64,000 bases of DNA from Branchiibius hedensis (GTDB lineage Bacteria > Actinomycetota > Actinomycetes > Actinomycetales > Dermatophilaceae). The notes under the pieces were generated by a model. The model saw only the letters and a program-made list of their open reading frames with translations, had not been told where the DNA came from and did not search any database. The position numbers and the translations under genes are program-made. Positions 1-64,000 of the stretch are shown in pieces (position 1 is the stretch's first letter; each line of letters opens with the position of its first letter). The DNA is taken from assembly GCF_900108585.1 (NCBI RefSeq), contig NZ_UESZ01000001.1, positions 3,410,001-3,474,000 on the forward strand, read 5' to 3'.

Positions 1-17
1 GACCCCTGCCCCCCCAG

Positions 18-72
18 TTTTGATGCGCTAGCGACCTGAGGTCTGCGATCTCACGTCGCTAGCGCATCAAAA
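18..72. repeat. Long inverted repeat (possible terminator or small mobile element)
   Basis: Two perfectly complementary 18-bp arms (18-35 and 55-72) flank a 19-bp spacer, and complementarity continues outward imperfectly through C-rich/G-rich flanks to about 1-83. The element begins directly after the stop codon of the leftward gene next to it, which fits a transcription terminator, but there is no clear U-tract and the arms are unusually long. A short non-coding mobile repeat is the alternative. I did not find a second copy in the window. Confidence 0.6.
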
Positions 73-73
73 G

Positions 74-1357
74 TCAGGGGGTCAGGCGGGGGATGGTCAG
101 CAGCACCAGCGAGGCCGTCCAGGACAGCGGGGCCACCGCGGCCGGCGCCCCCGAGGCAAGGACCTTCTCGGGCAGCGAGCCGGCCGCCGTCCGGTGATTC
201 TCGAGCCAATGCAGCAAGTACGTCGCGTTGTCGCCTGCACCCGTACCCGCGAAGGCCGACGCCACCAGAGCCGTCTCCGGGGTCCAGCTGATCCCGTCGT
301 CGCGCCAGCCGGACCCCGGCGCCAGACCGCCGGCGCTGCGGGTGATCCGAGGCTTCAAGCACACCAGCGCCTCGAGTGCCCCGGGGGCCGGCTCCTGGCG
401 GAACGGCGGCATCGTGAAAACAATCGAGACGTCGGGGTCATCGCCATCGGCATGCCGGGGGAAAGCGGCGAAGTGCTGCTCGCGCAACGCGTCCAACTCT
501 CGCAGTGCGGCCGTCGCCGGTGCCGGATCGTCGTCCAGGATCGGCAACAGGTGCGTGGCTGCTTCCAGACCCGCGGCCAGCATCGCCACCGTGCCCAGCG
601 TGACGATCCGCTCGCTGATCTCCCAGTAGTCCGGACCCGCGGGTGGCAACTGCCGGCCGTTGTCCGTCACCTCCAGGATGAGGGCGGTGCTACGACGCAC
701 CAGGTCAGCCAACGACGCCACCGCCTGGTCCGCGCCGGAGGTGAGCACTCGGCGTACCTGATCGGTCGCCCACAGCGCCCAACCCACCCCGTCCAACTGG
801 CGGGTCCGGTCGTCGGGTGACTTCCCGGTGAGCGGGTCGTAGCGAGCCTGGAACCAGCCGTCAGCTCGCTGAACCTGCTGCAAATAGGACAGATTCGCCA
901 GCGCCCCCGCGGGCTGGCCGATCACGGCCAGGGCCGCGGCCGCCGTACTCGCATCACGGGGCCACACGTAACGCCACCGCTTCGACCAACCCGCGGCGGT
1001 CGCCGGCAATCCCAGGCTCAGCACCCGCAGATCCAGCATGGCGCTGTCAGCCAGCACACTGAACGGGCCCTGCCGCAGCCAGGCCGGCGCCGCTGCGCGC
1101 CACTCCTGCTCCCCGGCGAGCAACTCCTCCCGGGAGGTGGCATCGGTCAGGACGCGGGAGGAGGGTACGACGTCCCTCGGGTCCTGCACGAACACCCGGT
1201 GACCAGGGCGCTGCCAGGCGATCGTCTGCGACAGCAGCGAGATCGGTCCGGGGTGCTCGGTCAGCCACCACTGCGTTGCGCCCAGGATGCCGGCGACTCC
1301 GGCTGCACCCGCGAGCACACCCCGCCGGCTCAGACCAGCCTGCGGGTCGCTCACCAC
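74..1357 (-). CDS. Tat-exported glycoside hydrolase family 15-like protein
   Basis: About 427 residues from the GTG at 1357; the open frame continues upstream to 1420 but would overlap the divergent gene. The N-terminus reads LSRRGVLAG followed by a hydrophobic stretch, a twin-arginine export signal, so the product is probably secreted or surface-attached. The body has the WPRD motif (YVWPRDAST) followed by a helical-barrel-like pattern (DGVGWALWATDQVRR) seen in glucoamylase-type GH15 enzymes and their trehalase-like relatives. The substrate (an alpha-glucan or trehalose-type sugar) is inference. Catalytic glutamates cannot be assigned with confidence by eye. It stands alone, leftward, and ends in the long inverted repeat. 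Confidence 0.65.
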   Translation of the reverse strand: MVSDPQAGLSRRGVLAGAAGVAGILGATQWWLTEHPGPISLLSQTIAWQRPGHRVFVQDPRDVVPSSRVLTDATSREELLAGEQEWRAAAPAWLRQGPFSVLADSAMLDLRVLSLGLPATAAGWSKRWRYVWPRDASTAAAALAVIGQPAGALANLSYLQQVQRADGWFQARYDPLTGKSPDDRTRQLDGVGWALWATDQVRRVLTSGADQAVASLADLVRRSTALILEVTDNGRQLPPAGPDYWEISERIVTLGTVAMLAAGLEAATHLLPILDDDPAPATAALRELDALREQHFAAFPRHADGDDPDVSIVFTMPPFRQEPAPGALEALVCLKPRITRSAGGLAPGSGWRDDGISWTPETALVASAFAGTGAGDNATYLLHWLENHRTAAGSLPEKVLASGAPAAVAPLSWTASLVLLTIPRLTP

Positions 1358-1405
1358 CGCGTCAGGATAGATGTGCCGGGGCAGGTCGACGCATAGGCTG
1401 TGCCC

Positions 1406-2515
1406 ATGTCCGAGAGGCATCTAGCTGCACGCGCCGAAGACGCGCTGAACGACTGGCTCGCGGGGCGCCTGGCCGGTCGGGGCTGGACGACGCGGGTTCT
1501 GGGGTACGTCGGGTACGGCAGCCCGCGGTTCGCGCGCGTCTTCGGGCGCGTGGTGTTGAGTCGCCCGGGAGACCCCAACCAGGACTGGGAGCAGGAGCAC
1601 CCCGATGGTCGACGCGGGTACTGGGCCTACTTCACGGCGCCGCTGACCGAGATCGACGTCACCATCACGGTCGGCGACGCCGAAGTGACCACGGTGACCG
1701 ACCGCGGCGGCTACTTCGATCTGGTCGTCGAAGGGCACGGTCTGCCCGACGGCTGGCAGCAGGCGACGATCACGGCGGACGGGGTCGTGCAGCAGGTGAA
1801 GCTGCAGATCATCGGCGACGACGTGCGCTTCGGGATCGTCAGCGACATCGACGACACCTGCCTGGTCACCTCACTGCCGCGGCCGATGATCGCGGCCTGG
1901 AACTCGTTCGTGTTGGTCGAGACCGCCCGTCGCGCAGTGCCGGGAATGGCTGCGCTCTACCGGGCGCTGCGGGCCCGCGAACCCGACGCCCCGGTGATCT
2001 ATCTGTCCACCGGAGCGTGGAACAACGAACCCATCTTGCGACGGTTCCTGCGCCGGCACGGGTTTCCCTCCGGCCCGATGCTGCTCACCGACTGGGGACC
2101 CACCGAGGATTCGTGGTTCCGCAGCGGGCAGGGTCACAAACGGGGTGCGCTGCGTCGGTTGGCCAGCGAATTCCCCCAGGTGTCATGGCTACTCGTCGGC
2201 GACGACGGCCAGCACGACCCGAAGATCTACGAGGAGTTCACCCTCGAGCAGCCCGACCATGTCGCTGGCATCGCGATCCGCAAACTGACCGCGACCCAGA
2301 AGGTGCTCTCCCACGGGCACCCGCTGACCCACGACGATGTGACCGGTCGCCCGGTGCGGGTGATGGTCTTCGAAGGACCGGATGGTTACGCGTTGCACCG
2401 GCAGTTGCGCGGTGCGTTCCAGTTCGCCCGCGCAGCGACGCGGCGGCAGTGGGAGCAAGTGACGCCTCGGATCGATGCGACGACGCTGTCGTCGGCCGGG
2501 GAGCGGGATGCCTGA
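1406..2515 (+). CDS. App1-like phosphatase domain protein (DUF2183)
   Basis: About 369 residues. An N-terminal beta-rich region (about residues 50-130) precedes a HAD-like phosphatase domain with the DxDxT nucleophile motif SDIDDT (about residue 150), the STGAWNN segment and a late GDDGQHDPKIY acidic motif. This is the arrangement of bacterial App1 (DUF2183) proteins, related to yeast actin-patch phosphatidate phosphatase. The natural substrate in bacteria is unknown; phosphatidate or another phosphomonoester is inferred. The ATG at 1406 is preferred over the GTG six bases upstream. Its stop overlaps the start of the glycosylase gene (ATGCCTGA), so the two are translationally coupled. Confidence 0.8.
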   Translation: MSERHLAARAEDALNDWLAGRLAGRGWTTRVLGYVGYGSPRFARVFGRVVLSRPGDPNQDWEQEHPDGRRGYWAYFTAPLTEIDVTITVGDAEVTTVTDRGGYFDLVVEGHGLPDGWQQATITADGVVQQVKLQIIGDDVRFGIVSDIDDTCLVTSLPRPMIAAWNSFVLVETARRAVPGMAALYRALRAREPDAPVIYLSTGAWNNEPILRRFLRRHGFPSGPMLLTDWGPTEDSWFRSGQGHKRGALRRLASEFPQVSWLLVGDDGQHDPKIYEEFTLEQPDHVAGIAIRKLTATQKVLSHGHPLTHDDVTGRPVRVMVFEGPDGYALHRQLRGAFQFARAATRRQWEQVTPRIDATTLSSAGERDA

Positions 2516-3362
2516 GCTGCCGGAGGTGCAGGGCCTGGTCGACTTCCTGTCCTCGCGGATCGTGGATCACGCGGTTGCCGGGGTCGAACTGGGTTCGTTC
2601 AGTGTGTTGAAGACGTATGACCCGCCGGTGACGGCCCTCTCCGGCCTGATGGTGACGTCCGTTGCCCGGCACGGGAAGTTCATCGACATCGACGTGGACG
2701 GCATCCACTTCGTCTTCCACCTGTCCCGGGCCGGGTGGCTTCGCTGGTCGGAGTCGTTGTCGAATACCGTTCTGCGGCCAGGGAAGTCGCCGATCGCGGT
2801 GCGGATGCGCTTCGATGACGGATCCGGGTTCGACCTGACCGAGGCCGGGACCCAGAAGCGACTGGCGGCGTACGTCGTGCGAGCACCTTCCGAGGTCCCG
2901 GGAATTGCGTCGTTGGGACCTGAGCCGCTGTCCCTCACCGAACCGGACTTCGCCGCGCTCCTGGCCGGTCGGCGTACGCAGATCAAGGGGTTGTTGCGCG
3001 ACCAGTCGGTGATCGCCGGCGTCGGGAACGCCTACTCCGATGAGGTGCTGCACACGGCCAAACTGTCGCCGTACGCCGTGGCGGGATCGCTGACGGAGGA
3101 AGAGGTGTCACGGCTCTACCTGGCGCTGCGAGCCACGCTGGAGACGGCGATCGCCGCCTCCGAAGGCAAGCCGGCCAAGGATCTGAAGGACGCGAAACGG
3201 GCCGGGATGCAGGTGCACGGTCGCACTGGCGAGATCTGCCCGGTGTGCGGGGACACGGTGCGCGAGGTGTCGTTCGCGGACCGGTCGATGCAGTACTGCC
3301 CGACCTGTCAGACCGGCGGCAAGATCCTCGCCGACCGGCGAATGTCCCGGCTGCTCAAGTAG
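2508..3362 (+). CDS. Fpg/Nei family DNA glycosylase
   Basis: About 284 residues of the formamidopyrimidine-DNA glycosylase/endonuclease VIII family, bifunctional base-excision enzymes for oxidised bases. The start (MPELPEVQG) leaves Pro2 and Glu3 as the catalytic N-terminus after Met removal. The helix-two-turn-helix (IAGVGNAYSDEVLH, about residues 168-181) and a four-Cys C-terminal zinc finger (CPVC...CPTC) ending in GGKILADRRMSRLLK are intact. The spacing resembles actinobacterial Nei-like or Fpg-like paralogues more than MutM itself, so no symbol is given. The start ATG overlaps the upstream App1 stop; the 3' end overlaps the convergent oxidoreductase by 8 bp. Confidence 0.9.
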   Translation: MPELPEVQGLVDFLSSRIVDHAVAGVELGSFSVLKTYDPPVTALSGLMVTSVARHGKFIDIDVDGIHFVFHLSRAGWLRWSESLSNTVLRPGKSPIAVRMRFDDGSGFDLTEAGTQKRLAAYVVRAPSEVPGIASLGPEPLSLTEPDFAALLAGRRTQIKGLLRDQSVIAGVGNAYSDEVLHTAKLSPYAVAGSLTEEEVSRLYLALRATLETAIAASEGKPAKDLKDAKRAGMQVHGRTGEICPVCGDTVREVSFADRSMQYCPTCQTGGKILADRRMSRLLK

Positions 3363-4362
3363 CTGGCGACCAGCCCAGCGCCGGCCCGAGGTGCTGGGCC
3401 ATGTCGGTCAGGATCTGCACGTAGTCCTCGTGCTGCAAGCTGAACGGCAGCGCGAAGACCACCTCGTCGACTTCCTGATAGCCCGCGTGCGCCGAAAGCT
3501 GCTCTGCGAGTTGGGCGCTCGTGCCGATCAGGTCGGGGGAGAAGAGCATGCCCGGCCCCTGGAGTTCGCGCGTGCGCGGCAGCCGAGCCTCGACGTACGC
3601 CGAGTACTTGGCTTTCTGCTCCGGGCTCGCCGAGTCCGTCGGGATGACCACCAACCCTTGGGACACACGAGCTTTCGAGCCGAGCGGGTGCGCCGCACGG
3701 TAGGCGCGGATCTGCTCCTGTTGGATGCGCGCGAAATCCAGCCCGTCCTCCGGTTCGGGTTTGAGCACACTGCTGGTCAGGAAGTTCAGCCCTTCGCGGC
3801 CGGCCCAGACCGCCGAGCGCAGACTCGCCCCGCCGTACCAGACCCGGTCGGCTAGACCCGGCGAGTGCGGCTGGACGATGGAAGAGAACACCTCGATGCC
3901 GCGGGTGCCTTCGAAGCTGGAGGCCCGCTCACCGCGCAGGAAGCGCACCAGGCGCAGAACCCGCTCGTAGGTGAAGTCCTCGACGTCGGCGGTGTCGGGA
4001 TAGAGCGCATCGCGCAGCGAGTCGAAGTTCATCGGCGGCCCGACACTCACGCCGGGGTTGATCCGCCCGCCGGCCAGGATGTCGACGGTCGCCAAGTCCT
4101 CGGCCAGACGCAGCGGGTTCTCCCAGCCCAACGGCGTCACCGCCGTGCCCAATGCGATCCGCGACGTGCGCTGGGAGGCCGCCGCCAGGATCGCGATGGG
4201 CGAGGAGACGCCGTGCTGCAAGTGCCGGTGCCGCAACCAGGCGCTGTCGAAGCCGAGTTGCTCGCCGAGTTCGATCACCTGCAGCAACGACTCGTGCCCC
4301 GGCGCCGGATCGGAGGGGTCGAAGAGGCCGATCGTGAGGAAGCCCAGCCGCCGAAGGGTCAT
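3355..4362 (-). CDS. LLM-class flavin-dependent oxidoreductase
   Basis: 335 residues, the usual length of luciferase-like monooxygenases. It opens with LGFLTIGLFDPSD and has ESLLQVIELGEQLGFDSAWLRHRHLQ, the family's first strands and helix, followed by SRIALGTAVTPLGWENPLRLAEDLATVDILAGGRINPGVSVG split over the next 60 residues: the flavin/F420-binding barrel. It would use FMNH2 or F420 to oxidise a small organic substrate; which one is not visible. It is monocistronic, convergent with the glycosylase and divergent from the PEP-mutase-like gene with about 36 bp between starts. Confidence 0.85.
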   Translation of the reverse strand: MTLRRLGFLTIGLFDPSDPAPGHESLLQVIELGEQLGFDSAWLRHRHLQHGVSSPIAILAAASQRTSRIALGTAVTPLGWENPLRLAEDLATVDILAGGRINPGVSVGPPMNFDSLRDALYPDTADVEDFTYERVLRLVRFLRGERASSFEGTRGIEVFSSIVQPHSPGLADRVWYGGASLRSAVWAGREGLNFLTSSVLKPEPEDGLDFARIQQEQIRAYRAAHPLGSKARVSQGLVVIPTDSASPEQKAKYSAYVEARLPRTRELQGPGMLFSPDLIGTSAQLAEQLSAHAGYQEVDEVVFALPFSLQHEDYVQILTDMAQHLGPALGWSPAT

Positions 4363-4398
4363 AGCGCGATCGTAGACGGGTGCTTACAGTCCAGGGAT

Positions 4399-5166
4399 AT
4401 GAGCACCGCGGACCGCGCCCTCACCCTCAAGGCGCTGCACGAAGCCCCCGAGATCCTGCAGGTCGTCAACGTCTGGGACGCCATCAGCGCCAAGACCATC
4501 GCTGACCTGCCCGGCACCAAAGCCATTGCCACCGCTGGGCATTCGATCGCCGCCTCCCTTGGGTACGACGATGGCGGGATGCCGCTGGACGTCGCCCTGG
4601 CGGGCGCGAAGGTCGTGGTCGATGCCGTGGATCTGCCGGTGTCTGCGGATCTGGACGACGGGTACGACGACCCGGGCGAGACGGTCCGCCGCGCGATCGG
4701 GCTGGGGATCGTGGGCGCGAACGTCGAGGACCGCAACCGGCCCTTCGACGAGGCCGTCGCGCGGGTGGCTGCGATCACGAAGGCCGCTCTGGCAGAGGGG
4801 GTGCAGTTCCAGTTGAACGCGCGCACCGACGCGATGCGCAACGACACGTTGTCTCGGGAGGACCGGATCGAGGAAGCAATCAGGCGCGGCCGGGCGTTCA
4901 TCGACGCGGGCGCTCCCGTGGTCTTCGTGCCGGGTGCCGTGGGCGCCGGTGACGTGCGGCGACTGGTCGAGGGTCTCGGGCCGGGCCGGCTCACGGTCAT
5001 CGGTCTGCCCGGTGCGTTGCCTGCCGAGGAATACGAAGCGCTCGGTGTCGCGCGCATCTCCTACGGACCGTTGACCCAGCGCGTCGCGCTGCGGGCGCTG
5101 CGCGACCTCGGCGAGTCGCTCTACGACGGTGGGGTCATCCCGACCGACACCCCCGCCCTGAACTGA
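4399..5166 (+). CDS. Isocitrate lyase/PEP mutase family protein
   Basis: 255 residues. The fold signature is clear: NVWDAISAKTI near the N-terminus, the GHSIAASLGYDDG loop, the metal-binding SADLDDGYDD segment with GETVRRAIGLGIVGANVEDRN, and FQLNARTDA. This is the small oxaloacetase/PEP-mutase-like branch, not isocitrate lyase itself, because the KKCGH active-site motif is absent. It probably cleaves or forms a C-C or C-P bond in a 2-oxo or carboxy substrate; the specific reaction is not predictable. The ATG follows GGGAT-type ribosome sequence. The MFS gene follows after 28 bp on the same strand. Confidence 0.85.
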   Translation: MSTADRALTLKALHEAPEILQVVNVWDAISAKTIADLPGTKAIATAGHSIAASLGYDDGGMPLDVALAGAKVVVDAVDLPVSADLDDGYDDPGETVRRAIGLGIVGANVEDRNRPFDEAVARVAAITKAALAEGVQFQLNARTDAMRNDTLSREDRIEEAIRRGRAFIDAGAPVVFVPGAVGAGDVRRLVEGLGPGRLTVIGLPGALPAEEYEALGVARISYGPLTQRVALRALRDLGESLYDGGVIPTDTPALN

Positions 5167-5194
5167 ATCCATAGCCTCCGTATGGTGGGGCGGC

Positions 5195-6358
5195 GTGAAG
5201 ACTCCCTGGTTGCGCGCTGCCCTCGCGCTGTTCGCGGTCGGCTGGGGAGCCAACCAGTTCGCCGCGATGCTGCCGGTCTACAAAGCGCACGATCACGCCT
5301 CGTCCGCTGCGGTCACCCTGCTCTTCGGTGCCTACGCCATCGGGATCATCCCCGCGCTGCTGATCGTCTCGCCGATCTCGGACCGGATCGGGCGGCGCCG
5401 GGTGCTGCGACCGGTGTTGCTGCTGTCCATCGTCGCGACCTGCGTGCTGATCGCCGGCGGCAGCCACCTGTGGTTGCTGCTGCTCGGCCGGTTGCTGGCC
5501 GGGATCGCCTCCGGCGCGGCGTTCGCGCCGGGTACGGCCTGGGTGAAGGAACTGTCCGCCGGAGCAGCCGGGACCGGTGCCCGGCGCGCCACCATCGCGT
5601 TGTCGTCCGGTTTTGCCAGCGGACCGTTGGTGGCCGGGGTCCTCGCGCAATGGGCGCCCTGGCCGACCGTGCTGCCCTACCTGCCACACCTGGTCCTGGC
5701 TGCCGTCATCACGGCGATCGCGTGGAACACGCCCGAGCCCGCGCGAGCTGTGGTCACCGAGCGCGAGCAGGAGAGTGAGGTCGCCGAGGCCCTGCGTCAG
5801 CCGACCTTCATCCGTCGCGTACTGCCCACTGCACCATGGGTTTTCGGTTGTGCATCCGTCAGCTTTGCGACGCTTCCGGTGCTGACCCACATCCCCGGTC
5901 CTTCGATCGCAGTCGGCGGTGCGCTCGCGGCGCTTACGCTCTACTCAGGGGTGCTGTTGCAACCGTTCGGTCGGCGTCTGGGCAGCGCGTCCAAGATGCT
6001 GATCGCGGGGGCGCTCGCCGGGACCGCCGGTCTGCTGATCGCTGCGGTCATGGCGATGACGGGCGCGTGGTGGCTGGTGGTGCCGGCCGCGATCGGGCTT
6101 GGCGCGGCGTACGGGCTGATCCTCGTCGGTGGCCTGACCGGGGTGGAGTCGGTCGCCCAACCGGGCGACCTGGGCACCCTCAACGCGATCTTCTACAGCC
6201 TGACGTACGTCGGGTTCGCCGTTCCGTACCTCATCACCCTGGCGCTGGAGCACGTCTCCGGCACTGCGGTGATGCTCTTCGGAGCGGTGCTGCTGGCCCT
6301 CACGATCCCCGTCGTGCTGCTCCCCGATCGGCGATCGACTGCAGTTCGGTCCGGATGA
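5195..6358 (+). CDS. MFS transporter
   Basis: 387 residues from a GTG preceded by GGTGGGG. About twelve hydrophobic helices and the MFS loop 2-3 motif (SPISDRIGRRR, about residues 62-72) identify a 12-helix major facilitator. The helix-4/5 area (LAGIASGAAFAPGTAWVKEL) matches drug/solute antiporters. Substrate unknown; a drug or metabolite exporter is likely. Its 3' end overlaps the TetR gene on the other strand by 59 bp, so the two genes are convergent and not obviously a regulator-target pair. Confidence 0.85.
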   Translation: MKTPWLRAALALFAVGWGANQFAAMLPVYKAHDHASSAAVTLLFGAYAIGIIPALLIVSPISDRIGRRRVLRPVLLLSIVATCVLIAGGSHLWLLLLGRLLAGIASGAAFAPGTAWVKELSAGAAGTGARRATIALSSGFASGPLVAGVLAQWAPWPTVLPYLPHLVLAAVITAIAWNTPEPARAVVTEREQESEVAEALRQPTFIRRVLPTAPWVFGCASVSFATLPVLTHIPGPSIAVGGALAALTLYSGVLLQPFGRRLGSASKMLIAGALAGTAGLLIAAVMAMTGAWWLVVPAAIGLGAAYGLILVGGLTGVESVAQPGDLGTLNAIFYSLTYVGFAVPYLITLALEHVSGTAVMLFGAVLLALTIPVVLLPDRRSTAVRSG

Positions 6359-6884
6359 GATACCGAGCTTGATCGGCGATCGTCTCGTCGTGCAGCAACT
6401 GCAGGGCCAGACCGTCGGTCAGGGCTAGCAGGCGCCTTCCGTCCGTCTCGGTCGCGGCTGGGTCGAGCCACTGGGCGACGGCCGAGGTCAACTCCAGCAA
6501 TGCTTGATGGGTCTGGTCGCGCAAACGGCGTACCCCTGGATACGCAGGGGCCTCGGCGATAAGTGCCAGATTGACCTCGAACTCAGCTCGGACATCATCG
6601 GTTATCGGCAGCAACTGATCGATGATCGTGCAGGCGACTTCCAGCGGATCGCCTTCGCGAGGCACGGCTTGAATCCGCTCGGTAGCGTGCCGAAGCATCA
6701 ATTCTGCGGAGAATTCGAGCAGTTCGGTCTGCGTGGGAAACAGGTGCCGCAGTGACCCGACCGCGATCCCCGCCCGACTCGCGACCGATCGCACGGACAC
6801 TGCGCTGATGCCGTCCTCGCGAATGATCGCCCACACCACCTCTGCCAATCGAGCCCGGCGGGCGTCGCGAGATAGTTGCGCCAT
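6300..6884 (-). CDS. TetR-family transcriptional regulator
   Basis: About 194 residues from the ATG at 6884 (a GTG two codons upstream is possible). The N-terminal helix-turn-helix is typical: IREDGISAVSVRSVASRAGIAVGSLRHLF split by one turn, residues about 20-48. The C-terminal ligand domain is helical and belongs to the TetR_C-type group that follows HTHs with GSLRHLF. The gene is divergent from the GAP-family membrane protein, and a strong palindrome sits between their starts, so it very probably represses itself and that gene. Confidence 0.88.
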   Translation of the reverse strand: MAQLSRDARRARLAEVVWAIIREDGISAVSVRSVASRAGIAVGSLRHLFPTQTELLEFSAELMLRHATERIQAVPREGDPLEVACTIIDQLLPITDDVRAEFEVNLALIAEAPAYPGVRRLRDQTHQALLELTSAVAQWLDPAATETDGRRLLALTDGLALQLLHDETIADQARYLIRTELQSIADRGAARRGS

Positions 6885-6894
6885 GGCCACAGTC

Positions 6895-6924
6895 TAGTAC
6901 AGTCGTATTAGTACGACCGTACTA
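6895..6924. promoter_or_regulatory. Predicted TetR operator between divergent genes
   Basis: Arms TAGTACAGTCGTA (6895-6907) and TACGACCGTACTA (6912-6924) are complementary at 12 of 13 positions around a 4-bp spacer. It lies 10 bp upstream of the TetR start and 16 bp upstream of the GAP gene start, ideally placed for simultaneous repression of both. Confidence 0.75.
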
Positions 6925-6940
6925 ACACGAAGGGTGCACG

Positions 6941-7636
6941 ATGACGATGAACGACCTGGGCGTCCTCGCGGCGCTCGCTCTCGCGGACTCGATGAGCGTT
7001 GGCACCCTGCTGATTCCGTTGTGGTTCCTCACGGCCCCAGGGGTTCTCCGAGGTCGCGCCCTGGCGACGTATCTCGCGACCGTCGCGACGGCGTACCTGG
7101 TGATCGGCGTCGTCCTGGTGTCCGGTGGCCGTGCGGTCCTCGATCGAGCCGGTGGGCTCATCTCGAGCACGCCCGTCCTTCTGGGTCAACTCGCGCTCGG
7201 TGTGGGGCTTTTCGCCTTCGGGGTCGGAGCCAGTTCCACGCCCAGGGGCAGTTCCGGGCGATTGCGCGAATGGCGTGATCGGGTCACCGGCGAGGGTGCG
7301 AGGAACTCTCTGATGGGGCTGGCCATCGCTGCGGTCGTGATCGAAGTCGCCACGATGCTGCCCTACCTGATCGGAACCGGGCTGATTGCCCGGAAGGCAT
7401 CGAACCTGTTGGTCGCGGTCGCCCTGGTCGCGGCGTACTGCTTGGTCATGATTCTGCCAGCTGCGCTGGCCACCCTCGCCAGACTGGCCGCGCACCGGCA
7501 GATTGCTCCAGCGTTGCAACGGCTCGACCAGTGGCTCACCCGCAGCGCCCGGGAGACCACGTTGTGGATCGCTGCACTCGCCGGGTTGTTCCTCGCCGGC
7601 AGCGCGGCGGGTGAGCTGGGCTGGATCGGTCGCTGA
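6941..7636 (+). CDS. GAP-family (Sap, sulfolipid-addressing-like) membrane protein
   Basis: 231 residues with six or so transmembrane helices starting MNDLGVLAALALADSMSVG, where the conserved DS in helix 1 and GTLLIPLWFL are typical of the GAP/SfLAP family (PF11139), related in fold to LysE-type exporters and including the mycobacterial protein that moves glycolipid. It probably exports a lipid or a small solute. An SD-like AAGGGTG precedes the ATG. The divergent TetR and shared palindrome indicate inducible expression. Confidence 0.8.
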   Translation: MTMNDLGVLAALALADSMSVGTLLIPLWFLTAPGVLRGRALATYLATVATAYLVIGVVLVSGGRAVLDRAGGLISSTPVLLGQLALGVGLFAFGVGASSTPRGSSGRLREWRDRVTGEGARNSLMGLAIAAVVIEVATMLPYLIGTGLIARKASNLLVAVALVAAYCLVMILPAALATLARLAAHRQIAPALQRLDQWLTRSARETTLWIAALAGLFLAGSAAGELGWIGR

Positions 7637-7639
7637 CCC

Positions 7640-8266
7640 CTATAGCCCCGCGATCAGGTTGATCAGCGCCGCCAGGATCATCGCGCCGAACACATACGCC
7701 AGCAGGCTCTGCGCCAACGCTGACTTGCGCATCTGCGTCGACGCCAGATCGGTGTCGGAGATCGCGTAACTCATGCCCACCGCGAACCCGGTGTAGAAGA
7801 AGTCGGAGTACTGCGGGTCCTGGGTCTGGTGGTAGTCGATCCCGCCCTTGGGCTCGGTGTAATAGATCCGCGCGTAGCGCAGCGCATACAGCACGTGGAT
7901 CATCGCCCACGACGACAACGCGGCGAGGACGGCGACCACGATGCTGGCGATCCGGTCCTCCTGGTTACCCGAGGCCATCACGGCGATCACCCCGGCCAGA
8001 CTCAGCACCGCGGCGGCCAGCGCCACCGTGTGCGTGAGCCGCCGCGAGGGCTCCTCCCGGGTCGAGCGGGCGTTGGTCTGCGCGGGGTCCAGCGGCCACA
8101 GCGTCCAGATCATCGACACCACGAACGTCAGCGCCAGAGCCGCCCAACCCGCAAGGACCGAGGCCACCAACCGCCCGGTCGTCGCCGCGAAGATCGCGCC
8201 GACAATGACCCCCAGGACGGCCCCGACCGCCAGATGCGCCGCTGACGGCGACTCCTTCGGAAGCAC
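7640..8266 (-). CDS. DUF1345 integral membrane protein
   Basis: 208 residues with five hydrophobic helices (about residues 12-30, 33-52, 78-98, 105-130, 180-206). The segments ALRYARIYY, YSDFFYTGFAVGMSYAISDT and a final membrane helix define DUF1345. The family has no established function; the Tyr/Phe-rich SDFFY element resembles a pore-loop-like re-entrant segment, which is only a comparison. The start is a GTG. The rhodanese gene ends upstream with a 3-bp gap, so the two form a leftward operon. Confidence 0.85.
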   Translation of the reverse strand: MLPKESPSAAHLAVGAVLGVIVGAIFAATTGRLVASVLAGWAALALTFVVSMIWTLWPLDPAQTNARSTREEPSRRLTHTVALAAAVLSLAGVIAVMASGNQEDRIASIVVAVLAALSSWAMIHVLYALRYARIYYTEPKGGIDYHQTQDPQYSDFFYTGFAVGMSYAISDTDLASTQMRKSALAQSLLAYVFGAMILAALINLIAGL

Positions 8267-8269
8267 TGG

Positions 8270-8578
8270 TCAGATGATCGTCGCGCCGTCGCGGTCCAGC
8301 TGCTTACCGGCCGACTCCCACGCGCTCATCCCGCCTTCGACGTTGACCACGTCGAAGCCCTGCTGCTCCAGCCACGCCACCGCCTGGGCCGAACGACCGC
8401 CCCGGCGGCAGACCACCGGCAACTCATCGACCTCCGGCAACTCGTCGATCCGCGTGGGTAGCTCCGACAACGGGATGTGTACGGCGTTCGGCGCGTGTCC
8501 GGCGTCCCATTCGTCCTGCTCGCGCACATCGAGGATGACCGCATCGTCGGGAACCTGGCTCACAGTGATATCCGTCAT
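8270..8578 (-). CDS. Rhodanese-like domain protein
   Basis: About 102 residues: a single rhodanese fold with DVREQDEWDAGHAPNAVHIP (CH2A region) and the active-site loop CRRGGRSA carrying the persulfide-forming Cys. The small single-domain type usually transfers sulfane sulfur or acts as a redox carrier in the cytoplasm. I chose the ATG giving MTDITV; an in-frame GTG two codons upstream is also possible. First gene of a two-gene operon with the DUF1345 membrane protein. Confidence 0.88.
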   Translation of the reverse strand: MTDITVSQVPDDAVILDVREQDEWDAGHAPNAVHIPLSELPTRIDELPEVDELPVVCRRGGRSAQAVAWLEQQGFDVVNVEGGMSAWESAGKQLDRDGATII

Positions 8579-8763
8579 GCCCACATTGTCCCCTGTCCGG
8601 GGATCCGCTGTCCCACCTGCGTCAACGGGTTCCGGACTGCCGTCACCTCACCCCTAGGGAGGGGTCGGCATCGGTAGCGTCGCACGTGGTCGGGGCAACC
8701 ACGATCTTTGCTTCCGGGAGCCCCGCGAAGAGCCAGATTGCCTATGCGACAAAGGAGTTCGTG

Positions 8764-9363
8764 ATGACCAAAAACATCGTGCTGATCAGCTGGGACGATT
8801 CCAGCAAGGCCTACGAGGCGTTCAGCAAGTTCAAGGATCTCGACGCGGGGACGATCCGCATCAACAGCTCTGCCGTTGTCGAGCGTGGGACCGACGGTCA
8901 ACTGAAGGTCACCGACGGTCAGGACAACGTGATCGGGATCGGCACCCTGGGCGGCAGCACCATCGGCCTGCTGCTCGGCGTCCTCGGCGGTCCGCTCGGG
9001 GTGCTCCTGGGTGGCGCCACCGGTGGCCTGATCGGGTCGCTGGCGGACCTGGACCGGGGCGAGGCTTCCGACAGCGTGGTGTCCTCCGCTGGTCGGGCCA
9101 TTCCGGCCGGTCGCACCGCGATCGTCGCCGAGGTCGAAGAGACCTCCAATGACACCCTCGATGAGTTTGCGTCCCAGAACGGCGCCACCGTGCTGCGCCG
9201 CTCCGAGGAGGACGTGCTGGACGAGATCGCCGACGCCGACGAGGCTGCTGACGCCGCGGCTGCTGCCGCCGAGGAGAAGTTGCACGAGGCCCACAAGGCC
9301 GAGCGCAAGGCCAAGCGTGACGAGAAGATCGCCAACCTGAAGGCCAAATTGCGCCACGACTGA
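8764..9363 (+). CDS. DUF1269 domain protein
   Basis: 199 residues with an AAAGGAG ribosome site before GTGATG; the ATG is chosen. The N-terminal half has an alpha/beta pattern (IVLISWDDSSKAYEAFSKF), then a glycine-rich hydrophobic hairpin (about residues 62-95: GTLGGSTIGLLLGVLGGPLG and onward) as in DUF1269 membrane-associated proteins. The C-terminus is a long charged, Ala/Lys/Glu-rich helix, likely a coiled coil. Function unknown; relatives are often stress-induced. Followed by a strong hairpin, so monocistronic. Confidence 0.8.
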   Translation: MTKNIVLISWDDSSKAYEAFSKFKDLDAGTIRINSSAVVERGTDGQLKVTDGQDNVIGIGTLGGSTIGLLLGVLGGPLGVLLGGATGGLIGSLADLDRGEASDSVVSSAGRAIPAGRTAIVAEVEETSNDTLDEFASQNGATVLRRSEEDVLDEIADADEAADAAAAAAEEKLHEAHKAERKAKRDEKIANLKAKLRHD

Positions 9364-9387
9364 CCTCGGTTGGATCACAACCCGACG

Positions 9388-9416
9388 TGGCCCACGAGAG
9401 CTGATCTCGTGGGCCA
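9388..9416 (+). terminator. Hairpin terminator
   Basis: A perfect 12-bp stem with a 5-nt loop (arms 9388-9399 and 9405-9416) begins 25 bp after the stop of the DUF1269 gene. There is no U-tract, common for actinobacterial terminators. Confidence 0.65.
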
Positions 9417-9454
9417 TGCGGCGTCTGTGGCCGGGCCCGCACTACGGTGACGGC

Positions 9455-9934
9455 ATGTCGCTCGACACCGTCCGTGCCTACTTCGCCGCGCTGGGTCGCG
9501 AGGGTGAACTGCTCGTGACGCCCGGTTCCAGCCACACGGTCGCCGACGCCGCGGCCGCGTTTGGTGTCGAACCGGCCCGGATCGCCAAAACGCTTGCCTA
9601 CAAAGGCGAGACCGACGACAGCTGCGAACTCATCGTGCTGGCCGGCGACGCCCGCAGCGACAACGCGCTGTTCAAGAGCCGCTTCGGCCGCAAGGCCAGC
9701 ATGCTCAAACCAGAGGTCGTCCTGACGTTGACCGGCCACCCGGTCGGCGGCGTCTGTCCGTTCGCGAATCCACCGGGCGCAACGGTATGGCTGGACACCT
9801 CGCTGCAACGCTTCGAGACCGTGTTCCCCGCGGCCGGCAGCCCGGATTCCGCCGTCGAACTCACCCTGCCCGACCTCGAGCGACTGTCGCACGCTGCCGG
9901 CTGGGTGACCGTCAGCAAACTGCCGGAGAACTAG
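9455..9934 (+). CDS. YbaK/EbsC-type aminoacyl-tRNA deacylase
   Basis: 159 residues of the YbaK/ProX editing superfamily. SSHTVADAAAAFGVEPARIAKTLAY is split by the conserved Lys of AKTL, the catalytic lysine of the family, and GGVCPFANP supplies the GxxxPxG-like substrate loop. The likely job is hydrolysis of misacylated tRNA (Cys- or Ala-tRNAPro type) in the cytoplasm. The ATG is chosen because translation upstream is unlike the family. The gene overlaps the convergent response regulator by 4 bp. Confidence 0.88.
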   Translation: MSLDTVRAYFAALGREGELLVTPGSSHTVADAAAAFGVEPARIAKTLAYKGETDDSCELIVLAGDARSDNALFKSRFGRKASMLKPEVVLTLTGHPVGGVCPFANPPGATVWLDTSLQRFETVFPAAGSPDSAVELTLPDLERLSHAAGWVTVSKLPEN

Positions 9935-10560
9935 CCCCGGACCGCCAACGCGATCTGCACCCGGTTGTCGACCCCGAGTTTGGTCAGGATCCGGCCGACG
10001 TGCGCCTTGACCGTGGCCAGCGACATGTAGAGCTCAGCGGCGATCTCCGCGTTCGACAGCCCGCGCGCAATGGCCTCGGCCACCTCCCGCTCCCGCTCGG
10101 ACAACTCGCCCAGCGCCGGATTCGAGGCACCCGAACCGCTGACCGAGGCGACCAGCGCCGCGGTGACCTGTGGTGACAGCGTGGAGGCACCGGCCGCTAC
10201 CGAACGCACCGCCTCCACCAGGCGCGCCGGTGGGGTGTCCTTGAGCAGGAATCCGGCAGCGCCGATCTGCAGAGCCCGCACCACCATGTCGTCGGTGTCG
10301 AAGGTGGTCAGCACGATCACCCGCGGCGGCGGCTGCCGACGCAACAATTCCTGGGTTGCGGTCAACCCGTCCATGCGGGGCATCCGGATGTCCATCAGCA
10401 CGACGTCCGGGTCCAGCGCAGCAACGACCTCCAGCGCCTCCTGCCCGTCAGCGGCTTCACCGACGACCTGCAGCGACGGGTCGCCCCCGAGGATCATGCC
10501 CAGCGCCGTACGCACCATCGGGTCGTCGTCGACGAGCACGATGCGCACGGGCGAGATCAC
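9931..10560 (-). CDS. NarL/LuxR-family response regulator
   Basis: About 209 residues from the GTG at 10560, which overlaps the kinase stop in GTGA; a longer frame to 10578 exists but is less likely. Receiver domain: DDDPMVR, phospho-acceptor Asp in VLMDIRMPRMDG (about residue 53), Thr in VLTTFD and Lys in LLKDTPP. The C-terminal LuxR helix-turn-helix reads LSEREREVAEAIARGLSN then AEIAAELYMSLATVKAH. Partner of the adjoining kinase; probable target is the divergent ABC exporter operon. Confidence 0.92.
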   Translation of the reverse strand: MISPVRIVLVDDDPMVRTALGMILGGDPSLQVVGEAADGQEALEVVAALDPDVVLMDIRMPRMDGLTATQELLRRQPPPRVIVLTTFDTDDMVVRALQIGAAGFLLKDTPPARLVEAVRSVAAGASTLSPQVTAALVASVSGSGASNPALGELSEREREVAEAIARGLSNAEIAAELYMSLATVKAHVGRILTKLGVDNRVQIALAVRG

Positions 10561-11720
10561 GTCGACCACGGTAACCACACGGCCAACCGGAAGTCGCCCC
10601 GCTCAGGCCCGTGGCTGACCGTTCCCCCGACCCGGCTGACGCGTTCGCTGACCCCGAGCAACCCCATCCCCGCGCCCGGAAGCTGAGAACCGTTGCGGGA
10701 CAGAGGAAGTGGGTTGGCCACCACAATGCTGACGCCGTCCTCGGGGGCGCCGTCGACCAAGACCTGGACCGCCGTGTCGGGGGCGTGTTTGCGTGCGTTG
10801 GTCAGGCCCTCCTGGACCACGCGGTACGCCGTGCGGGAGATGGTCGCCGGCGGCTCGCCGGTGACCCGCTGCTCCAACTCGATGCGTACGCCGGCCGCCT
10901 GGCTCTCGGCGACCAGCGATGGGATGTCTCCGATCAGGGGTTGCGGTCCCTCAGGTGCATCCAGACCGGACGCCGGGTCGCGCAACACGCCCAGTACGTC
11001 GCGCAACTCCTGCAACGCCTGGTGGGCGTTCTCCTCGATGGTGCGGGCCGCCGTACTGCGCTCTGTCTCCGTCAGATCCGGTCGGTAGGCCAGCGCGCCG
11101 GCGTGCATGGCGACCAGTGAGATCCGGTGGGCCAGAACGTCGTGCATCTCCCGCGCGATCCGAGTGCGCTCACCGGCGCGCGCCGCATCCTCGCGCACCG
11201 CCTGCTCGCGCTGCGCCGAGGCGACCTGCTCGCGCAGGTTGGCCACCAACTCCCGCCGCTGCCCGACAGCCACACCGACCGCGATCACCACCGCGGTCAC
11301 GAGGACCCCGATCAGCAGATCGGACCACCACGGCGAGGCGTCCTCGATGCGGTTGTAGAGGCGCCCCGCGACGATCCCGGACAGCACGTTGGCGACACCG
11401 ACCACGGCGATCTCGCTCCAGCGCCGCCGGGTTGACACCGACCCGAGCGCGTACGACGCGGCGCCGCCCGCGACCGGCGCAACGCACGCCACCGCCGAGG
11501 TGATCAGCCCGACCGCGACCGGATAGCGCCGCACCCACCGCAGCGCCCCGATCAAAGACAGGACGCCGATCAACGGATCGCCGACCATCAGCCACAGGTT
11601 GACCAGGTCCGACGCCTGCTCCTGCGGGAAGAAGGCCACCCACGACAACGCACCCACGAGCAGGGCGAGCACGAAGCGCCACGCGATACCCCAGGGGGTG
11701 CGGGCCGGCAGGGAGGACAT
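10557..11720 (-). CDS. Two-component sensor histidine kinase (HisKA_3)
   Basis: 387 residues. Five or six N-terminal transmembrane helices (about residues 10-165) form a membrane sensor without a large extracellular loop, followed by a coiled linker and the HisKA_3 dimerisation domain with the phospho-acceptor His in IAREMHDVLAHRISLVAMH (about residue 200). The ATPase domain has RVVQEGLTNARKHAP (N box) and GAGMGLLGVSERV (G box). Such intramembrane-sensing kinases commonly respond to envelope or antibiotic stress. The divergent neighbour is an ABC exporter, which fits a detoxification circuit. The start is the ATG giving MSSLPARTPW. Confidence 0.9.
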   Translation of the reverse strand: MSSLPARTPWGIAWRFVLALLVGALSWVAFFPQEQASDLVNLWLMVGDPLIGVLSLIGALRWVRRYPVAVGLITSAVACVAPVAGGAASYALGSVSTRRRWSEIAVVGVANVLSGIVAGRLYNRIEDASPWWSDLLIGVLVTAVVIAVGVAVGQRRELVANLREQVASAQREQAVREDAARAGERTRIAREMHDVLAHRISLVAMHAGALAYRPDLTETERSTAARTIEENAHQALQELRDVLGVLRDPASGLDAPEGPQPLIGDIPSLVAESQAAGVRIELEQRVTGEPPATISRTAYRVVQEGLTNARKHAPDTAVQVLVDGAPEDGVSIVVANPLPLSRNGSQLPGAGMGLLGVSERVSRVGGTVSHGPERGDFRLAVWLPWST

Positions 11721-11846
11721 GTCCGCCAGGTTAGGGCGCGACCGGCCAGCCGACTGCCTCCAGCGGCTAGCCGTAGACCAAAGTCGGTACGCCGATAGCC
11801 ACCTGGCCGATGTGGGCTGCCCTTGGGCGCGGGCAGGGTTGAGGCC

Positions 11847-12743
11847 ATGATCGTCACGGAGAACCTCACGAAGCGGTACGGCGCGATGACCGCCGTCGAC
11901 GACGTGTCGTTCGTGGCCCGCGCGGGAGCCGTCACCGGCTTCCTCGGCCCGAACGGTGCCGGCAAGTCGACCGCGATGCGGATGATGACCGCCCTCACCC
12001 CACCCACCAGCGGCCGCGCCCTGGTACTCGGCCGCGAGTACCGCGACATCCCCAACCCGGGGCGGCACGTCGGCGTCATGCTGGACGCGTCCGCGCAGCA
12101 CGTCGGTCGCACCGGCGGTGAAGTGCTGCGACTGGTGGCGATGCAGTTGGGGCTGGGCAAGGATGCCGTGCCCGCTGCCCTGGCCCGCGTCGGCCTGAGC
12201 GCCAAGGAAGCCGACCGGCGGGTGCGCAACTACTCCCTGGGGATGCGCCAGCGACTCGGTCTGGCTGGCGCGTTGCTCGGCGACCCGCAGGTCCTGATCC
12301 TGGACGAACCCGCCAACGGCCTTGACCCGCAAGGGATCCACTGGATGCGGACGTTGCTGCGCGACTTCGCCGACCGCGGGGGCACCGTGCTGCTGTCCTC
12401 CCACCTCTTGCACGAAGTGGAGATCGTCGCCGATGAGCTGGTGATGATCGGCAACGGACGGATCGTCGCGCAGGGCAGCAAAGCCGAATTGCTCGGCAGC
12501 CGCGGCTCGATCGCGCGGTCTTTGGATGCCCCGGCGCTCGCGGGCGCTCTGGTCGCGGCTGGCTTCGAGGCGCGTCCGGACCGGGACGCGGTGCACACAG
12601 CCGCCAGCACCGATGAGGTGGGGCGTGCCGCTCTGGCAAGCGGCGTCGTACTCACCGAATTGCGGGCGGCAGGCAGCGACGGACTGGAAGAGATGTTCCT
12701 ACAACTCACGGCGGACCACGCCCGGGAAGGCGACGCACGATGA
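11847..12743 (+). CDS. ABC transporter ATP-binding protein
   Basis: 298 residues. Walker A is GPNGAGKST (about residues 37-45), the signature NYSLGMRQRLGLA, Walker B ILILDEPANGLDP and H-loop SSHLLHEVE are all present. The N-terminal LTKRYGAMTAVDDVSF is typical of drug/bacitracin-type export subunits. A C-terminal extension of about 80 residues follows the nucleotide-binding domain. Translation couples to the permease through an ATGA overlap. The divergent sensor kinase and response regulator probably regulate it. Confidence 0.93.
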   Translation: MIVTENLTKRYGAMTAVDDVSFVARAGAVTGFLGPNGAGKSTAMRMMTALTPPTSGRALVLGREYRDIPNPGRHVGVMLDASAQHVGRTGGEVLRLVAMQLGLGKDAVPAALARVGLSAKEADRRVRNYSLGMRQRLGLAGALLGDPQVLILDEPANGLDPQGIHWMRTLLRDFADRGGTVLLSSHLLHEVEIVADELVMIGNGRIVAQGSKAELLGSRGSIARSLDAPALAGALVAAGFEARPDRDAVHTAASTDEVGRAALASGVVLTELRAAGSDGLEEMFLQLTADHAREGDAR

Positions 12744-13531
12744 CGACCGACACACAGACCACCCCGCCCATCACCTCGGGGGAGATGGGCGGGGACCGGA
12801 CCCCGATGACCCGACTGATCGAGGTCGAACTGCGCAAGATGGTCGACACCCGGGCCGGCCGCTGGATGCTGATCGCGATGGGCGTGCTCGTCATCGTGGT
12901 CACCGGCAGCCTGCTGATCTGGGGTCACCCGCAGGAGATGACCTTCAAGGGTTTCCTCGGGCTGAACACCCTGGTGCTGGGCGTGATCATGCCGATCATC
13001 GGCGTGATGGCCGGGACCGCCGAATGGACCCAGCGCACCGGGTTGGTCACCTTCACGCTGGAACCGCGCCGCGGCCGGGTGATCGTCGCGAAGGTTGTCG
13101 CGGCCATCGTCCTGGGCCTGCTGGTCATTGCCATCGCCATCGCGGCGTCCGCGATCGCGCAGGTCATCGCCGGTGGGGTGCGCGGCGCCGACGGCGGCTG
13201 GGACGGCAGCGTCGGTCTGCTGCTGGGGGTGATCGTGGGTCTGCTGATCTTCGTGTTGCAGGGTCTGGCCTTCGGTTTCGCCTTCTTGAACACCCCGCTG
13301 GCCATCGTGGCGACCTTCGTGCTGCCGACCATCTGGACCGCTGCGTCCTCGCTGGCCACCTGGTTGGACAAGGCGGCCGTCTGGTTGGACCTGAACCGGG
13401 TCACCGGTCCGCTGCTGGACGGCGAGCTGCACGGCTCGGACTGGGCACACCTGGCGACCGGAGCGGCCGTCTGGGTCGGCATTCCGATGGCGATCGGGGT
13501 CTGGCGGGTGCTGCACCGCGAGGTGAAGTAG
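12740..13531 (+). CDS. ABC-2-like exporter permease
   Basis: 263 residues with a cytoplasmic N-terminus (about 45 residues, RLIEVELRKMVDTRAGRWML is the typical entry) and six hydrophobic helices. AEWTQRTGLVTFTLEPRRGRV is the conserved loop of ABC-2/ABC-type drug permeases. It forms the membrane channel with the preceding ATPase, with two copies of each expected. Substrate is unknown; regulation by the two-component pair suggests envelope-active compounds. Confidence 0.85.
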   Translation: MTTDTQTTPPITSGEMGGDRTPMTRLIEVELRKMVDTRAGRWMLIAMGVLVIVVTGSLLIWGHPQEMTFKGFLGLNTLVLGVIMPIIGVMAGTAEWTQRTGLVTFTLEPRRGRVIVAKVVAAIVLGLLVIAIAIAASAIAQVIAGGVRGADGGWDGSVGLLLGVIVGLLIFVLQGLAFGFAFLNTPLAIVATFVLPTIWTAASSLATWLDKAAVWLDLNRVTGPLLDGELHGSDWAHLATGAAVWVGIPMAIGVWRVLHREVK

Positions 13532-13534
13532 CCC

Positions 13535-14917
13535 TCAGGTGCCGATGGTGATCCCGTCGATGACGCCCTGCCCCGTCGCCTCGTCGATCTCGATGCGGGT
13601 GCCCAGCGGCTCGCTCAACCGGGCGAGCCGCTGCAGGATGCGCACGGCGATATCGCGCGGGGCGACCCGGGGGATGCCCCGCTCCGCGTCTCGACCGTCG
13701 TACCGCAACTCGATCGGACGCAGCACGATCTGCTCGACGCAACCATCGGCTCGGTAGCGCACCACCGGGATCACACTCTCGAACCACACGGACTCCCCGA
13801 AGACTCCGTTCACCCGCTGCCACTCCAGGAACTCCGCAGGTGTGGTGGTGCGCGGATCCATCCCGGTCCAGGCGGGCGACAGACGCCAGATCCGACGCTC
13901 CCACTCGCTGCGAGTGACCACCGGTTGGGCGTTGTCCATGAAACAGAAGTTGCCCAACGAGTAGAACGCCGGCCGGCCGTCGATCCATTCGATGCCCCGC
14001 AGTTGATGCGGCCCGTGACCCACCACGACATCCGCACCGTTGGCGACCGCCTGTCTGGCCAGGTCACGCAGGAACGACGGCGCCTGCGTGGCCCAGTTGT
14101 TCGGCTCGTGGGCATGCACCGCTGCGACCACGTAGTCCGCGGTCTGTCGGGCCTGCCGGACGTTGAGCAGCACGCCCGCCAGGTCCTGCTCGTCCATCCG
14201 GTAGATCGCATCGACCACCTGAGCGGCGCCCTCCGGCAGCGCGGCGTACTGCTGGTCGAAGAGAGTGACGACCTCGAGCAACTGGTCGACCAGCAGCAGG
14301 ATGTCAGGGCGTAGATGAGCGACCTGGGCATCGCGGATCGAGCGCAACTGCTCGAGTTGCTCCGGGGTCACCAGGGCCACCCGGTTCAGGCCGATCGTGC
14401 TCGCACCCGGCCGGCCGGCGACCTGCCCGAGTGGGTCCTCCGCCGGGGTGTCTCCTTCGAACGTCGTCGTGCAGGAGACGAGTGCGGACCGGGCGGCCGG
14501 GCCGTCGTGGGTGACCGGAGCCCGGGCCGCGGACAGCGTCGCCCCGGTCCCCGCGACACGCAGACCCGCCGCACGCAGGTGGTCATCAGTGCTGCGTAGC
14601 CCTTCGTGTCCCCAGTCGGTGCTGTGGTTGTTGGCCCGCGACAGCAGGTGGAAGCCCAGCCCGGCCAGGTCCGCCGCGACCTCGGGTGGGGAGTTGAGCC
14701 AGCCGAACCCGGACTGTGCCGCGGGGTGGCCGGTGAAGGTGTGCAGGTCCACGATGCTGCCCTCGAAGTTGCCCACCACCAGATCCGCCTGCTCGAGGAT
14801 CTGCAGCAGGTCAGTCGAATCCCGTTGCAGCAGCTGCAGAATCGGCTGCGTGATGATGATGTCGCCCACGAAGGCGGCGGAGTATTCGACCGGGACCTTC
14901 GGTGTTTGGCTGCTCAT
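13535..14917 (-). CDS. CapA-family metallophosphatase-like protein
   Basis: 460 residues of the PGA_cap (CapA) family, calcineurin-like fold. AAFVGDIIITQPILQLL, DLVVGNFEGSIVD, LLSRANNHSTDWG, the VVGHGPHQLRG metal motif and FYSLGNFCF are the family's five motifs. No signal peptide or membrane anchor is visible at the N-terminus, unlike the capsule protein of Bacillus, so a cytoplasmic phosphoesterase or amide-ligase accessory is more likely than capsule anchoring. It is translationally coupled (ATGA) to the TetR gene upstream, which probably controls it. Confidence 0.85.
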   Translation of the reverse strand: MSSQTPKVPVEYSAAFVGDIIITQPILQLLQRDSTDLLQILEQADLVVGNFEGSIVDLHTFTGHPAAQSGFGWLNSPPEVAADLAGLGFHLLSRANNHSTDWGHEGLRSTDDHLRAAGLRVAGTGATLSAARAPVTHDGPAARSALVSCTTTFEGDTPAEDPLGQVAGRPGASTIGLNRVALVTPEQLEQLRSIRDAQVAHLRPDILLLVDQLLEVVTLFDQQYAALPEGAAQVVDAIYRMDEQDLAGVLLNVRQARQTADYVVAAVHAHEPNNWATQAPSFLRDLARQAVANGADVVVGHGPHQLRGIEWIDGRPAFYSLGNFCFMDNAQPVVTRSEWERRIWRLSPAWTGMDPRTTTPAEFLEWQRVNGVFGESVWFESVIPVVRYRADGCVEQIVLRPIELRYDGRDAERGIPRVAPRDIAVRILQRLARLSEPLGTRIEIDEATGQGVIDGITIGT

Positions 14918-15513
14918 GGCGTGACCATCAGCGGCGGGTGGGCAATGAGGGCCTGGATGGCGGTGCGGTACTGCTGCTCGGGTACGTCGATGCGTTTGAT
15001 GGACTGCCGGTAGAGCGTCAGCCCGGCCAGCAGATCGAGGACGACGTCCGGGTCGACCAAGGGATCGATCTCACCGCGCGCGATGCCGCGCTCGATGATC
15101 TCGACGCCTTGGTCACGGCGTTTGCTGAGCAGCCTGTCCCACAGCAGCGCGAAGACGCCCGGTTCGAAGATGGCCGGCAGGCCCTGCACGACGCCCGCAC
15201 GGATCAGTCGCGGTTGATTCTGGTAGTCGCGGCTGTAGAGGACGTGATCGATCAGATCGTCCTCGAGGTTGCCGTGGTCCGGCAGCGGCCCGAGGTGTAG
15301 AACCGTGGCGGCGGCGGCGGCGACCAACTCGTCCTTGCCGGAGAACCGGCGGTAGATGGCCGGTCGCCCGCAGCCGGCGACCTGTGCGACAGCCTCCATA
15401 CTCAAAGCGGCATAGCCACCGTCCAGTACCAGCTGGACCGTCGCCGCCAGGATTCGGTCGGTCAGGCCCTCGTCCTGTGGTCGGCCTATCGTGCCGGGTT
15501 GCTTGGCCTTCAT
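14914..15513 (-). CDS. TetR-family transcriptional regulator
   Basis: 199 residues. N-terminal HTH: ILAATVQLVLDGGYAALSME followed by AVAQVAGCGRPAIYRRFSGK, residues about 22-62. The C-terminal domain is of the TetR_C type with AGLTLYRQSI. It is the first gene of an operon with the CapA-like phosphatase and probably controls it. Confidence 0.88.
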   Translation of the reverse strand: MKAKQPGTIGRPQDEGLTDRILAATVQLVLDGGYAALSMEAVAQVAGCGRPAIYRRFSGKDELVAAAAATVLHLGPLPDHGNLEDDLIDHVLYSRDYQNQPRLIRAGVVQGLPAIFEPGVFALLWDRLLSKRRDQGVEIIERGIARGEIDPLVDPDVVLDLLAGLTLYRQSIKRIDVPEQQYRTAIQALIAHPPLMVTP

Positions 15514-15586
15514 TTACGTGACGGTATGTATCGGAAATGCGTCTGTCGACCGTTTGTGCGGAACTGCGCGATTAAGCTGACCGGTC

Positions 15587-16435
15587 GTGAAGGTCCTGTC
15601 GATCCAGAGCTCCGTGTCCTACGGGCACGCCGGCAACTCTTCCGCGGTCTTCCCGCTGCAGCGGCTGGGCCACGAGGTGTGGCCGGTCTACACCGTGCAC
15701 TTCTCCAACCACACCGGGTACGGCCAGTGGCGCGGGCCGGTCTTCAGTCCCGACACCGTGGCCGACGTCGTGCTGGGCATCGAGGAGCGGGGCGTCCTGC
15801 CGCAGTGCGACGCGGTGCTGTCGGGGTACATGGGGGATGCCGAGATCGGCGAAGTCATCCTCGATGCTGTCGCGCGCGTCAAAGCCGCGAACCCGGCGGC
15901 GGTCTACTGTGCCGACCCGGTCATGGGTGACGTGGGGCGGGGTTTCTTCGTGCGGGAGGGCATCCCGCAGTTCATGCGTGACCGGGTCGTACCCGTTGCC
16001 GACATCCTGACCCCTAATCAGTTCGAGTTGGAGTACCTCACCGGTGGGCCCATCGCCACGGTTGATGACCTGCTCAGGGCCGTGGACGACGTACGGGAAC
16101 GGGGTCCCAAAACGGTGCTGGTCACCTCGGTGCAGACCGACGAGACACCGGCCGACTCGGTGCAGATGGTCCTGGCCACCGATGCGGGCGCGTGGTTGGT
16201 GACCACTCCGCTGCTGCCGATGTACGTCTCCGGTGCAGGCGATGCGACGGCCGCGATCTTCTTGGCGCACGTGCTGGGTCAGGACCCGGCCACGGCGCTC
16301 GCGGAGACCGCCGACTCGGTCTTCACGATCATGGCGACCACGCACGAAGCGGGTTCTCGGGAGATCGCGCTGATCGCTGCACAGGACGGAATCGCCCATC
16401 CCAGTGGGCAATTCGAGGCAGTGCGGCTGCGCTGA
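15587..16435 (+). CDS. pdxY: Pyridoxal kinase
   Basis: 282 residues of the PdxY branch of ribokinase-like kinases. It phosphorylates pyridoxal to pyridoxal 5'-phosphate with ATP in the vitamin B6 salvage pathway. Evidence: the start KVLSIQSSVSYGHAGNSSAVF (substrate loop, Ser and His), VYCADPVMGD (Mg-binding), LTPNQFELEYLTG, the anion-hole motif VSGAGDATAAIF with the catalytic Asp. The GTG start gives the family N-terminus exactly. It is convergent with ppk2 with a 3-bp gap. Confidence 0.93.
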   Translation: MKVLSIQSSVSYGHAGNSSAVFPLQRLGHEVWPVYTVHFSNHTGYGQWRGPVFSPDTVADVVLGIEERGVLPQCDAVLSGYMGDAEIGEVILDAVARVKAANPAAVYCADPVMGDVGRGFFVREGIPQFMRDRVVPVADILTPNQFELEYLTGGPIATVDDLLRAVDDVRERGPKTVLVTSVQTDETPADSVQMVLATDAGAWLVTTPLLPMYVSGAGDATAAIFLAHVLGQDPATALAETADSVFTIMATTHEAGSREIALIAAQDGIAHPSGQFEAVRLR

Positions 16436-16438
16436 GGT

Positions 16439-17347
16439 CTAGCGACCGGCGCGGTAGCCGCCCTGGAAGCCGGCCTCGCCCTCGTCCAGGATCTGCTTGC
16501 CCGAGCCGACGATCAGCGGGTCCGGTGCGCCCACCACCGTCGGGTCCTTGGCCGGGTAGGGCAACCGGGACAGCACGAAGCGCATGGCTTCGATGCGGCC
16601 GCGCTTCTTGTCGTTGGACTTCACGACCGTCCAGGGCGCCCACGGGGTGTCGGTGGCGGCGAACATCGCCTCCTTGGCCTCGGTGTACGCGTCCCACTTG
16701 TCGAGGCTGGCCAGGTCGGTCGGCGACAACTTCCACTGCTTCAGCGGATCGGTGCGGCGCTTCTCGAAGCGGGTCACCTGCTCCTGTTGGCCCACCGAGA
16801 ACCAGAACTTCATCAGGCGGGTCCCGGAGTTGACCAGCATCTGCTCGAAGCCGGGCGCGGACCGCATGAACTCGTCGTACTGCGCGTCGGTGCAGTAGCC
16901 CATGACCCGTTCGACGCCCGCCCGGTTGTACCAGGAGCGGTCGAAGAAAACGATCTCGCCCGCGGTCGGCAGGTGGGTGACGTAGCGCTGGAAATACCAC
17001 TGGGACATCTCCCGCTCGGTGGGCTTCTCCAGCGCGACGACGCGCGCACCACGAGGGTTCAGGTGCTCGGTGAACCGCTTGATCGAGCCACCCTTGCCGG
17101 CGGCGTCGCGGCCCTCGAAGACCAGGACGACCTTCTCACCGGACTCCTTGACCCAGGCCTGCATCTTCAGCAGCTCGATCTGCATACCCTTCTTCAGCCG
17201 CTCGTACTCCCGCCGCGACATCTTCTTGTCGTAGGGGTAGTTGTGCTTCCACGTCTCGGTCTCGTCCACGCCGCCGAGAGGAGTGAGGACCGTGCCCTCT
17301 TCGGGTTGAAGTAGGTCCGTCTTCTTGGCGGACTTCGACTTGGCCAC
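16439..17347 (-). CDS. ppk2: Polyphosphate kinase 2 family protein
   Basis: 302 residues from the GTG (MAKSKS) with GGAGG upstream. PPK2 uses polyphosphate to phosphorylate nucleotides, or the reverse. Walker A EGRDAAGKGGSIKR, the lid region, and Walker B FFDRSWYNRAGVERVMG are intact, and the overall length matches single-domain PPK2 enzymes that phosphorylate nucleoside diphosphates. A Lys-rich N-terminal extension precedes the conserved start. Single gene; upstream lies about 220 bp of non-coding DNA shared with the divergent secreted-protein pair. Confidence 0.92.
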   Translation of the reverse strand: MAKSKSAKKTDLLQPEEGTVLTPLGGVDETETWKHNYPYDKKMSRREYERLKKGMQIELLKMQAWVKESGEKVVLVFEGRDAAGKGGSIKRFTEHLNPRGARVVALEKPTEREMSQWYFQRYVTHLPTAGEIVFFDRSWYNRAGVERVMGYCTDAQYDEFMRSAPGFEQMLVNSGTRLMKFWFSVGQQEQVTRFEKRRTDPLKQWKLSPTDLASLDKWDAYTEAKEAMFAATDTPWAPWTVVKSNDKKRGRIEAMRFVLSRLPYPAKDPTVVGAPDPLIVGSGKQILDEGEAGFQGGYRAGR

Positions 17348-17564
17348 GGGGAAACCTCCGGCAGGAACGAATGAGTGGTACGCCGAAAAACTACCGCGTT
17401 TGCGTGCTACGCGCCGGGTCGCGCGGGGATCCGCCGGGGTCATGCACGTCACCCCCAGCGTTATGCACGTTGGCGCTCAGACCGGGTCGATCGGCGTACG
17501 TCGCTCCTAACGTCTCCAGCGTCAGTCCACCGACCCGGTGGGCCCAGCACGCGGAGGTACGACG
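17348..17564. promoter_or_regulatory. Divergent intergenic region between ppk2 and secreted hydrolase pair
   Basis: 217 bp without a credible gene. It contains two ATGCACGT copies (about 17442-17449 and 17462-17469) and a small hairpin (CCACC-GACCC-GGTGG, 17527-17541) in front of the secreted gene. The ribosome site for the rightward gene is GGAGG at 17553-17557. No promoter can be placed with confidence. Confidence 0.4.
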
Positions 17565-18428
17565 ATGCGGGAGAACGGGATGAGCACCACACGCAAGGCC
17601 CTGGGCGCGGTTGGCGCGTTCAGCGTGATTGCCGCCGGAATGGTGGCCCAGGGAGCGCCGGCGCAGGCTGCTGGTCGCAACGGTGTCTGTGATAGCGGTG
17701 AGTTCTGTTACTACTACAACTCCGGTCAGGCGGGGTCGGTGTCGGACTTCACGTCGTCGCTGGCGGACTACGGGGCAACCCAGCCGTCCTGTTATGACTT
17801 CAAGGGTGCGGGTGCCGGCAAGGGCAAGTGCCTCAAGAACCAGGCGGCTTCGGCGTGGAACCGCACGTCCAAGACGGTGCGGGTCTACTACAACAGCAAC
17901 TACGGCGGGAAGTACCTGGACATCAAGGCCGGTGCGAAGGTCAACCTGGGTGCGCTGAAGAACCAGAACGCCTCGCACAAGATCGGTGTCTCCGCGACCA
18001 AGTCCAACAAGGAGGTCGCCTTCGACTTCTTCGTGGGCAAGGGACTCACCGCGCGGCAGTCCGCGGGCATCGTCGGCAACCTCGTGGTCGAGTCAGGAGT
18101 GGATCCCACGATCAAGCAGATCGGCGGCGGCCCGGGCCGGGGCATCGCGCAGTGGAGTGTTGGCGGCCGGTGGGATCACGACAGCAAAGACAACGTGATC
18201 TGGTACGCCGGGCAGAAGGGCACCAGCTCGCTGAGCTTGTCGACACAGCTGAATTTCACCTGGTACGAGCTGAATACGTTCTCGACCTACGGTCTGTCCT
18301 CCCTGAAGGGGACCACGACCATCTCCAGCGCCACCACGACGTTCATGAGCAAGTTCGAGCGATGCGGTGCCTGCAACTCCACCGCGCGGGTCAACGCGGC
18401 GACCGATGTCTACAACCAGTACCACTGA
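17565..18428 (+). CDS. Secreted I36-domain protein with phage-tail-lysozyme-like C-terminus
   Basis: 287 residues. A Sec signal peptide with AQAAG cleavage (about residue 35) precedes a peptidase-inhibitor-I36/beta-gamma-crystallin-like domain (about residues 36-142) with four Cys and the GVCDSGEFCYYYNSGQAG opening. The C-terminal half (about 148-287) has LTARQSAGIVGNLVVESGV with the catalytic-type Glu and GGGPGRGIAQWS, which matches the Phage_lysozyme2 (tail lysozyme) fold acting on peptidoglycan. It therefore probably binds and cuts cell wall outside the cell. It is followed 19 bp later by a paralogue sharing the first half and carrying a different hydrolase. Confidence 0.8.
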   Translation: MRENGMSTTRKALGAVGAFSVIAAGMVAQGAPAQAAGRNGVCDSGEFCYYYNSGQAGSVSDFTSSLADYGATQPSCYDFKGAGAGKGKCLKNQAASAWNRTSKTVRVYYNSNYGGKYLDIKAGAKVNLGALKNQNASHKIGVSATKSNKEVAFDFFVGKGLTARQSAGIVGNLVVESGVDPTIKQIGGGPGRGIAQWSVGGRWDHDSKDNVIWYAGQKGTSSLSLSTQLNFTWYELNTFSTYGLSSLKGTTTISSATTTFMSKFERCGACNSTARVNAATDVYNQYH

Positions 18429-18447
18429 TCGCAACGGAGGAATGATG

Positions 18448-19287
18448 ATGAAAACGACTGCTACCAAACGAGTTCTGGGCGTCCTCGGCGTCGCCGGTGT
18501 CGTAGCTGGCGGGATGCTGGCGCAGGGAGCGCCGGCGCAGGCTGCGGGTCGCAACGGTGTCTGTGACAGTGGCGAGTTCTGTTACTACTACAACTCCGGC
18601 CAGGCGGGGTCGGTGTCGGACTTCACCGGCTCACTTGCGGACTACGGGACAACCCAGCCGTCCTGTTACGACTTCAAGGGTGCTGGTGCCGGCAAGGGCA
18701 AGTGCATCAAGAACCAAGCGGCCTCGGCATGGAACCGCACGTCCAAGACGGTGCGCGTGTATTACAACAGCAACTACGGCGGGAAGTACCTGGACATCAA
18801 GGCCGGTGCGAAGGTGAACCTGGGTGCGCTGAAGAACCAGAACGCCTCGCACAAGATCGGCGTCAGCACCGGCGGCGGTTCCTACACACCGAAGGACGAC
18901 TACCCGTACAAGGGCGCGACCAGCGGCGTCGACCCGTGGAACTTCTACAAGGGCCAGTGCACGAGTTTCGCTGCCTGGACGGTCAATTCGCGCCTCGGGA
19001 TCAAGTTCAGCAACTCCTACAAGGGCCAGCACTGGGGCAATGCGATCAACTGGGACAACGCGGCCCGGGCCGCCGGGATCCCGGTGAGCGGTACCCCCAA
19101 GGCCGGGGACATCGCCGTACGCAACAGCGGTACCTATGGCCACGTTGCGTTCGTCACCAAGGTCAACAGCAACGGGACCGTCGAGGTCGACGAGTACAAC
19201 TTCGTCCACAAGGACGCCTACGACCACCGCACGGCCTCGGTGGGCAGCGGCACGAACTCGTTCGACGCGTTCATCCACTTCAAGTAG
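18448..19287 (+). CDS. Secreted I36-domain protein with CHAP amidase/peptidase C-terminus
   Basis: 279 residues from the third of three ATGs, 7 nt after a strong CGGAGG; the first at 18442 is too close to it. The signal peptide and I36-type domain are almost identical to the upstream gene's. The C-terminal domain is CHAP: GQCTSFAAWTVNSRLG carries the catalytic Cys, YGHVAFVTKVNSNGTVEVDEYN carries the His and the polar third residue. CHAP enzymes cut peptidoglycan stems or crossbridges. The pair looks like a duplicated targeting module joined to two different wall-cutting activities. Confidence 0.87.
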   Translation: MKTTATKRVLGVLGVAGVVAGGMLAQGAPAQAAGRNGVCDSGEFCYYYNSGQAGSVSDFTGSLADYGTTQPSCYDFKGAGAGKGKCIKNQAASAWNRTSKTVRVYYNSNYGGKYLDIKAGAKVNLGALKNQNASHKIGVSTGGGSYTPKDDYPYKGATSGVDPWNFYKGQCTSFAAWTVNSRLGIKFSNSYKGQHWGNAINWDNAARAAGIPVSGTPKAGDIAVRNSGTYGHVAFVTKVNSNGTVEVDEYNFVHKDAYDHRTASVGSGTNSFDAFIHFK

Positions 19288-19313
19288 GACGCGCTCGGTC
19301 GGTAGGGACCGAC

Positions 19314-19348
19314 GTACCCCGTCGCTGGTGTGCACAGCGGCGGGGTAC
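19314..19348. terminator. Hairpin terminator between convergent genes
   Basis: A 14-bp stem with one mismatch (19314-19327 and 19335-19348) and a 7-nt loop, placed between the stop codons of the CHAP gene and the leftward membrane-protein gene, so it can serve both. Confidence 0.7.
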
Positions 19349-19374
19349 GCCGCAGCACCGGCCGCTTCGGCGCG

Positions 19375-20124
19375 CTATTCCAGGAAGGCGGCCTCGGCGG
19401 TTGCCGCCTCCGGTGCGTCGATGCGCAGCACGTTGTCGTTGGTCAGGTAGCCCGCTCGCTTGGCCAGGGTGCGTGAGCGCTGGACGAACCAGATCTGCCA
19501 CGCGACCAGGATCAGGAACGTCACCACGGTGATGGCCGTCGTACTGGCTACTGCTACATCGAGATTCACGGTGTAGATCAGCCAGAGGCGCAGGATGGAT
19601 TCGAGGATCAGACCGATGCCCCACACGCACGCCATCACGTAGAACCCGATCCGGAAGTTCTGGGACACGGCCCAGCCGCGTTCGAGTTCACCGCGGGCCT
19701 GAACGTCCTTGCCGGCCAAGCGTTTGCCGACCATGAAGGTGATCGGGTGTTTGACGGCGGCGGATCCGATCATGACCAGGCCACCGGCGATCGTGGCGGC
19801 TGCGCCTTTGGCGAGCATGAACCGGGGGTCGCCGGTGACCAGCGACAACGCCAGGCCGCCGGCGAAAACCACCAGCATGAAGACGGAGAAGCCGTCGAGT
19901 TCGCCGTTCTTGCGGATCAGCCAGACCATCCGGATGCCAGCAGCGATCGTGGCGATGAACAGCGACGGGGTCATGCCGATGTGCGCCAGCCGGGCCAGGT
20001 AGTAGGCGACCAGCGGGATCGCGACGTCCAGCGCCATCATGGTGCCGAGGCCGCGCATCGCGATGGTGCTGGCATAGCGACCGCCGTCAGCCATCATCTC
20101 GTTGACGGTGCGGATGGGGTGCAC
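19375..20124 (-). CDS. VC0807-like integral membrane protein
   Basis: 249 residues from a GTG with AGGAG 7 nt upstream. Seven hydrophobic helices; segments such as DVAIPLVAYYLARLAHIGM, RMVWLIRKNGELDGFS and TGDPRFMLAKGA match the VC0807 family, distantly like intracellular septation protein A. The function of the family is not established. Single gene, divergent from the DUF1801 gene. Confidence 0.7.
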   Translation of the reverse strand: MHPIRTVNEMMADGGRYASTIAMRGLGTMMALDVAIPLVAYYLARLAHIGMTPSLFIATIAAGIRMVWLIRKNGELDGFSVFMLVVFAGGLALSLVTGDPRFMLAKGAAATIAGGLVMIGSAAVKHPITFMVGKRLAGKDVQARGELERGWAVSQNFRIGFYVMACVWGIGLILESILRLWLIYTVNLDVAVASTTAITVVTFLILVAWQIWFVQRSRTLAKRAGYLTNDNVLRIDAPEAATAEAAFLE

Positions 20125-20171
20125 GTGGCGCTCCTGCGTCGGTGGGGTGTGACCTAGGCCATACTGCCAGG

Positions 20172-20537
20172 GTGGCGGACTCTGTGGCGGACTACCTGGC
20201 GAGCGCTCCCGAGGCAGGTCGGGGGTGGCTGCGTGAGTTCTGGGCGTACGTCGACGCGCACTACCCGACGGTGCCGCTCGTGATGTTCCGGGGAGTGCCG
20301 ATGTATAAATTCGAGGATTCCTACCTCAAGGGGTACGTGATGTTCACGGCCGCCAAAACCCATTTCGCGACGCACGCCATCGACTTCGACCTGGTGTCGG
20401 AGTATCGCGCGCGGATCCCGGGGGCAGCCGGTGGCAAGGGCAACGTGGCGGTGAAGTACCCGAACGTCGCCGCGCAGCCGCTGCTCAAGGAGTTCGTCGA
20501 CGCGGTGATGGCGCGGCACGAGGTCCCGCGCGTTTAG
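20172..20537 (+). CDS. DUF1801 (YdhG-like) protein
   Basis: About 121 residues from a GTG preceded by AGG. YLASAPEAGRGWLREFWAYV, VMFRGVPMYKF and YVMFTAAKTHFATHAIDF mark the DUF1801 fold, a small protein related to frataxin-like/iron chaperone-type folds with unproven roles. The stop overlaps the end of the doc-like toxin on the other strand by 4 bp. Confidence 0.75.
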   Translation: MADSVADYLASAPEAGRGWLREFWAYVDAHYPTVPLVMFRGVPMYKFEDSYLKGYVMFTAAKTHFATHAIDFDLVSEYRARIPGAAGGKGNVAVKYPNVAAQPLLKEFVDAVMARHEVPRV

Positions 20538-20923
20538 GGCCTTGAGGAGGGCTCGGTGAGTTCGCGCAGCCGCGCAGCAATGTCGGCAACTCCGCTCAAC
20601 TCGTCTGTCGCGACGGCGATGACGAGGTCGAACCGTTCGTCCTGCGTGGCGGTCACTCGCCAACCGTTCATCGCGAGGAAGAGCAACGTGGAGATCAGCG
20701 CGGTTCGCTTCTTGCCGTCCTGGAAGGCGTGGTTCTTGACCAGCGACTCCAAGAGCGCCGCCGCCTGTTCGTGGGTGTCGGGGTAGGCGGGGTCACCGAA
20801 GACCGTGGCCTGCGGGCGGAAGATCGCGGACTCGAGCAGTCCGGCATCGAGGACGACCGGTTCTTGCCCGAGGGCGGCGGTTCCGGCAGCGAGGATGTCG
20901 TCCAGTGTGAGGAAGTCGGTCAC
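20534..20923 (-). CDS. doc: Doc-type (Fic/death-on-curing) toxin
   Basis: 129 residues. The Fic/Doc core motif HAFQDGKKRT (about residues 65-74) is the active site: Doc kinases use HxFx(D/N)xNKR to phosphorylate EF-Tu and arrest translation. Here the Asn of NKR is Lys, so activity is not assured. FRPQATVFGDPAYPD before it and AMNGWRV after it are the usual Doc flanks. It is the second gene after its antitoxin, 2 bp apart. Other Fic-type modifications cannot be excluded. Confidence 0.88.
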   Translation of the reverse strand: MTDFLTLDDILAAGTAALGQEPVVLDAGLLESAIFRPQATVFGDPAYPDTHEQAAALLESLVKNHAFQDGKKRTALISTLLFLAMNGWRVTATQDERFDLVIAVATDELSGVADIAARLRELTEPSSRP

Positions 20924-20925
20924 GA

Positions 20926-21126
20926 TCAGGCATCGGCCAAGCGGTCAAGTACCTCGCGGTTTTCGACGACCAATCGTTCCAGAAGCGCATCGCGGCGAGC
21001 GGTTCGGGCTGCCGTGTACTGCTCGATCGCCTCGACCGCGACGGCATGCATCGAGCGACCTTCGTGCTCGGCCGTCTTGCGAAGAGCAGCGGTCTGATCG
21101 TCGGTCAGCCGTAGTGTCATGGCCAT
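20926..21126 (-). CDS. Ribbon-helix-helix antitoxin
   Basis: 66 residues (or 64 from the second ATG). MTLRLTDDQTAALRKTAEHE is an Arc/CopG-type ribbon-helix-helix start and GRSMHAVAVEAIEQYT is the second helix. The C-terminal helix is the likely toxin-neutralising part. Classical Doc is paired with Phd; here a ribbon-helix-helix protein takes that place. Located 2 bp before the toxin gene, it should autorepress through the adjoining palindrome. Confidence 0.83.
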   Translation of the reverse strand: MAMTLRLTDDQTAALRKTAEHEGRSMHAVAVEAIEQYTAARTARRDALLERLVVENREVLDRLADA

Positions 21127-21134
21127 GGGCCGAT

Positions 21135-21150
21135 GATACCGAGTGGTATC
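21135..21150. promoter_or_regulatory. Predicted antitoxin operator
   Basis: GATACC-GAGT-GGTATC is a perfect 6-bp inverted repeat 9 bp upstream of the antitoxin start; a further AGTATC half-site lies at 21155-21160, as expected for a ribbon-helix-helix autorepressor. Confidence 0.65.
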
Positions 21151-21237
21151 GCGCAGTATCAATCCAATTTTTGCGACACGATCGGGTTCGCTAGGGATAT
21201 ATCGGGCGGACGCTAGATTCGCGTATACGGTGCGATC

Positions 21238-22434
21238 GTGGACCCGATCCGTAACCCGTACGCGCCCGGCGCCGGGCAGCGACCGCCGGAGTTGGCCGGT
21301 CGCGATGAGCAGTTGTCGACCTTCGCGATCACCCTGGAACGCGTCGCCCGAGGGCGTCCGGAGCGGTCGGTGGTGCTGATCGGATTGCGGGGTGTCGGCA
21401 AGACGGTGCTGCTGAACGCGTTGCGCTCCTCGGCGGTGCGGGCGGGGTGGGGCACCGGCAAGCTCGAGGCCCGTCCGGAGCAGCGACTGCGCCGACCGCT
21501 GTCCTCGGCGCTGCACCAGGGGTTGCGTGAGCTCGGAGCATCCGGGCCGGTCTTCGATCAGGTGCTCGGGGTGGTGAAGGCCTTCGCACAACGCGAGGCC
21601 GGACCGAACGCCAAGTTGCGGGACAAGTGGAGCCCGGGGATCGACGTACCTGCGGTATCCGGACGTGCAGACTCCGGTGACATCGAGATCGACCTGGTCG
21701 AATTGCTCTCAGACGTGGGCGGATTCGCCTCGGACGTCGGTCGCGGGGTGGCGATCTTCATCGACGAGATGCAGGACTTGCACCCCGAGGACGTGTCGGC
21801 GCTGTGCGCCGCGTGCCACGAGATCAGCCAGTCGGGGCTGCCGGTGCTGATCGTCGGAGCCGGGTTGCCGCACGTGCCGGCAGTGCTGTCGGCGTCAAAG
21901 TCGTACAGCGAGAGGCTGTTTCGATTCGCGCGCATCGACCGGCTACCGCGTGCGGAGGCTGACCGCGCATTGGTGACGCCCGCCGAAGAGGAGGGCGCGG
22001 CGTACGAGCCGGAAGCATTGGAGGCGATGTACGCCGTGACGGGCGGCTATCCGTATTTCATCCAGGCGTACGGCAAGGTCGTGTGGGACGCGGCGACGGC
22101 CTCGCCGATCACGGCGGCCGACGTGGAGATGGCGGCGCCGATCGCGGAGGCGGAGCTGGCGGTGGGCTTCTTCGGCTCGCGGTTCGACCGGGCGACGCCG
22201 GGCGAGCGGGAGTATCTGCGGGCGATGGCTGACGCAGCACTGGCCCTGGAGGAGTTGGACGACACCGAGTCGGTGCCGACGTCCGAGGTGGCGGTCGTGC
22301 TGGGCCGCAAACCCCAATCCCTTTCTCCTGCAAGGGATGCGTTGTTGAAGAAGGGGCTGATCTACTCCGGGGAGCGTGGGCGGATCGCGTTCACGGTGCC
22401 GCACTTCGGGCAGTACCTGCGCTCGCATGCCTAG
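21238..22434 (+). CDS. AAA-family ATPase with Orc/MalT-like layout
   Basis: 398 residues from a GTG. Walker A is GLRGVGKTVLL (about residues 60-70), Walker B VAIFIDEMQDL (about 170-180), then a sensor-1-like VLIVGAG, a VTGGYPYFIQAYG lid region and a C-terminal winged-helix part (LGRKPQSLSPARDALLKKGLIY). This is the stand-alone P-loop ATPase type resembling Cdc6/Orc1-like or MNS-clade ATPases. It has no obvious partner gene in the window. A role in DNA-linked regulation or defence is inference. Confidence 0.75.
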   Translation: MDPIRNPYAPGAGQRPPELAGRDEQLSTFAITLERVARGRPERSVVLIGLRGVGKTVLLNALRSSAVRAGWGTGKLEARPEQRLRRPLSSALHQGLRELGASGPVFDQVLGVVKAFAQREAGPNAKLRDKWSPGIDVPAVSGRADSGDIEIDLVELLSDVGGFASDVGRGVAIFIDEMQDLHPEDVSALCAACHEISQSGLPVLIVGAGLPHVPAVLSASKSYSERLFRFARIDRLPRAEADRALVTPAEEEGAAYEPEALEAMYAVTGGYPYFIQAYGKVVWDAATASPITAADVEMAAPIAEAELAVGFFGSRFDRATPGEREYLRAMADAALALEELDDTESVPTSEVAVVLGRKPQSLSPARDALLKKGLIYSGERGRIAFTVPHFGQYLRSHA

Positions 22435-22476
22435 CTGGTTGCTCCGTTGCCCGAGCGGGTCCGGAGTGGGCGCGGC

Positions 22477-23265
22477 CTACACCAGTGACGCGCACTGGCC
22501 GAGCGCGCTTCCGCCCACCACGTTGACCGAACCCGGCGCGAACCCACCCGAGACACCGGGGGTCAGCCGGTAGCAGATGAGGTTCCGCTGGATCGTGTTC
22601 TTGACGATGAAGACGCCGGGGGCGCCCGGGTCAGGGTCGCTCAGCGCGATGTCGTACAGCAGGACGTTGCGGCCGACCTTGTTGAACATCACGCCGATCC
22701 ATTCGGTGTTCTGACCGGCGACGGTGATGTTGCGTCCGACGTTGTTGTTCTTGATCGACCACGGGATCACCGGTGAGCCACCGCCGAGCACCGCGACGTT
22801 GCCCCGGACGGTGACGCCGTTGAGCAGCACCACGGACGCCTTGAACGCGGTCACGTTGCCCTTGACCGAGATCGTCGAGTGGCCGGTCGGGTTGGTCTCG
22901 CATGGGTGAGCGGAGTTGCCGACGAGCTCAGCCGGTTGACAACCCAAGCCAAGCAACGAGCCTGAGCCGGCGGTGACATCGCCCCCCACGGTGATCGTGG
23001 CCGGTGCACTCTGGGCGTCAAAGGTCGCGTTGGATGCGACCCAGACGTTGCCGCGGACGGTGATCGTCGCGCCATCGGCAACCCCGCACTGACCCGTGAC
23101 CTTCAGGTTGGAGTAGGTGCCGGACGGGACGAGCCCGCCGGTGCAGGTGTACCCGGAGGAACCGCCGGGGCCGGGCACACACGCCATCGCCGCGCTGCCG
23201 GTCATCGCCAGTACGCCGGTCGTCGCCAGAGTGCCGATCACTTTGAATCGCATTGCACCATTCAT
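22477..23265 (-). CDS. Secreted repeat-rich (beta-helix-like) protein
   Basis: 262 residues with a Sec signal peptide (MNGAMRFKVIGTLATTG, cleavage near residue 27). The mature part carries repeated blocks of the form T-V-R-G-N-V (TVRGNVWV, SVKGNVTA, TVRGNVAV, KVGRNVLL) spaced about 20-40 residues, suggesting parallel-beta-helix strands. Cys pairs (CVPGPGG...CTGG, GCQP...PCET) could be disulfides. No catalytic motif is visible. The function is unknown; a surface or adhesion role is plausible. Confidence 0.65.
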   Translation of the reverse strand: MNGAMRFKVIGTLATTGVLAMTGSAAMACVPGPGGSSGYTCTGGLVPSGTYSNLKVTGQCGVADGATITVRGNVWVASNATFDAQSAPATITVGGDVTAGSGSLLGLGCQPAELVGNSAHPCETNPTGHSTISVKGNVTAFKASVVLLNGVTVRGNVAVLGGGSPVIPWSIKNNNVGRNITVAGQNTEWIGVMFNKVGRNVLLYDIALSDPDPGAPGVFIVKNTIQRNLICYRLTPGVSGGFAPGSVNVVGGSALGQCASLV

Positions 23266-23472
23266 CAGCCGTGCCTTTCTGGGGTGGGCCTTGGATAGGA
23301 GACGGGACCCGGCATCGGCCCGCAACGCCCGGCATGGGCAAGGAGCAGCCAATCTCGCCGCAGATACACGCCCGGCTGTTGCCGTGCCTGCCGGGCAGGT
23401 CTAGCGTCAGTCGCTGTGACCTGGCGCACAGCGTCGGCATAGCGAAACCCGACCTCGAAGGAGTGGTCCCTG
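23266..23472. other. Divergent intergenic region
   Basis: 207 bp between two oppositely oriented secreted-protein genes, with a good AAGGAG before the rightward ATG (about 23458-23463). No inverted repeat or confident promoter hexamer was seen. Confidence 0.4.
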
Positions 23473-25044
23473 ATGACCCCAGCCACCAGCCGCATGCGCA
23501 ACCGCAGCCTGGCCGCGATCTGTGCAGTAGGAATTGCCGGTGGTGGGTTCCTCGGCACCGCAACGATCGCGAAGGCGGCACCGGCCGCCGTACCTTCTGG
23601 CCCAATTGCGTTCTCAATCAAGTCGTTTGACGGTACGACGATCACGGGCAACTACTTCCGGTCACCCGCCAGCGACGGGCGCCGAGCACCCACGGTGTTG
23701 GAGGGCCCGGGCTGGGGCGGGGCGGCGCTGACGGACCCCACGGCAGGCACGAGCACCTCCGGCGGCACCATCGGCGTGGCGCCGCTGTTGGCCAACGGCT
23801 ACAACGTGGTCAGTTGGAACCCGCGAGGATTCCGTACGTCGACCGGTCAGGCGCAGGCCGACAGTCTGCTCTACGAGGGTCGCGACGTCTCGGCGATCCT
23901 GAACTGGGTGGCCCACCAGCCGTGGGCCCAGTTGGACCGTCCCGGCGACCCGGCCGTTGGGATGGTGGGCGGCTCGTACGGCGGCGGGGTGCAGTGGGCG
24001 GCCGCGGCCCTCGACCGACGGATCGACGCGATCGCCCCGGACATTTCGTGGAACTCGCTGACGACCAGCCTTTACCCCAACCGCACCGCGAAGTCCGGGT
24101 GGGCGACCTCGCTCTACCTCACGGCCGTCGGCGCGGGGCAGCGCAACAACCCCGTCATCGACACGACCTTCCAGCAGGCGGCCAGCTCGGTGACGATCTC
24201 CCAGCAGGGGATCAACTTCCTGGGTTCCTGGCAGCGCACGAACCTCGCCGCCTGGGTGCATGCGCCGGCGCTGATCCTGCAGGGCACGGTCGACACCCTG
24301 TTCCCCCTGGATGAGGCCGCGGCCAACTACGCAGCAGTCAGCCGCAACCGGGTGCCGGTCAAGATGGTGTGGTTCTGCGGCGGCCACGGCGTGTGCCTGA
24401 CCAACCCCGGCGACACCAGTGTCATCGAGCGGGACACCCTCGCCTGGCTGAACCGATACGTGAAGCGTCAGCGCGTGAGCACCGGCGCCGGGTTCGAGTG
24501 GGTGGACCAGAACGGGGTCTGGCACTCCGCCGCGTCGTACCGGCCGAACAAGGTCAGCCACCGCGGTGTGAGCGCTGGCGGGTCCGGAACGTTGTCGCTG
24601 GTGCCCACCGGTGGGTCGGGTCCCTACACCGGACCGGGTGCCTCCCAGTTGGGACCGATCGCGTCCCTCATCGCGACGAAAGCGCCGAACGCGGTCAACG
24701 TCCCCATCCAATTCAACCGCGCCACAAAGGTTCTCGGTGCACCTCGCCTTTCGGTGACCTATTCCGGTACGGCGCCCGGCAGCACCAACCGGGTCCTCGC
24801 CCAGATCGTCGACAACAGTACGGGCGTCGTGCTCGGCAGCCAGTTGACGCCGTTCCCGGTGACGCTGGACGGGCGCACGCACCGCGTGAGTGTCCCGATG
24901 GAGTACATCGCAGCCAGTGCGACCGCGGGTCAGAGCTTCACGCTGCAACTGGTCGCCAACAGCAGCCAGATCAACGTGCGCCCCAGCGGTGGTTCGGTGA
25001 CGTTCTCCAAGGTCTCCGTCACGTTGCCGGTCGCCGGACACTGA
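23473..25044 (+). CDS. Secreted CocE/NonD-type alpha/beta hydrolase
   Basis: 523 residues with a Sec signal peptide (cleavage near AKAAP, residue 36). An X-Pro dipeptidyl-peptidase (S15) fold follows: VSWNPRGFRTSTG, the nucleophile elbow MVGGSYGGGVQWAAA (about residue 160), the Asp in LILQGTVDTLFPLDEA and His in WFCGGHGVCL. After about residue 360 there is a C-terminal beta-sandwich-like region (NAVNVPIQFNRATKVLGAPRL), typical of S15 C-terminal domains. It would cut peptides or esters outside the cell. The upstream ribosome site is GAAGGAG. Confidence 0.85.
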   Translation: MTPATSRMRNRSLAAICAVGIAGGGFLGTATIAKAAPAAVPSGPIAFSIKSFDGTTITGNYFRSPASDGRRAPTVLEGPGWGGAALTDPTAGTSTSGGTIGVAPLLANGYNVVSWNPRGFRTSTGQAQADSLLYEGRDVSAILNWVAHQPWAQLDRPGDPAVGMVGGSYGGGVQWAAAALDRRIDAIAPDISWNSLTTSLYPNRTAKSGWATSLYLTAVGAGQRNNPVIDTTFQQAASSVTISQQGINFLGSWQRTNLAAWVHAPALILQGTVDTLFPLDEAAANYAAVSRNRVPVKMVWFCGGHGVCLTNPGDTSVIERDTLAWLNRYVKRQRVSTGAGFEWVDQNGVWHSAASYRPNKVSHRGVSAGGSGTLSLVPTGGSGPYTGPGASQLGPIASLIATKAPNAVNVPIQFNRATKVLGAPRLSVTYSGTAPGSTNRVLAQIVDNSTGVVLGSQLTPFPVTLDGRTHRVSVPMEYIAASATAGQSFTLQLVANSSQINVRPSGGSVTFSKVSVTLPVAGH

Positions 25045-25098
25045 GCGGGGCCTGCGGGCGGGCGTGCGAAACTGGGGGTTCAGGACCCAGGAGGATGA

Positions 25099-26283
25099 GT
25101 GCCCTCGGAGGATCGGGACGTGGTGACCCAGGGGGTCCAGCGCGCTCGCGAACTGGCTGACGACTGGCAACGGTTACGGGCTGGGATCTGCCGCCGGTGC
25201 GGCGCGCCTGCGGGCACGCTGAAGTCGTTGTGCGCTGCCTGCGCCGCGCAACGAACGGTGGTCCGCCGTGACTACCGGATCGCTGCAGCGCAACGCAGTT
25301 CGGCCGGGTCGGTGACCATGCAGCACTGGTTGGAACTGCATCGCTGGGTCACCAGCCAGGGTTTCGGGCTCAAGGAGATCGCGGGCAACGACAACGAGTT
25401 CGCAGGACGGTGGCTGGCCAGTTCGGTTGATCTGGCGATCGCCACCGGCGAGGTCGACGGGGATGACGTGACCCAGTTCGAAGCGTCAGCGGCTCTCCTG
25501 CCCGTCTCGCAGGAAACCATTGCGACACAACGCAATCGGCTAATCCGGGCCAAATGGTTCCTCGACCTGCAACACGGATACCTGCCGCTGGTCCCCACGA
25601 GTTTCCCGCTCACCACCGGCGAGGTCTGCTACCTGGACGCGCCGGTCGCGCTGCACACCTTCGCCGACCAGAGCCGGTCCATCACGAGTCGGTTGATCCT
25701 CACCAACCACCGACTGGTCCTGGGTGCGCGCGAAATGCCGCTGATCGCCGTACGTCGAGCAGTGCCTTATCGCGACGCCGTCGTGTTGGAGCCGTTCACC
25801 GAGGGCTACTTCGTGGCCTATGACCCTCAGTGGGTGATCGCGTTGATCAACGCCACCCTGCAGGTCGGGCGCGGCGAGCTGACGGCGAAGGGGAACCGGC
25901 GGCCGATCCCCCAGCCGGTCGGCGCGGTCGCGGCGGCCGCAACCGCCCTGGAGGAAGGCGACCGCGTCGACGACGCGGCGCTGGTCCGCTCCCTGGCGGA
26001 CCGGTGGGGTCACCTGTCGCCGGAGCTGCAAGTGCGCGCCGAGCGCGCGGCCGAGGCGATCCGCGGCACGTACGCCGTGTTGCAGCATCTGCCTCCCGAC
26101 GCCCGCACGCGGAACGGCGACGACGGATTCACGCCCGCTCAGAACGCCGAAGTCTCCATCGACAACGCGATGCGTGCGCTCAGCGGCATCCTGCTCAGCG
26201 AGTACGAGCAGCACGCCGATCAACTCGAGGCGTTGCGGCATTACACGTCGCAGTGGTCGGACAGCGGCGACCTCACGCTGTAG
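25099..26283 (+). CDS. Uncharacterised zinc-ribbon and PH-like domain protein
   Basis: 394 residues from a GTG. A four-Cys ribbon (CRRCGAPAG...LCAACAAQ, about residues 32-55) is followed by a helical region, then a PH/GRAM-like beta fold (SRSITSRLILTNHRLVLGAR) and a C-terminal helical Glu/Ala-rich part. No enzyme motif is visible. The ribbon plus PH-like pattern resembles actinobacterial proteins of unknown role. Cytoplasmic; no signal or membrane helix. Confidence 0.65.
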   Translation: MPSEDRDVVTQGVQRARELADDWQRLRAGICRRCGAPAGTLKSLCAACAAQRTVVRRDYRIAAAQRSSAGSVTMQHWLELHRWVTSQGFGLKEIAGNDNEFAGRWLASSVDLAIATGEVDGDDVTQFEASAALLPVSQETIATQRNRLIRAKWFLDLQHGYLPLVPTSFPLTTGEVCYLDAPVALHTFADQSRSITSRLILTNHRLVLGAREMPLIAVRRAVPYRDAVVLEPFTEGYFVAYDPQWVIALINATLQVGRGELTAKGNRRPIPQPVGAVAAAATALEEGDRVDDAALVRSLADRWGHLSPELQVRAERAAEAIRGTYAVLQHLPPDARTRNGDDGFTPAQNAEVSIDNAMRALSGILLSEYEQHADQLEALRHYTSQWSDSGDLTL

Positions 26284-26295
26284 ACGTTCGGACCT

Positions 26296-26320
26296 TTCGG
26301 ACTAGTTCGAATAGTCCGAA
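26296..26320. terminator. Perfect 9-bp inverted repeat after zinc-ribbon gene
   Basis: TTCGGACTA and TAGTCCGAA flank a 7-nt loop, 13 bp after the stop of the previous gene. It may be a terminator, or a binding site left from the broken PIN-toxin module that follows. Confidence 0.5.
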
Positions 26321-26330
26321 ATTGATACCG

Positions 26331-26465
26331 CGACGGCGTGACGCAGATCCTGCCTTCGACCGAGTGATCGTTGCTCAGGCTGTGCGCAGAGGGCTGACGA
26401 TCGCAACGAGCGACGCGATCATCCAGGGTGCGAGCCTCGGCCCGATCATCGACACCCGGCGTTGA
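26331..26465 (+). pseudogene. Truncated PIN-domain (VapC-like) toxin remnant
   Basis: An open frame ending at 26465 encodes DPAFDRVIVAQAVRRGL, TIATSDAIIQG and a short tail, the C-terminal third of a PIN-domain RNase toxin, where DP(A)FDR carries one conserved acidic residue and TSDA another. No start, no N-terminal Asp motif and no antitoxin are present upstream, so this is a 5'-truncated fossil. It differs from the intact VapC at 33.5 kb, so it is not a copy of that gene. Confidence 0.7.
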
Positions 26466-26514
26466 GTGGTGAACCTCGCTCCGCCGAGTATGCGCAGGTG
26501 AATTGTCCTGAGCC

Positions 26515-27138
26515 TTAGGCAGGTAGCGCTGCCGCGACGGCGGTTGACTCCGTCGGCAACGAGAACATCGGGTAGTCGTAGCTGATCGCGTTGTCGTGCT
26601 CCTCGACCGAGGTTGCGGCGGTGCAGTCGGTGAGGGTGATCACGCGGTAGCCGTTCTCGTACGCCGATCGCATGGTCGACTCGACACAACAGTTGGTCAG
26701 GAACCCGCCCAGGATGACGGTGTCGATGCCTTTGCTGCGCAGGATGAAGTCGAGGTTGGTGCTGGCGAAGGTGTCCAGACCACGCTTGCCCTCGATCAGG
26801 ATGTCGCCGTCCTGGGGCGCGAGGTCATCGACGATCGTGGCCCCCCAGGTGTCCTTCACGAAGGCATTGCCGGCGACCACGCCGGCGAGGATGCCGTACG
26901 GGTGACGGGACAACTCGCCGTACCCGGGTGCGAACGTGATCGGTGCGTGCATGATCGTGACCCCGGCGGCGCGCGCTTTGTCAACGAGCGCAACGGTATT
27001 CGCGAGCATTCCGGTCTTCTCCATGACCGGCGCCACCGCGTCGTGCAGGACGCCGCCCGGGGAGGTGAACTCGTTCTGGAACTCGATGAGCACCACCGCC
27101 GTACGCTCGGGATCAAGGGTCAGCTGTTCCTCGGACAT
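26515..27138 (-). CDS. Isochorismatase-like cysteine hydrolase
   Basis: 207 residues from the ATG with AGGAGG upstream. The catalytic triad is visible: the first acid in VVLIEFQNEF (Glu in place of the usual Asp, as in the EFQNEF subgroup), the Lys in ILIEGKRGLD, and the nucleophile in LTNCCVEST (about residue 150). It hydrolyses an amide or vinyl-ether type bond in a small molecule; substrate unknown. Single gene. Confidence 0.88.
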   Translation of the reverse strand: MSEEQLTLDPERTAVVLIEFQNEFTSPGGVLHDAVAPVMEKTGMLANTVALVDKARAAGVTIMHAPITFAPGYGELSRHPYGILAGVVAGNAFVKDTWGATIVDDLAPQDGDILIEGKRGLDTFASTNLDFILRSKGIDTVILGGFLTNCCVESTMRSAYENGYRVITLTDCTAATSVEEHDNAISYDYPMFSLPTESTAVAAALPA

Positions 27139-27392
27139 GGGGCCTCCTGGCTCGCAAACGTGAACTGGGTCACTCCATGGAACCCCGCGCCGCGCCGCGC
27201 GACAAGCGGTTCGGCGAATGTGGGATCCGGCCCTGGAATGCAGGGGCGGAACCGGGTCAGCGGTCCACAAGCCGATGAGGGCCTACGAGCGCGGTCTGCT
27301 AAGAAGGGCTCCACAGACCCGCGGCGAACGGTCGCGGAGTCCTGACGCGCTGTGAACCCCCCATGGTGCGCCGAACCAGAAGGAGGACTTGG
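27139..27392. other. Divergent intergenic region before sigma-factor gene
   Basis: 254 bp between the hydrolase and the rightward sigma factor. It has a strong AGGAGG before the sigma start (27381-27386). No terminator hairpin or clear ECF promoter motif was recognised. Confidence 0.35.
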
Positions 27393-28439
27393 GTGTCCGT
27401 TCCTCAAGTACGCCGAATTCTGCGCCGGGGCCCGGCATCTGCAGCCCACGCGCACGTCCGTGGCATGCCGCCGCGGCGCACATCGGGTGGGTCCGCTGCC
27501 ACGCTGACACCGGTTGATGATGAGGACGCATTGCTGCTGCAGCAGATCCGCGGCGGCGACCAGGCAGCCCTGAGCATCCTGTGGTGCCGCTACTACCCGA
27601 TGACGCTCGCGGTGGCCCGCCGGTACACATTCCAGTCATCGGACGCCGAAGAAGTGACGGCCGAAGTGTTCGCGTCGCTGCTGAGAGCCCTGCGCAACGG
27701 AGCCGGGCCCACCTCCTCGATCCGGTCGTATCTAGCCACCTCCGTGCGCAACCTGGCCGGGCGACGCGCCACGGCACGCACCGGTGAGGTGCTCACCGAC
27801 GACGACGCCGTATTCGAGAACCCCGACGGGGATCTCGCCGATCCGGTCGCCGTCTCCGGTGACCGACTCCTCGTGCGGGAAGCCTTCAATTCGTTGCCCT
27901 CCCGATGGCAGGTGGTGCTCTGGCGGACCGCCGTGGATCACGACAGTCACGCGGTCATCGGCGAGGATCTGGGGTTGCAGCCCAACAGTGTGGCGGCGCT
28001 GGCGCGGCGGGCGCGGCTGGCGTTCCGCACGGCGTACGTGCAGGCGCATGCCTCGACCGGCGCTGTCTCCGAAGCGTGCCAACCGTTCGTGCCCCGGCTG
28101 GCGTCGCTGTTGCTGCCCGGGGGTGGTGTCGGCAGTACGCCGCGTGACGTCTCCGACCACGTGCGCGACTGCGACACGTGTCAGGAGCGGTTGATGGAGT
28201 TGATCTCCGTTGATCGACAACTCGGCGCGTTCATCGCCCCGCTGATCCTGGCGGCGCCCGGGGGCTGGCGGGCGCCGCCGGTCTTGCGGGTGGCGCCGGT
28301 CTTGCGGGCGGCGCGGGTGTTGCGGGCGGCGCGGGAGCGACTGCCGGAGCTGCCGGTACGGGTGTCGCCTCAGCCTCGGCAGCGCGGAGCGCGCGGCGCG
28401 GCACCGCGCTGGCTGCTGCGGCCGCGGTCGCGGCGGTAG
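27393..28439 (+). CDS. ECF-type sigma factor with zinc-finger C-terminus (frameshifted 3' end)
   Basis: 348 residues from a GTG preceded by AGGAGGAC. Region 2 (ALSILWCRYYPMTLAVARRY, then DAEEVTAEVF) and region 4 (AFNSLPSRWQVVLWRT, then EDLGLQPNSVAALARRARLAF) make an RNA polymerase sigma factor. After region 4 comes an anti-sigma-type zinc motif, HVRDCDTC (H-x3-C-x2-C, about residue 259). From about residue 290 the reading frame becomes an Arg/Pro-rich low-complexity tail, while another frame continues as a Gly/Ala linker and transmembrane helix. I read this as a sigma-anti-sigma fusion broken by a one-base slip in the G run at 28260-28264. Confidence 0.8.
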   Translation: MSVPQVRRILRRGPASAAHAHVRGMPPRRTSGGSAATLTPVDDEDALLLQQIRGGDQAALSILWCRYYPMTLAVARRYTFQSSDAEEVTAEVFASLLRALRNGAGPTSSIRSYLATSVRNLAGRRATARTGEVLTDDDAVFENPDGDLADPVAVSGDRLLVREAFNSLPSRWQVVLWRTAVDHDSHAVIGEDLGLQPNSVAALARRARLAFRTAYVQAHASTGAVSEACQPFVPRLASLLLPGGGVGSTPRDVSDHVRDCDTCQERLMELISVDRQLGAFIAPLILAAPGGWRAPPVLRVAPVLRAARVLRAARERLPELPVRVSPQPRQRGARGAAPRWLLRPRSRR

Positions 28440-28444
28440 CCGCA

Positions 28445-28846
28445 GTGGGCGCTGGCTACTGGGCAGGCACCGGCCACCCGCGCAGTGAGGCTGCGGTCTC
28501 GGTGGCGGTGATGGCCACCGGTCACACGGACACCAGCCAAACCTGGTTCCTCCTGACCTCCAGCAGTTCTCCCGTGACGTTGAAGACCATCACCTTGAAC
28601 CTGAACCGGCCGGCGACCGCCGTCTCCGGCGGTGGGGCATGGACGTCCTGCGAGACCGGCACATCCACGATCACCTGTACGCCGGCGGCCCGCGAGGCGG
28701 CCAGCTGGTCGGGCCAGATCACGGTGACCTCCCCGCCCGGCGACGACCCCGCGGCATCCAGCGCGACCATCACGTACGTCGTTGACGGGCGCGGCGTGAC
28801 CGAGGAGGTGCCGCTCCGGTCTGAAACCCCCGGGTCCGAATCCTGA
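28445..28846 (+). CDS. Detached membrane/extracellular part of the sigma-anti-sigma fusion
   Basis: As a separate frame from the GTG this is 133 residues, but the open frame extends upstream to about 28240 and encodes a Gly/Ala linker followed by ALAAAAAVAAVAAVGAGYW, a transmembrane helix. After the helix lies an extracellular beta-rich domain with one Cys pair (CETGTSTITC). No ribosome site precedes the GTG. With one extra G in the run at 28260-28264, it would join the preceding sigma gene as its C-terminal part. Confidence 0.55.
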   Translation: MGAGYWAGTGHPRSEAAVSVAVMATGHTDTSQTWFLLTSSSSPVTLKTITLNLNRPATAVSGGGAWTSCETGTSTITCTPAAREAASWSGQITVTSPPGDDPAASSATITYVVDGRGVTEEVPLRSETPGSES

Positions 28847-28962
28847 GATTTTCCGACCCGTTCGGCTGCCGCGCGTCATGTTCTCCGCCGCAACCGCTCT
28901 CCCCTAACTGGTGACGCAAATTGCCACCGGCGGCCCAACCGGCCGCGCAGCGAAGGAGAGCC

Positions 28963-31014
28963 GTGAACAGGAAACACAACCGATCGCATGGGCGACGAGC
29001 ACGCAACCGTGCCCTGTCGCGTGGCCCGATAACCACGTGGGGAGCCATTCTGGCGATCCTGTGTGCGGTTGGATTGGTGATCCTGCCCGTCGGTCGGGCG
29101 TCCGCCGCCGACATCGGCGCTGGTCTGACCAACGTCACGACCACCCTCGTCAGCGGCCCGGCGTCGACCACCGAACACAGCGGCCAGGCCTACGACATGT
29201 CGTTCAATGCCTGCCTGCCCTCGTCGGCTCAGTCCGGCGACAGCTGGTCGGTCACGCTGCCCTCGCAGCTGACCTCGTGGCCGGCGGGTTTCAACATCAC
29301 CAACCCCAACGACAGCAACGACACCTGGATCAAGGTCAGCATCACCGACGGCGTCGCCACCTTCACCCTGACCGAGTCCGGTGCCGCACAGAGCAACCTG
29401 TGCTTCCGGTCCCAGTTCGGCGGGACGCTCAAGGACTCGGTGACGGCCGGTCAGCAGACTCTCACCACCACCGTCCACGGCGGTGTCACCTCCACGACCG
29501 GGACGATCGAGGTGACGACCGGACCGACGGGCGGCTCCTACCCGCCCGAGGACGACGGGAAGTGGCTTGGGTTCAACGACCCGAGCGATCAATGCCGGAC
29601 CACCACTGCCGACTGCATCACCGCCGGCGTCTGGCTCGCGGGCGGCGACCGGGGCGTTGTGACCATCACCGAGAAGTCGCAGCCGAACTGGACCTTCGAC
29701 TGCTCCGCGACTCCCAGCCTGGTCACCGACACCTACGACGGCTCGGGCGGAGTGACCCAGTCCTGGGACCAGTCGCGATTCAAACTCATCTCCTGCTCCC
29801 CGACCTCAGTCGTCGCGACCGTCGACACCGCCGGATCGAAGCAGTCGGAAACGTCCTTCACCGTGATCTACACCCTCAACGCCGTTGCGCCCGGCGGCAG
29901 CGGCCTGGTGACCTACGCCAACGACGCAACCATCAGCAATGACCAAGGCAGCGAACAGGTCAGCGCTTCCATCCAATCCACCTATGTCGGCGGCTCCGCC
30001 GACGGCGCCGGCATCTACCTCAAGAAGACCGACGCCGCGGGCAACCACGCACCGGATCCGTCCTCCCCGGTCTCGTTGGACTCCGGCAGCACGGGCCTGG
30101 TCTTCTCGATCCAGAACAACGGCACCCAGGCCCTGACCGATATCGAGGTCAGTGACGAAGTCATCGCTGGAAGCGGCACCGTCAGCGACCTGAACTGCAC
30201 GTTCCCCGACGGCAGCACCGGCACCACCTGGGCCGGACCGTTCGCCACTAACAGCAACTTCACCTGTACGGCGCAGCTCAGCGGGGTCAGCGGAGCCCAC
30301 GAGGACCGGGCCACCGTCACCGCGAAGGGTGATGCGGGTACCCCGTTGAACTCCTCCGACACCTACAACGCGGTGACGACCCCGCCCTCCAGCTCGCCGA
30401 CCAGCCCGTCGTCGACTACGTCGTCCTCGACTACGTCGCCGTCGACCTCGCCGACCAGCCCGTCGTCGACTACGTCGTCCTCGACTACGTCGCCGTCGAC
30501 CTCGCCGACCAGCCCGTCGTCGACTACGTCGTCCTCGACTACTTCGTCACCGACGAGCCCGTCGTCGACCAGCTCGACCACGACGTCTTCGTCACCGACG
30601 AGCCCGTCGTCGACCACTTCGACCACTTCGACCACTTCGACCTCGACGTCTTCGTCGCCGACGAGCCCGTCGTCGACCACTTCGACCTCGACGTCTTCGT
30701 CGCCGACCAGTCCGAGGTCGACCACTTCGACCACGACTTCGCCGACCAGCCCGTCGTCGACAACTTCGTCGACTACTTCGTCCTCGACTTCGCCGACGAG
30801 CCCGTCGTCGACCAGCTCGACCTCCACGACTGTCCCGCCCTCTTCGTCCAGCACGACTCCGCCCGGGACGGTGACGACCACGGGACCGGTCATCATCACC
30901 GACGGCAGCAGTGTGTCGGGGGGCAACACCGGTCGCGATCCATGGGTCTGGGTCTCCGCGACCCTCCTGCTGGGTGCCGCCGTGGGTCTGCTGACGCTAC
31001 GTCTGCGCCACTGA
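28963..31014 (+). CDS. Secreted Ser/Thr/Pro-repeat surface protein
   Basis: 683 residues from a GTG with GAAGGAGAG upstream. A long, basic signal peptide (cleavage near GRASAAD, about residue 50) is followed by a beta-rich globular part (to about residue 465) with paired Cys, including a DUF11-like domain (STGLVFSIQNNGTQALTDIE). Then come about 160 residues of Ser/Thr/Pro repeats, a 23-residue hydrophobic helix and a short basic end (RLRH). This is the layout of wall-anchored proteins, but no LPxTG is present; the residues before the helix are GGNTGRD. Function: surface exposure or adhesion is inferred. Confidence 0.83.
   Translation: MNRKHNRSHGRRARNRALSRGPITTWGAILAILCAVGLVILPVGRASAADIGAGLTNVTTTLVSGPASTTEHSGQAYDMSFNACLPSSAQSGDSWSVTLPSQLTSWPAGFNITNPNDSNDTWIKVSITDGVATFTLTESGAAQSNLCFRSQFGGTLKDSVTAGQQTLTTTVHGGVTSTTGTIEVTTGPTGGSYPPEDDGKWLGFNDPSDQCRTTTADCITAGVWLAGGDRGVVTITEKSQPNWTFDCSATPSLVTDTYDGSGGVTQSWDQSRFKLISCSPTSVVATVDTAGSKQSETSFTVIYTLNAVAPGGSGLVTYANDATISNDQGSEQVSASIQSTYVGGSADGAGIYLKKTDAAGNHAPDPSSPVSLDSGSTGLVFSIQNNGTQALTDIEVSDEVIAGSGTVSDLNCTFPDGSTGTTWAGPFATNSNFTCTAQLSGVSGAHEDRATVTAKGDAGTPLNSSDTYNAVTTPPSSSPTSPSSTTSSSTTSPSTSPTSPSSTTSSSTTSPSTSPTSPSSTTSSSTTSSPTSPSSTSSTTTSSSPTSPSSTTSTTSTTSTSTSSSPTSPSSTTSTSTSSSPTSPRSTTSTTTSPTSPSSTTSSTTSSSTSPTSPSSTSSTSTTVPPSSSSTTPPGTVTTTGPVIITDGSSVSGGNTGRDPWVWVSATLLLGAAVGLLTLRLRH
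30393..30554 (+). repeat. 54-bp tandem repeats encoding Ser/Thr/Pro units
   Basis: About three copies of a 54-bp unit coding for SPTSPSSTTSSSTTSPST, the last diverging near its end; degenerate shorter repeats continue to about 30830. The run is prone to copy-number change and assembly error. Confidence 0.85.
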
Positions 31015-31018
31015 TCCA

Positions 31019-31058
31019 GCGCGGGGTGGCGGATGCGGACCGTCCGCCACCCCCGCGC
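31019..31058 (+). terminator. Hairpin terminator after the surface-protein gene
   Basis: Arms at 31019-31033 and 31043-31058 pair along about 15 bp with one bulged G and a 9-nt loop, just after the stop codon. No U-tract. Confidence 0.7.
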
Positions 31059-31114
31059 TTCAGTCCATACCGGCCACACCTGCCCGACCCCACCCCGTTA
31101 ACGGAGATCCGTGT

Positions 31115-31756
31115 ATGACCGTCTACCGCCCAGGCTGCCTGGCGCGACGTACTGCCCTGGTAGCTATGGCACTTGGCGGCCTGGCGGTGTCGGTTTCGGG
31201 CTGCTCGGCTCCGGCGGCGAATGTCGGCAGCAGCGGGTCGGCCGGGACAGTCGACTCGGCCGCCGTGCCGGCCCCGACGGGATTCAGCACACGCTCGGCG
31301 GTGCGAGCCGCGACGTCGCAATCGTGCCTGCCTGTGCGATTGGTCGTGCCCTCGATCGGAATCGACGAGAGCGTGGCAGCGATGGGAACCAATAGCCAGG
31401 GCCAGATCTACCCGCCGCCGCACACCACTATCTGGTACGACAGGTCCGTGCGACCCGGGCAGGACGGGATCGCTGTCATTGCAGGGCACGTCACGTATGA
31501 CGGGCCGGACAACTTCTACCGTTTGAACACGGTCAAGGATGGCGCCCAGATCCAGATCGGGTGCGACAGCGGCCGGACGCTGAACGTCACGGTGCGCCGG
31601 CAGGCGTCGATCTCCAAAACCGCGCTGACCACCGATCAGCGCGTCTGGGGTGCCAGCAGCACGCCGGTCGTCACGCTGATCACCTGCGATATCGCCAGCA
31701 AGGTGGTGCAGGGCCACCACGTCAACAACTACGTGGTGTGGGCGACGTTGACCTGA
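31115..31756 (+). CDS. Lipoprotein-type class F-like sortase
   Basis: 213 residues. A signal peptide ending in a lipobox (LAVSVSGC) means the enzyme is lipid-anchored outside the membrane, unlike usual sortases with a transmembrane helix. Sortase core: LVVPSIGIDESVAAMG, the catalytic His in AGHVTYDGPDNFYRL and Cys in VTLITCD. The catalytic Arg usually found about nine residues after the Cys is not there: the tail reads DIASKVVQGHHVNNYVVWA. It lies directly after the repeat-rich surface protein, which may be its substrate. Reaction: transpeptidation at a C-terminal sorting signal, if active. Confidence 0.83.
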   Translation: MTVYRPGCLARRTALVAMALGGLAVSVSGCSAPAANVGSSGSAGTVDSAAVPAPTGFSTRSAVRAATSQSCLPVRLVVPSIGIDESVAAMGTNSQGQIYPPPHTTIWYDRSVRPGQDGIAVIAGHVTYDGPDNFYRLNTVKDGAQIQIGCDSGRTLNVTVRRQASISKTALTTDQRVWGASSTPVVTLITCDIASKVVQGHHVNNYVVWATLT

Positions 31757-31869
31757 CCTCGGCGTTACGCTGGGAGTTCCTTCGTCGATGGACCGGCGCC
31801 GCCGCGTAATGGCGTCCCCTGAATGATCATCAGTTCTCTCTCCCGTCAAGGAGCCCGCCGGTCGCTGCA

Positions 31870-32388
31870 GTGAGCGGCGCCAAGACCAAGCGGCCCGAAC
31901 TACGCGAACAACGACGACGTGGCCGGCACCGCTGTTGGGACCACCTCATCGTCGCGCCGCTCTGGGTGGCGTACGACGCGAACCTGGGCACCCTGTTGCG
32001 TACCTGCGACGCGGTGGGTGGTTGCCTTGCCGTTCCGCGCACACCTCACTACCGACAGGCGCTGGCCAAAGGGGACACGCTCAAGGGCCGTCGCCCGTGC
32101 ATTCACTGGGTCGCACCGAGCAAAGAAGTATGGCTCGACGAGCAGCGTGCCGCCGGAAAGCGTTTAGTCGCAGTGGAACTCGCAGAAGGCGCGACGCCGC
32201 TGCCTCGACTTGAACCTGCCCGCGACAGCACGGTGCTGCTGCTCGGGCACGAGCATCACGGCATTCCCGACGCGGTGCTCGCGCAGGTCGACGAGTGCGT
32301 CGAGATCCCGATGATCGGTTGGGGCGCCAGTCTCAACGTTGCGGTCGCCGGCAGTCTGGTGGCGTACCGGCTGGCCGGCCTTTCGTGA
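31870..32388 (+). CDS. SpoU/TrmH-family RNA 2'-O-methyltransferase
   Basis: 172 residues from a GTG. SPOUT knot motifs are clear: NLGTLLRTCDAVGG (motif 1), LLLGHEHHGIP (motif 2) and IPMIGWGASLNVAVAGSLVAY (motif 3) for SAM binding. It methylates ribose of a tRNA or rRNA nucleotide; the substrate is not deducible. A basic N-terminal tail (KTKRPELREQRRRGRH) may bind RNA. Confidence 0.88.
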   Translation: MSGAKTKRPELREQRRRGRHRCWDHLIVAPLWVAYDANLGTLLRTCDAVGGCLAVPRTPHYRQALAKGDTLKGRRPCIHWVAPSKEVWLDEQRAAGKRLVAVELAEGATPLPRLEPARDSTVLLLGHEHHGIPDAVLAQVDECVEIPMIGWGASLNVAVAGSLVAYRLAGLS

Positions 32389-32455
32389 GCACGTGGGGTC
32401 ATCGACTACGTATGCGGTGAGACCGGCCGACGGTGCAACCTGAAGGGACACCTGG

Positions 32456-33223
32456 CTACCGCAGATGGCGTAGGTAGCGCTCCGGTCCGTGGCAGAAGTT
32501 GCGGTAGTGATGCACGGATTCCAAGTCCTCCCAGGCGGATTCATGCATGCCGTCGTCGGTGAGCTCGATCAGGTGGGCATCGGGGAGGGCCGCGAGGATC
32601 GGCGAGTGAGTGGCCACCAGCAACTGGGTGTTGGGCCGACCGGCCATCTCCATGAATTGACCGAGCAAACGCAGTTGAGCGGTGAAGGACAGCCCGGCCT
32701 CCGGTTCGTCGAGCACGTAGAACCCGCCACCGCTGAATCGCTTGGTGTCCAACAACGCCCCGAACGACTGGCCGTGGCTGAGGGGAGGGAAGTCCGGATC
32801 CAGAGTGCCGCTCCCGGCTCGGGTCGAGTCCAGGAAGGTGAACAGACCGTGCGTCGTCTCGGCGCGGACGAAGTAGCCCCACTTGGGTGCTCCGGCGCCG
32901 CGGATGAGCCGCAACCAGGAGTGCAGCGGCGACTCGCTGGACCAGGTCGTGTGGGTGGCGTGGATCGAGCCGCCTTCGCCGTTCAGGCCGTAGGCCATGG
33001 CAACGGCCTCGAGGATGGTGGATTTGCCCGTGCCGTTCTCGCCGACGAGCACGGTGGTCTTGGGTAGATCCAAGCCGTCGGACAGCAACTGCCGGACAGG
33101 GGCAAGGTGCAGGAGCCAGTGCTGGTCCGGAATGGCTTCGGGGTCCGCTTCGATGCGCCGGATGGGTAGCGGATCCAGCCACGCCTGGTTCACATCATCG
33201 ACGGTACGACGACGCACCGACAT
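32456..33223 (-). CDS. AAA-family ATPase (ABC/RecF-like)
   Basis: 255 residues. Walker A VGENGTGKSTILEAV (about residues 59-73), a signature-like SHGQSFGALL, Walker B FYVLDEPEAGLSF and the H-loop ATHSP are all intact. This is the small ABC-type ATPase seen in genome-maintenance and toxin/immunity contexts, without coiled-coil arms. It is alone here; the gene to its right is the VapBC pair. Substrate unknown. Confidence 0.85.
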   Translation of the reverse strand: MSVRRRTVDDVNQAWLDPLPIRRIEADPEAIPDQHWLLHLAPVRQLLSDGLDLPKTTVLVGENGTGKSTILEAVAMAYGLNGEGGSIHATHTTWSSESPLHSWLRLIRGAGAPKWGYFVRAETTHGLFTFLDSTRAGSGTLDPDFPPLSHGQSFGALLDTKRFSGGGFYVLDEPEAGLSFTAQLRLLGQFMEMAGRPNTQLLVATHSPILAALPDAHLIELTDDGMHESAWEDLESVHHYRNFCHGPERYLRHLR

Positions 33224-33280
33224 GCAGGGGCTCAGCCCAGGGCGGTGCTCGATTGTGCTACGAGAGTGCTACATGCGGGA

Positions 33281-33286
33281 TATGCT
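33281..33286 (+). promoter_or_regulatory. Putative -10 element of leaderless vapBC mRNA
   Basis: TATGCT starts 12 bp before the antitoxin ATG, which would place transcription start at or next to the ATG, so translation is likely leaderless. No SD is present. Two GTGCTAC copies lie at 33255-33272 upstream, possible operator halves. Confidence 0.5.
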
Positions 33287-33292
33287 GAGGCT

Positions 33293-33547
33293 ATGCGGAC
33301 CATCTCTCAGCGCGAACTGCGCAACGACAACGCGGAGATAATGCGTGCTGTGGAGGCCGGCGAGTCTTTCGTGGTCACTCGCAACGGCACGACCATTGCT
33401 GTCGTTCGCCCGATCTCTGACGCCGAGGTGATGGCAGGGCTACCGCTGGCACGCGCTGGTGAGCCGGCCGACTACCGGTCATGGCCACGGGTGAAGACCG
33501 CGACCGACACGGCGAACGTCCTTGCGGAACTTCGTGATGAGCGATGA
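33293..33547 (+). CDS. Phd/YefM-type antitoxin
   Basis: 84 residues. RTISQRELRNDNAEIMRAVE followed by GESFVVTRNGTTIAVVRP is the standard Phd/YefM fold, which binds the operator and the toxin. The stop overlaps the VapC start (ATGA), so the two are coupled. No SD precedes the ATG; a TATGCT -10 element 12 bp upstream suggests leaderless expression. Confidence 0.92.
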   Translation: MRTISQRELRNDNAEIMRAVEAGESFVVTRNGTTIAVVRPISDAEVMAGLPLARAGEPADYRSWPRVKTATDTANVLAELRDER

Positions 33548-33939
33548 CCCAAATCCGTTGGTACCTGGACACTTCCGCTGCATTGAAGCTGCTGGTCGAG
33601 GAAGCGGAATCGACCGTGTTGGCGGGGGAAATCGCCGATCGGCGCGTTCGACTCGAAGCCTGCCGTCTGCTGGAGACGGAGATGCGGCGCGCGGCTATCC
33701 GCTTGGGGTCGCTTTCCCAGGAGATGGTCTCGGACTTCCTGCGCACCATTGATCTGTACGACGTCCCGCCATCGCTCCACCGGACCGCGGGACTGCTGCC
33801 CGGAGTCCACCTGCGGTCACTCGACGCGCTGCACCTTGCGGCCGCCACCACGCTCGATGTCGACGCGGTGTGCACGTACCACGACCGGCTGGCGGCTTCT
33901 GCTTCCGAGGTTGGGATCCGCGTCGTCGCTCCGCGGTGA
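33544..33939 (+). CDS. vapC: VapC-type PIN-domain toxin
   Basis: 131 residues with the acidic PIN catalytic residues: YLDTSAALKLL (first Asp), ACRLLETEMRRAA (Glu), LRSLDALHLAAA (Asp) and a fourth (CTYHDRL). It is an RNase that cleaves tRNA or rRNA when freed from its antitoxin. Intact in all motifs, unlike the broken copy at 26.4 kb. Confidence 0.92.
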   Translation: MTQIRWYLDTSAALKLLVEEAESTVLAGEIADRRVRLEACRLLETEMRRAAIRLGSLSQEMVSDFLRTIDLYDVPPSLHRTAGLLPGVHLRSLDALHLAAATTLDVDAVCTYHDRLAASASEVGIRVVAPR

Positions 33940-33996
33940 GCCCGTGAGCGATCGAACACTGACCGGGCGGGACCAGCGAGAGCCCGTCGTGCCGAG

Positions 33997-34082
33997 CGAC
34001 TAGTGACGAAACCGCCACGAGTTGAGGGGTCACACGGTGGATGGGCCGCGACTAGTGACGAAACCGCCACCAGTTGCGGGGA
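33997..34082. repeat. Two 34-bp direct repeats, period 52 bp
   Basis: Copies at 33997-34030 and 34049-34082 share GACTAGTGACGAAACCGCCA plus flanks, with two mismatches in the last third. They lie between the VapC gene and the DUF1330 gene, in a 224-bp non-coding stretch. Their role is unknown; a recombination scar or a short regulatory repeat is possible. Confidence 0.75.
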
Positions 34083-34163
34083 GGGCGGTCCAGGCTGAGT
34101 GAGGTCGTCATCGTCACCGGACGACTATCGCGCGCGAGTGCCGCGATGGACGAGGATGTCGGT

Positions 34164-34451
34164 GTGAGCGCTTATTGGATCAGCACCTACCTCGAAGTCC
34201 TCGACGAGAGCAAGATGGCGGCGTACGCAGCACTCGCCGGCCCCGCTATCACCGCGGCGGGCGGCACGTTCCTCGCCCGAGGTGAGGCGGCTGCCGCCTG
34301 GGAGGCGGGTAAGCCGATGCGATCGGTGGTGATCGAGTTCGACAGTGTGGAGGCAGCCATTGCTGCCCATGACAGCCCCGCCTACCAGGAGGCGCTCGCT
34401 GCTCTCGACGGCGGCGTCGTGCGCGACCTGCGAATCATCCCGGGCGTCTAA
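34164..34451 (+). CDS. DUF1330 domain protein
   Basis: 95 residues from the GTG giving MSAYWIS, preceded by GAGGAT about 8 bases upstream; an ATG six codons earlier is possible. The ferredoxin-like fold (YWISTYLEVLDESKMAAYA, FLARGEA, RSVVIEFDSVEAAIAAHDS) matches DUF1330, related to dimeric alpha-beta-barrel proteins. Function is unknown; some relatives bind small molecules. The ArsR operon ends 4 bp further on, convergent. Confidence 0.88.
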   Translation: MSAYWISTYLEVLDESKMAAYAALAGPAITAAGGTFLARGEAAAAWEAGKPMRSVVIEFDSVEAAIAAHDSPAYQEALAALDGGVVRDLRIIPGV

Positions 34452-34455
34452 AGGG

Positions 34456-34857
34456 TCAGTGACAGGTCGCCTCGAACGGGCACGTGTCGCAATCGAAGGA
34501 GTTCACACACGGGGTCAATGCGTGCTTGAACGCCAACTCGATGAGCCGGTGATACTCCTCCACGGTCTCCAGATTCAGCGTGTAGTGCACCCGCGGGCCG
34601 GCTTCGTCGCGATGCACCCAGCCGGCCCGGTGCAGGATCTTCAGGTGCTTGGTGGCGGTCGGCTGACTGATCCGCAACGCCGCGGCGACCTCGCTGACCG
34701 ACAGCGGTGAGTCCTGGTGCGAGCCGAGGACTTTGATCATCTTCATGCGCGCAGGAAAGCCCAGCGCGGCCTGGAGTTCGCAGCAACGCTCCACCAGTCC
34801 GCGCGACCGGGGCCGGACGGCCAGCACCCGGGGAGCGCTGGCCGGGGTCGATGTCAC
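34456..34857 (-). CDS. ArsR-family repressor with Cys-rich tail
   Basis: 133 residues. Winged helix: RMKMIKVLGSHQDSPLSVSEV and then AAALRISQPTATKHLKILH. The C-terminal tail CVNSFDCDTCPFEATCH carries four cysteines and a histidine, suggesting metal, Fe-S or redox sensing. The GTG start overlaps the stop of the SRPBCC gene upstream, so it is the last gene of a three-gene operon that it probably autoregulates through the palindrome at 36812-36829. Confidence 0.88.
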   Translation of the reverse strand: MTSTPASAPRVLAVRPRSRGLVERCCELQAALGFPARMKMIKVLGSHQDSPLSVSEVAAALRISQPTATKHLKILHRAGWVHRDEAGPRVHYTLNLETVEEYHRLIELAFKHALTPCVNSFDCDTCPFEATCH

Positions 34858-35660
34858 GACACGACTGTAGGCGCGTGTGCCCTGTCCGCGCCGAGCGGAC
34901 GGGGGCGGGCCTCGTTGGAGAACACGCCCATCGACCGGACCGCCGCGTTCACCAAGGACGGCCGCTGCCGTCCCTCGGCGACCTTCTTCACCTTCTCCAG
35001 CATCTTGCGGACCATGAACACTGACGGGCAGCCCAGCAGCACCACGACCAGGGCCGTGGGTACCTTGCCCGCGGGCTCCAGCACGGTGTCGCAACGGTTG
35101 ACGAAGCGCGTCCGGCCGTCGGGCAGTTCCTGGAGCACGAAGTTCCAGGTCCAGGCGAAGTTCTTCAGACCGACCGGCAGCAACGCCATCCCACCCTGGG
35201 CCGTGGGCGGACGGCGGGTGTCGGACAGCGACGTGAAGTAGTGCCCCGGCTCGACGTCCATGACCTGGGAGCCGACGCCGGCCTGGTGATAGAAGAGGAA
35301 GTCGCCCGGCGTGACCTCTTGCCAGTCGTCGACCTGCTCGTAGGTGTTGAAGATGTGGAAGGTGAAGAGGCGCTCCAACCAGGCCAGCGCGTAGAAACCG
35401 CCCTTCCGAGAACCGAGCTGGGCGATCACCGGCCACACGACGTCGATGGGGGCGTCGATGGTGATCTCCTCCTGCAACCGCAGCGGTTTGTCAGCAGGTA
35501 GCAGCAGGTCATCCCCGGGCAACGATTCGTCCAGCTTCTCCTTCGGGCTCCAGGCGCCGCGCCCGTAGGCCCAGAAGTAGCTGAAGATGCCCACGGGGAC
35601 AGCAGCGACGGCTCCGGCCGTCAGTGCCGGATGTTTGGCGAGAGTCTTGATCAGTCCCAT
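34854..35660 (-). CDS. SRPBCC-family (START-like) protein
   Basis: 268 residues with an N-terminal transmembrane helix (LTAGAVAAVPVGIFSYFWAY, about residues 13-32) and a START/Bet v 1-like domain (LRLQEEITIDAPIDVVWPVI to about residue 210), then a second hydrophobic stretch (VPTALVVVLLG, about 215) and a basic tail. SRPBCC folds bind hydrophobic ligands. Between an FAD oxidoreductase and an ArsR repressor, it may handle the oxidoreductase's substrate at the membrane. The SRPBCC family has many functions and none is proven here. Confidence 0.8.
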   Translation of the reverse strand: MGLIKTLAKHPALTAGAVAAVPVGIFSYFWAYGRGAWSPKEKLDESLPGDDLLLPADKPLRLQEEITIDAPIDVVWPVIAQLGSRKGGFYALAWLERLFTFHIFNTYEQVDDWQEVTPGDFLFYHQAGVGSQVMDVEPGHYFTSLSDTRRPPTAQGGMALLPVGLKNFAWTWNFVLQELPDGRTRFVNRCDTVLEPAGKVPTALVVVLLGCPSVFMVRKMLEKVKKVAEGRQRPSLVNAAVRSMGVFSNEARPRPLGADRAHAPTVVS

Positions 35661-35661
35661 G

Positions 35662-36801
35662 TCAGGCCTTCTTCTTGAGAATCTGGTGGGCCGCGTAGAC
35701 CCCGGAGATGGCGGCAGGCTCCAGGCCCAGCCCGTTGTGGTCACCAGCGACGTAGGTGCTGTCGCCGTACTGCTGCTCGACGTATGCACGGCCGGTGACG
35801 TACATCGCCTTGTCCCACGCCTTGCGGCCGATCACCTCGAAGTCGGCGAACAGCGCCGGCAGGTCGATCTTCGGTTCGCGGCTGTAGACCAGGTAGCTGC
35901 CATCGTCCTGCCGGGCGGTGAAGATCACCGGGGACGTCGGCGGGAACAGGTTCATCTCTTCGGTGTCCAGGCCCGGCTTGAGCGTGCCGGAGACGTGCTC
36001 CACGTACAGCTGGCAGGTCTGGCGCAACTCGCCCAGATCCAGGAACTTCGCCGTCACCGCGGCCGGTGTGGCGAAGACGACGTTGCGGGCCTGGAGGGTG
36101 CTGCCGTCGGCCAGGGTGACTGTGTGGACACCGGCGTCGAGTGAGTGCGTCACGACGGTGCCGCGGTGGAAGTGCTCACCCAGGCGGGCGGCCTCGACCA
36201 CTTCATCGAATTCGAACCGGTGGATCGGCACGACCAACCCTTGGCAGACGTTCAAGAAGTCCAGGGCGGTGATCGAGTCCAGGTCAACTCCCGTGCAGGC
36301 GTAGGAGAACTTCGAGACGTAGTCCTCGGCGACCTTCCCCAGGTGGTGTTCGGCGATGAACTCGGCGGCCGGCTGCGCGAACAGTTCGGCGATGTAGGGA
36401 TCGACGGCCATCGCTTCGCGCTGCGACATGAACTCGCAGTTCTTCTTGAACCGGTCGTAGTGCCGGATGAAGCGCGTCATCACCGCAGCGAACACCGCCA
36501 GACCGGGCTGGCGAAGGAACGTGTGGCCGCTCAGGGTCGCGAACGAGTGACCGTTGCCGTCGTGGAACCGACAGGACAACGGATTGATCCAGGTACGGCG
36601 AGTGACCAACTTCTCCGCGTGGTGATAGTTCGCCATCACGAAGTAGGCGCCAAAATTCACCCCCTCCTTCTGGCTGTAGCAGATGCGCCCGCCCAGGTTC
36701 TCGGAGACGAGGGCGTAGTCGGCCCCGCCCTCCTGAAGCGTGTGCGCACAACTCAGGCCGGCGCTACCGGCACCAACGACAACGGCGTCGTGGATCATCA
36801 C
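35662..36801 (-). CDS. FAD-dependent amine-oxidase-like oxidoreductase
   Basis: 379 residues. The N-terminal Rossmann motif is VVVGAGSAGLSCAHTLQEGG with an acidic residue further on (ALVSENLGGR), as in flavin amine oxidases and phytoene-desaturase-like enzymes. The C-terminus SAISG-type motif reads GLEPAAISGVYAAH. It would oxidise an amine or desaturate a lipid-like substrate with FAD. First gene of the operon, with a perfect operator 11 bp before its start. Confidence 0.85.
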   Translation of the reverse strand: MMIHDAVVVGAGSAGLSCAHTLQEGGADYALVSENLGGRICYSQKEGVNFGAYFVMANYHHAEKLVTRRTWINPLSCRFHDGNGHSFATLSGHTFLRQPGLAVFAAVMTRFIRHYDRFKKNCEFMSQREAMAVDPYIAELFAQPAAEFIAEHHLGKVAEDYVSKFSYACTGVDLDSITALDFLNVCQGLVVPIHRFEFDEVVEAARLGEHFHRGTVVTHSLDAGVHTVTLADGSTLQARNVVFATPAAVTAKFLDLGELRQTCQLYVEHVSGTLKPGLDTEEMNLFPPTSPVIFTARQDDGSYLVYSREPKIDLPALFADFEVIGRKAWDKAMYVTGRAYVEQQYGDSTYVAGDHNGLGLEPAAISGVYAAHQILKKKA

Positions 36802-36811
36802 AAACTCCTCG

Positions 36812-36829
36812 TATAGCAGTTCAGCTATA
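36812..36829. promoter_or_regulatory. Predicted ArsR operator
   Basis: A perfect TATAGC-N6-GCTATA palindrome, with arms of 6 bp, sits 11 bp upstream of the first gene's start. This type of 6-N6-6 site is common for ArsR winged-helix dimers and it is the only palindrome nearby. Confidence 0.75.
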
Positions 36830-36905
36830 ACTGACGCTACTCCTCAGCGCCGAGGTTGCACTGCGATTGCACGTGGTGCTGATCACATGCCGGAGCACCG
36901 GCGAA

Positions 36906-37835
36906 CTAGCTGTCTTCGCTGACCACGATCACCAGTTTGCCGGCGACGTGACCTTCCTGGCTGCGGGCGAAAGCCTCTGCCACCTGGTCCAATTCGTAGG
37001 TGCCGGCGATGTCGACGGTTAGTTCGCCGTGTCCGGCGAGATCGGCCAGCCACTGCAACTCGGCCGCGTCCGGGCGCACCCAGATCCAGTGACCGCCGTG
37101 CTGCTCGACCGAGGGGTCAGCGACCGATGCGTGCCGGCCACCGTCGGCCAGGACCGCCAATGTGTCGTCGAGATTCCCGCCGACGAAGTCGGCGACGGCG
37201 CTCACTCCGTCCGGCGCGAGCTCGCGGACTCGGTCAGCCAACCCCTCGCCGTACGTGACGGGGGTGGCTCCAAGGCCGAGCAAGCGGTCGTGGTTGGTGG
37301 TCGACGCGGTGCCGATCACGGTGGCGCCCAGGAGTCGGGCCAGTTGTACGGCGATCCGGCCGACGCCACCCGCCGCGCCGTGGATGAGGAGGGTGTCACC
37401 TTCGCCGACGCGCAGCGCGCGCAACGTCCGCAACGCGGTCAGGCCGGTGAGCGGTAGCGCCCCGGCCACGTTCCACGGCAGGTCCGTGGGTTTGCGCGCG
37501 GCGGCGCGAACGGGGACGGTGACCAACTCAGCGAACGTCCCGCCGTGCACCCAGTCCTTGCGCGCGTACGCCAGGATCTCATCGCCCACCTCGAACTCCG
37601 GGGTGTCCGGGCCGGTGGCGCGCACGACGCCCGCGACGTCCCAGCCGGGCACGATCGGGAAGGTCGCCTCCATCATCGCGTCCAGACCGCCGGACATCAG
37701 CTTCCAGTCGACCGGGTTCACCCCCGCGGTGCGCACCTCGACCAACAGCTCACCCGGCCCGACTTTGGGGTCGGGCAGCTCCCGAGTGGTGAGTACGTCG
37801 AGACGTCCGTATTCGTCGTAAGCAACCGCGCGCAT
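36906..37835 (-). CDS. NADPH-dependent quinone/zinc-type oxidoreductase (MDR family)
   Basis: 309 residues. It starts RAVAYDEYGRLDVL, has VGPGELLVEVRTAGVNPVDWK and FPIVPGWDVAGVV (MDR GroES-like part), and the NADPH motif AAGGVGRIAVQLARLLGA (about residues 148-165). No zinc-ligand Cys cluster is present, so it is a zeta-crystallin-like quinone reductase. It reduces an enone or quinone. Monocistronic. Confidence 0.9.
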   Translation of the reverse strand: MRAVAYDEYGRLDVLTTRELPDPKVGPGELLVEVRTAGVNPVDWKLMSGGLDAMMEATFPIVPGWDVAGVVRATGPDTPEFEVGDEILAYARKDWVHGGTFAELVTVPVRAAARKPTDLPWNVAGALPLTGLTALRTLRALRVGEGDTLLIHGAAGGVGRIAVQLARLLGATVIGTASTTNHDRLLGLGATPVTYGEGLADRVRELAPDGVSAVADFVGGNLDDTLAVLADGGRHASVADPSVEQHGGHWIWVRPDAAELQWLADLAGHGELTVDIAGTYELDQVAEAFARSQEGHVAGKLVIVVSEDS

Positions 37836-37877
37836 GTAGAGGACAAGGCGGCGTGGGCAGCGGCTATTCCGCCGGGC

Positions 37878-39092
37878 TCAGGCCAGGTCGCAAGTCACCG
37901 GCACACACTCGATGGCCGGGGTGGGTTCGCGCTCCAGCCGCCACGAGCACAAGGCCAGTGCGAAGGCCAGCACGGAGAGGCCGACCGATGCGTAGATGGG
38001 CGCGGTCAGGCCCAGTCCCGCGGTGATCACCAGGCCGCCGAGCCACGGGCCCACGGCGTTCCCGACGTTGAAGGCCGTGACGTTGAACGCCGAGGCCATG
38101 GTCGGTGCCTCGGCTGCATGCACGAAGACGCGCGCGTTGATCGCGGAGGCGATCGAGAAGCCGGTGATCCCGAAGAGGACCACCGCCGCCACGACCAGGG
38201 TGCTGTGACTGGCGCTGGCTCGCAGCACCAGCAGGGACACGGCCAGGGCGACCAGGGAGATCAGGACGTTGGCGAGGAGGTTGCGATCGGCGTACCGGCC
38301 GCCCAGGTTCAAGCCGATGAACGAACCGACACCGAAGCCGAGAAGTACTGCGGGGACGACGGATTCGGGCAGGCCGGAGACATCGGTGAGCAGCGGTGCC
38401 AGGTAGGAGAACGTGCAGAACACGGCGGCCTGGAAGGCAGCGATGGTCGCCAGGGCGAGCAGGAGGCGGGGTTTGCGGATGACCCGCAGTTCCCTCTTCG
38501 CGACGGTGGCCAGCGAGTCGGTGGTGTGCTCGCCGGTCTCGGGGACGGCGATGCGGGTGACGATCGTCGCGAGTAGGGCGGCGATGCCGATGCACAAAAA
38601 GGTTGCGCGCCAGCCGAATTGGTTGCCAAGGAAGGTGCCGAGGGGTACGCCGGCGATGTTGGCCAGGGTCATGCCACCCAGCAGGGCCGCCATCCCGCGG
38701 GCGATCTGGTCGCTGCGGACCAGGGTCACGACGGTCACGGCGCTGACCGCCCAGAAGGTGGCGGCGGCGACTGCGGCCAGGACGCGCGAGCCGAGGATCA
38801 CCGGGTAGGAGTGGCTGAACACCGGGATGAGATGGGCGAGACCGAACACGGTGGATGCAGCCAGCAGCGTCACTCGGCGCGGCAGACGCAGGGTCAGCAG
38901 TGTCATGACCGGCGCACCGACGAGCATGCCGATGGCGAAGGCGCTGATCAGGTTGCCGACCGCCGGGATGCTGGTGTGCAGGTCCGCGGCCATCTGGGGG
39001 AGTAGGCCGGCGATCATGAACTCGGAGGTCCCGAGGCAGAAGATCGTCAGGGTCAGTGCGTAGACACCCAGGGGTAGGCGCTCGCGGGTCAT
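37878..39092 (-). CDS. MFS drug exporter, Cmx/CmrA-like
   Basis: 404 residues. The start RLPLGVYALTLTIFCLGTSE and then FMIAGLLPQMAADLHTS match the 12-helix DHA1 family containing chloramphenicol exporters Cmx and CmrA. About 12 helices. It follows the TetR gene with an ATGA overlap, so it is the probable target of that repressor. Actual substrate unknown. Confidence 0.85.
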   Translation of the reverse strand: MTRERLPLGVYALTLTIFCLGTSEFMIAGLLPQMAADLHTSIPAVGNLISAFAIGMLVGAPVMTLLTLRLPRRVTLLAASTVFGLAHLIPVFSHSYPVILGSRVLAAVAAATFWAVSAVTVVTLVRSDQIARGMAALLGGMTLANIAGVPLGTFLGNQFGWRATFLCIGIAALLATIVTRIAVPETGEHTTDSLATVAKRELRVIRKPRLLLALATIAAFQAAVFCTFSYLAPLLTDVSGLPESVVPAVLLGFGVGSFIGLNLGGRYADRNLLANVLISLVALAVSLLVLRASASHSTLVVAAVVLFGITGFSIASAINARVFVHAAEAPTMASAFNVTAFNVGNAVGPWLGGLVITAGLGLTAPIYASVGLSVLAFALALCSWRLEREPTPAIECVPVTCDLA

Positions 39093-39667
39093 GGGATCAA
39101 CCTCATCAGGGTGTCGATGTCAGCTTCGATGTGCTTGCGGGACTTGGTGATTCGGGCCCTGACCTGGAGGCCGTCAAGCGCAGCGTGGATGACGCGGGCG
39201 AGGGCGTGGGCGTCGGTGGGGGCGATCGAGCCGTCATCGATGCCGCGGGTCAGGATCTGCTCGATCGTCCTGTCGAACGCGGTCGCATTGTCGGCCAGCA
39301 CCTTGCCGATCTGCGGGTCCGAGGTACCCAACTCCACACACGCATGGATGCCGAAACACACCCGATGGCTTGGGTCGGCGTACTGGATCCCGATCACCTT
39401 GCGCAAGGTGGCGCGCAAGAGGTCACGGCCACTCTCGGGGCGCTGGAGAGTCCGCTCGCGGTCGGCCACGCGCTCGTCGATGTAGCGCTGCAGGGACGCC
39501 AGGTAGACGTCACGTTTGCCGCCGAAGCTGTTGTAGAGACTGCTGCGGGACAGGTCGGCGCACGCGCACAGGTCGTCGGTCGAGGTCGCGGTGTAGCCGG
39601 TCGTCCAGAACTGATCGACGGTGGCGTCAAGCACGGCGGCGCGGTCGAAGGAGCAGGGGCGGGCCAT
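39089..39667 (-). CDS. TetR-family regulator of the downstream MFS pump
   Basis: 192 residues. HTH: AVLDATVDQFWTTGYTAT with CACADLSRSSLYNSFGGK, residues about 10-47. The C-terminal domain carries a single Cys run (FGIHACVELGTS). Its promoter holds a perfect 22-bp palindrome and it overlaps the MFS gene by four bases, so it controls itself and the pump. Confidence 0.92.
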   Translation of the reverse strand: MARPCSFDRAAVLDATVDQFWTTGYTATSTDDLCACADLSRSSLYNSFGGKRDVYLASLQRYIDERVADRERTLQRPESGRDLLRATLRKVIGIQYADPSHRVCFGIHACVELGTSDPQIGKVLADNATAFDRTIEQILTRGIDDGSIAPTDAHALARVIHAALDGLQVRARITKSRKHIEADIDTLMRLIP

Positions 39668-39685
39668 GTGGCCGACCCTAGACCT

Positions 39686-39707
39686 TTCTGGACAGTACTG
39701 TCCAGAA
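39686..39707. promoter_or_regulatory. Predicted TetR operator, perfect 22-bp palindrome
   Basis: The half TTCTGGACAGT (39686-39696) is followed directly by its exact complement. It lies 19 bp before the TetR start and directly after the stop of the hypothetical gene that follows. Confidence 0.85.
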
Positions 39708-40121
39708 CTACTCGTCCACGGCCAACCGTTGAATGCCGTCGTTCGTGGCGAGATGGATCGACCAGGGCATCAGCGTTTCATCGAAGGTGGCCTTCAGGTG
39801 CGCCGCCCAACGGCGGTCGTTCTTCAGGACCACGCCCTTGCCCGGGCGCGAGAGGAGGAGGGCCACGCAGGTCGGAGAGGTCTGCCGAATAGACTCGCGG
39901 ACGATCATCGCCAGGTTGCGCACCATGCGCTCGTCCGGCTCGACGGGGATGCCGTCGATGGGCAGGATCGTTGGTAAGACGCTGCTGTCCTCGTCGATGA
40001 AGATCAGCCAGAGAGACCGTTTGCTGAAGCCGAACGGTCCCATCAGATTGCGCCAGGTCCTCAGGAGATCGGCGTCGCTGCGAACGAACGTTTCTTCTGG
40101 TCGGGTGAGTGTCATGCGCAT
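39708..40121 (-). CDS. Hypothetical protein
   Basis: 137 residues. It has no membrane helix or signal peptide. The pattern RPEETFVRSDADLLRTWRNL, SLWLIFIDEDSSVLPTILPI and TCVALLLSRPGKGVVLKNDR suggests an alpha/beta fold with a Pro-rich loop. I do not recognise a family. The gene ends at the edge of the TetR operator, and its start is the first of ATG-CGC-ATG. Confidence 0.65.
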   Translation of the reverse strand: MRMTLTRPEETFVRSDADLLRTWRNLMGPFGFSKRSLWLIFIDEDSSVLPTILPIDGIPVEPDERMVRNLAMIVRESIRQTSPTCVALLLSRPGKGVVLKNDRRWAAHLKATFDETLMPWSIHLATNDGIQRLAVDE

Positions 40122-40152
40122 CAGTGTGATCCTTGCGAAGGGTCGAAATCCG

Positions 40153-40200
40153 TTGTCCACAGGTCTGATTCGCTTTCCGCTTGACGGTGGGTTTTCCACA
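40153..40200. promoter_or_regulatory. Two DnaA-box-like sites upstream of the HNH gene
   Basis: TTGTCCACA (40153-40161) matches the actinobacterial DnaA box exactly and TTTTCCACA (40192-40200) differs by one base. They may be coincidental or may bind DnaA. No replication gene is near. Confidence 0.4.
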
Positions 40201-40271
40201 CCTTTCTGCCGTGATCCCCGCTTGTCGGTGGTCTCCCATAGGTTGATTCCACTGGCACTTGAGGGGGTGTG

Positions 40272-42164
40272 ATGGTCGGTCTGGTTGAGGCGATTTCGGC
40301 GCTCGAAGCTGCCGTCATCGCGGTGCCCTCGGATTGGTCAGCTTTTGACGGGGCCGTCGTGCGGGACCTCAACGTGCAGCTTCTCCGCGTCGAATCCCGC
40401 CTGGCCGCAGTGCGATTGGCCGCCGTACGCCGATTGGACGAGTTGGATATCGCCCGCACCGAGGGTGCGACCTCGACAGGTGCCCTGTTGGCTCGCAGTC
40501 ACGGTGGTGACCGGGCCGGGCAGGAGCGCTTCGTGCGGTTGGCCCAATCCTTGACCCGGTCGGGTGCGGCGGAGACCGAGTCGCTCTTGGCCGCCGCGGA
40601 ACTGACCACGGCCCAGGCGGAGGTGATCGCCCGGTCGTTGGTGGCGCTGCCACAGGAGGCGACCGACACCGATCGGCGCCGCGCCGAGAAGGTGATGTTG
40701 GAGGCGGCTGGTCGGCTCCGGTTGCCCGACCTGCGGCGCCGGGGTGAGCGACTGGCCGACACGATGCGCAGTCAGGAGCAGGCCGACGCGGAGTTCGACG
40801 AGCAACTGGAGCGACGGGAGCGCACGGCCCGGGAGCGGGCGTCGTTGAGGCTGTGGGACGACCCGGATGGCGTCGTCTGTCACGGCAGGTTCACCATCCC
40901 GAAGGCGCAAGCGGACATGCTTCGGGCTGTCCTGCAGGGGTTTTCGGCGCCGAGGCGCAAGCACCTGAAGTCATCGACGACGGTGGGTAGCGGCCTGCCA
41001 TTCACTCCCGAGCATCGTGACGGTGTCGCTCTCACGGATCTGCTGTCCCGGATCCCCACCGATCGGCTGCCTCAGCACGGCGGCGCTGCCTCCACGGTCG
41101 CGGTGATGATCGATCTGGAATCGTTGACCGGCGAACTGCGGCGCTCAGGCAGCCTGCTGGGATCCGCAACTCCGCTGTCGGCCAGCCAGATCCGATTGAT
41201 GGCGTGCGGCGCGACCATCCTTCCGGTTGTCCTCGGTGGTTCGTCGGCCCCGTTGGATCTGGGCCGTGGCCAGCGGTTGTTCAGCAAAGCGCAGCGGCTG
41301 GCGTTGGCGGCCCGGGACGGCGGTTGCACGTTCCCCACCTGCGATCGGCCGCCGGGGTGGACCGAGGTGCATCACATCAACGCGTGGGCGCGGGGCGGGC
41401 GTACGGACGTGGATAACGGCGCGTTGGTCTGCCCGGTCCATCACCACCTGATCGACACGCAGGGCTGGGAGTTGCGGGTGCGGGGCGGGCGCGTCGAGTA
41501 CCGCAAACCGGGTGCCAGCGACTGGTTGGTTAATGAGCGATACCGGCCTGGTGATCGGGCGGGCGCGGCTGCGGGAGATCCGTCGGAGGACGGCCGGTTT
41601 GCGTCGGGTAGGACCTCGGCGTGTGCCAAGCGAGGCGAGCGTTCAGTCACGGTGCGGGTGGCCGACGTCTTCGACGTCTTCGACGTCTTCGACGGCGCAG
41701 ACGACCTCACGGGCCGCGCTCCGGCACTCGAGATGGTGCGGGCCGGCTGTTTGAGAGTGGCGGCTGGGTCCGGCGCGGATCGTGGTGGCGGTGCCGGACG
41801 GTGGCGTCCTGCGCGGGGACCGCCGCCTGGACCCCGTCGGTGGGAAGGCCGCGGCTGCGCTAGCGTGCGCCGAGTGATCCTCGAACACGCCCTTCTTCCC
41901 GTCGTGCCCGGTCAGGAGGCGGCCTTTGAGGTGGCCTTCGAACAGGCCCGGCCGTTGATCAGCGGCCAGCCGGGTTTCGTCTCACTGCGACTGGCCCGGA
42001 GCGCCGAAACGCCCTCCCACTACGTGTTGCTCGTGGAGTGGGAGAGCGTTGAGGCGCACACCGAGGGATTTCGCCGGTCACCGGAGTATCTGCAGTGGAA
42101 AGAACTGCTGCACCACTTCTACGACCCGTTCCCGGTGGTCGAGCACTTCACCGACGTGCCCTGA
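40272..42164 (+). CDS. DUF222/HNH endonuclease-like protein, in frame with an ABM domain
   Basis: 630 residues without a stop. The DUF222 part (about residues 20-320) is helical, followed by an HNH nuclease motif (CTFPTCDRPP, EVHHINAWARGG, DNGALVCPVHHHLID, about residues 350-395). Such proteins normally stop near residue 430-500. Here the frame goes through a low-complexity linker with a triple DVF repeat and into a complete antibiotic-biosynthesis-monooxygenase domain (from residue 535). Either a real fusion or loss of a stop between two genes; the ABM part alone is listed separately. Confidence 0.75.
   Translation: MVGLVEAISALEAAVIAVPSDWSAFDGAVVRDLNVQLLRVESRLAAVRLAAVRRLDELDIARTEGATSTGALLARSHGGDRAGQERFVRLAQSLTRSGAAETESLLAAAELTTAQAEVIARSLVALPQEATDTDRRRAEKVMLEAAGRLRLPDLRRRGERLADTMRSQEQADAEFDEQLERRERTARERASLRLWDDPDGVVCHGRFTIPKAQADMLRAVLQGFSAPRRKHLKSSTTVGSGLPFTPEHRDGVALTDLLSRIPTDRLPQHGGAASTVAVMIDLESLTGELRRSGSLLGSATPLSASQIRLMACGATILPVVLGGSSAPLDLGRGQRLFSKAQRLALAARDGGCTFPTCDRPPGWTEVHHINAWARGGRTDVDNGALVCPVHHHLIDTQGWELRVRGGRVEYRKPGASDWLVNERYRPGDRAGAAAGDPSEDGRFASGRTSACAKRGERSVTVRVADVFDVFDVFDGADDLTGRAPALEMVRAGCLRVAAGSGADRGGGAGRWRPARGPPPGPRRWEGRGCASVRRVILEHALLPVVPGQEAAFEVAFEQARPLISGQPGFVSLRLARSAETPSHYVLLVEWESVEAHTEGFRRSPEYLQWKELLHHFYDPFPVVEHFTDVP
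41874..42164 (+). CDS. Antibiotic biosynthesis monooxygenase (ABM) domain protein (possible independent gene)
   Basis: If translated from the internal GTG, 96 residues, the normal length of a stand-alone ABM protein: ILEHALLPVVPGQEAAFEVA, then FVSLRLARSAET and SHYVLLVEWESVEAHTEGF form the dimeric alpha-beta barrel. A TAGCGT -10-like element ends 7 bp before the GTG, suggesting leaderless expression from its own promoter. The function could be a quinone or heme monooxygenase; not determined. It is in frame with the upstream HNH gene. Confidence 0.6.
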   Translation: MILEHALLPVVPGQEAAFEVAFEQARPLISGQPGFVSLRLARSAETPSHYVLLVEWESVEAHTEGFRRSPEYLQWKELLHHFYDPFPVVEHFTDVP

Positions 42165-42167
42165 CGG

Positions 42168-44383
<2,216 letters not shown>

Positions 44384-44384
44384 A

Positions 44385-44436
44385 TAGCTACACTAACGCA
44401 AAGTTGCATTAGTGCAAAATTGCGTTAGTGTAGCTA
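44385..44436. promoter_or_regulatory. Nested palindrome, predicted TetR operator
   Basis: Outer arms of 17 bp (44385-44401 and 44420-44436) are perfectly complementary, and the 18-bp centre contains a second, smaller inverted repeat (TTGCA-TTAG-TGCAA). The TetR start is 2 bp away and the right end overlaps the stop of the MarR gene. Two TetR dimers could bind side by side. Confidence 0.85.
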
Positions 44437-44907
44437 AGGGGAGCCGAGGCGGGACCAGGTCTGCCGGCGCACCGCATCGCCGTAGCCATCGACGAAGGTG
44501 CCGAGCAGTTCGAGGAAGTGCTCCCGCTCGGCGGCTGGCAGATGGCCCAGGGCCTGGTCGAGCAACTCAAGGTGCACGGCCAGGTCGCGTTCGAATCGCT
44601 CGATCCCCGAGTCGGTCGCCTCGAAAAGCCATGCTGCGCGGCCGGATTCGCGGTCCCGGGACAGCAGCCCGGCGGCGAGCGCCGCGTTGACCTGCCGGTT
44701 CACCGTCGACTGCTCAAGGTCGAGGCTTTCGGCGATCTGTCGCATGGTGCGCGGCTGGCGGTCGCTGAACAGCCACATGAGCCGGCCATCAGCGGCATTC
44801 AGCGAGGCGTGTTGCTCGGTCACCCGCCGGATCCGCTGCAGTGAACTGAGGAGGGAGGCCACCTCGCGGTCCTGGGGGAGGGCGGCCGGTTTAGGGGTCT
44901 GCGCCAT
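44434..44907 (-). CDS. MarR-family regulator
   Basis: 157 residues. Winged helix: MWLFSDRQPRTMRQIAESLD then LEQSTVNRQVNAALAAGLLS, with a wing (RDRESGRAAWLFEATDSG). The C-terminal helix is for dimerisation. Divergent from the MFS pump at 45 kb, with two palindromes between. It should repress that pump and itself; aromatic acids and antibiotics commonly relieve such repressors. Confidence 0.9.
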   Translation of the reverse strand: MAQTPKPAALPQDREVASLLSSLQRIRRVTEQHASLNAADGRLMWLFSDRQPRTMRQIAESLDLEQSTVNRQVNAALAAGLLSRDRESGRAAWLFEATDSGIERFERDLAVHLELLDQALGHLPAAEREHFLELLGTFVDGYGDAVRRQTWSRLGSP

Positions 44908-44910
44908 GAG

Positions 44911-44950
44911 TGTGTAACCTACACAAGTTGCCCGAATGTGTACGTTACAT
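44911..44950. promoter_or_regulatory. Two predicted MarR operators
   Basis: TGTGTAACCTACACA (44911-44925) is a 6-3-6 palindrome and ATGTGTACGTTACAT (44936-44950) is a related, weaker one, about one and a half helical turns apart. They sit in the 58-bp gap between the divergent MarR and MFS genes. Confidence 0.75.
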
Positions 44951-44965
44951 AACCCCGGAGATGTG

Positions 44966-46426
44966 ATGCCTTCCTCCCGCTCACCACGATTCCCCGCCCT
45001 CGCGGTGATCGTCGTCCTGTGTCTCGGCAGCCTGTGCGGCGCGTTGATGCAGTCCCTGGTCATCCCCATCCAGAGCGAACTGCCGCACCTGCTGTCGACC
45101 GACGCCGGTAGCGCCTCGTGGGCGATCACGGCCACCTTGCTCGCGGCCGCTGTGACGATGCCTGTCACCGGTCGCCTCGCGGACATGTTCGGCAAGAAGC
45201 CGGTCATGGTCGTCTCCGCCGGCATCCTGGTGGTCGGCTCCGCGCTGGCGGCGATCTCCACCACGCTGCCGCCGTTCCTGGTCGGGCGTGCGCTGCAGGG
45301 TATCGCGATGGGCTACATCCCGGTCGCCATCAGCATGGTCCGCGAGATCGCGCCGCCCGAACGCCGGGCAGGTGCGGTCGCCGCGGTCAGCGCCACGCTC
45401 GGCGTCGGCGGTGCCCTCGGCCTGCCGCTGTCGGCATGGATCGCGCAGGACTACTCCTGGCACGGACTCTTCTGGCTCTCCACGGTCCTCGCCGCGCTCA
45501 TCCTCGTGGCCACCGCGATCGTCGTACCCGATATCCATGACGCCCACCCGGCGCACCTGGACATCGTCGGCATCATTGGCCTGGCGGTCGGGCTGGTTGC
45601 GGTCCTGGTCGGTGTCTCCAAGGGTTCGGAGTGGGGCTGGAGCGCCACGTCCACGATCGGTGCGATCGTCGGTGGCCTCGTCGTGCTGGTGGCCTGGGGT
45701 TGGTACGAGCTGCGTCACCACGACCCGTTGATCGACCTGCGCACCACCTCGCGCCGCCCGGTGCTCTTCACCAACCTGGCCGCCGTGCTGATCGGCTTCG
45801 GCATGATGGCCCAGTCGATCGTCGTACCCCAACTGCTGGAGATGCCCACCGAAACCGGTTACGGGCTGGGCCAATCCATCCTGCACGCCGGTCTGTGGAT
45901 GGCACCCGGTGGTCTGATGATGATGGCGTTCGCGCCGGTCTCCTCCGCCCTGATCACCCGCTCCGGGGCGCGGATCACCCTGGCGCTGGGTGCGTTGGTC
46001 ATCGGCGTCGGGTACGTCGTGGCGCTGGCTCTGATGGGCGCCCCGTGGCAGCTGATGGTCGCCTCGTGCATCGTGTGCGCCGGTGTCGGTATCGGCTACG
46101 CCGCGATGCCGACCCTGATCATGGACAACGTGCCGCTGTCCGAAGCCGGCTCCGGAGTGGGCGTGAACGCCCTGATGCGTTCGGTGGGTACGACGATCGC
46201 CGGCGCTGTGATGGCCGCCATCCTGACCAGCGACACGGTGAAGTTCGCCGGGAGCGTGGAGATTCCGGCCAAGAGCGCGTTCCAGCTTTGCTTCATCGTC
46301 GGTGCGGTTGCGGCGCTCGCCGGTTCAGCGGTCACGCTGCTCATCCCGCGGCGTTCGGCTGTGACCAGTGAGGAGCCCATCGAACTGCACGAGGACGGCA
46401 CCGAAGTGGGTCTGGCCGCTGGCTGA
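44966..46426 (+). CDS. DHA2-type MFS exporter
   Basis: 486 residues, starting at the ATG after CCGGAG. Motif A is GRLADMFGKKPVMVV, and SVVIPIQSELPHL-type and LGVGGALGLPLSAWIAQ motifs fit the 14-helix DHA2 drug antiporters. Divergent MarR and paired operators are in front. Substrate unknown; induction by a MarR ligand is expected. Confidence 0.88.
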   Translation: MPSSRSPRFPALAVIVVLCLGSLCGALMQSLVIPIQSELPHLLSTDAGSASWAITATLLAAAVTMPVTGRLADMFGKKPVMVVSAGILVVGSALAAISTTLPPFLVGRALQGIAMGYIPVAISMVREIAPPERRAGAVAAVSATLGVGGALGLPLSAWIAQDYSWHGLFWLSTVLAALILVATAIVVPDIHDAHPAHLDIVGIIGLAVGLVAVLVGVSKGSEWGWSATSTIGAIVGGLVVLVAWGWYELRHHDPLIDLRTTSRRPVLFTNLAAVLIGFGMMAQSIVVPQLLEMPTETGYGLGQSILHAGLWMAPGGLMMMAFAPVSSALITRSGARITLALGALVIGVGYVVALALMGAPWQLMVASCIVCAGVGIGYAAMPTLIMDNVPLSEAGSGVGVNALMRSVGTTIAGAVMAAILTSDTVKFAGSVEIPAKSAFQLCFIVGAVAALAGSAVTLLIPRRSAVTSEEPIELHEDGTEVGLAAG

Positions 46427-46505
46427 CCGCCCGAGGTGCCAGGTGTAACCGAATCGTGAGGGGGAGCGGGCCCAGCTGACCCGAGGTTCCTGGCAGGGTA
46501 ATCGG

Positions 46506-49085
46506 GTGACTTCCCTCGTTGCCCGCGCCCGCAGCAGCCGGCGCGGGCAACACGTTGTCGTGACCGTGGTGGTTGCGCTGATCGTGGCGACCGTCGCGCT
46601 GATCCCGTTGGTCGAGCGGTCGTTCTCCTCGGCCCTCGTGGACTACCGCGTCCAGCAACTGCCGCCGGTCAGCGCCCAGGTCGAGGTCGATGCGCCGCAA
46701 CGCTACGGCCAGGACTACCAACACATGGCGTCGTACGTCGATCCGCGGCTTCGCGCGGTGACTCAGGCGCCCGTGGAGACCACGCAGGTCACCGGGATGT
46801 GGGCCGATCAGAACGTCCTGGTCCTCGTGCAGAGCACCGTCGGGCAGTGCCAGCAGATCACCATCACCACCGGACGATGCCCCGAAGCGGCCAACGAGAT
46901 CCTGGTGTCCGATGCGGCGCTCGCAGCCCAGAAGGTCTCCGGGCTGACGATCGGAGCACGGCTCACAGTCGGTCAGATCAACGGCTCGGCCCTGCCGGCG
47001 CAGTTACCGAAGAAAGCCCTGACCGTGGTCGGGTCGTTCACGGCGGCCCCCACGTCGTACTGGGGTGGGGTCAATCCCGCCCGGTATGCCCCGCCCAACC
47101 CCGCCCACTCGGCGCCGAACCAGGTGTGGCTGACCGGGCCGGCGACGTTCGAAGCGGCACAAGGCTGGTTCTCCCCGAACCTGTCGGTGCGGTTCCCCCT
47201 CAAGAACGACGCGATCACCGCGAACACCCTCGCTACCGCGGTGGCAGGGGCGGCCAAAACCAGCAGCGCCATGCCAGACGGGGTGACGGTCACCGAGCCG
47301 CTCACCCAGATCCAACAGGACATCGCGACCGACCTCGACCAGGTCAAGCAACTCGTGCCGTTGCTGTTCGTGCAACTGCTGATCCTGGTGCTGATCCTCG
47401 CCTACCAGGTGTTCAGTCTGCTCACCAATCTGCGCCGCTCGGACGCGGCCGTGCTGAAGATGCGCGGACACGACCGCCGCAGTCTGTTGCGTTTCGCGGT
47501 GGGTGAATTCGCCGGGGCGGTGCTGCTAGGGCTGCCGCTCGGTCTGCTGGTCGCCTACCTCGCGGCCGCCGCCATCGGAGCGTTCATCCTGCCGACCGGC
47601 ACGATGCCCGCGTGGAACTGGTGGGCGCTGGTGTGGGGCGTGCTCGCCGTACTCGTCGCGATCGCGCTCTTGGCCCTGATCTGGGCGCGGATGACCCGCA
47701 CCCCGATCATCGACCTGATGCGGGCGGCGCCGCGGCGGGTCCGCGGGGTGCCGGTGGCCCTGATCGTGGCCGGCGCCTTGGCGTTCGCGGGCGTCATCCT
47801 CGCGGCGACCGGCAACCTGACCGGGGCACCGAGCCTGCTCGTCCCGACGCTCGCGGCGATCGTGCTGGCCACGTTGCTCGCCGCCGGGCTCGGGGTGGTG
47901 GGTGCAGCGCTGGTACGCCGACTGTTCAGTACCGGGCGCGCGACCGGTGCGCTGGGGCTGGCCCAGACCATCCGCCGGCCCGGTGTGGTGACGGTTCTGA
48001 CCACACTGATCATCGCCACCACGCTGGTCAGTTTCAGCGCCAGCCTGCTGATGCGCGGCGATGAGAACCGGCAAGCCCGGGCGAGCGCCGATGTCGGCGC
48101 TGCCGTGGTCGTTGGAGCCAGTTCCAGTGTGACCGGGGCGGTCGACCCGTCGGCGCTGCTGGAGGCGGTCGACAAGACCGACCCGGGTCACACCCAGCTG
48201 ACCCCGGTGGTCGAAATCAGTGCCGCCTCCGACAATGCGCTGGCCACGGTGGGAGTCATCCCCTCGGACATGCAGCGGATCGCCGCCACCGACGGGTTGT
48301 CGTCCAACATCCCGTGGGACGCGCTGAAACAGCCGGGTTCGCCGACTGCACTCTCGGCGATCGTCCCTGACGCAGTGGCCACGAGGACCGGGGTGCAATT
48401 GACGGCGCCCAGCATGGCCGACCGGGACGGTCAGGTGAACGTCGTTGGCACCACCGCCTACATCCCCGGTGTGCCGTTGCGGGCGGTGGTGGTGGACCTG
48501 AAGACCATGTTGGCCGGCGGTTCGCGGACCGACCAGGTACTCGAGAGCGTCTGGTCCTCCTCGACCGATCCCGCTCTGCTGCAACGGTTGACGGACAACC
48601 TGAGCGCCGCCGGATTCGACCTCATCAACGTCAACACCATCGCCAAACAGCGGGCGGAGTACGACGCCACGGCCACCGCGTGGTCGATGCACCTGAGCCT
48701 GCTACTGGGCGCGGCAGCCGTCTTGGTCGCGTTGCTCTCCCTCGCCACGATGGTCACGGCGACCAGGCGCCAACGGGCGGTCGACGTACGTTCGCTGGCC
48801 GCTGCTGGCGTCCCGCGCCGGATGGTCTCCCGGGCCACGACGATGGAGTTCCTGCTGGTCGCGGTCGTCGCTGCCGTGCTCGGGCTCGTTGCCGCACCGG
48901 TCGGCGCCTCGATCGTCGGCGATTCGCTGCCCTGGTGGTCGACGCCACCTGACTATCCCGTGACCAGAACGGGATTCGCGTGGCCAGCCGGAGTCGGCGC
49001 GGTCGTTGTTCTCTTCGTGGTCCTGGCGGTGATCGCCGTGTGGGTCAGTCGCCGGGCGCTGCGAGCAGCGGGAGGTGCGCGATGA
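46506..49085 (+). CDS. FtsX-type ABC exporter permease (MacB-like)
   Basis: 859 residues from a GTG. A helix near the N-terminus (VVVTVVVALIVATVALIPLV, about residues 18-37) is followed by a large extracellular domain (to about 280), a membrane cluster (VPLLFVQLLILVLILAYQVF, then two more helices), a second extracellular part (about 520-730) and a C-terminal membrane cluster. This is a duplicated FtsX permease of ten helices. It forms a unit with the two ATPases after it through ATGA overlaps. Likely to export or release a lipid, peptide or antibiotic. Confidence 0.85.
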   Translation: MTSLVARARSSRRGQHVVVTVVVALIVATVALIPLVERSFSSALVDYRVQQLPPVSAQVEVDAPQRYGQDYQHMASYVDPRLRAVTQAPVETTQVTGMWADQNVLVLVQSTVGQCQQITITTGRCPEAANEILVSDAALAAQKVSGLTIGARLTVGQINGSALPAQLPKKALTVVGSFTAAPTSYWGGVNPARYAPPNPAHSAPNQVWLTGPATFEAAQGWFSPNLSVRFPLKNDAITANTLATAVAGAAKTSSAMPDGVTVTEPLTQIQQDIATDLDQVKQLVPLLFVQLLILVLILAYQVFSLLTNLRRSDAAVLKMRGHDRRSLLRFAVGEFAGAVLLGLPLGLLVAYLAAAAIGAFILPTGTMPAWNWWALVWGVLAVLVAIALLALIWARMTRTPIIDLMRAAPRRVRGVPVALIVAGALAFAGVILAATGNLTGAPSLLVPTLAAIVLATLLAAGLGVVGAALVRRLFSTGRATGALGLAQTIRRPGVVTVLTTLIIATTLVSFSASLLMRGDENRQARASADVGAAVVVGASSSVTGAVDPSALLEAVDKTDPGHTQLTPVVEISAASDNALATVGVIPSDMQRIAATDGLSSNIPWDALKQPGSPTALSAIVPDAVATRTGVQLTAPSMADRDGQVNVVGTTAYIPGVPLRAVVVDLKTMLAGGSRTDQVLESVWSSSTDPALLQRLTDNLSAAGFDLINVNTIAKQRAEYDATATAWSMHLSLLLGAAAVLVALLSLATMVTATRRQRAVDVRSLAAAGVPRRMVSRATTMEFLLVAVVAAVLGLVAAPVGASIVGDSLPWWSTPPDYPVTRTGFAWPAGVGAVVVLFVVLAVIAVWVSRRALRAAGGAR

Positions 49086-49939
49086 CCGACTTCGAGCCGC
49101 GTCAGGGGCTGGCCGTCCAGGTGGACCGGCTGGTGCAGATCTACACCGTCGACGGACAGGACGTCGCGGCCCTGTCGGGAGTCAGCCTTTCGGTCCCCGC
49201 CGGTTCGGTCGTTGCCCTGGTCGGGCCGTCGGGAGCCGGCAAGTCCACGCTGCTGAGCGTGCTGTCTGGTCTCGTGCCGCCGAGCGCGGGCCGGGTATTC
49301 CTGGGTGATCTCGATCTGGCCCGGGCCAGCACCGAGCAAGTCGACGCGTTACGCGGCGACAAGGTGGCGGTCATGGTGCAGGACATCGACCGGAACCTGT
49401 TGCCCTACTTGACGGTTCGCGAAAACGTCGCCCTCACCGCACCTCCTCGCCTGCGCACCGCGATCCGTCCGGCGGACGCTCTGGAGATGGTGGGCGTTCC
49501 CGAGGAGGACTGGAACTCGCCGATCGACGCGGTGTCCCCGACGGTGCGGCAGTTGACGGCGCTGGCTTCCAGTGTCGCCCCCGATCCGCAGTTGTTGTTG
49601 GCCGACGAGCCCACGTCCAGCCTGACCGGCGACGAAGCGCGGCGGATCACCGAGGCGTTGCGGACCGTCAACCACGAACGAGGTACGACGATCGTGGCCG
49701 TCACGCACGACGTCGACGTGGCCGTCGGGCTGGGTGGCCGGATCGTGACCATCCGGGACGGCCGGGTCGGCAACGACAGCACCAGCTTCGAGACGACGGA
49801 AATCGTTGTCGGAGAAGGTGGCACGGTCGTGTTGGGCGCAGAGTTCGACGAGGACTTCCCACCGGGCACCCGGTTGCGGATCGAGCGGGATCCGGCGAAC
49901 GGCGCGATCATCCTGACCAGGGTCGAGGAGCTGCGATGA
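49082..49939 (+). CDS. ABC ATPase with degenerate signature
   Basis: 285 residues. Walker A LVGPSGAGKSTLLSVLSGL (about residues 44-60), Walker B LLLADEPTSSL and H-loop VTHDVDVAV are normal. In place of the LSGGQ signature there is DAVSPTVRQLTALASS. With the next gene, a canonical ATPase, it probably forms an asymmetric dimer with one defective site. A C-terminal extension of about 60 residues (EFDEDFPPGTRLRIERD) follows. Confidence 0.83.
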   Translation: MTDFEPRQGLAVQVDRLVQIYTVDGQDVAALSGVSLSVPAGSVVALVGPSGAGKSTLLSVLSGLVPPSAGRVFLGDLDLARASTEQVDALRGDKVAVMVQDIDRNLLPYLTVRENVALTAPPRLRTAIRPADALEMVGVPEEDWNSPIDAVSPTVRQLTALASSVAPDPQLLLADEPTSSLTGDEARRITEALRTVNHERGTTIVAVTHDVDVAVGLGGRIVTIRDGRVGNDSTSFETTEIVVGEGGTVVLGAEFDEDFPPGTRLRIERDPANGAIILTRVEELR

Positions 49940-50517
49940 TCCAGATCGATTCGGCCAGTGTGCGATTCGGTGACACGACCGCGCTGCAGGAGCTGAGTCT
50001 GCACGTGCCGGATCGCACGATTGCCCTGGTCACCGGCCACGCCGGCAGCGGCAAGTCCACCCTGATCGACGTGTGCCGCGGCGTGGTGACCCCGGACTCC
50101 GGCAGCATCAGCGTCGACGAGCCGATCGCGGTCGTCACGCAGAGCTACCAATTGCCCAGTAGCCTCACCGCCCTGGAGCAGTTGGTGTTGCAGGGATTGA
50201 TTCGTGGCGTTCCGGCCGCCGAGGCGGAGAGGGCCGGTCAGGAGTTGCTGGTCGCGCTCGGCCTCGACGGCGTCGATCGCAACATGCCGGATGAACTCTC
50301 CGGTGGGCAGCGACAGCGACTGGCGGTGGCCCGGGCCCTGGCGGCGCGGCCCAAGACCTTGCTGCTCGACGAACCCACCAGCGCGCTCGACCGCGCCAGT
50401 CGCGGCCTGGTCTTGCGCGCGGTGCGGGTGGCCGCCGACGCCGGGGCGGCGGTGCTGATGACCACCAACGACGTCGAGTTGGCGGACTGGGCGGATCAGG
50501 TGACCACCCTGGCGTGA
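49936..50517 (+). CDS. ABC ATPase, canonical partner
   Basis: 193 residues, shorter than the usual 220-230. Walker A TGHAGSGKSTLIDVC, signature ELSGGQRQRLAVARAL, Walker B LLLDEPTSALD are intact. It completes the FtsX exporter together with the degenerate partner. The H-loop His is replaced by Asn (TTNDVEL), so it may itself be impaired. Confidence 0.83.
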   Translation: MIQIDSASVRFGDTTALQELSLHVPDRTIALVTGHAGSGKSTLIDVCRGVVTPDSGSISVDEPIAVVTQSYQLPSSLTALEQLVLQGLIRGVPAAEAERAGQELLVALGLDGVDRNMPDELSGGQRQRLAVARALAARPKTLLLDEPTSALDRASRGLVLRAVRVAADAGAAVLMTTNDVELADWADQVTTLA

Positions 50518-50529
50518 CACGATGCCGCC

Positions 50530-51483
50530 ATGCAGATCCGTGTAGCCCGCCGCGACGAAGCGGCCGTCATCGCTGACCTTGTGCAGAGCGCCTACCGGGG
50601 CGACTCCGGCCGGCGCGGTTGGACCACCGAGTCCGACCTGCTCGACAACCAGCGGATCGGTGCGGACGAGGTCCGGGCGATCATCGACGGGACCGATAGT
50701 GCGGTCCTGGTCGGGCAGGACGGGGAGCGCATCATCGCGTGTGCCGAGCTTCGACGGTTCGATGACCACACGGCGTACTTCGGGATGTTCGCAGTGGACC
50801 CGGACCAGCAGAACGCGGGAGTCGGACGGCAACTACTCACCGCTGCAGAGCAGTTCGCCCAGCAGACCTGGCACGCCGACACCATGCGGATGATGGTCAT
50901 CGACCTGCGCACGGAGCTGATCGACTGGTATCACCGCCGCGGCTACCAGAGGACCGACGAGGTCATCCCGATGCCCGAGGAGTTCCTCGTCGGTGCCAGC
51001 CAGCCGGACCTGAAGTTCGCGGTGCTCACCAAGCGGCTCGGACCGAACCTGACCCCGATCACGGCGGAGGACCGGGACGCGTGGGAGCCGCTGTGGCAGG
51101 GCTACCTGAGGTTCTACGAGGAGCAGTTGCCCGACGCGATCACTGACGACACGTTCGCGCGACTGGTCGCCGACCAGGAGTTGCACGGCGTCCTGGCCCG
51201 GGACGCCGACGGGACGGCGATCGGCTTCGTGCACTGGCTCTTCCACGCCTCGACCTGGACGCCGCAGGGCTACTGCTACCTGGAGGATCTCTTCGTCGCA
51301 CCGGACTCCCGGGCGCACGGCACGGGTGCCGGCTTGATCGCGCACGTGATGCACGCGGCCCGCGAGGCAGGCGCCGCGAAGGTCTATTGGCTCACCCAAC
51401 AGGGCAATTCACGCGCCCGGTCGCTCTATGACAAGGTGGCGACAGATACCGGATTCGTGCACTACGAAAGTGAGTTGTCATGA
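50530..51483 (+). CDS. Tandem GNAT acetyltransferase
   Basis: 317 residues, two GNAT domains in one chain. N-terminal: MFAVDPDQQNAGVGRQLLTAAE (acetyl-CoA loop, about residues 85-106). C-terminal: LFVAPDSRAHGTGAGLIAHV (about 256-275) with GNSRARSLYDKV. Tandem GNATs usually acetylate aminoglycosides, peptides or other amines; the substrate is not deducible. It overlaps the following dehydrogenase by four bases. Confidence 0.85.
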   Translation: MQIRVARRDEAAVIADLVQSAYRGDSGRRGWTTESDLLDNQRIGADEVRAIIDGTDSAVLVGQDGERIIACAELRRFDDHTAYFGMFAVDPDQQNAGVGRQLLTAAEQFAQQTWHADTMRMMVIDLRTELIDWYHRRGYQRTDEVIPMPEEFLVGASQPDLKFAVLTKRLGPNLTPITAEDRDAWEPLWQGYLRFYEEQLPDAITDDTFARLVADQELHGVLARDADGTAIGFVHWLFHASTWTPQGYCYLEDLFVAPDSRAHGTGAGLIAHVMHAAREAGAAKVYWLTQQGNSRARSLYDKVATDTGFVHYESELS

Positions 51484-52118
51484 CCAAGGTGCTGATCATC
51501 GGTGGACACGGCAAGGTCGCCCTGTTGGCGGCACCGCTGTTGGTGGCGCAGGGCGATGAGGTCACCAGCGTCGTTCGCAAGCAGGAGCAGTTCGCTGACG
51601 TGCGCGCAACCGGCGCGGAGCCGTTGCTGCTGGACGTCGAGAGCGCTGACGTTGACGCATTGGCCGAGGCGTTCAAGGGGTACGACGTGGTCGTCTGGTC
51701 GGCCGGCGCCGGCGGCGGATCACCGGAGCGTACCTACGCCGTGGATCGGGACGCGGCGATCCGCTCGATCGATGCCGCGCAGCGCGATGGCGCCCGTTAT
51801 GTGATGGTCAGCTACTTCGGCGCCGGACCGGACCATGGGGTGCCGCCGGACAACTCCTTCTTCGCGTACGCCGAGGCGAAAGCCGCCGCCGATCAGCACC
51901 TGACCGCGTCCGGGCTGAACTGGACTCTGCTGCAGCCTAGTTCGCTCACGCTGGCAGAGCCCACCGGTCGCATCGACGCCGATGCGACCGAGGGTACCCA
52001 GGTGTCCCGCGGCAACGTCGCCCGGGTGATCGCGGCCGTCGTGGCAGCAGGCGATGCGGCTGCGGGTCGCACGATCGCCTTCAACGACGGCGATACCCCG
52101 ATCGACCAGGTCCTCTAG
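51480..52118 (+). CDS. NAD(P)-binding atypical SDR (NmrA/HSCARG-like)
   Basis: 212 residues. VLIIGGHGKVALLAAPLLVA is the Rossmann loop (GxxGxxG-like). YDVVVWSAGAGGGSPERTYAVD, RYVMVSYFGAGPD and LNWTLLQPSSLT are the atypical SDR motifs of NAD(P)H-binding sugar-epimerase-like proteins. The usual YxxxK is replaced by YAEAKAAAD. Reductase or redox-sensor role inferred. Confidence 0.88.
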   Translation: MTKVLIIGGHGKVALLAAPLLVAQGDEVTSVVRKQEQFADVRATGAEPLLLDVESADVDALAEAFKGYDVVVWSAGAGGGSPERTYAVDRDAAIRSIDAAQRDGARYVMVSYFGAGPDHGVPPDNSFFAYAEAKAAADQHLTASGLNWTLLQPSSLTLAEPTGRIDADATEGTQVSRGNVARVIAAVVAAGDAAAGRTIAFNDGDTPIDQVL

Positions 52119-52128
52119 CGGGCGCCGT

Positions 52129-52581
52129 CTAGCAGTCGTCGTTCTTCCAGGCGCCGCTCTCCAGCACCCACGGTTGACGGCTCTGGTTCAGACCGCTCTT
52201 GGCGTAGGTGTAGGTCGCAAAGCCGGAGTCGCCGTTGACCACGACGCTCAGGGTGGCGATGGGTGTCGTGCCGTAACCCTGGTGCACCCGCTGGACCGCG
52301 GCGCTGAACGTCGCCTCGCTGCTGAGCGTCTGGCAGCGGGCCGACAGCATCGCGTAGGCGGCCGAGCCATTGCCGCCGGTGTAGAACCCGGAGTAGGAGC
52401 GGACCGCCGACTCCAACGCCGCGCTCGGACTGGCGACTTTGCTGTCGTTCGCCGGGGGTGGGGTCGTCATCGACGTGGCTGGTGCGCTCGGCGTACCTGC
52501 ATCGGAAGCGCCACTGCACGCGGCCAGGCCAGCCACGGCAGCGATCGCCGCCAGGAGGGTCGCATGGCGTCGCAGCCTCAT
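52129..52581 (-). CDS. Secreted lipoprotein, function unknown
   Basis: 150 residues with a lipobox AGLAAC (Cys at about residue 22), then a Ser/Thr/Pro-rich linker and a compact C-terminal domain containing two Cys (MLSARCQTL and the final DDC). SnoaL/NTF2-like fold is possible by the helix-then-sheet pattern but is not proven. Divergent from the YccF gene with 50 bp between. Confidence 0.75.
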   Translation of the reverse strand: MRLRRHATLLAAIAAVAGLAACSGASDAGTPSAPATSMTTPPPANDSKVASPSAALESAVRSYSGFYTGGNGSAAYAMLSARCQTLSSEATFSAAVQRVHQGYGTTPIATLSVVVNGDSGFATYTYAKSGLNQSRQPWVLESGAWKNDDC

Positions 52582-52631
52582 TCGCGAACCCTAGCCGCGG
52601 AGTTCGTGAACCAGCTGAGTCATGCGGGAGA

Positions 52632-53051
52632 ATGGTGTCCGTGAAGACGATCCTGAACATCATCTGGCTGGTGCTCTGCGGATTCTGGATGTTCCTGGGT
52701 TACCTGGTCGCCGGAGTCATCCTGTGCATCTTCATCATCACGATCCCGTGGGGTATCGCCTCGTTCCGGATCGGCGCCTACGCGCTGTGGCCGTTCGGGC
52801 GGACGATCGTCAGCAAACCCAACGCCGGCACCGGCAGCGTGATCGGCAACGTCATCTGGATCATCTTCGCCGGCTGGTGGCTGGCCCTGGGCCACATCAC
52901 CACCGGTATCGCGCTGTGCATCACGATCATCGGGATCCCCTTCGGCATCGCGAACTTCAAGATGGTGCCGATCGCCCTGGTGCCGCTGGGCAAGGACATC
53001 GTGCCGACCTCGTCGCTGCGTGCGGGTCAGCAACCGCTCATCGAGCTATAG
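52632..53051 (+). CDS. YccF-domain membrane protein
   Basis: 139 residues with four hydrophobic helices. ILNIIWLVLCGFWMFLGYLV and IIFAGWWLALGHITTGIALC are the two YccF repeats with conserved IPWG/IPFG turns and FRIGAYALWPFG. The family lacks an assigned function. The ATG is one base after GGGAG; the next GTG codons have better spacing and may be used. Confidence 0.88.
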   Translation: MVSVKTILNIIWLVLCGFWMFLGYLVAGVILCIFIITIPWGIASFRIGAYALWPFGRTIVSKPNAGTGSVIGNVIWIIFAGWWLALGHITTGIALCITIIGIPFGIANFKMVPIALVPLGKDIVPTSSLRAGQQPLIEL

Positions 53052-53606
53052 GACCGCGGGGCGGGTCACGTCGTAGAGGTCGGCGCCGGACTTCCAGAAC
53101 TCCTCGAGCTTGCCGTCGCTGATCGCGGCCGCCTCGGAGGCGTGGATCGGGTAGATGCCAGCGACATGGATGACGTCCTGCGCCGGTGCGCCCTCGGGCG
53201 CGTTCAGGACGTTGAGGAAGTCGGCCTCGTCCAGCAGGGTCGGTGCGAAGACCACGAAATGGTCCATGGTGGATTCATCGGTGATCGGCTGGCCGAAGTT
53301 CAGCACGGTTCCGTAGCTGAACGGGCAGCCGGTGATGTTCGCCGCCAGCAGACCGGCGGCCCGGGCCCAGCGGTGATCAGTCGACTTCACCCCGATCAGC
53401 AACTCGGGCCGGCCGCGGGTCCACGCCGGGTTGTCCAGCAGCGACAACCCGTAGGTGACGCCGACGAGCATCCCGTTCTCGGGGACGTCGGGGTAGACCA
53501 GCGCACTGATCCGGTTGCCGTCGGGCCGATCCTGGTAGTAGATGTTCGCCGGGATCTTGCCGGCGAGCGCGTCGAAATGGCTGACGAAGTCCTCGACCCT
53601 GGTCAT
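53046..53606 (-). CDS. Suppressor-of-fused (SUFU) domain protein
   Basis: 186 residues. FVSHFDALAGKIPANIYYQD, ISALVYPDVPENGMLVGVTYGLS and RPELLIGVKSTDHRWARAAG match the SUFU domain known from the hedgehog pathway of animals and present in many bacteria, often in toxin-immunity loci. Bacterial members may be immunity or chaperone proteins. No toxin gene is near. The gene overlaps the YccF gene by 6 bp. Confidence 0.8.
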   Translation of the reverse strand: MTRVEDFVSHFDALAGKIPANIYYQDRPDGNRISALVYPDVPENGMLVGVTYGLSLLDNPAWTRGRPELLIGVKSTDHRWARAAGLLAANITGCPFSYGTVLNFGQPITDESTMDHFVVFAPTLLDEADFLNVLNAPEGAPAQDVIHVAGIYPIHASEAAAISDGKLEEFWKSGADLYDVTRPAVL

Positions 53607-53617
53607 GGGCGTCAACG

Positions 53618-54835
53618 CTACGCGAGGTGACCCTGGGCGATCGCGGTGGCAAAGCTCGGAGTGAGTGGCAGCAACGGCAGCAGGGTTGCCTGCAACGCGT
53701 GGTAGAGATCGGGTTTGCCGGCCCACACCGTGGCCGCCGGCCTGTTCGTGGCGTCGAGTTCGTGGTGCCAGGAACCGTTTTCGTGATCGATCACGTAGCG
53801 CTGCGTGTAGTCCCACCACTGCGCATACCGATCGGCGTACGCCGAGTCGCCGGTCCGGTGCCACAGCGTCACCGCCGCGCCGAGCGCCTCTGCGACGACC
53901 CAGTGCATCCGCTCCCGCACGACGGGGCGGCCTGACCAGTCCGTGGTGTAGACGAAGCCGTCGGCGCCGTCCGCGGCCCAGCCGTCGATGACCGCCCTCT
54001 CGAAGAGCGCCTTCGCCGGCGTCAGCCAGTCGGTGCGGTCGGCCTCCCCGAGGGCTGCCTCCAGGTGCAGGAGCAGCCGGGACCACTCCAGTGCGTGGCC
54101 GACGGTTGCGCCGTACGGCTTGAACTGGTCGCCGGGTTTGTCCCGGTTGAGTTCGAGTTGTGGTTGCCATTGCGCGTCGAAATGCTCGGGGATCCGCCAG
54201 TCATTGGTGCGCGCTTGAGCGATGACGAATTGCGATATCCGGCGGGCCCTTTCCAGCCAGGCGTGGTCACCGGTGACATCGGCCGCCGCCAGACAGGCCT
54301 CGACCAGGTGCATGTTGGCGTTGATGCCGCGGTAAGGGTCCAGCGTGCTGAAGCTGCGATCCCACGCGTCGACGGCCAGGCCGGCGTCCTCGTCCCAGAA
54401 CCGCTCCAGCAGTACCTGTTGCGCGTCCTGCAGGAGTTCCTCGGCGCCGTCGAGTCCGGCCGTGACGCCCGACGTGGCCGCCAACAGGACGAAGGCGTGT
54501 GCGTAGGCCGCCTTCGTGCCGTCGTCAGGTTGCACGCTGGCCAGCCAACCGTCGAACGCCGAGTCGTGCAACCGGCCGGTCAGTCCATCGAGGGCCGATT
54601 GCGCGACGGGGGTGCACCCGGGGATCCCCATCAGGTGACCCAGGGAGTAGACGTGCACCGTGCGGGCGGTGATCCACGTGTGGATCCCGTTCTGCGGCAG
54701 GGGTTTTCCCTGATCGTCCAGCCAGTAGGCGCCGCCGTCCGCGCTCGGCGTACGACGCCCGAAGGTCAGCAGGGATCGCGCCTGGTCGTGGAGCCACTCG
54801 CGATGGGTCGGCAGGTCGGGCCACGGGGCGGTCAT
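53618..54835 (-). CDS. AGE-family epimerase/isomerase
   Basis: 405 residues, the family's usual size. The (alpha/alpha)6 barrel is visible: ARTVHVYSLGHLMG, RGINANMHLVEACLAA (with the catalytic-type His), ATVGHALEWSRLLLHL and RERMHWVVAEALGA. N-acylglucosamine 2-epimerase, cellobiose epimerase or sulfoquinovose/mannose isomerase are the possible activities; sugar unknown. The ATG MTAPWPDLP is chosen over an upstream one. Confidence 0.87.
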   Translation of the reverse strand: MTAPWPDLPTHREWLHDQARSLLTFGRRTPSADGGAYWLDDQGKPLPQNGIHTWITARTVHVYSLGHLMGIPGCTPVAQSALDGLTGRLHDSAFDGWLASVQPDDGTKAAYAHAFVLLAATSGVTAGLDGAEELLQDAQQVLLERFWDEDAGLAVDAWDRSFSTLDPYRGINANMHLVEACLAAADVTGDHAWLERARRISQFVIAQARTNDWRIPEHFDAQWQPQLELNRDKPGDQFKPYGATVGHALEWSRLLLHLEAALGEADRTDWLTPAKALFERAVIDGWAADGADGFVYTTDWSGRPVVRERMHWVVAEALGAAVTLWHRTGDSAYADRYAQWWDYTQRYVIDHENGSWHHELDATNRPAATVWAGKPDLYHALQATLLPLLPLTPSFATAIAQGHLA

Positions 54836-54879
54836 GGCAGCGATCATCCCACCGGTTGCCACATGTGAGCCGCGACACA

Positions 54880-54904
54880 TAAGATACTGACCGATCGTTC
54901 AGGA
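54880..54904. promoter_or_regulatory. paaK promoter with PaaR-like operator
   Basis: A TAAGAT -10 element (54880-54885) is overlapped by the palindromic-like site ACTGACCGATCGTTCAGG. Its complement matches the site at 60125-60144 closely, and both carry the CCG-NN-CGG-type core reported for TetR-family PaaR. The site lies 13 bp before paaK. Confidence 0.75.
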
Positions 54905-54916
54905 AAGGGCAGCTGC

Positions 54917-56224
54917 ATGGAAGACCGAACTCCGCGACCCGAGGACCTCGAGCCCATCGAACGGGCTTCGACCGACGAGTTGCGCGCGTTGCAGACCGAA
55001 CGGCTGCGCTGGTCGGTGCGGCACGCCTACGAGAACGTGCCGCACTACCGCAACAGCTTCGACACCGCGGGGGTCCACCCCGACGACATCAAAGAACTGA
55101 GTGACCTGGCCAAACTGCCGTTCACGGCGAAGGCCGATCTGCGGGACAACTACCCGTTCGGGATGTTCGCGGTGCCCCGCACCCAGGTCTCCCGGGTGCA
55201 CGCGTCGTCGGGCACGACCGGCAAACCGACGGTCGTGGGCTACACGGCCAAGGACATCGACACCTGGGCCACGGTCATGGCGCGCAGCATCCGAGCGGCC
55301 GGTGGGCGCGCCGGCGACATCATGCACAACGCCTACGGGTACGGCCTGTTCACCGGTGGCCTCGGCGCGCACTACGGCGCCGAGAAGCTGGGGTGCACCG
55401 TCGTGCCGGTGTCCGGTGGGATGACCGAGCGGCAGGTGCAGCTCATCCAGGACTTCCGGCCCGACCTGATCATGGTCACGCCGTCCTACATGCTGGCGAT
55501 CATCGATGAGATGGAGCGCCAGGGCGTCGACCCGCGAGCCACGTCGCTCAAGGTCGGCATCTTCGGGGCGGAACCGTGGACCAACGACATGCGCCAGGAG
55601 ATGGAGCAGCGCCTCGACATGCACGCGGTCGACATCTACGGCCTGTCCGAGGTCATGGGTCCGGGTGTCGCCAACGAGTGCGTCGAGACCAAGGACGGTT
55701 TGCACATCTGGGAGGACCACTTCTATCCCGAGGTCATCGACCCGATCACCGGTGAGGTGCTGCCCGACGGGCAGGAAGGCGAGTTGGTCTTCACCAGCCT
55801 CACCAAGGAAGCCATGCCGATCATCCGGTACCGCACGCGTGACCTGACCCGGTTGCTGCCCGGCACGGCTCGCACGATGCGCCGGATGGAGAAGATCACC
55901 GGTCGCACCGACGACATGATCATCCTGCGGGGGGTCAATCTCTTCCCGACACAGATCGAGGAACTCATCTTGCGCACGCCGGCGCTGTCGCCGCACTTCC
56001 AGTGCGTGCTGTCCCGCACCGACACCCTGGATGCGATGACCGTGCTGGTTGAGCACCGCGAAAGCGCCTCTCTGGCAGACGGTCTCGCGGCCGGCCAGGA
56101 GCTGCGGCACCTGGTGAAGAGCACCATCGGCGTTTCGGTCGCAGTGGACGTGGTCGCTCCGGACTCCGTCGAGCGGTCGGTGGGCAAGATGCGCCGCATT
56201 GTCGATCATCGCCCGAAGCGGTAG
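54917..56224 (+). CDS. paaK: Phenylacetate-CoA ligase
   Basis: 435 residues. It adenylates phenylacetate and makes phenylacetyl-CoA, the first step of the pathway. AMP-binding motif SSGTTGKPTVVGYT (about residues 97-110), YGLSEVMGPG (motif for the adenylate pocket), RYRTRDLTRLL and RTDDMIILRGVNLFP are typical of PaaK. AGGAAAGG precedes the ATG. The promoter shares its operator with the paaZ/paaA region. Confidence 0.93.
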   Translation: MEDRTPRPEDLEPIERASTDELRALQTERLRWSVRHAYENVPHYRNSFDTAGVHPDDIKELSDLAKLPFTAKADLRDNYPFGMFAVPRTQVSRVHASSGTTGKPTVVGYTAKDIDTWATVMARSIRAAGGRAGDIMHNAYGYGLFTGGLGAHYGAEKLGCTVVPVSGGMTERQVQLIQDFRPDLIMVTPSYMLAIIDEMERQGVDPRATSLKVGIFGAEPWTNDMRQEMEQRLDMHAVDIYGLSEVMGPGVANECVETKDGLHIWEDHFYPEVIDPITGEVLPDGQEGELVFTSLTKEAMPIIRYRTRDLTRLLPGTARTMRRMEKITGRTDDMIILRGVNLFPTQIEELILRTPALSPHFQCVLSRTDTLDAMTVLVEHRESASLADGLAAGQELRHLVKSTIGVSVAVDVVAPDSVERSVGKMRRIVDHRPKR

Positions 56225-56237
56225 CCGTCGTTGTGGG

Positions 56238-57470
56238 TTACCGCCCGTCGTCGCGGAGGCGGCCGTAGATGGCGACATCGACTCTCTGCCCGTCGATGAG
56301 GAACTTGCCGCGCTCGGTGCCTTCGTAACGGAACCCGGCCGCGCGTGCCACCGCCCCCGATGCCGGGTTGTTGGCGCGATGCCCCAGTTCAAGTCGCTCT
56401 AAACCCAACTGGGTCAGAGCAATATCAGCCACTTCGGCTGCGGCGACACTCATCCAGCCGCGACCGCGATGGGATGCGTTCATCCAGTACCAGAACCAGC
56501 CGCTGCGATTCGGCTGATCGATGGTCATCGCAACGAGGCCGACCAGCCGATCCCCGTCAGTGATGGCGTACGCCGCGTGGCGATCCTCTGTGACCAGTCG
56601 CTCGACGTACTCCCGGGCCTGGTCCATCGTGGTCACGGTGCCCTGGCGCGCCATGTCCGTGCTGGAATCGAACGCGGTCAGAACGTCAGCCGCGTCGTTG
56701 ATTTGCAAGGAACGGATGCCGCCTTGTCGCTCCATGTGAGTCGGTGTCACCGGTCCCGGAGTCAGGCTCAGCCATCCGTCGTCGAGATCGGTGAGGTGAA
56801 GCCCAGCGCCGGTGATGCGTGCACGTTCGGCCACGGTGTCAGTGTGCTCTGTCTTGCTCACCTGCCTGTGGGAGAAAAGGATTCGGCCGTTCCCGTCAGC
56901 GAAGGTGTATTCGTTACTCACCTGGAGGCATGAGTCTTGATGCGTGGCGCTGAACCAGCGCTGGACCGTGAACTGTCCGCTACGTCCCTCGGCGCTCAGC
57001 CGTCGGGGAACGTCGGGCCCGTCACTCGCACCGAGGTGGCTGTCGATCAGGGCTACACCGTCGGGCGCCAGGAGATCCCGGACCGCCGACCAGAAGCGAT
57101 CCCGCTGCACGATGGGCACCTGGCAGATGACATGGTGCGCCACAACGAGGTCCGCAGGTGCGATGACGGATCGGGCAGCTTCCACGGTGAGCGGCAGCAC
57201 TGAGACCTGCTCCCGGTCCGGGTGATCGAAGAGGCGCCACAACACTGCGTTACGGGCAGCCGCGTCAGGCTCCAAGCAGATGATTTCGGTGCCCGGAAAA
57301 TGGGCCATCAGCTCCAGGGTGCCGGTGCCGCAGCCGGGACCGATCTCGATGATGCGGTCTGGCGTGCCGGCAGCATCCAGCGGATATCCGACCTCTTGCT
57401 CTTTGGTGTAGGCCACGAACTCCGAACTGGTGATCACTGCAGTGAGGCTACTGCTCGTCGACCTCGCCAC
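56238..57470 (-). CDS. SAM methyltransferase-GNAT acetyltransferase fusion
   Basis: 410 residues. Residues about 30-200 are a class I methyltransferase (IIEIGPGCGTGTLELMAHFP is the SAM loop, LVVAHHVICQVP the post-I motif). Residues about 250-405 are a RimJ/RimL-type GNAT domain (WYWMNASHRGRGWMSVAAAE, LGHRANNPASGAVARAAGFR). Such fusions are rare; the chain may modify one substrate twice. The GTG start gives a slightly longer N-terminus than the family; an internal GTG is possible. Confidence 0.8.
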   Translation of the reverse strand: MARSTSSSLTAVITSSEFVAYTKEQEVGYPLDAAGTPDRIIEIGPGCGTGTLELMAHFPGTEIICLEPDAAARNAVLWRLFDHPDREQVSVLPLTVEAARSVIAPADLVVAHHVICQVPIVQRDRFWSAVRDLLAPDGVALIDSHLGASDGPDVPRRLSAEGRSGQFTVQRWFSATHQDSCLQVSNEYTFADGNGRILFSHRQVSKTEHTDTVAERARITGAGLHLTDLDDGWLSLTPGPVTPTHMERQGGIRSLQINDAADVLTAFDSSTDMARQGTVTTMDQAREYVERLVTEDRHAAYAITDGDRLVGLVAMTIDQPNRSGWFWYWMNASHRGRGWMSVAAAEVADIALTQLGLERLELGHRANNPASGAVARAAGFRYEGTERGKFLIDGQRVDVAIYGRLRDDGR

Positions 57471-57479
57471 CGGCTCAAG

Positions 57480-57992
57480 TCATCCTCGCGAACGGACGAC
57501 AATGACCTGGGGCGGGCTCTTGAGGCTTTGCCCGACGACGCAGTAGCGCTCGGTCAGCTCGGCCAGCTTTGCCAACGTCGCATCGTCGGCGTCGGTGTCC
57601 AGGCTGATCGTCAGCCGAATCGGGCCGACCCCGACATCCACCGAACGGTCCAGGCCAAGGGTTCCGCGGGCGTCGAAATCGGATGATGCCTCGATGGCAG
57701 CACCGGCGTAGTCGATCCGCATCGCGGTCGCGACACTGCGGCAGGTGACCCCGGCACAAGCCACCAGAGCCTCCAGGAGCAGATCGCCCGAGCAGGCGTC
57801 GGAGCCGTCACCGCCCGTGGCCCGATGGAGACCGGCCCGCACCGGGCCAGCGAATCCGTCCACCGTGCAGGTGATCCCGGGATCGCGGAAGTCACCTGTC
57901 GCGTGGATCGGAGTCAACGCGGAGGTTGGGTCGGACCGGTACTTCTCCTTTAACGGAGCTTGCAGGGCGCGGAGCTCATCGACTGTGGTCAT
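57480..57992 (-). CDS. OsmC-family protein
   Basis: 170 residues of the Ohr/OsmC fold. Peroxidatic Cys in ALVACAGVTCRSV (about residue 79) and resolving Cys in YCVVGQSL (about 149). It reduces organic peroxides or is an OsmC-type redox protein. Leftward, ending 9 bp upstream of the methyltransferase fusion's start, so an operon with it is likely. Confidence 0.88.
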   Translation of the reverse strand: MTTVDELRALQAPLKEKYRSDPTSALTPIHATGDFRDPGITCTVDGFAGPVRAGLHRATGGDGSDACSGDLLLEALVACAGVTCRSVATAMRIDYAGAAIEASSDFDARGTLGLDRSVDVGVGPIRLTISLDTDADDATLAKLAELTERYCVVGQSLKSPPQVIVVRSRG

Positions 57993-58031
57993 CCCACAGA
58001 CTTAGCACGCCCGCGCGGGTCCTCGTGCTCC

Positions 58032-60062
58032 TTAGTGGTCCTTGGCGACCAGGGTCAGGACGTCGTACGTCGCGACCGGCTCATCGCGCTGGTTGGTGAC
58101 GACGGCATCCCAGCGCACCTCGCCGTAGTCGGCGCTCGACCGCGGGGTGATCGCCTTGACCGTCAGCGTCACCGCGATGTCGTCGTCCACCTTCACCGGG
58201 GTGAGGAAGCGCAGGTTGTCGACGCCGAAGTTGGCCAGGACCGGCCCCGGGTTGGGTTCGACGAACAGACCCGCGGCCAACGAGACCACCAGGTAGCCGT
58301 GCGCCACGATCCCGCCGAAGAGCGGATTGGCGGCCGCCGCCTCGGGGTCGGTGTGCGCGTAGAACGTGTCGCCGGTGAACTCCGCGAAGTGCGCGATGTC
58401 CTCACCCGTCACCGTACGTCGATCGGAGACGATCGCGTCCCCGACCCGGAGCGTGGCCAAGGACTTGCGGAACGGGTGCTCAGGCGACACCGTGCGCTCG
58501 GCCCCGCTGAACCAGGAGCCGGTGATCGCGGTCAGCGCATCCGGGGAGGCCTGGATCGCGGTCCGCTGCATGTGGTGCAGCACGGCCCGGATGCCGCCCA
58601 GTTCCTCGCCCCCACCGGCTCGGCCGGGACCGCCGTGCACCAGGGTCGGCAACGGTGACCCGTGGCCGGTGGACTCGGCGGCGTCAGTGCGATCGAGCAC
58701 CAGGATGCGGCCGTGCCAGGGAGCCAGGCCCAGAACGACCTGTCGCGCCACAGCGGGATCGTGGGTCACCAGGGAGCCCGCGAGGCTGCCGCCGCCTCGA
58801 GCAGCCAGCGAAACAGCTTCTGCCACGGAGGAATACGAGATGACGGTCGCGACCGGGCCGAAGGGCTCGACCTCATGCGGCTCGACGGCACCGTCATGGG
58901 CGCGCAGCAGCACCGGCCCCATGAACGCGCCGTTCGCTGCCGATGCCCCCACGACGGTCACATGGTCGGGGTCGCCGAAGACTAGGTCCGCCGACGCCCG
59001 CAGCGCCTGCACGCTCTTGCGCACCTCGTCACGCTGGTCGAGGCTGACCAGCGCACCCATCCGCACGGTGTCGTCGGCCGGGTTGCCGACGGTGATCTTC
59101 GACAACCGCCCCGAGAGAGCGGCAATCACCTCATCGGTCCGTTCGGCGGGCACGATGACCCGGCGGATCGCCGTACATTTCTGCCCGGCCTTGACGGTCA
59201 TCTCGGTGACCACGCCCTTGACGAACAGCTCGAATTCCGGGTCGTCGACGCTGACGTCCGGGCCCAGGATGGAGCAGTTCAGCGAGTCGGCTTCCACGCC
59301 GAGTTCCAGTCCGCCGTGCACCACGCTGGGGTGCTGGCGCAGCGTGGCTGCAGTGGCGGCCGAGCCGGTGAAGGCAACCTGGTCCTGGGTGCCGAGCAGC
59401 TCGAGCAGGCCGTCCGCGCTACCGCAGAGCAGTTGCAGGGCACCGTCCGGCAGCAGGCCACTGTCGAGCATCGATGCCACGGCGGCGTGGGTGAGGTAGG
59501 CGGTCTGCGTGGCCGGCTTCACGATGGTGGGGCGACCGGCGAGGAAGGCCGGTGCGAACTTCTCCAACATCCCCCACACCGGGAAGTTGAAGGCGTTGAT
59601 CTGCACGGCGACACCCGGACGCGAGGTGTAGAGGTGCTGCCCGACGAAGGTGCCGCCCTTGCCGAGGGGCTCGGGTTTGCCGTCCAGGACGATCGTGTCG
59701 TTGGGCAGTTCGCGGGTGGCCTTGGACGCGAACGAGAACACCGTGCCGATGCCGCCGTCGATGTCGACCGCCGAATCCCGCCGGGTCGCGCCGGTGCGGG
59801 TGGACAACTCGTAGAACCCGTCCTTGGCGGCGGTCAGGTGTTTGGCGACACCCTTCAGGATCGCGGCGCGCTCGTGGAAGGTCAGCGCCTGGATCGCGGG
59901 CGCGCCCACGGACCGGGCGTAGTCAACGGCACCCGCGAGGTCGGCGCCGGCCGCTGAAACCCGGCACACCTCCTGCCCGGTGACGGCATCCAGGACCGGT
60001 CGGCCCTCGTCGGTTGCGGTGAACCAGGAGCCGGCGAGATAGCTGCTGAGCAGTTCGGACAC
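58032..60062 (-). CDS. paaZ: Bifunctional oxepin-CoA hydrolase / 3-oxo-5,6-dehydrosuberyl-CoA dehydrogenase
   Basis: 676 residues from the GTG. The N-terminal aldehyde dehydrogenase (residues to about 520) has the catalytic Cys in GQKCTAIRRV (about residue 296), and Glu in GVEADSLN. The C-terminal MaoC-type hydratase (about 535-676) has FAEFTGDTFYAHTD and GGIVAHGYLVVSLAAG (hot-dog motif). PaaZ opens the oxepin ring and oxidises the aldehyde. It is divergent from paaA and shares a promoter-operator region with it. Confidence 0.93.
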   Translation of the reverse strand: MSELLSSYLAGSWFTATDEGRPVLDAVTGQEVCRVSAAGADLAGAVDYARSVGAPAIQALTFHERAAILKGVAKHLTAAKDGFYELSTRTGATRRDSAVDIDGGIGTVFSFASKATRELPNDTIVLDGKPEPLGKGGTFVGQHLYTSRPGVAVQINAFNFPVWGMLEKFAPAFLAGRPTIVKPATQTAYLTHAAVASMLDSGLLPDGALQLLCGSADGLLELLGTQDQVAFTGSAATAATLRQHPSVVHGGLELGVEADSLNCSILGPDVSVDDPEFELFVKGVVTEMTVKAGQKCTAIRRVIVPAERTDEVIAALSGRLSKITVGNPADDTVRMGALVSLDQRDEVRKSVQALRASADLVFGDPDHVTVVGASAANGAFMGPVLLRAHDGAVEPHEVEPFGPVATVISYSSVAEAVSLAARGGGSLAGSLVTHDPAVARQVVLGLAPWHGRILVLDRTDAAESTGHGSPLPTLVHGGPGRAGGGEELGGIRAVLHHMQRTAIQASPDALTAITGSWFSGAERTVSPEHPFRKSLATLRVGDAIVSDRRTVTGEDIAHFAEFTGDTFYAHTDPEAAAANPLFGGIVAHGYLVVSLAAGLFVEPNPGPVLANFGVDNLRFLTPVKVDDDIAVTLTVKAITPRSSADYGEVRWDAVVTNQRDEPVATYDVLTLVAKDH

Positions 60063-60118
60063 GAGGAAACCTCTCGGGTGATCGAAAGACGGGTTGCGTG
60101 GGTGTGACGCAGCTGACA

Positions 60119-60144
60119 TATTATTACTGAACGAACGGTCTGTA
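60119..60144. promoter_or_regulatory. Divergent paaZ/paaA promoter with PaaR-like operator
   Basis: The site ACTGAACGAACGGTCTGTA at 60126-60144 is close to the complement of the paaK site. A TATTAT hexamer (60119-60124) directly before it can serve as a -10 for paaA. Located in the 100-bp gap between the two divergent starts. Confidence 0.75.
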
Positions 60145-60162
60145 AATACACCAGGAGGTCCC

Positions 60163-61101
60163 GTGACGCTTGTCGAAGACACCATGCTCGAAGGGCACTT
60201 CAACGCCGTCATCGAGGCGAACGACCGCATCGAACCGCGGGACTGGATGCCGGAGAAGTACCGCGCCACGCTGGTCCGCCAGATCGCCCAGCACGCGCAC
60301 TCGGAGATCATCGGGATGCAACCGGAGGGCAACTGGATCACCCGGGCACCCTCGTTGCGGCGCAAGGCGATCCTGCTGGCCAAGGTCCAGGACGAAGCCG
60401 GCCACGGGCTCTACCTCTACTCCGCCTGCGAGACCCTCGGCGTCTCCCGGCTGGAGCTGACCGAGCTGCTGCTGGCCGGCAAGCAGAAGTACTCCTCGAT
60501 CTTCAACTACCCGACGCTGTCCTACACGGACGTCGGCACCATCGGCTGGCTGGTCGACGGTGCGGCCATCTGCAACCAGGTCCCGCTGTGCCGCACCTCC
60601 TTCGGCCCCTACGGCCGGGCGATGATCCGGATCTGCAAGGAGGAGTCCTTCCACCAGCGCCAGGGTTTCGAGTTGCTGTCGACGATGATGCGCGGCACCG
60701 ACGAGCAACGCGCCATGGTGCAGGAGTCGGTGGACCGGTTCTGGTGGCCGGCGCTGATGATGTTCGGCCCGCCCGACGACGACTCGCCCAACACCGCCCA
60801 GTCGATGGCCTGGGGAATCAAGCGCGACACCAACGACGAGTTGCGGCAGAAGTTCGTCGACATGACCGTGCCGCAGGCAGAGGCGCTGGGCGTGACCCTG
60901 CCCGACCCGCACTTGGCGTGGAACGCCGAGCGCGGCCACTACGACTTCGGCTCGCCCGACTGGGCCGAGTTCAAAGCCGTCGTCACAGGTGAAGGGCCCT
61001 GCAACGCAGAGCGATTGGCGCACCGCCAGCGCGCACACGACGAAGGTGCCTGGGTGCGAGAAGCAGCTACGGCGTACGCCGAGAAGGGAGTCAGCGCATG
61101 A
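60163..61101 (+). CDS. paaA: 1,2-phenylacetyl-CoA epoxidase subunit A
   Basis: 312 residues from the GTG after AGGAGG. PaaA is the catalytic diiron subunit of the oxygenase complex. Ferritin-like iron ligands are seen in [23 protein letters not shown] (ExxH) and [12 protein letters not shown] (second ExxH); D/E pairs fit. First gene of the paaABCDE operon, with coupled stops and starts. Confidence 0.95.
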
Positions 61102-61382
61102 CCGAGGACTGGCCGCTGTATGAGGTTTTCGTGCGGGGTAAGCGCGGACTGAACCATGTCCACGTCGGATCGCTGCACGCCGCCGACGACGACATGGCGG
61201 TGCGGCACGCCCGCGACGTCTACACCCGTCGCAACGAAGGCGTCAGCATCTGGGTCGTCCGCTCGTCCGACATCACCGCGTCCAGTCCGGACGAGAAGGA
61301 CCCACTGTTCGCGCCGTCCGGGGACAAGGTCTATCGGCACCCGACCTTCTATGCGATCCCCGACAACGTCCCGCACATGTGA
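61098..61382 (+). CDS. paaB: 1,2-phenylacetyl-CoA epoxidase subunit B
   Basis: 94 residues, typical for Paa[21 protein letters not shown] and [17 protein letters not shown] identify it. It bridges PaaA and PaaC in the complex. Start overlaps the paaA stop (ATGA). Confidence 0.95.
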
Positions 61383-61392
61383 GAAGGCAGCC

Positions 61393-62277
61393 ATGACCTA
61401 TGAAGTGGACGGCAACTGGGCGTTCGGGACCGACTTCGAGGACCCGTTGGCCGGGGTGGACACCACCATTGCCGCGGGCACGGACGCCGGGGCGCTCGCG
61501 GCCTACTGTCTGATGCTCGGCGACGACGCGCTGGTCTACGCCAACCGGTTGTCCGAATGGGCCAGCAACGCGCCGGATCTCGAGGAGGACATCGCGTTGG
61601 CCAACACCGCGCTGGATCTGCTGGGTCAGGCCCGGTTGCTCCTCGCGAGGGCCGCGCTAGCCGACCCGGGCGTGGTCCCGCAGTTGCCGGACGGCTCACC
61701 GGTCCCGGGGGACGATGCGCTGGCGTTCTTCCGGGATGACGCCGACTTCCGCAACGTCCGTCTCGTCGAACCCGACAACGGGGACTTCGCGGTCACGATC
61801 GTGCGGTTGTTCCTCTTCGCGACCTATCGGTTGGCGCTGCTGGATCGGCTGCGGCTCAGCAGCGATCGGGTATTGGCGGCTATCGCGGCCAAGGGCGTCA
61901 AGGAAGTGACCTACCACCGCGACTACGCCGCCCGCTGGCTGGTGACCCTGGCCAAGGGGACCGACGAGTCGCGACGCCGCACCGAATCAGCCGTGCGGGT
62001 CGTGCTGCCCTATTGGGCGGAGTTGTTCGACGATCATCCGATCGAGGTGCTGATGGCCGATCAGGGTGTCGGTGTACTCCCCAGCAGCTTGCGAGACGAA
62101 GCGGATGACATTGTGGCCCAGGTGTTTTCGGCCGCGGAGCTGGTTCGTCCCGAGGCTCGGCGGGTGGGCTCGGTCAACGGCGGTACCGGCCGCGACGGTC
62201 GGCACACCGAGGCCCTTTCGCTGATGCTGGCCGAGATGCAGTCCGTCGCCCGGGCGCACCCGGCCGGGCAATGGTGA
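61393..62277 (+). CDS. paaC: 1,2-phenylacetyl-CoA epoxidase subunit C
   Basis: 294 residues. Structural partner of PaaA with the same fold but degenerate iron sites. YCLMLGDDALVYANRLSEW and ALDLLGQARLLLARAA, and late RTESAVRVVLPYWAELFDD match. AGAAGG precedes the ATG. Overlaps paaD by 7 bp. Confidence 0.95.
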   Translation: MTYEVDGNWAFGTDFEDPLAGVDTTIAAGTDAGALAAYCLMLGDDALVYANRLSEWASNAPDLEEDIALANTALDLLGQARLLLARAALADPGVVPQLPDGSPVPGDDALAFFRDDADFRNVRLVEPDNGDFAVTIVRLFLFATYRLALLDRLRLSSDRVLAAIAAKGVKEVTYHRDYAARWLVTLAKGTDESRRRTESAVRVVLPYWAELFDDHPIEVLMADQGVGVLPSSLRDEADDIVAQVFSAAELVRPEARRVGSVNGGTGRDGRHTEALSLMLAEMQSVARAHPAGQW

Positions 62278-62774
62278 GAACGATGGTGAGCGCGCTGCAG
62301 GTGGCAGCGGCGGTCACCGACCCGGAACTGCCGATGCTCACCCTGGCCGACCTCGGCGTACTGCGGGATGTGACCGAAGGCGAGGACGGCGGTGTCACGG
62401 TCACCATCACGCCCACCTACTCGGGGTGCCCGGCGATGGCCACGATGCGCGATGATCTGGCAGCCGCATTGCAGCGCAACGGATTTCGCGATGTTCAGAT
62501 CAACGTGAGTCTCGAACCGGCCTGGACCACCGAGTGGATCTCCGAGAAGGGCCGGGCCGCACTGCAGGAGCACGGGATCTCCGCCCCCGGGCCAGCCCCG
62601 CGACGTACCGGACCAATTCCCCTGTCGTTGTTGCCAACTCGGCGCAGCGTGGCCTGCCCACGGTGTGGTTCTGATCGCACACAGGTCACCTCCGAATTCG
62701 GACCGACCGCCTGCAAGGCGATCTACCGCTGCACCGACTGTCTCGAACCCTTCGAGCACGTGAAGGAAGTCTGA
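62271..62774 (+). CDS. paaD: Phenylacetyl-CoA epoxidase maturation factor
   Basis: 167 residues. The N-terminal MIP18/DUF59-type domain (TDPELPMLTLADLGVLRDV and TPTYSGCPAMATM) is followed by a C-terminal zinc-ribbon (CPRCGSDRTQVTS, CTDC). PaaD supports Fe-S or diiron maturation of the complex. The start may be the ATG at 62271 or the one four codons later. Confidence 0.92.
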   Translation: MVRTMVSALQVAAAVTDPELPMLTLADLGVLRDVTEGEDGGVTVTITPTYSGCPAMATMRDDLAAALQRNGFRDVQINVSLEPAWTTEWISEKGRAALQEHGISAPGPAPRRTGPIPLSLLPTRRSVACPRCGSDRTQVTSEFGPTACKAIYRCTDCLEPFEHVKEV

Positions 62775-63829
62775 TGGCCACCACCTTCCACGAACTGAAC
62801 GTCGCCCGGGTCGAACGCCTCACCGATGATGCGGTCGCCGTGACCTTCGAAGTGCCGGACGCCCTGCGCGAGCACTTCGACTTCGGCGCCGGGCAGTCGT
62901 TGACGCTGCGGCGCCTCGTCGAGGGCGCCGAGCACCGCCGCTCGTACTCCATCTGCGCCCCCGCGGGCAGCGCACCCCGGGTGGGCGTGCGCGAGATCCC
63001 CGGCGGCGGGCTCTTCTCCACCTGGCTGACCCGTGAGCTGCGGGTCGGTGACCGGGTCGAGGTCGGTACGCCGAGTGGCCGGTTCCGCGCGGACCCCACC
63101 TCGGGCGGGCGGCACCTGTGCATCGCCGCGGGCTCAGGGATCACCCCGATGCTGTCGGTGGCGGCGACCGTGCTGACGCATCCCGACGCGCAGGTGACGT
63201 TGCTCTACGGCAACCGGACCACGGACTCGGTGATGTTCGCCGAGGAGCTCGCGGATCTCAAGGACCGCTACCCCGCGCGGTTCGAGGTGGTGCACGTGCT
63301 GTCCCGGGAGCCGCGCTCGGTTGACCTCTTCTCCGGCCGGTTGGACGCGGATCGGCTGCGCCGGTTGCTGGCGCTACAGCCGATGGACAACATCGACGAC
63401 GTGTGGTTGTGCGGGCCGTTCGGGATGATCAACGATGCGCGCCAAGTGCTCGCGGAGATCGGATTCCCCTCGCAGCGAGTGCATTTCGAACTGTTCTACG
63501 TCGACGAGCCGCCACCGGAGGTGCATCGCGCGGAGGCTGCCCTCGACGGGGCGGTCAGTCAGGTCACCGTGACCCTGGACGGGCGTGAGACGCGGATCCC
63601 GATGTCGCGGGAACACAGCATTCTCGACGGCGCCGCCGCCTCCCGCAGCGATGTGCCGTTCGCCTGCAAGGGCGGGGTCTGTGGCACCTGTCGCGCGGTG
63701 GTCCGCGGGGGCGAGGTCGACATGCGGCGCAACTACGCGTTGGACGACGCCGAGGTCGACGCCGGGTTCGTGCTCACCTGCCAGACCTACCCGGTCAGCG
63801 ACGAGGTCAGCGTTGACTTCGATGCCTGA
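62774..63829 (+). CDS. paaE: 1,2-phenylacetyl-CoA epoxidase reductase subunit
   Basis: 351 residues. N-terminal FAD-binding domain (RRSYSICAPAG), NAD(P)-binding part (CIAAGSGITPMLSVAATVL), and a C-terminal 2Fe-2S ferredoxin (ACKGGVCGTCRAVV with a fourth Cys in LTCQTYP). It passes electrons from NADPH to PaaA. Overlaps the paaD stop by one base. Confidence 0.95.
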   Translation: MATTFHELNVARVERLTDDAVAVTFEVPDALREHFDFGAGQSLTLRRLVEGAEHRRSYSICAPAGSAPRVGVREIPGGGLFSTWLTRELRVGDRVEVGTPSGRFRADPTSGGRHLCIAAGSGITPMLSVAATVLTHPDAQVTLLYGNRTTDSVMFAEELADLKDRYPARFEVVHVLSREPRSVDLFSGRLDADRLRRLLALQPMDNIDDVWLCGPFGMINDARQVLAEIGFPSQRVHFELFYVDEPPPEVHRAEAALDGAVSQVTVTLDGRETRIPMSREHSILDGAAASRSDVPFACKGGVCGTCRAVVRGGEVDMRRNYALDDAEVDAGFVLTCQTYPVSDEVSVDFDA

Positions 63830-64000
63830 ACCGGTCCTGGTGGAGGATGCCGGTGATCGGTTGGTCGTGCGCCTCAATCGCCCGCAGGCCCGCAACGCCA
63901 TCGACCAGGAGATGGTCGACGCGCTGCACGAGGTGTGTACTGCGTTGGAGGCAGCTCCCCGGATCGGGTTGATCATCGGTGAGGGCAGCACGTTCGCGGC
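63822..64000 (+). CDS. Enoyl-CoA hydratase/isomerase (partial, runs off the window)
   Basis: The first 59 residues only. VEDAGDRLVVRLNRPQARNA and IDQEMVDALHEVCTALEA are the crotonase fold N-terminus, with the NRPQARNAI substrate loop. In this position it is probably a PaaF- or PaaG-type enzyme, but which one is not visible. The start overlaps the paaE stop by 8 bp. Confidence 0.85.
   Translation, partial: MPEPVLVEDAGDRLVVRLNRPQARNAIDQEMVDALHEVCTALEAAPRIGLIIGEGSTFA

Follow-up and report, generated by a model that had tools for sequence, protein, structure and literature searches.

A crystallin-like module shared by two neighbouring candidate peptidoglycan hydrolases in Branchiibius hedensis and its actinobacterial relatives

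How do two neighbouring genes come to carry nearly the same first half and quite different second halves, and what might such a pair do? The question is raised by two genes, here called A and B (Table 1), in a 64,000-nucleotide stretch of the Branchiibius hedensis genome (the window; contig NZ_UESZ01000001.1, G000:C1:3410001-3474000 in our genome set, where G000 is the window's genome). An earlier note on this DNA had described a near-identical I36-type half in both genes, and the alignment bears this out: the shared tract covers 348 nt with 26 mismatches (92.5% identity), and 3 of 116 residues are changed. Alignment by region, which the note had proposed as a check, gave 92.5% within the tract against 47% in the 81 nt on its 5' side and 27% in the 90 nt on its 3' side (both ungapped). 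The edges of the tract are thus sharp, and the similarity of A and B is far above chance. The signal peptide, which had also been described as shared, is alike over its last nine or so codons and mostly different over the earlier ones. Within the mature modules 16 codons differ silently and 3 with a change of residue, a pattern that suggests that both copies are strongly constrained. A and B lie on the same strand with an intergenic gap of only 13 nt and for this reason probably form one transcription unit. A search for sigma-70 promoters over positions 17380-19420 found none. Control of the pair by RNA was considered and dropped, as Rfam at gathering scores gave no RNA match in the window or in nine loci.

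Table 1. Positions of the two genes and their parts in the window
Feature	Positions	Strand	Basis or detail
Gene A (I36/crystallin-like module + Phage_lysozyme2)	17565..18428	+	ORF, 287 aa
Start region of A			GGAGG directly 5' of the start; ATG at 17580 as alternative start
Signal peptide of A, end APAQA-A	17565..17672	+	assigned by eye
Homogenised tract, copy A (92.5% identical to copy B)	17646..17993	+	nucleotide alignment
Mature module of A (Cys42, 48, 76, 89)	17673..17993	+	Pfam, fold comparison, alignment
Phage_lysozyme2 domain of A	18006..18422	+	Pfam, residues 148-286
Gene B (I36/crystallin-like module + CHAP)	18442..19287	+	ORF, 281 aa
Start region of B			GGAGG ahead of ATGATGATG
Signal peptide of B	18442..18546	+	assigned by eye
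Homogenised tract, copy B	18520..18867	+	nucleotide alignment
Mature module of B (Cys41, 47, 75, 88)	18547..18867	+	Pfam, fold comparison, alignment
CHAP domain of B	18934..19200	+	Pfam, residues 165-253

The second halves had been named as lysozyme-like in A and CHAP in B, an assignment on which the idea of a shared module had been staked beforehand, and both Pfam profiles match. Gene A matches Phage_lysozyme2 (PF18013) with an E-value of 7.6e-30 over profile positions 2-140 of 140. This half also shows a weak match (E 0.014) to gp13 of phage phi29, in which Glu176 of A falls at position 45 of gp13, a glutamate that we take to be catalytic. Gene B matches CHAP (PF05257) with an E-value of 1.6e-20, and its Cys173, His234 and Glu251 are conserved in all 10 of 10 aligned CHAP rows; the solved relatives of this half are 2k3a (E 5.4e-15), 4cgk and 5t1q. 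As judged from these sequence features, A and B are probably secreted peptidoglycan hydrolases. Related lysozyme domains were seen in other settings. A third related gene of the window's genome (L075:3046-3816, equivalent to G000:C1 3199045-3199815) joins a signal peptide to Phage_lysozyme2 (E 4.5e-35); its front part has no Pfam I36 match and the gene is 39% identical to gene A. Two genes at L006 and L016 (G027:C7) resemble A in its lysozyme half (matches of 62% and 61%), in alignments that leave the module uncovered.

The shared half belongs by profile to Inhibitor_I36 (PF03995), whose founder is a Streptomyces metalloproteinase inhibitor. The match is clear in both genes (E 2.6e-13 in A and 2e-13 in B; 50.1 and 50.5 bits against a curated cut-off of 21.1). 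Structure prediction, suggested in the earlier note, was run on both chains, and in the AlphaFold models both modules fold as beta-gamma-crystallins: fold comparison with 1hdf gave a Z of 10.8 for the module of B (2.5 Å over 90 residues) and of 9.2 for that of A (2.4 Å over 89 residues). Mean pLDDT was modest at 63.7 for B and 46.6 for A; in the latter model only the module is usable and the lysozyme half was judged by sequence. A profile of the module searched against solved chains found Protein S, though weakly (E 2e-4); at E<=1 it gave no inhibitor, and no solved I36 inhibitor was among the fold matches listed for the module models. Despite its Pfam name, the module is modelled as a beta-gamma-crystallin-like domain of disulfide type. 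Four cysteines are present in 227 of 230 modules. Calcium sites of beta-gamma-crystallins follow an N/D-N/D-x-x-S/T-S motif that occurs twice, and the N..AS motifs seen in the alignment of the module presumably resemble these sites, with a last position that is not Ser. The two calcium-motif patterns searched for occur in 210 and 201 of the 230 modules.

PF03995 was matched in 55 of the 186 genomes of the window's family, and at class level 16 of 394 genomes have a match at E<=1e-20. Among named genomes 252 relatives were found, of which the best 80 were kept, so that the named sample is biased to close modules. It contains many Actinomadura, Micromonospora and Nonomuraea, and also Janibacter melonis, Luteipulveratus, Phycicoccus and Flexivirga; Janibacter is placed in the window's family in the genome set but in the Intrasporangiaceae at NCBI. 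These 80 together with L097 and L098 make up the 82 named loci discussed below. L097 (MT837995.1, 2997-3878) is an unverified human-stool scaffold filed as 'Bacteriophage sp.' that encodes an I36-M23 protein and may be bacterial DNA. L098 (NZ_LT559118.1) is a Nonomuraea record deposited as a plasmid; its 11.85 Mb would rather fit a chromosome.

The claim that one module has been swapped onto different wall-cutting domains is upheld by these relatives, in which it fronts about eight wall-enzyme types. In 80 module genes of the window's own family and order (a subset of the PF03995 matches, from the loci examined) the tails are M23 (36), SpoIID (11), Lys2, that is Phage_lysozyme2 (8), Cys/His (7), CHAP (6), M15-like (4), NlpC-like (4, as 3 and 1) and GH25 (3), with one gene truncated at a contig end. 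Representatives of five types (M23, SpoIID, Lys2, CHAP and GH25) pass the Pfam cut-offs; two NlpC-like representatives fall below, and tails of the Cys/His and M15-like types, for which Pfam gave no match, were named by eye. The SpoIID-type second gene of the relatives matches PF08486, TIGR02669 and the solved SpoIID chains 4rwr and 5i1t, with NCBIfam scores below cut-off. An apparent fusion into one chain in Nonomuraea wenchangensis (L168, 608 aa) was discarded, part of the stretch reading as N.

Two or more module genes stand in tandem in 70 of the 82 named loci (the best 80 of 252 plus two), and a single one in the other 12, some of them at contig ends. In the usual named arrangement SpoIID comes second, after an M23, CHAP or Cys/His domain. 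On the assumption that M23, CHAP and Cys/His act on peptides, and SpoIID and Lys2 on glycan, both classes are present in 68 of 69 typed named arrays, and the peptide type comes first in all 68; the sole exception is Janibacter (M23, CHAP). Cys/His alone supplies the peptide class in 9 of the 68. L103, with its partner cut, stands outside the 69, and five SpoIID genes were typed by sequence motif, the module search having over-extended. The 68 mixed arrays are largely one inherited arrangement and not independent events. In the window's own family and order there are 17 tandem loci, of which 16 could be typed (G181 is untyped) and 12 of the 16 mix the two classes; the four without a glycan type are G128, G168, G079 and G019. 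In G123, G124 and G125 Lys2 stands last, in the usual place of SpoIID, while the order in the window (Lys2 then CHAP) is the reverse of the peptide-first order of its relatives. Related genomes do carry module pairs, which the earlier note had made a condition of its module idea, but the exact Lys2+CHAP combination was seen only in the window among the 16 typed loci of the own family and order and the 69 typed named arrays.

The assignment of SpoIID to the glycan cutters follows our assumption that it is a lytic transglycosylase. An excerpt of one paper gives the reverse, with SpoIID as the amidase and SpoIIP as the transglycosylase (PMC7985256). The peptide-plus-glycan rule in the relatives is therefore unsure, as it rests on an assignment which that excerpt contradicts, and the names of the solved chains matched do not settle which bond is cut. 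The window's own Lys2+CHAP pair is independent of this question.

Many of the relatives have further neighbours in common. Relatives of a protein with a PG_binding_1 domain (L168:2951-3850; E 8.3e-5 at 23.1 bits, the cut-off being 23; its end looks M15-like by eye) adjoin the pair in 70 of the 82 named loci and lie near module genes in 17 genomes of the own family and order. A possible regulator (L122:5922-7229) combines an NBR1-Ig domain (E 6e-11) with a DNA-binding-like start and a membrane segment, both seen by eye. Relatives of its first 110 residues are present in 65 of the 82 named loci, themselves the best 80 of 252 plus two, and in 12 own-family or same-order genomes, and the NBR1-Ig domain was confirmed at the regulator position in G188, G189, G171 and G174. 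Of this four-gene locus (PG_binding_1 protein, I36-peptidase, I36-SpoIID and possible regulator) only the I36 pair was found in the window's genome. No PG_binding_1 relative and no NBR1-Ig domain (PF16158 search) was found there with queries that each match in 4 of 4 relatives tested, and no SpoIID with a query that matches in control genomes. Since none of the three was found, the window is best read as a reduced and rearranged Lys2+CHAP member of a wider actinobacterial locus. The pair itself sits between PPK2 and a protein with a sub-cut-off IspA match. Further along the minus strand a Fic/DOC-type gene (20537-20923) directly follows a 66-residue ORF (20926-21126) that could encode an antitoxin.

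The modules of A and B are each other's closest relatives in a careful tree of the 80 modules from the own family and order, where they are sisters at 100/99. Other same-locus pairs are also sisters in this tree, at G188 (100/99), G128 (100/94), G079 (100/99) and G181 (100/97), and with weaker support at G189 (98/79), G168 (96/48) and G004 (95/46); those of G059, G060, G171, G174, G039, G123, G124, G125 and G019 are not. The SpoIID modules of G188 and G189 cluster with their own partners, away from the main clade of SpoIID modules. The AU test rejected a single clade for each of the tail types SpoIID (p 2e-8), CHAP and Cys/His, with a weaker rejection for Lys2 (p 0.026). A faster tree covered 221 modules, leaving out five named records that duplicate own-family genomes and counting a triple as three pairs; in it 34 of 85 same-locus pairs with unlike tails are strict sisters, some at low support, and 51 are not. 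Of the 71 named pairs 69 were compared, leaving out three genes that have no clean module, and in 25 of the 69 the two partners are more alike than either is to any module of the same type elsewhere in the named set.

The likeness can be extreme. In Streptosporangium violaceochromogenes (L172) the two modules show 0 differences in 103 codons, with the 75 nt on the 5' side 96% and the 90 nt on the 3' side 39% alike; at L143 the 75 nt upstream are 89% alike between partners. At L160 1 of 102 codons differs and the signal-peptide ends are 54% alike, and the M23-SpoIID modules of L098 have 99.7% DNA identity. The opposite holds for nine M23-SpoIID pairs of Micromonospora, where partners in a locus are 79-84% alike and each gene is 94-100% alike across species, although two Cys/His-SpoIID pairs of this genus (L160 and L176) reach 99% and 96% within the locus. 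Homogenisation of the shared half, as the earlier note had supposed for the window, thus stands and extends to many relatives, and episodic gene conversion between neighbours is likely to be the best account of these sequences.

Like modules with unlike tails would likewise result from a recent duplication of a whole gene and its fusion to a new tail, with no conversion, and for a lone pair such as that of the window this could suffice. It fits poorly with a recurrent arrangement that has recurrent neighbours: M23-SpoIID and the same adjoining genes recur in many genera, yet 25 of 69 pairs are closest within their own locus, the G188 and G189 SpoIID modules group with their partners, and many homogenised pairs have unlike signal peptides (L172 and L143, with their 75 nt at 96% and 89%, do not). 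We consider this explanation unlikely, and conversion between neighbours is preferred. It would be quite surprising if the shared domain were a protease inhibitor that shields the enzymes, as its family name I36 would have it; the modelled folds are those of beta-gamma-crystallins (Z 10.8 with 1hdf over 90 residues) and the profile found Protein S, weakly, and no inhibitor at E<=1. The fold thus lends the inhibitor label no support, although the module may still shield by some means other than inhibition. That the pair is a phage remnant, with a tail lysozyme and an endolysin, seems barely credible. Phage_lysozyme2 is named for phage tails and phage proteins match that half of A, but viral contigs, scanned within the limits of a pattern, yielded no confirmed relative of the module, the sole coverage of the module among the 20 of 362 phage records listed is an unverified 5.9-kb scaffold, and the Pfam-named neighbours in the window include PPK2, kinase, TetR, Fic, AAA and S15 proteins. 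With no phage gene recognised among the nine neighbours scanned, phage origin was rejected. A part in anti-phage defence was dropped too, there being no PADLOC match.

What the pair is used for divides the evidence more evenly. Remodelling of the wall of the producer itself during growth, division, sporulation or outgrowth, with the module docking to a polymer of that wall, is a serious contender, though we would place it somewhat short of an even chance. It is consistent with the hosts, since most named loci are in genera that we take to be hypha- or spore-forming, and with the PG_binding_1 protein and possible membrane regulator that adjoin many pairs. SpoIID-type partners are known from spore engulfment, according to an excerpt (PMC7985256). 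It is the partners, these hosts and the lack of a recognised immunity neighbour that favour this use. Against it stand the free turnover of the tail domains and a patchy occurrence, with matches at E<=1e-20 in 16 of the 394 genomes of the class and I36 in 55 of the 186 of the family. The locus is also present in Janibacter and Phycicoccus, which are presumably non-spore-formers. Patchiness and tail turnover would instead favour a weapon or a role in feeding, and it was as a secreted bacteriolytic pair acting on other bacteria that the earlier note had proposed A and B. The signal peptides (by eye), the four-cysteine module and the repeated exchange of cutting domains suit this proposal, and the nine window neighbours, two of them without any Pfam match, include no FemAB-like immunity gene, which may count against it; it is conceivable, and on balance we doubt it.

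The reading that we prefer, and hold to be slightly more probable than its opposite, is broader than either use: a secreted pair that degrades peptidoglycan by two kinds of cut with one docking module, of which the window has a reduced version. It builds on the domains, the pairing, the conservation and the homogenisation at DNA level. The common module on A and B would bind the wall: since the module is constant and the tail families have peptidoglycan as their common substrate, the simplest target for both would be a ligand in the wall. A, with its lysozyme-like domain, would cut the glycan strand and B, through CHAP, an amide or peptide link, so that one patch of wall might be opened in two ways, perhaps with synergy between the cuts. 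In the wider locus a PG_binding_1 protein would be followed by I36-M23, I36-CHAP or I36-Cys/His and then by I36-SpoIID or I36-Lys2, and the possible membrane protein often found beside it might regulate the whole. Occasional conversion between neighbours would keep the modules alike while the cutting domains are exchanged over evolution. A bolder version, which we regard as speculative and rather improbable, is that this is an undescribed regulated actinobacterial system in which several secreted hydrolases share one crystallin-type docking module, conversion keeps the modules matched to one wall receptor while the cutting domains are swapped like blades, and the NBR1-Ig membrane protein may activate the system on sensing wall that is foreign or damaged.

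If several enzymes lyse the wall with a common docking part, this could account for the opening of thick walls by some actinobacteria, and the pairs would offer ready-made two-cut lysins. The many homogenised loci form a natural set for the study of gene conversion that affects a single domain in neighbouring genes whose tails differ. For annotation, the label 'I36 protease inhibitor' may in this group denote a crystallin-type module of a wall enzyme.

The sharing of targeting domains by different hydrolases is a known principle. For this locus no earlier description was found within a limited literature: limited searches gave no account of it in open-access titles and abstract openings, and neither module nor locus is treated in excerpts of PMC4255298, PMC7985256, PMC10574481 and PMC5817068. 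With PF03995 the module shares an above-cut-off profile match and four cysteines; here it is fused to wall-enzyme domains and has no sequence match to a solved inhibitor. It shares the fold of the beta-gamma-crystallins (spherulin 3a, 1hdf; Protein S, 1prr) in both models, and differs from them in that it fronts an enzyme and the last motif position is not Ser. The relatives' second gene resembles the SpoIID/LytB family in its matches to PF08486, TIGR02669 (below cut-off), 4rwr and 5i1t, but carries the I36 module, and no such gene was found in the window's genome. Lysostaphin-type bacteriolysins likewise join a hydrolase domain to a candidate targeting domain. They are secreted hydrolases; in the pair, putative signal peptides were assigned by eye and hydrolase domains by profile. 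The pair has a module of another family, two enzymes and no FemAB-like gene among nine neighbours. A further comparison is with gp13 of phage phi29, which has lysozyme and M23 domains in one chain. Two cutting activities are joined in both cases, and the weak match to gp13 (E 0.014) puts Glu176 of A at its position 45; in Branchiibius the two are predicted to lie on separate chains, each with a copy of the shared module.
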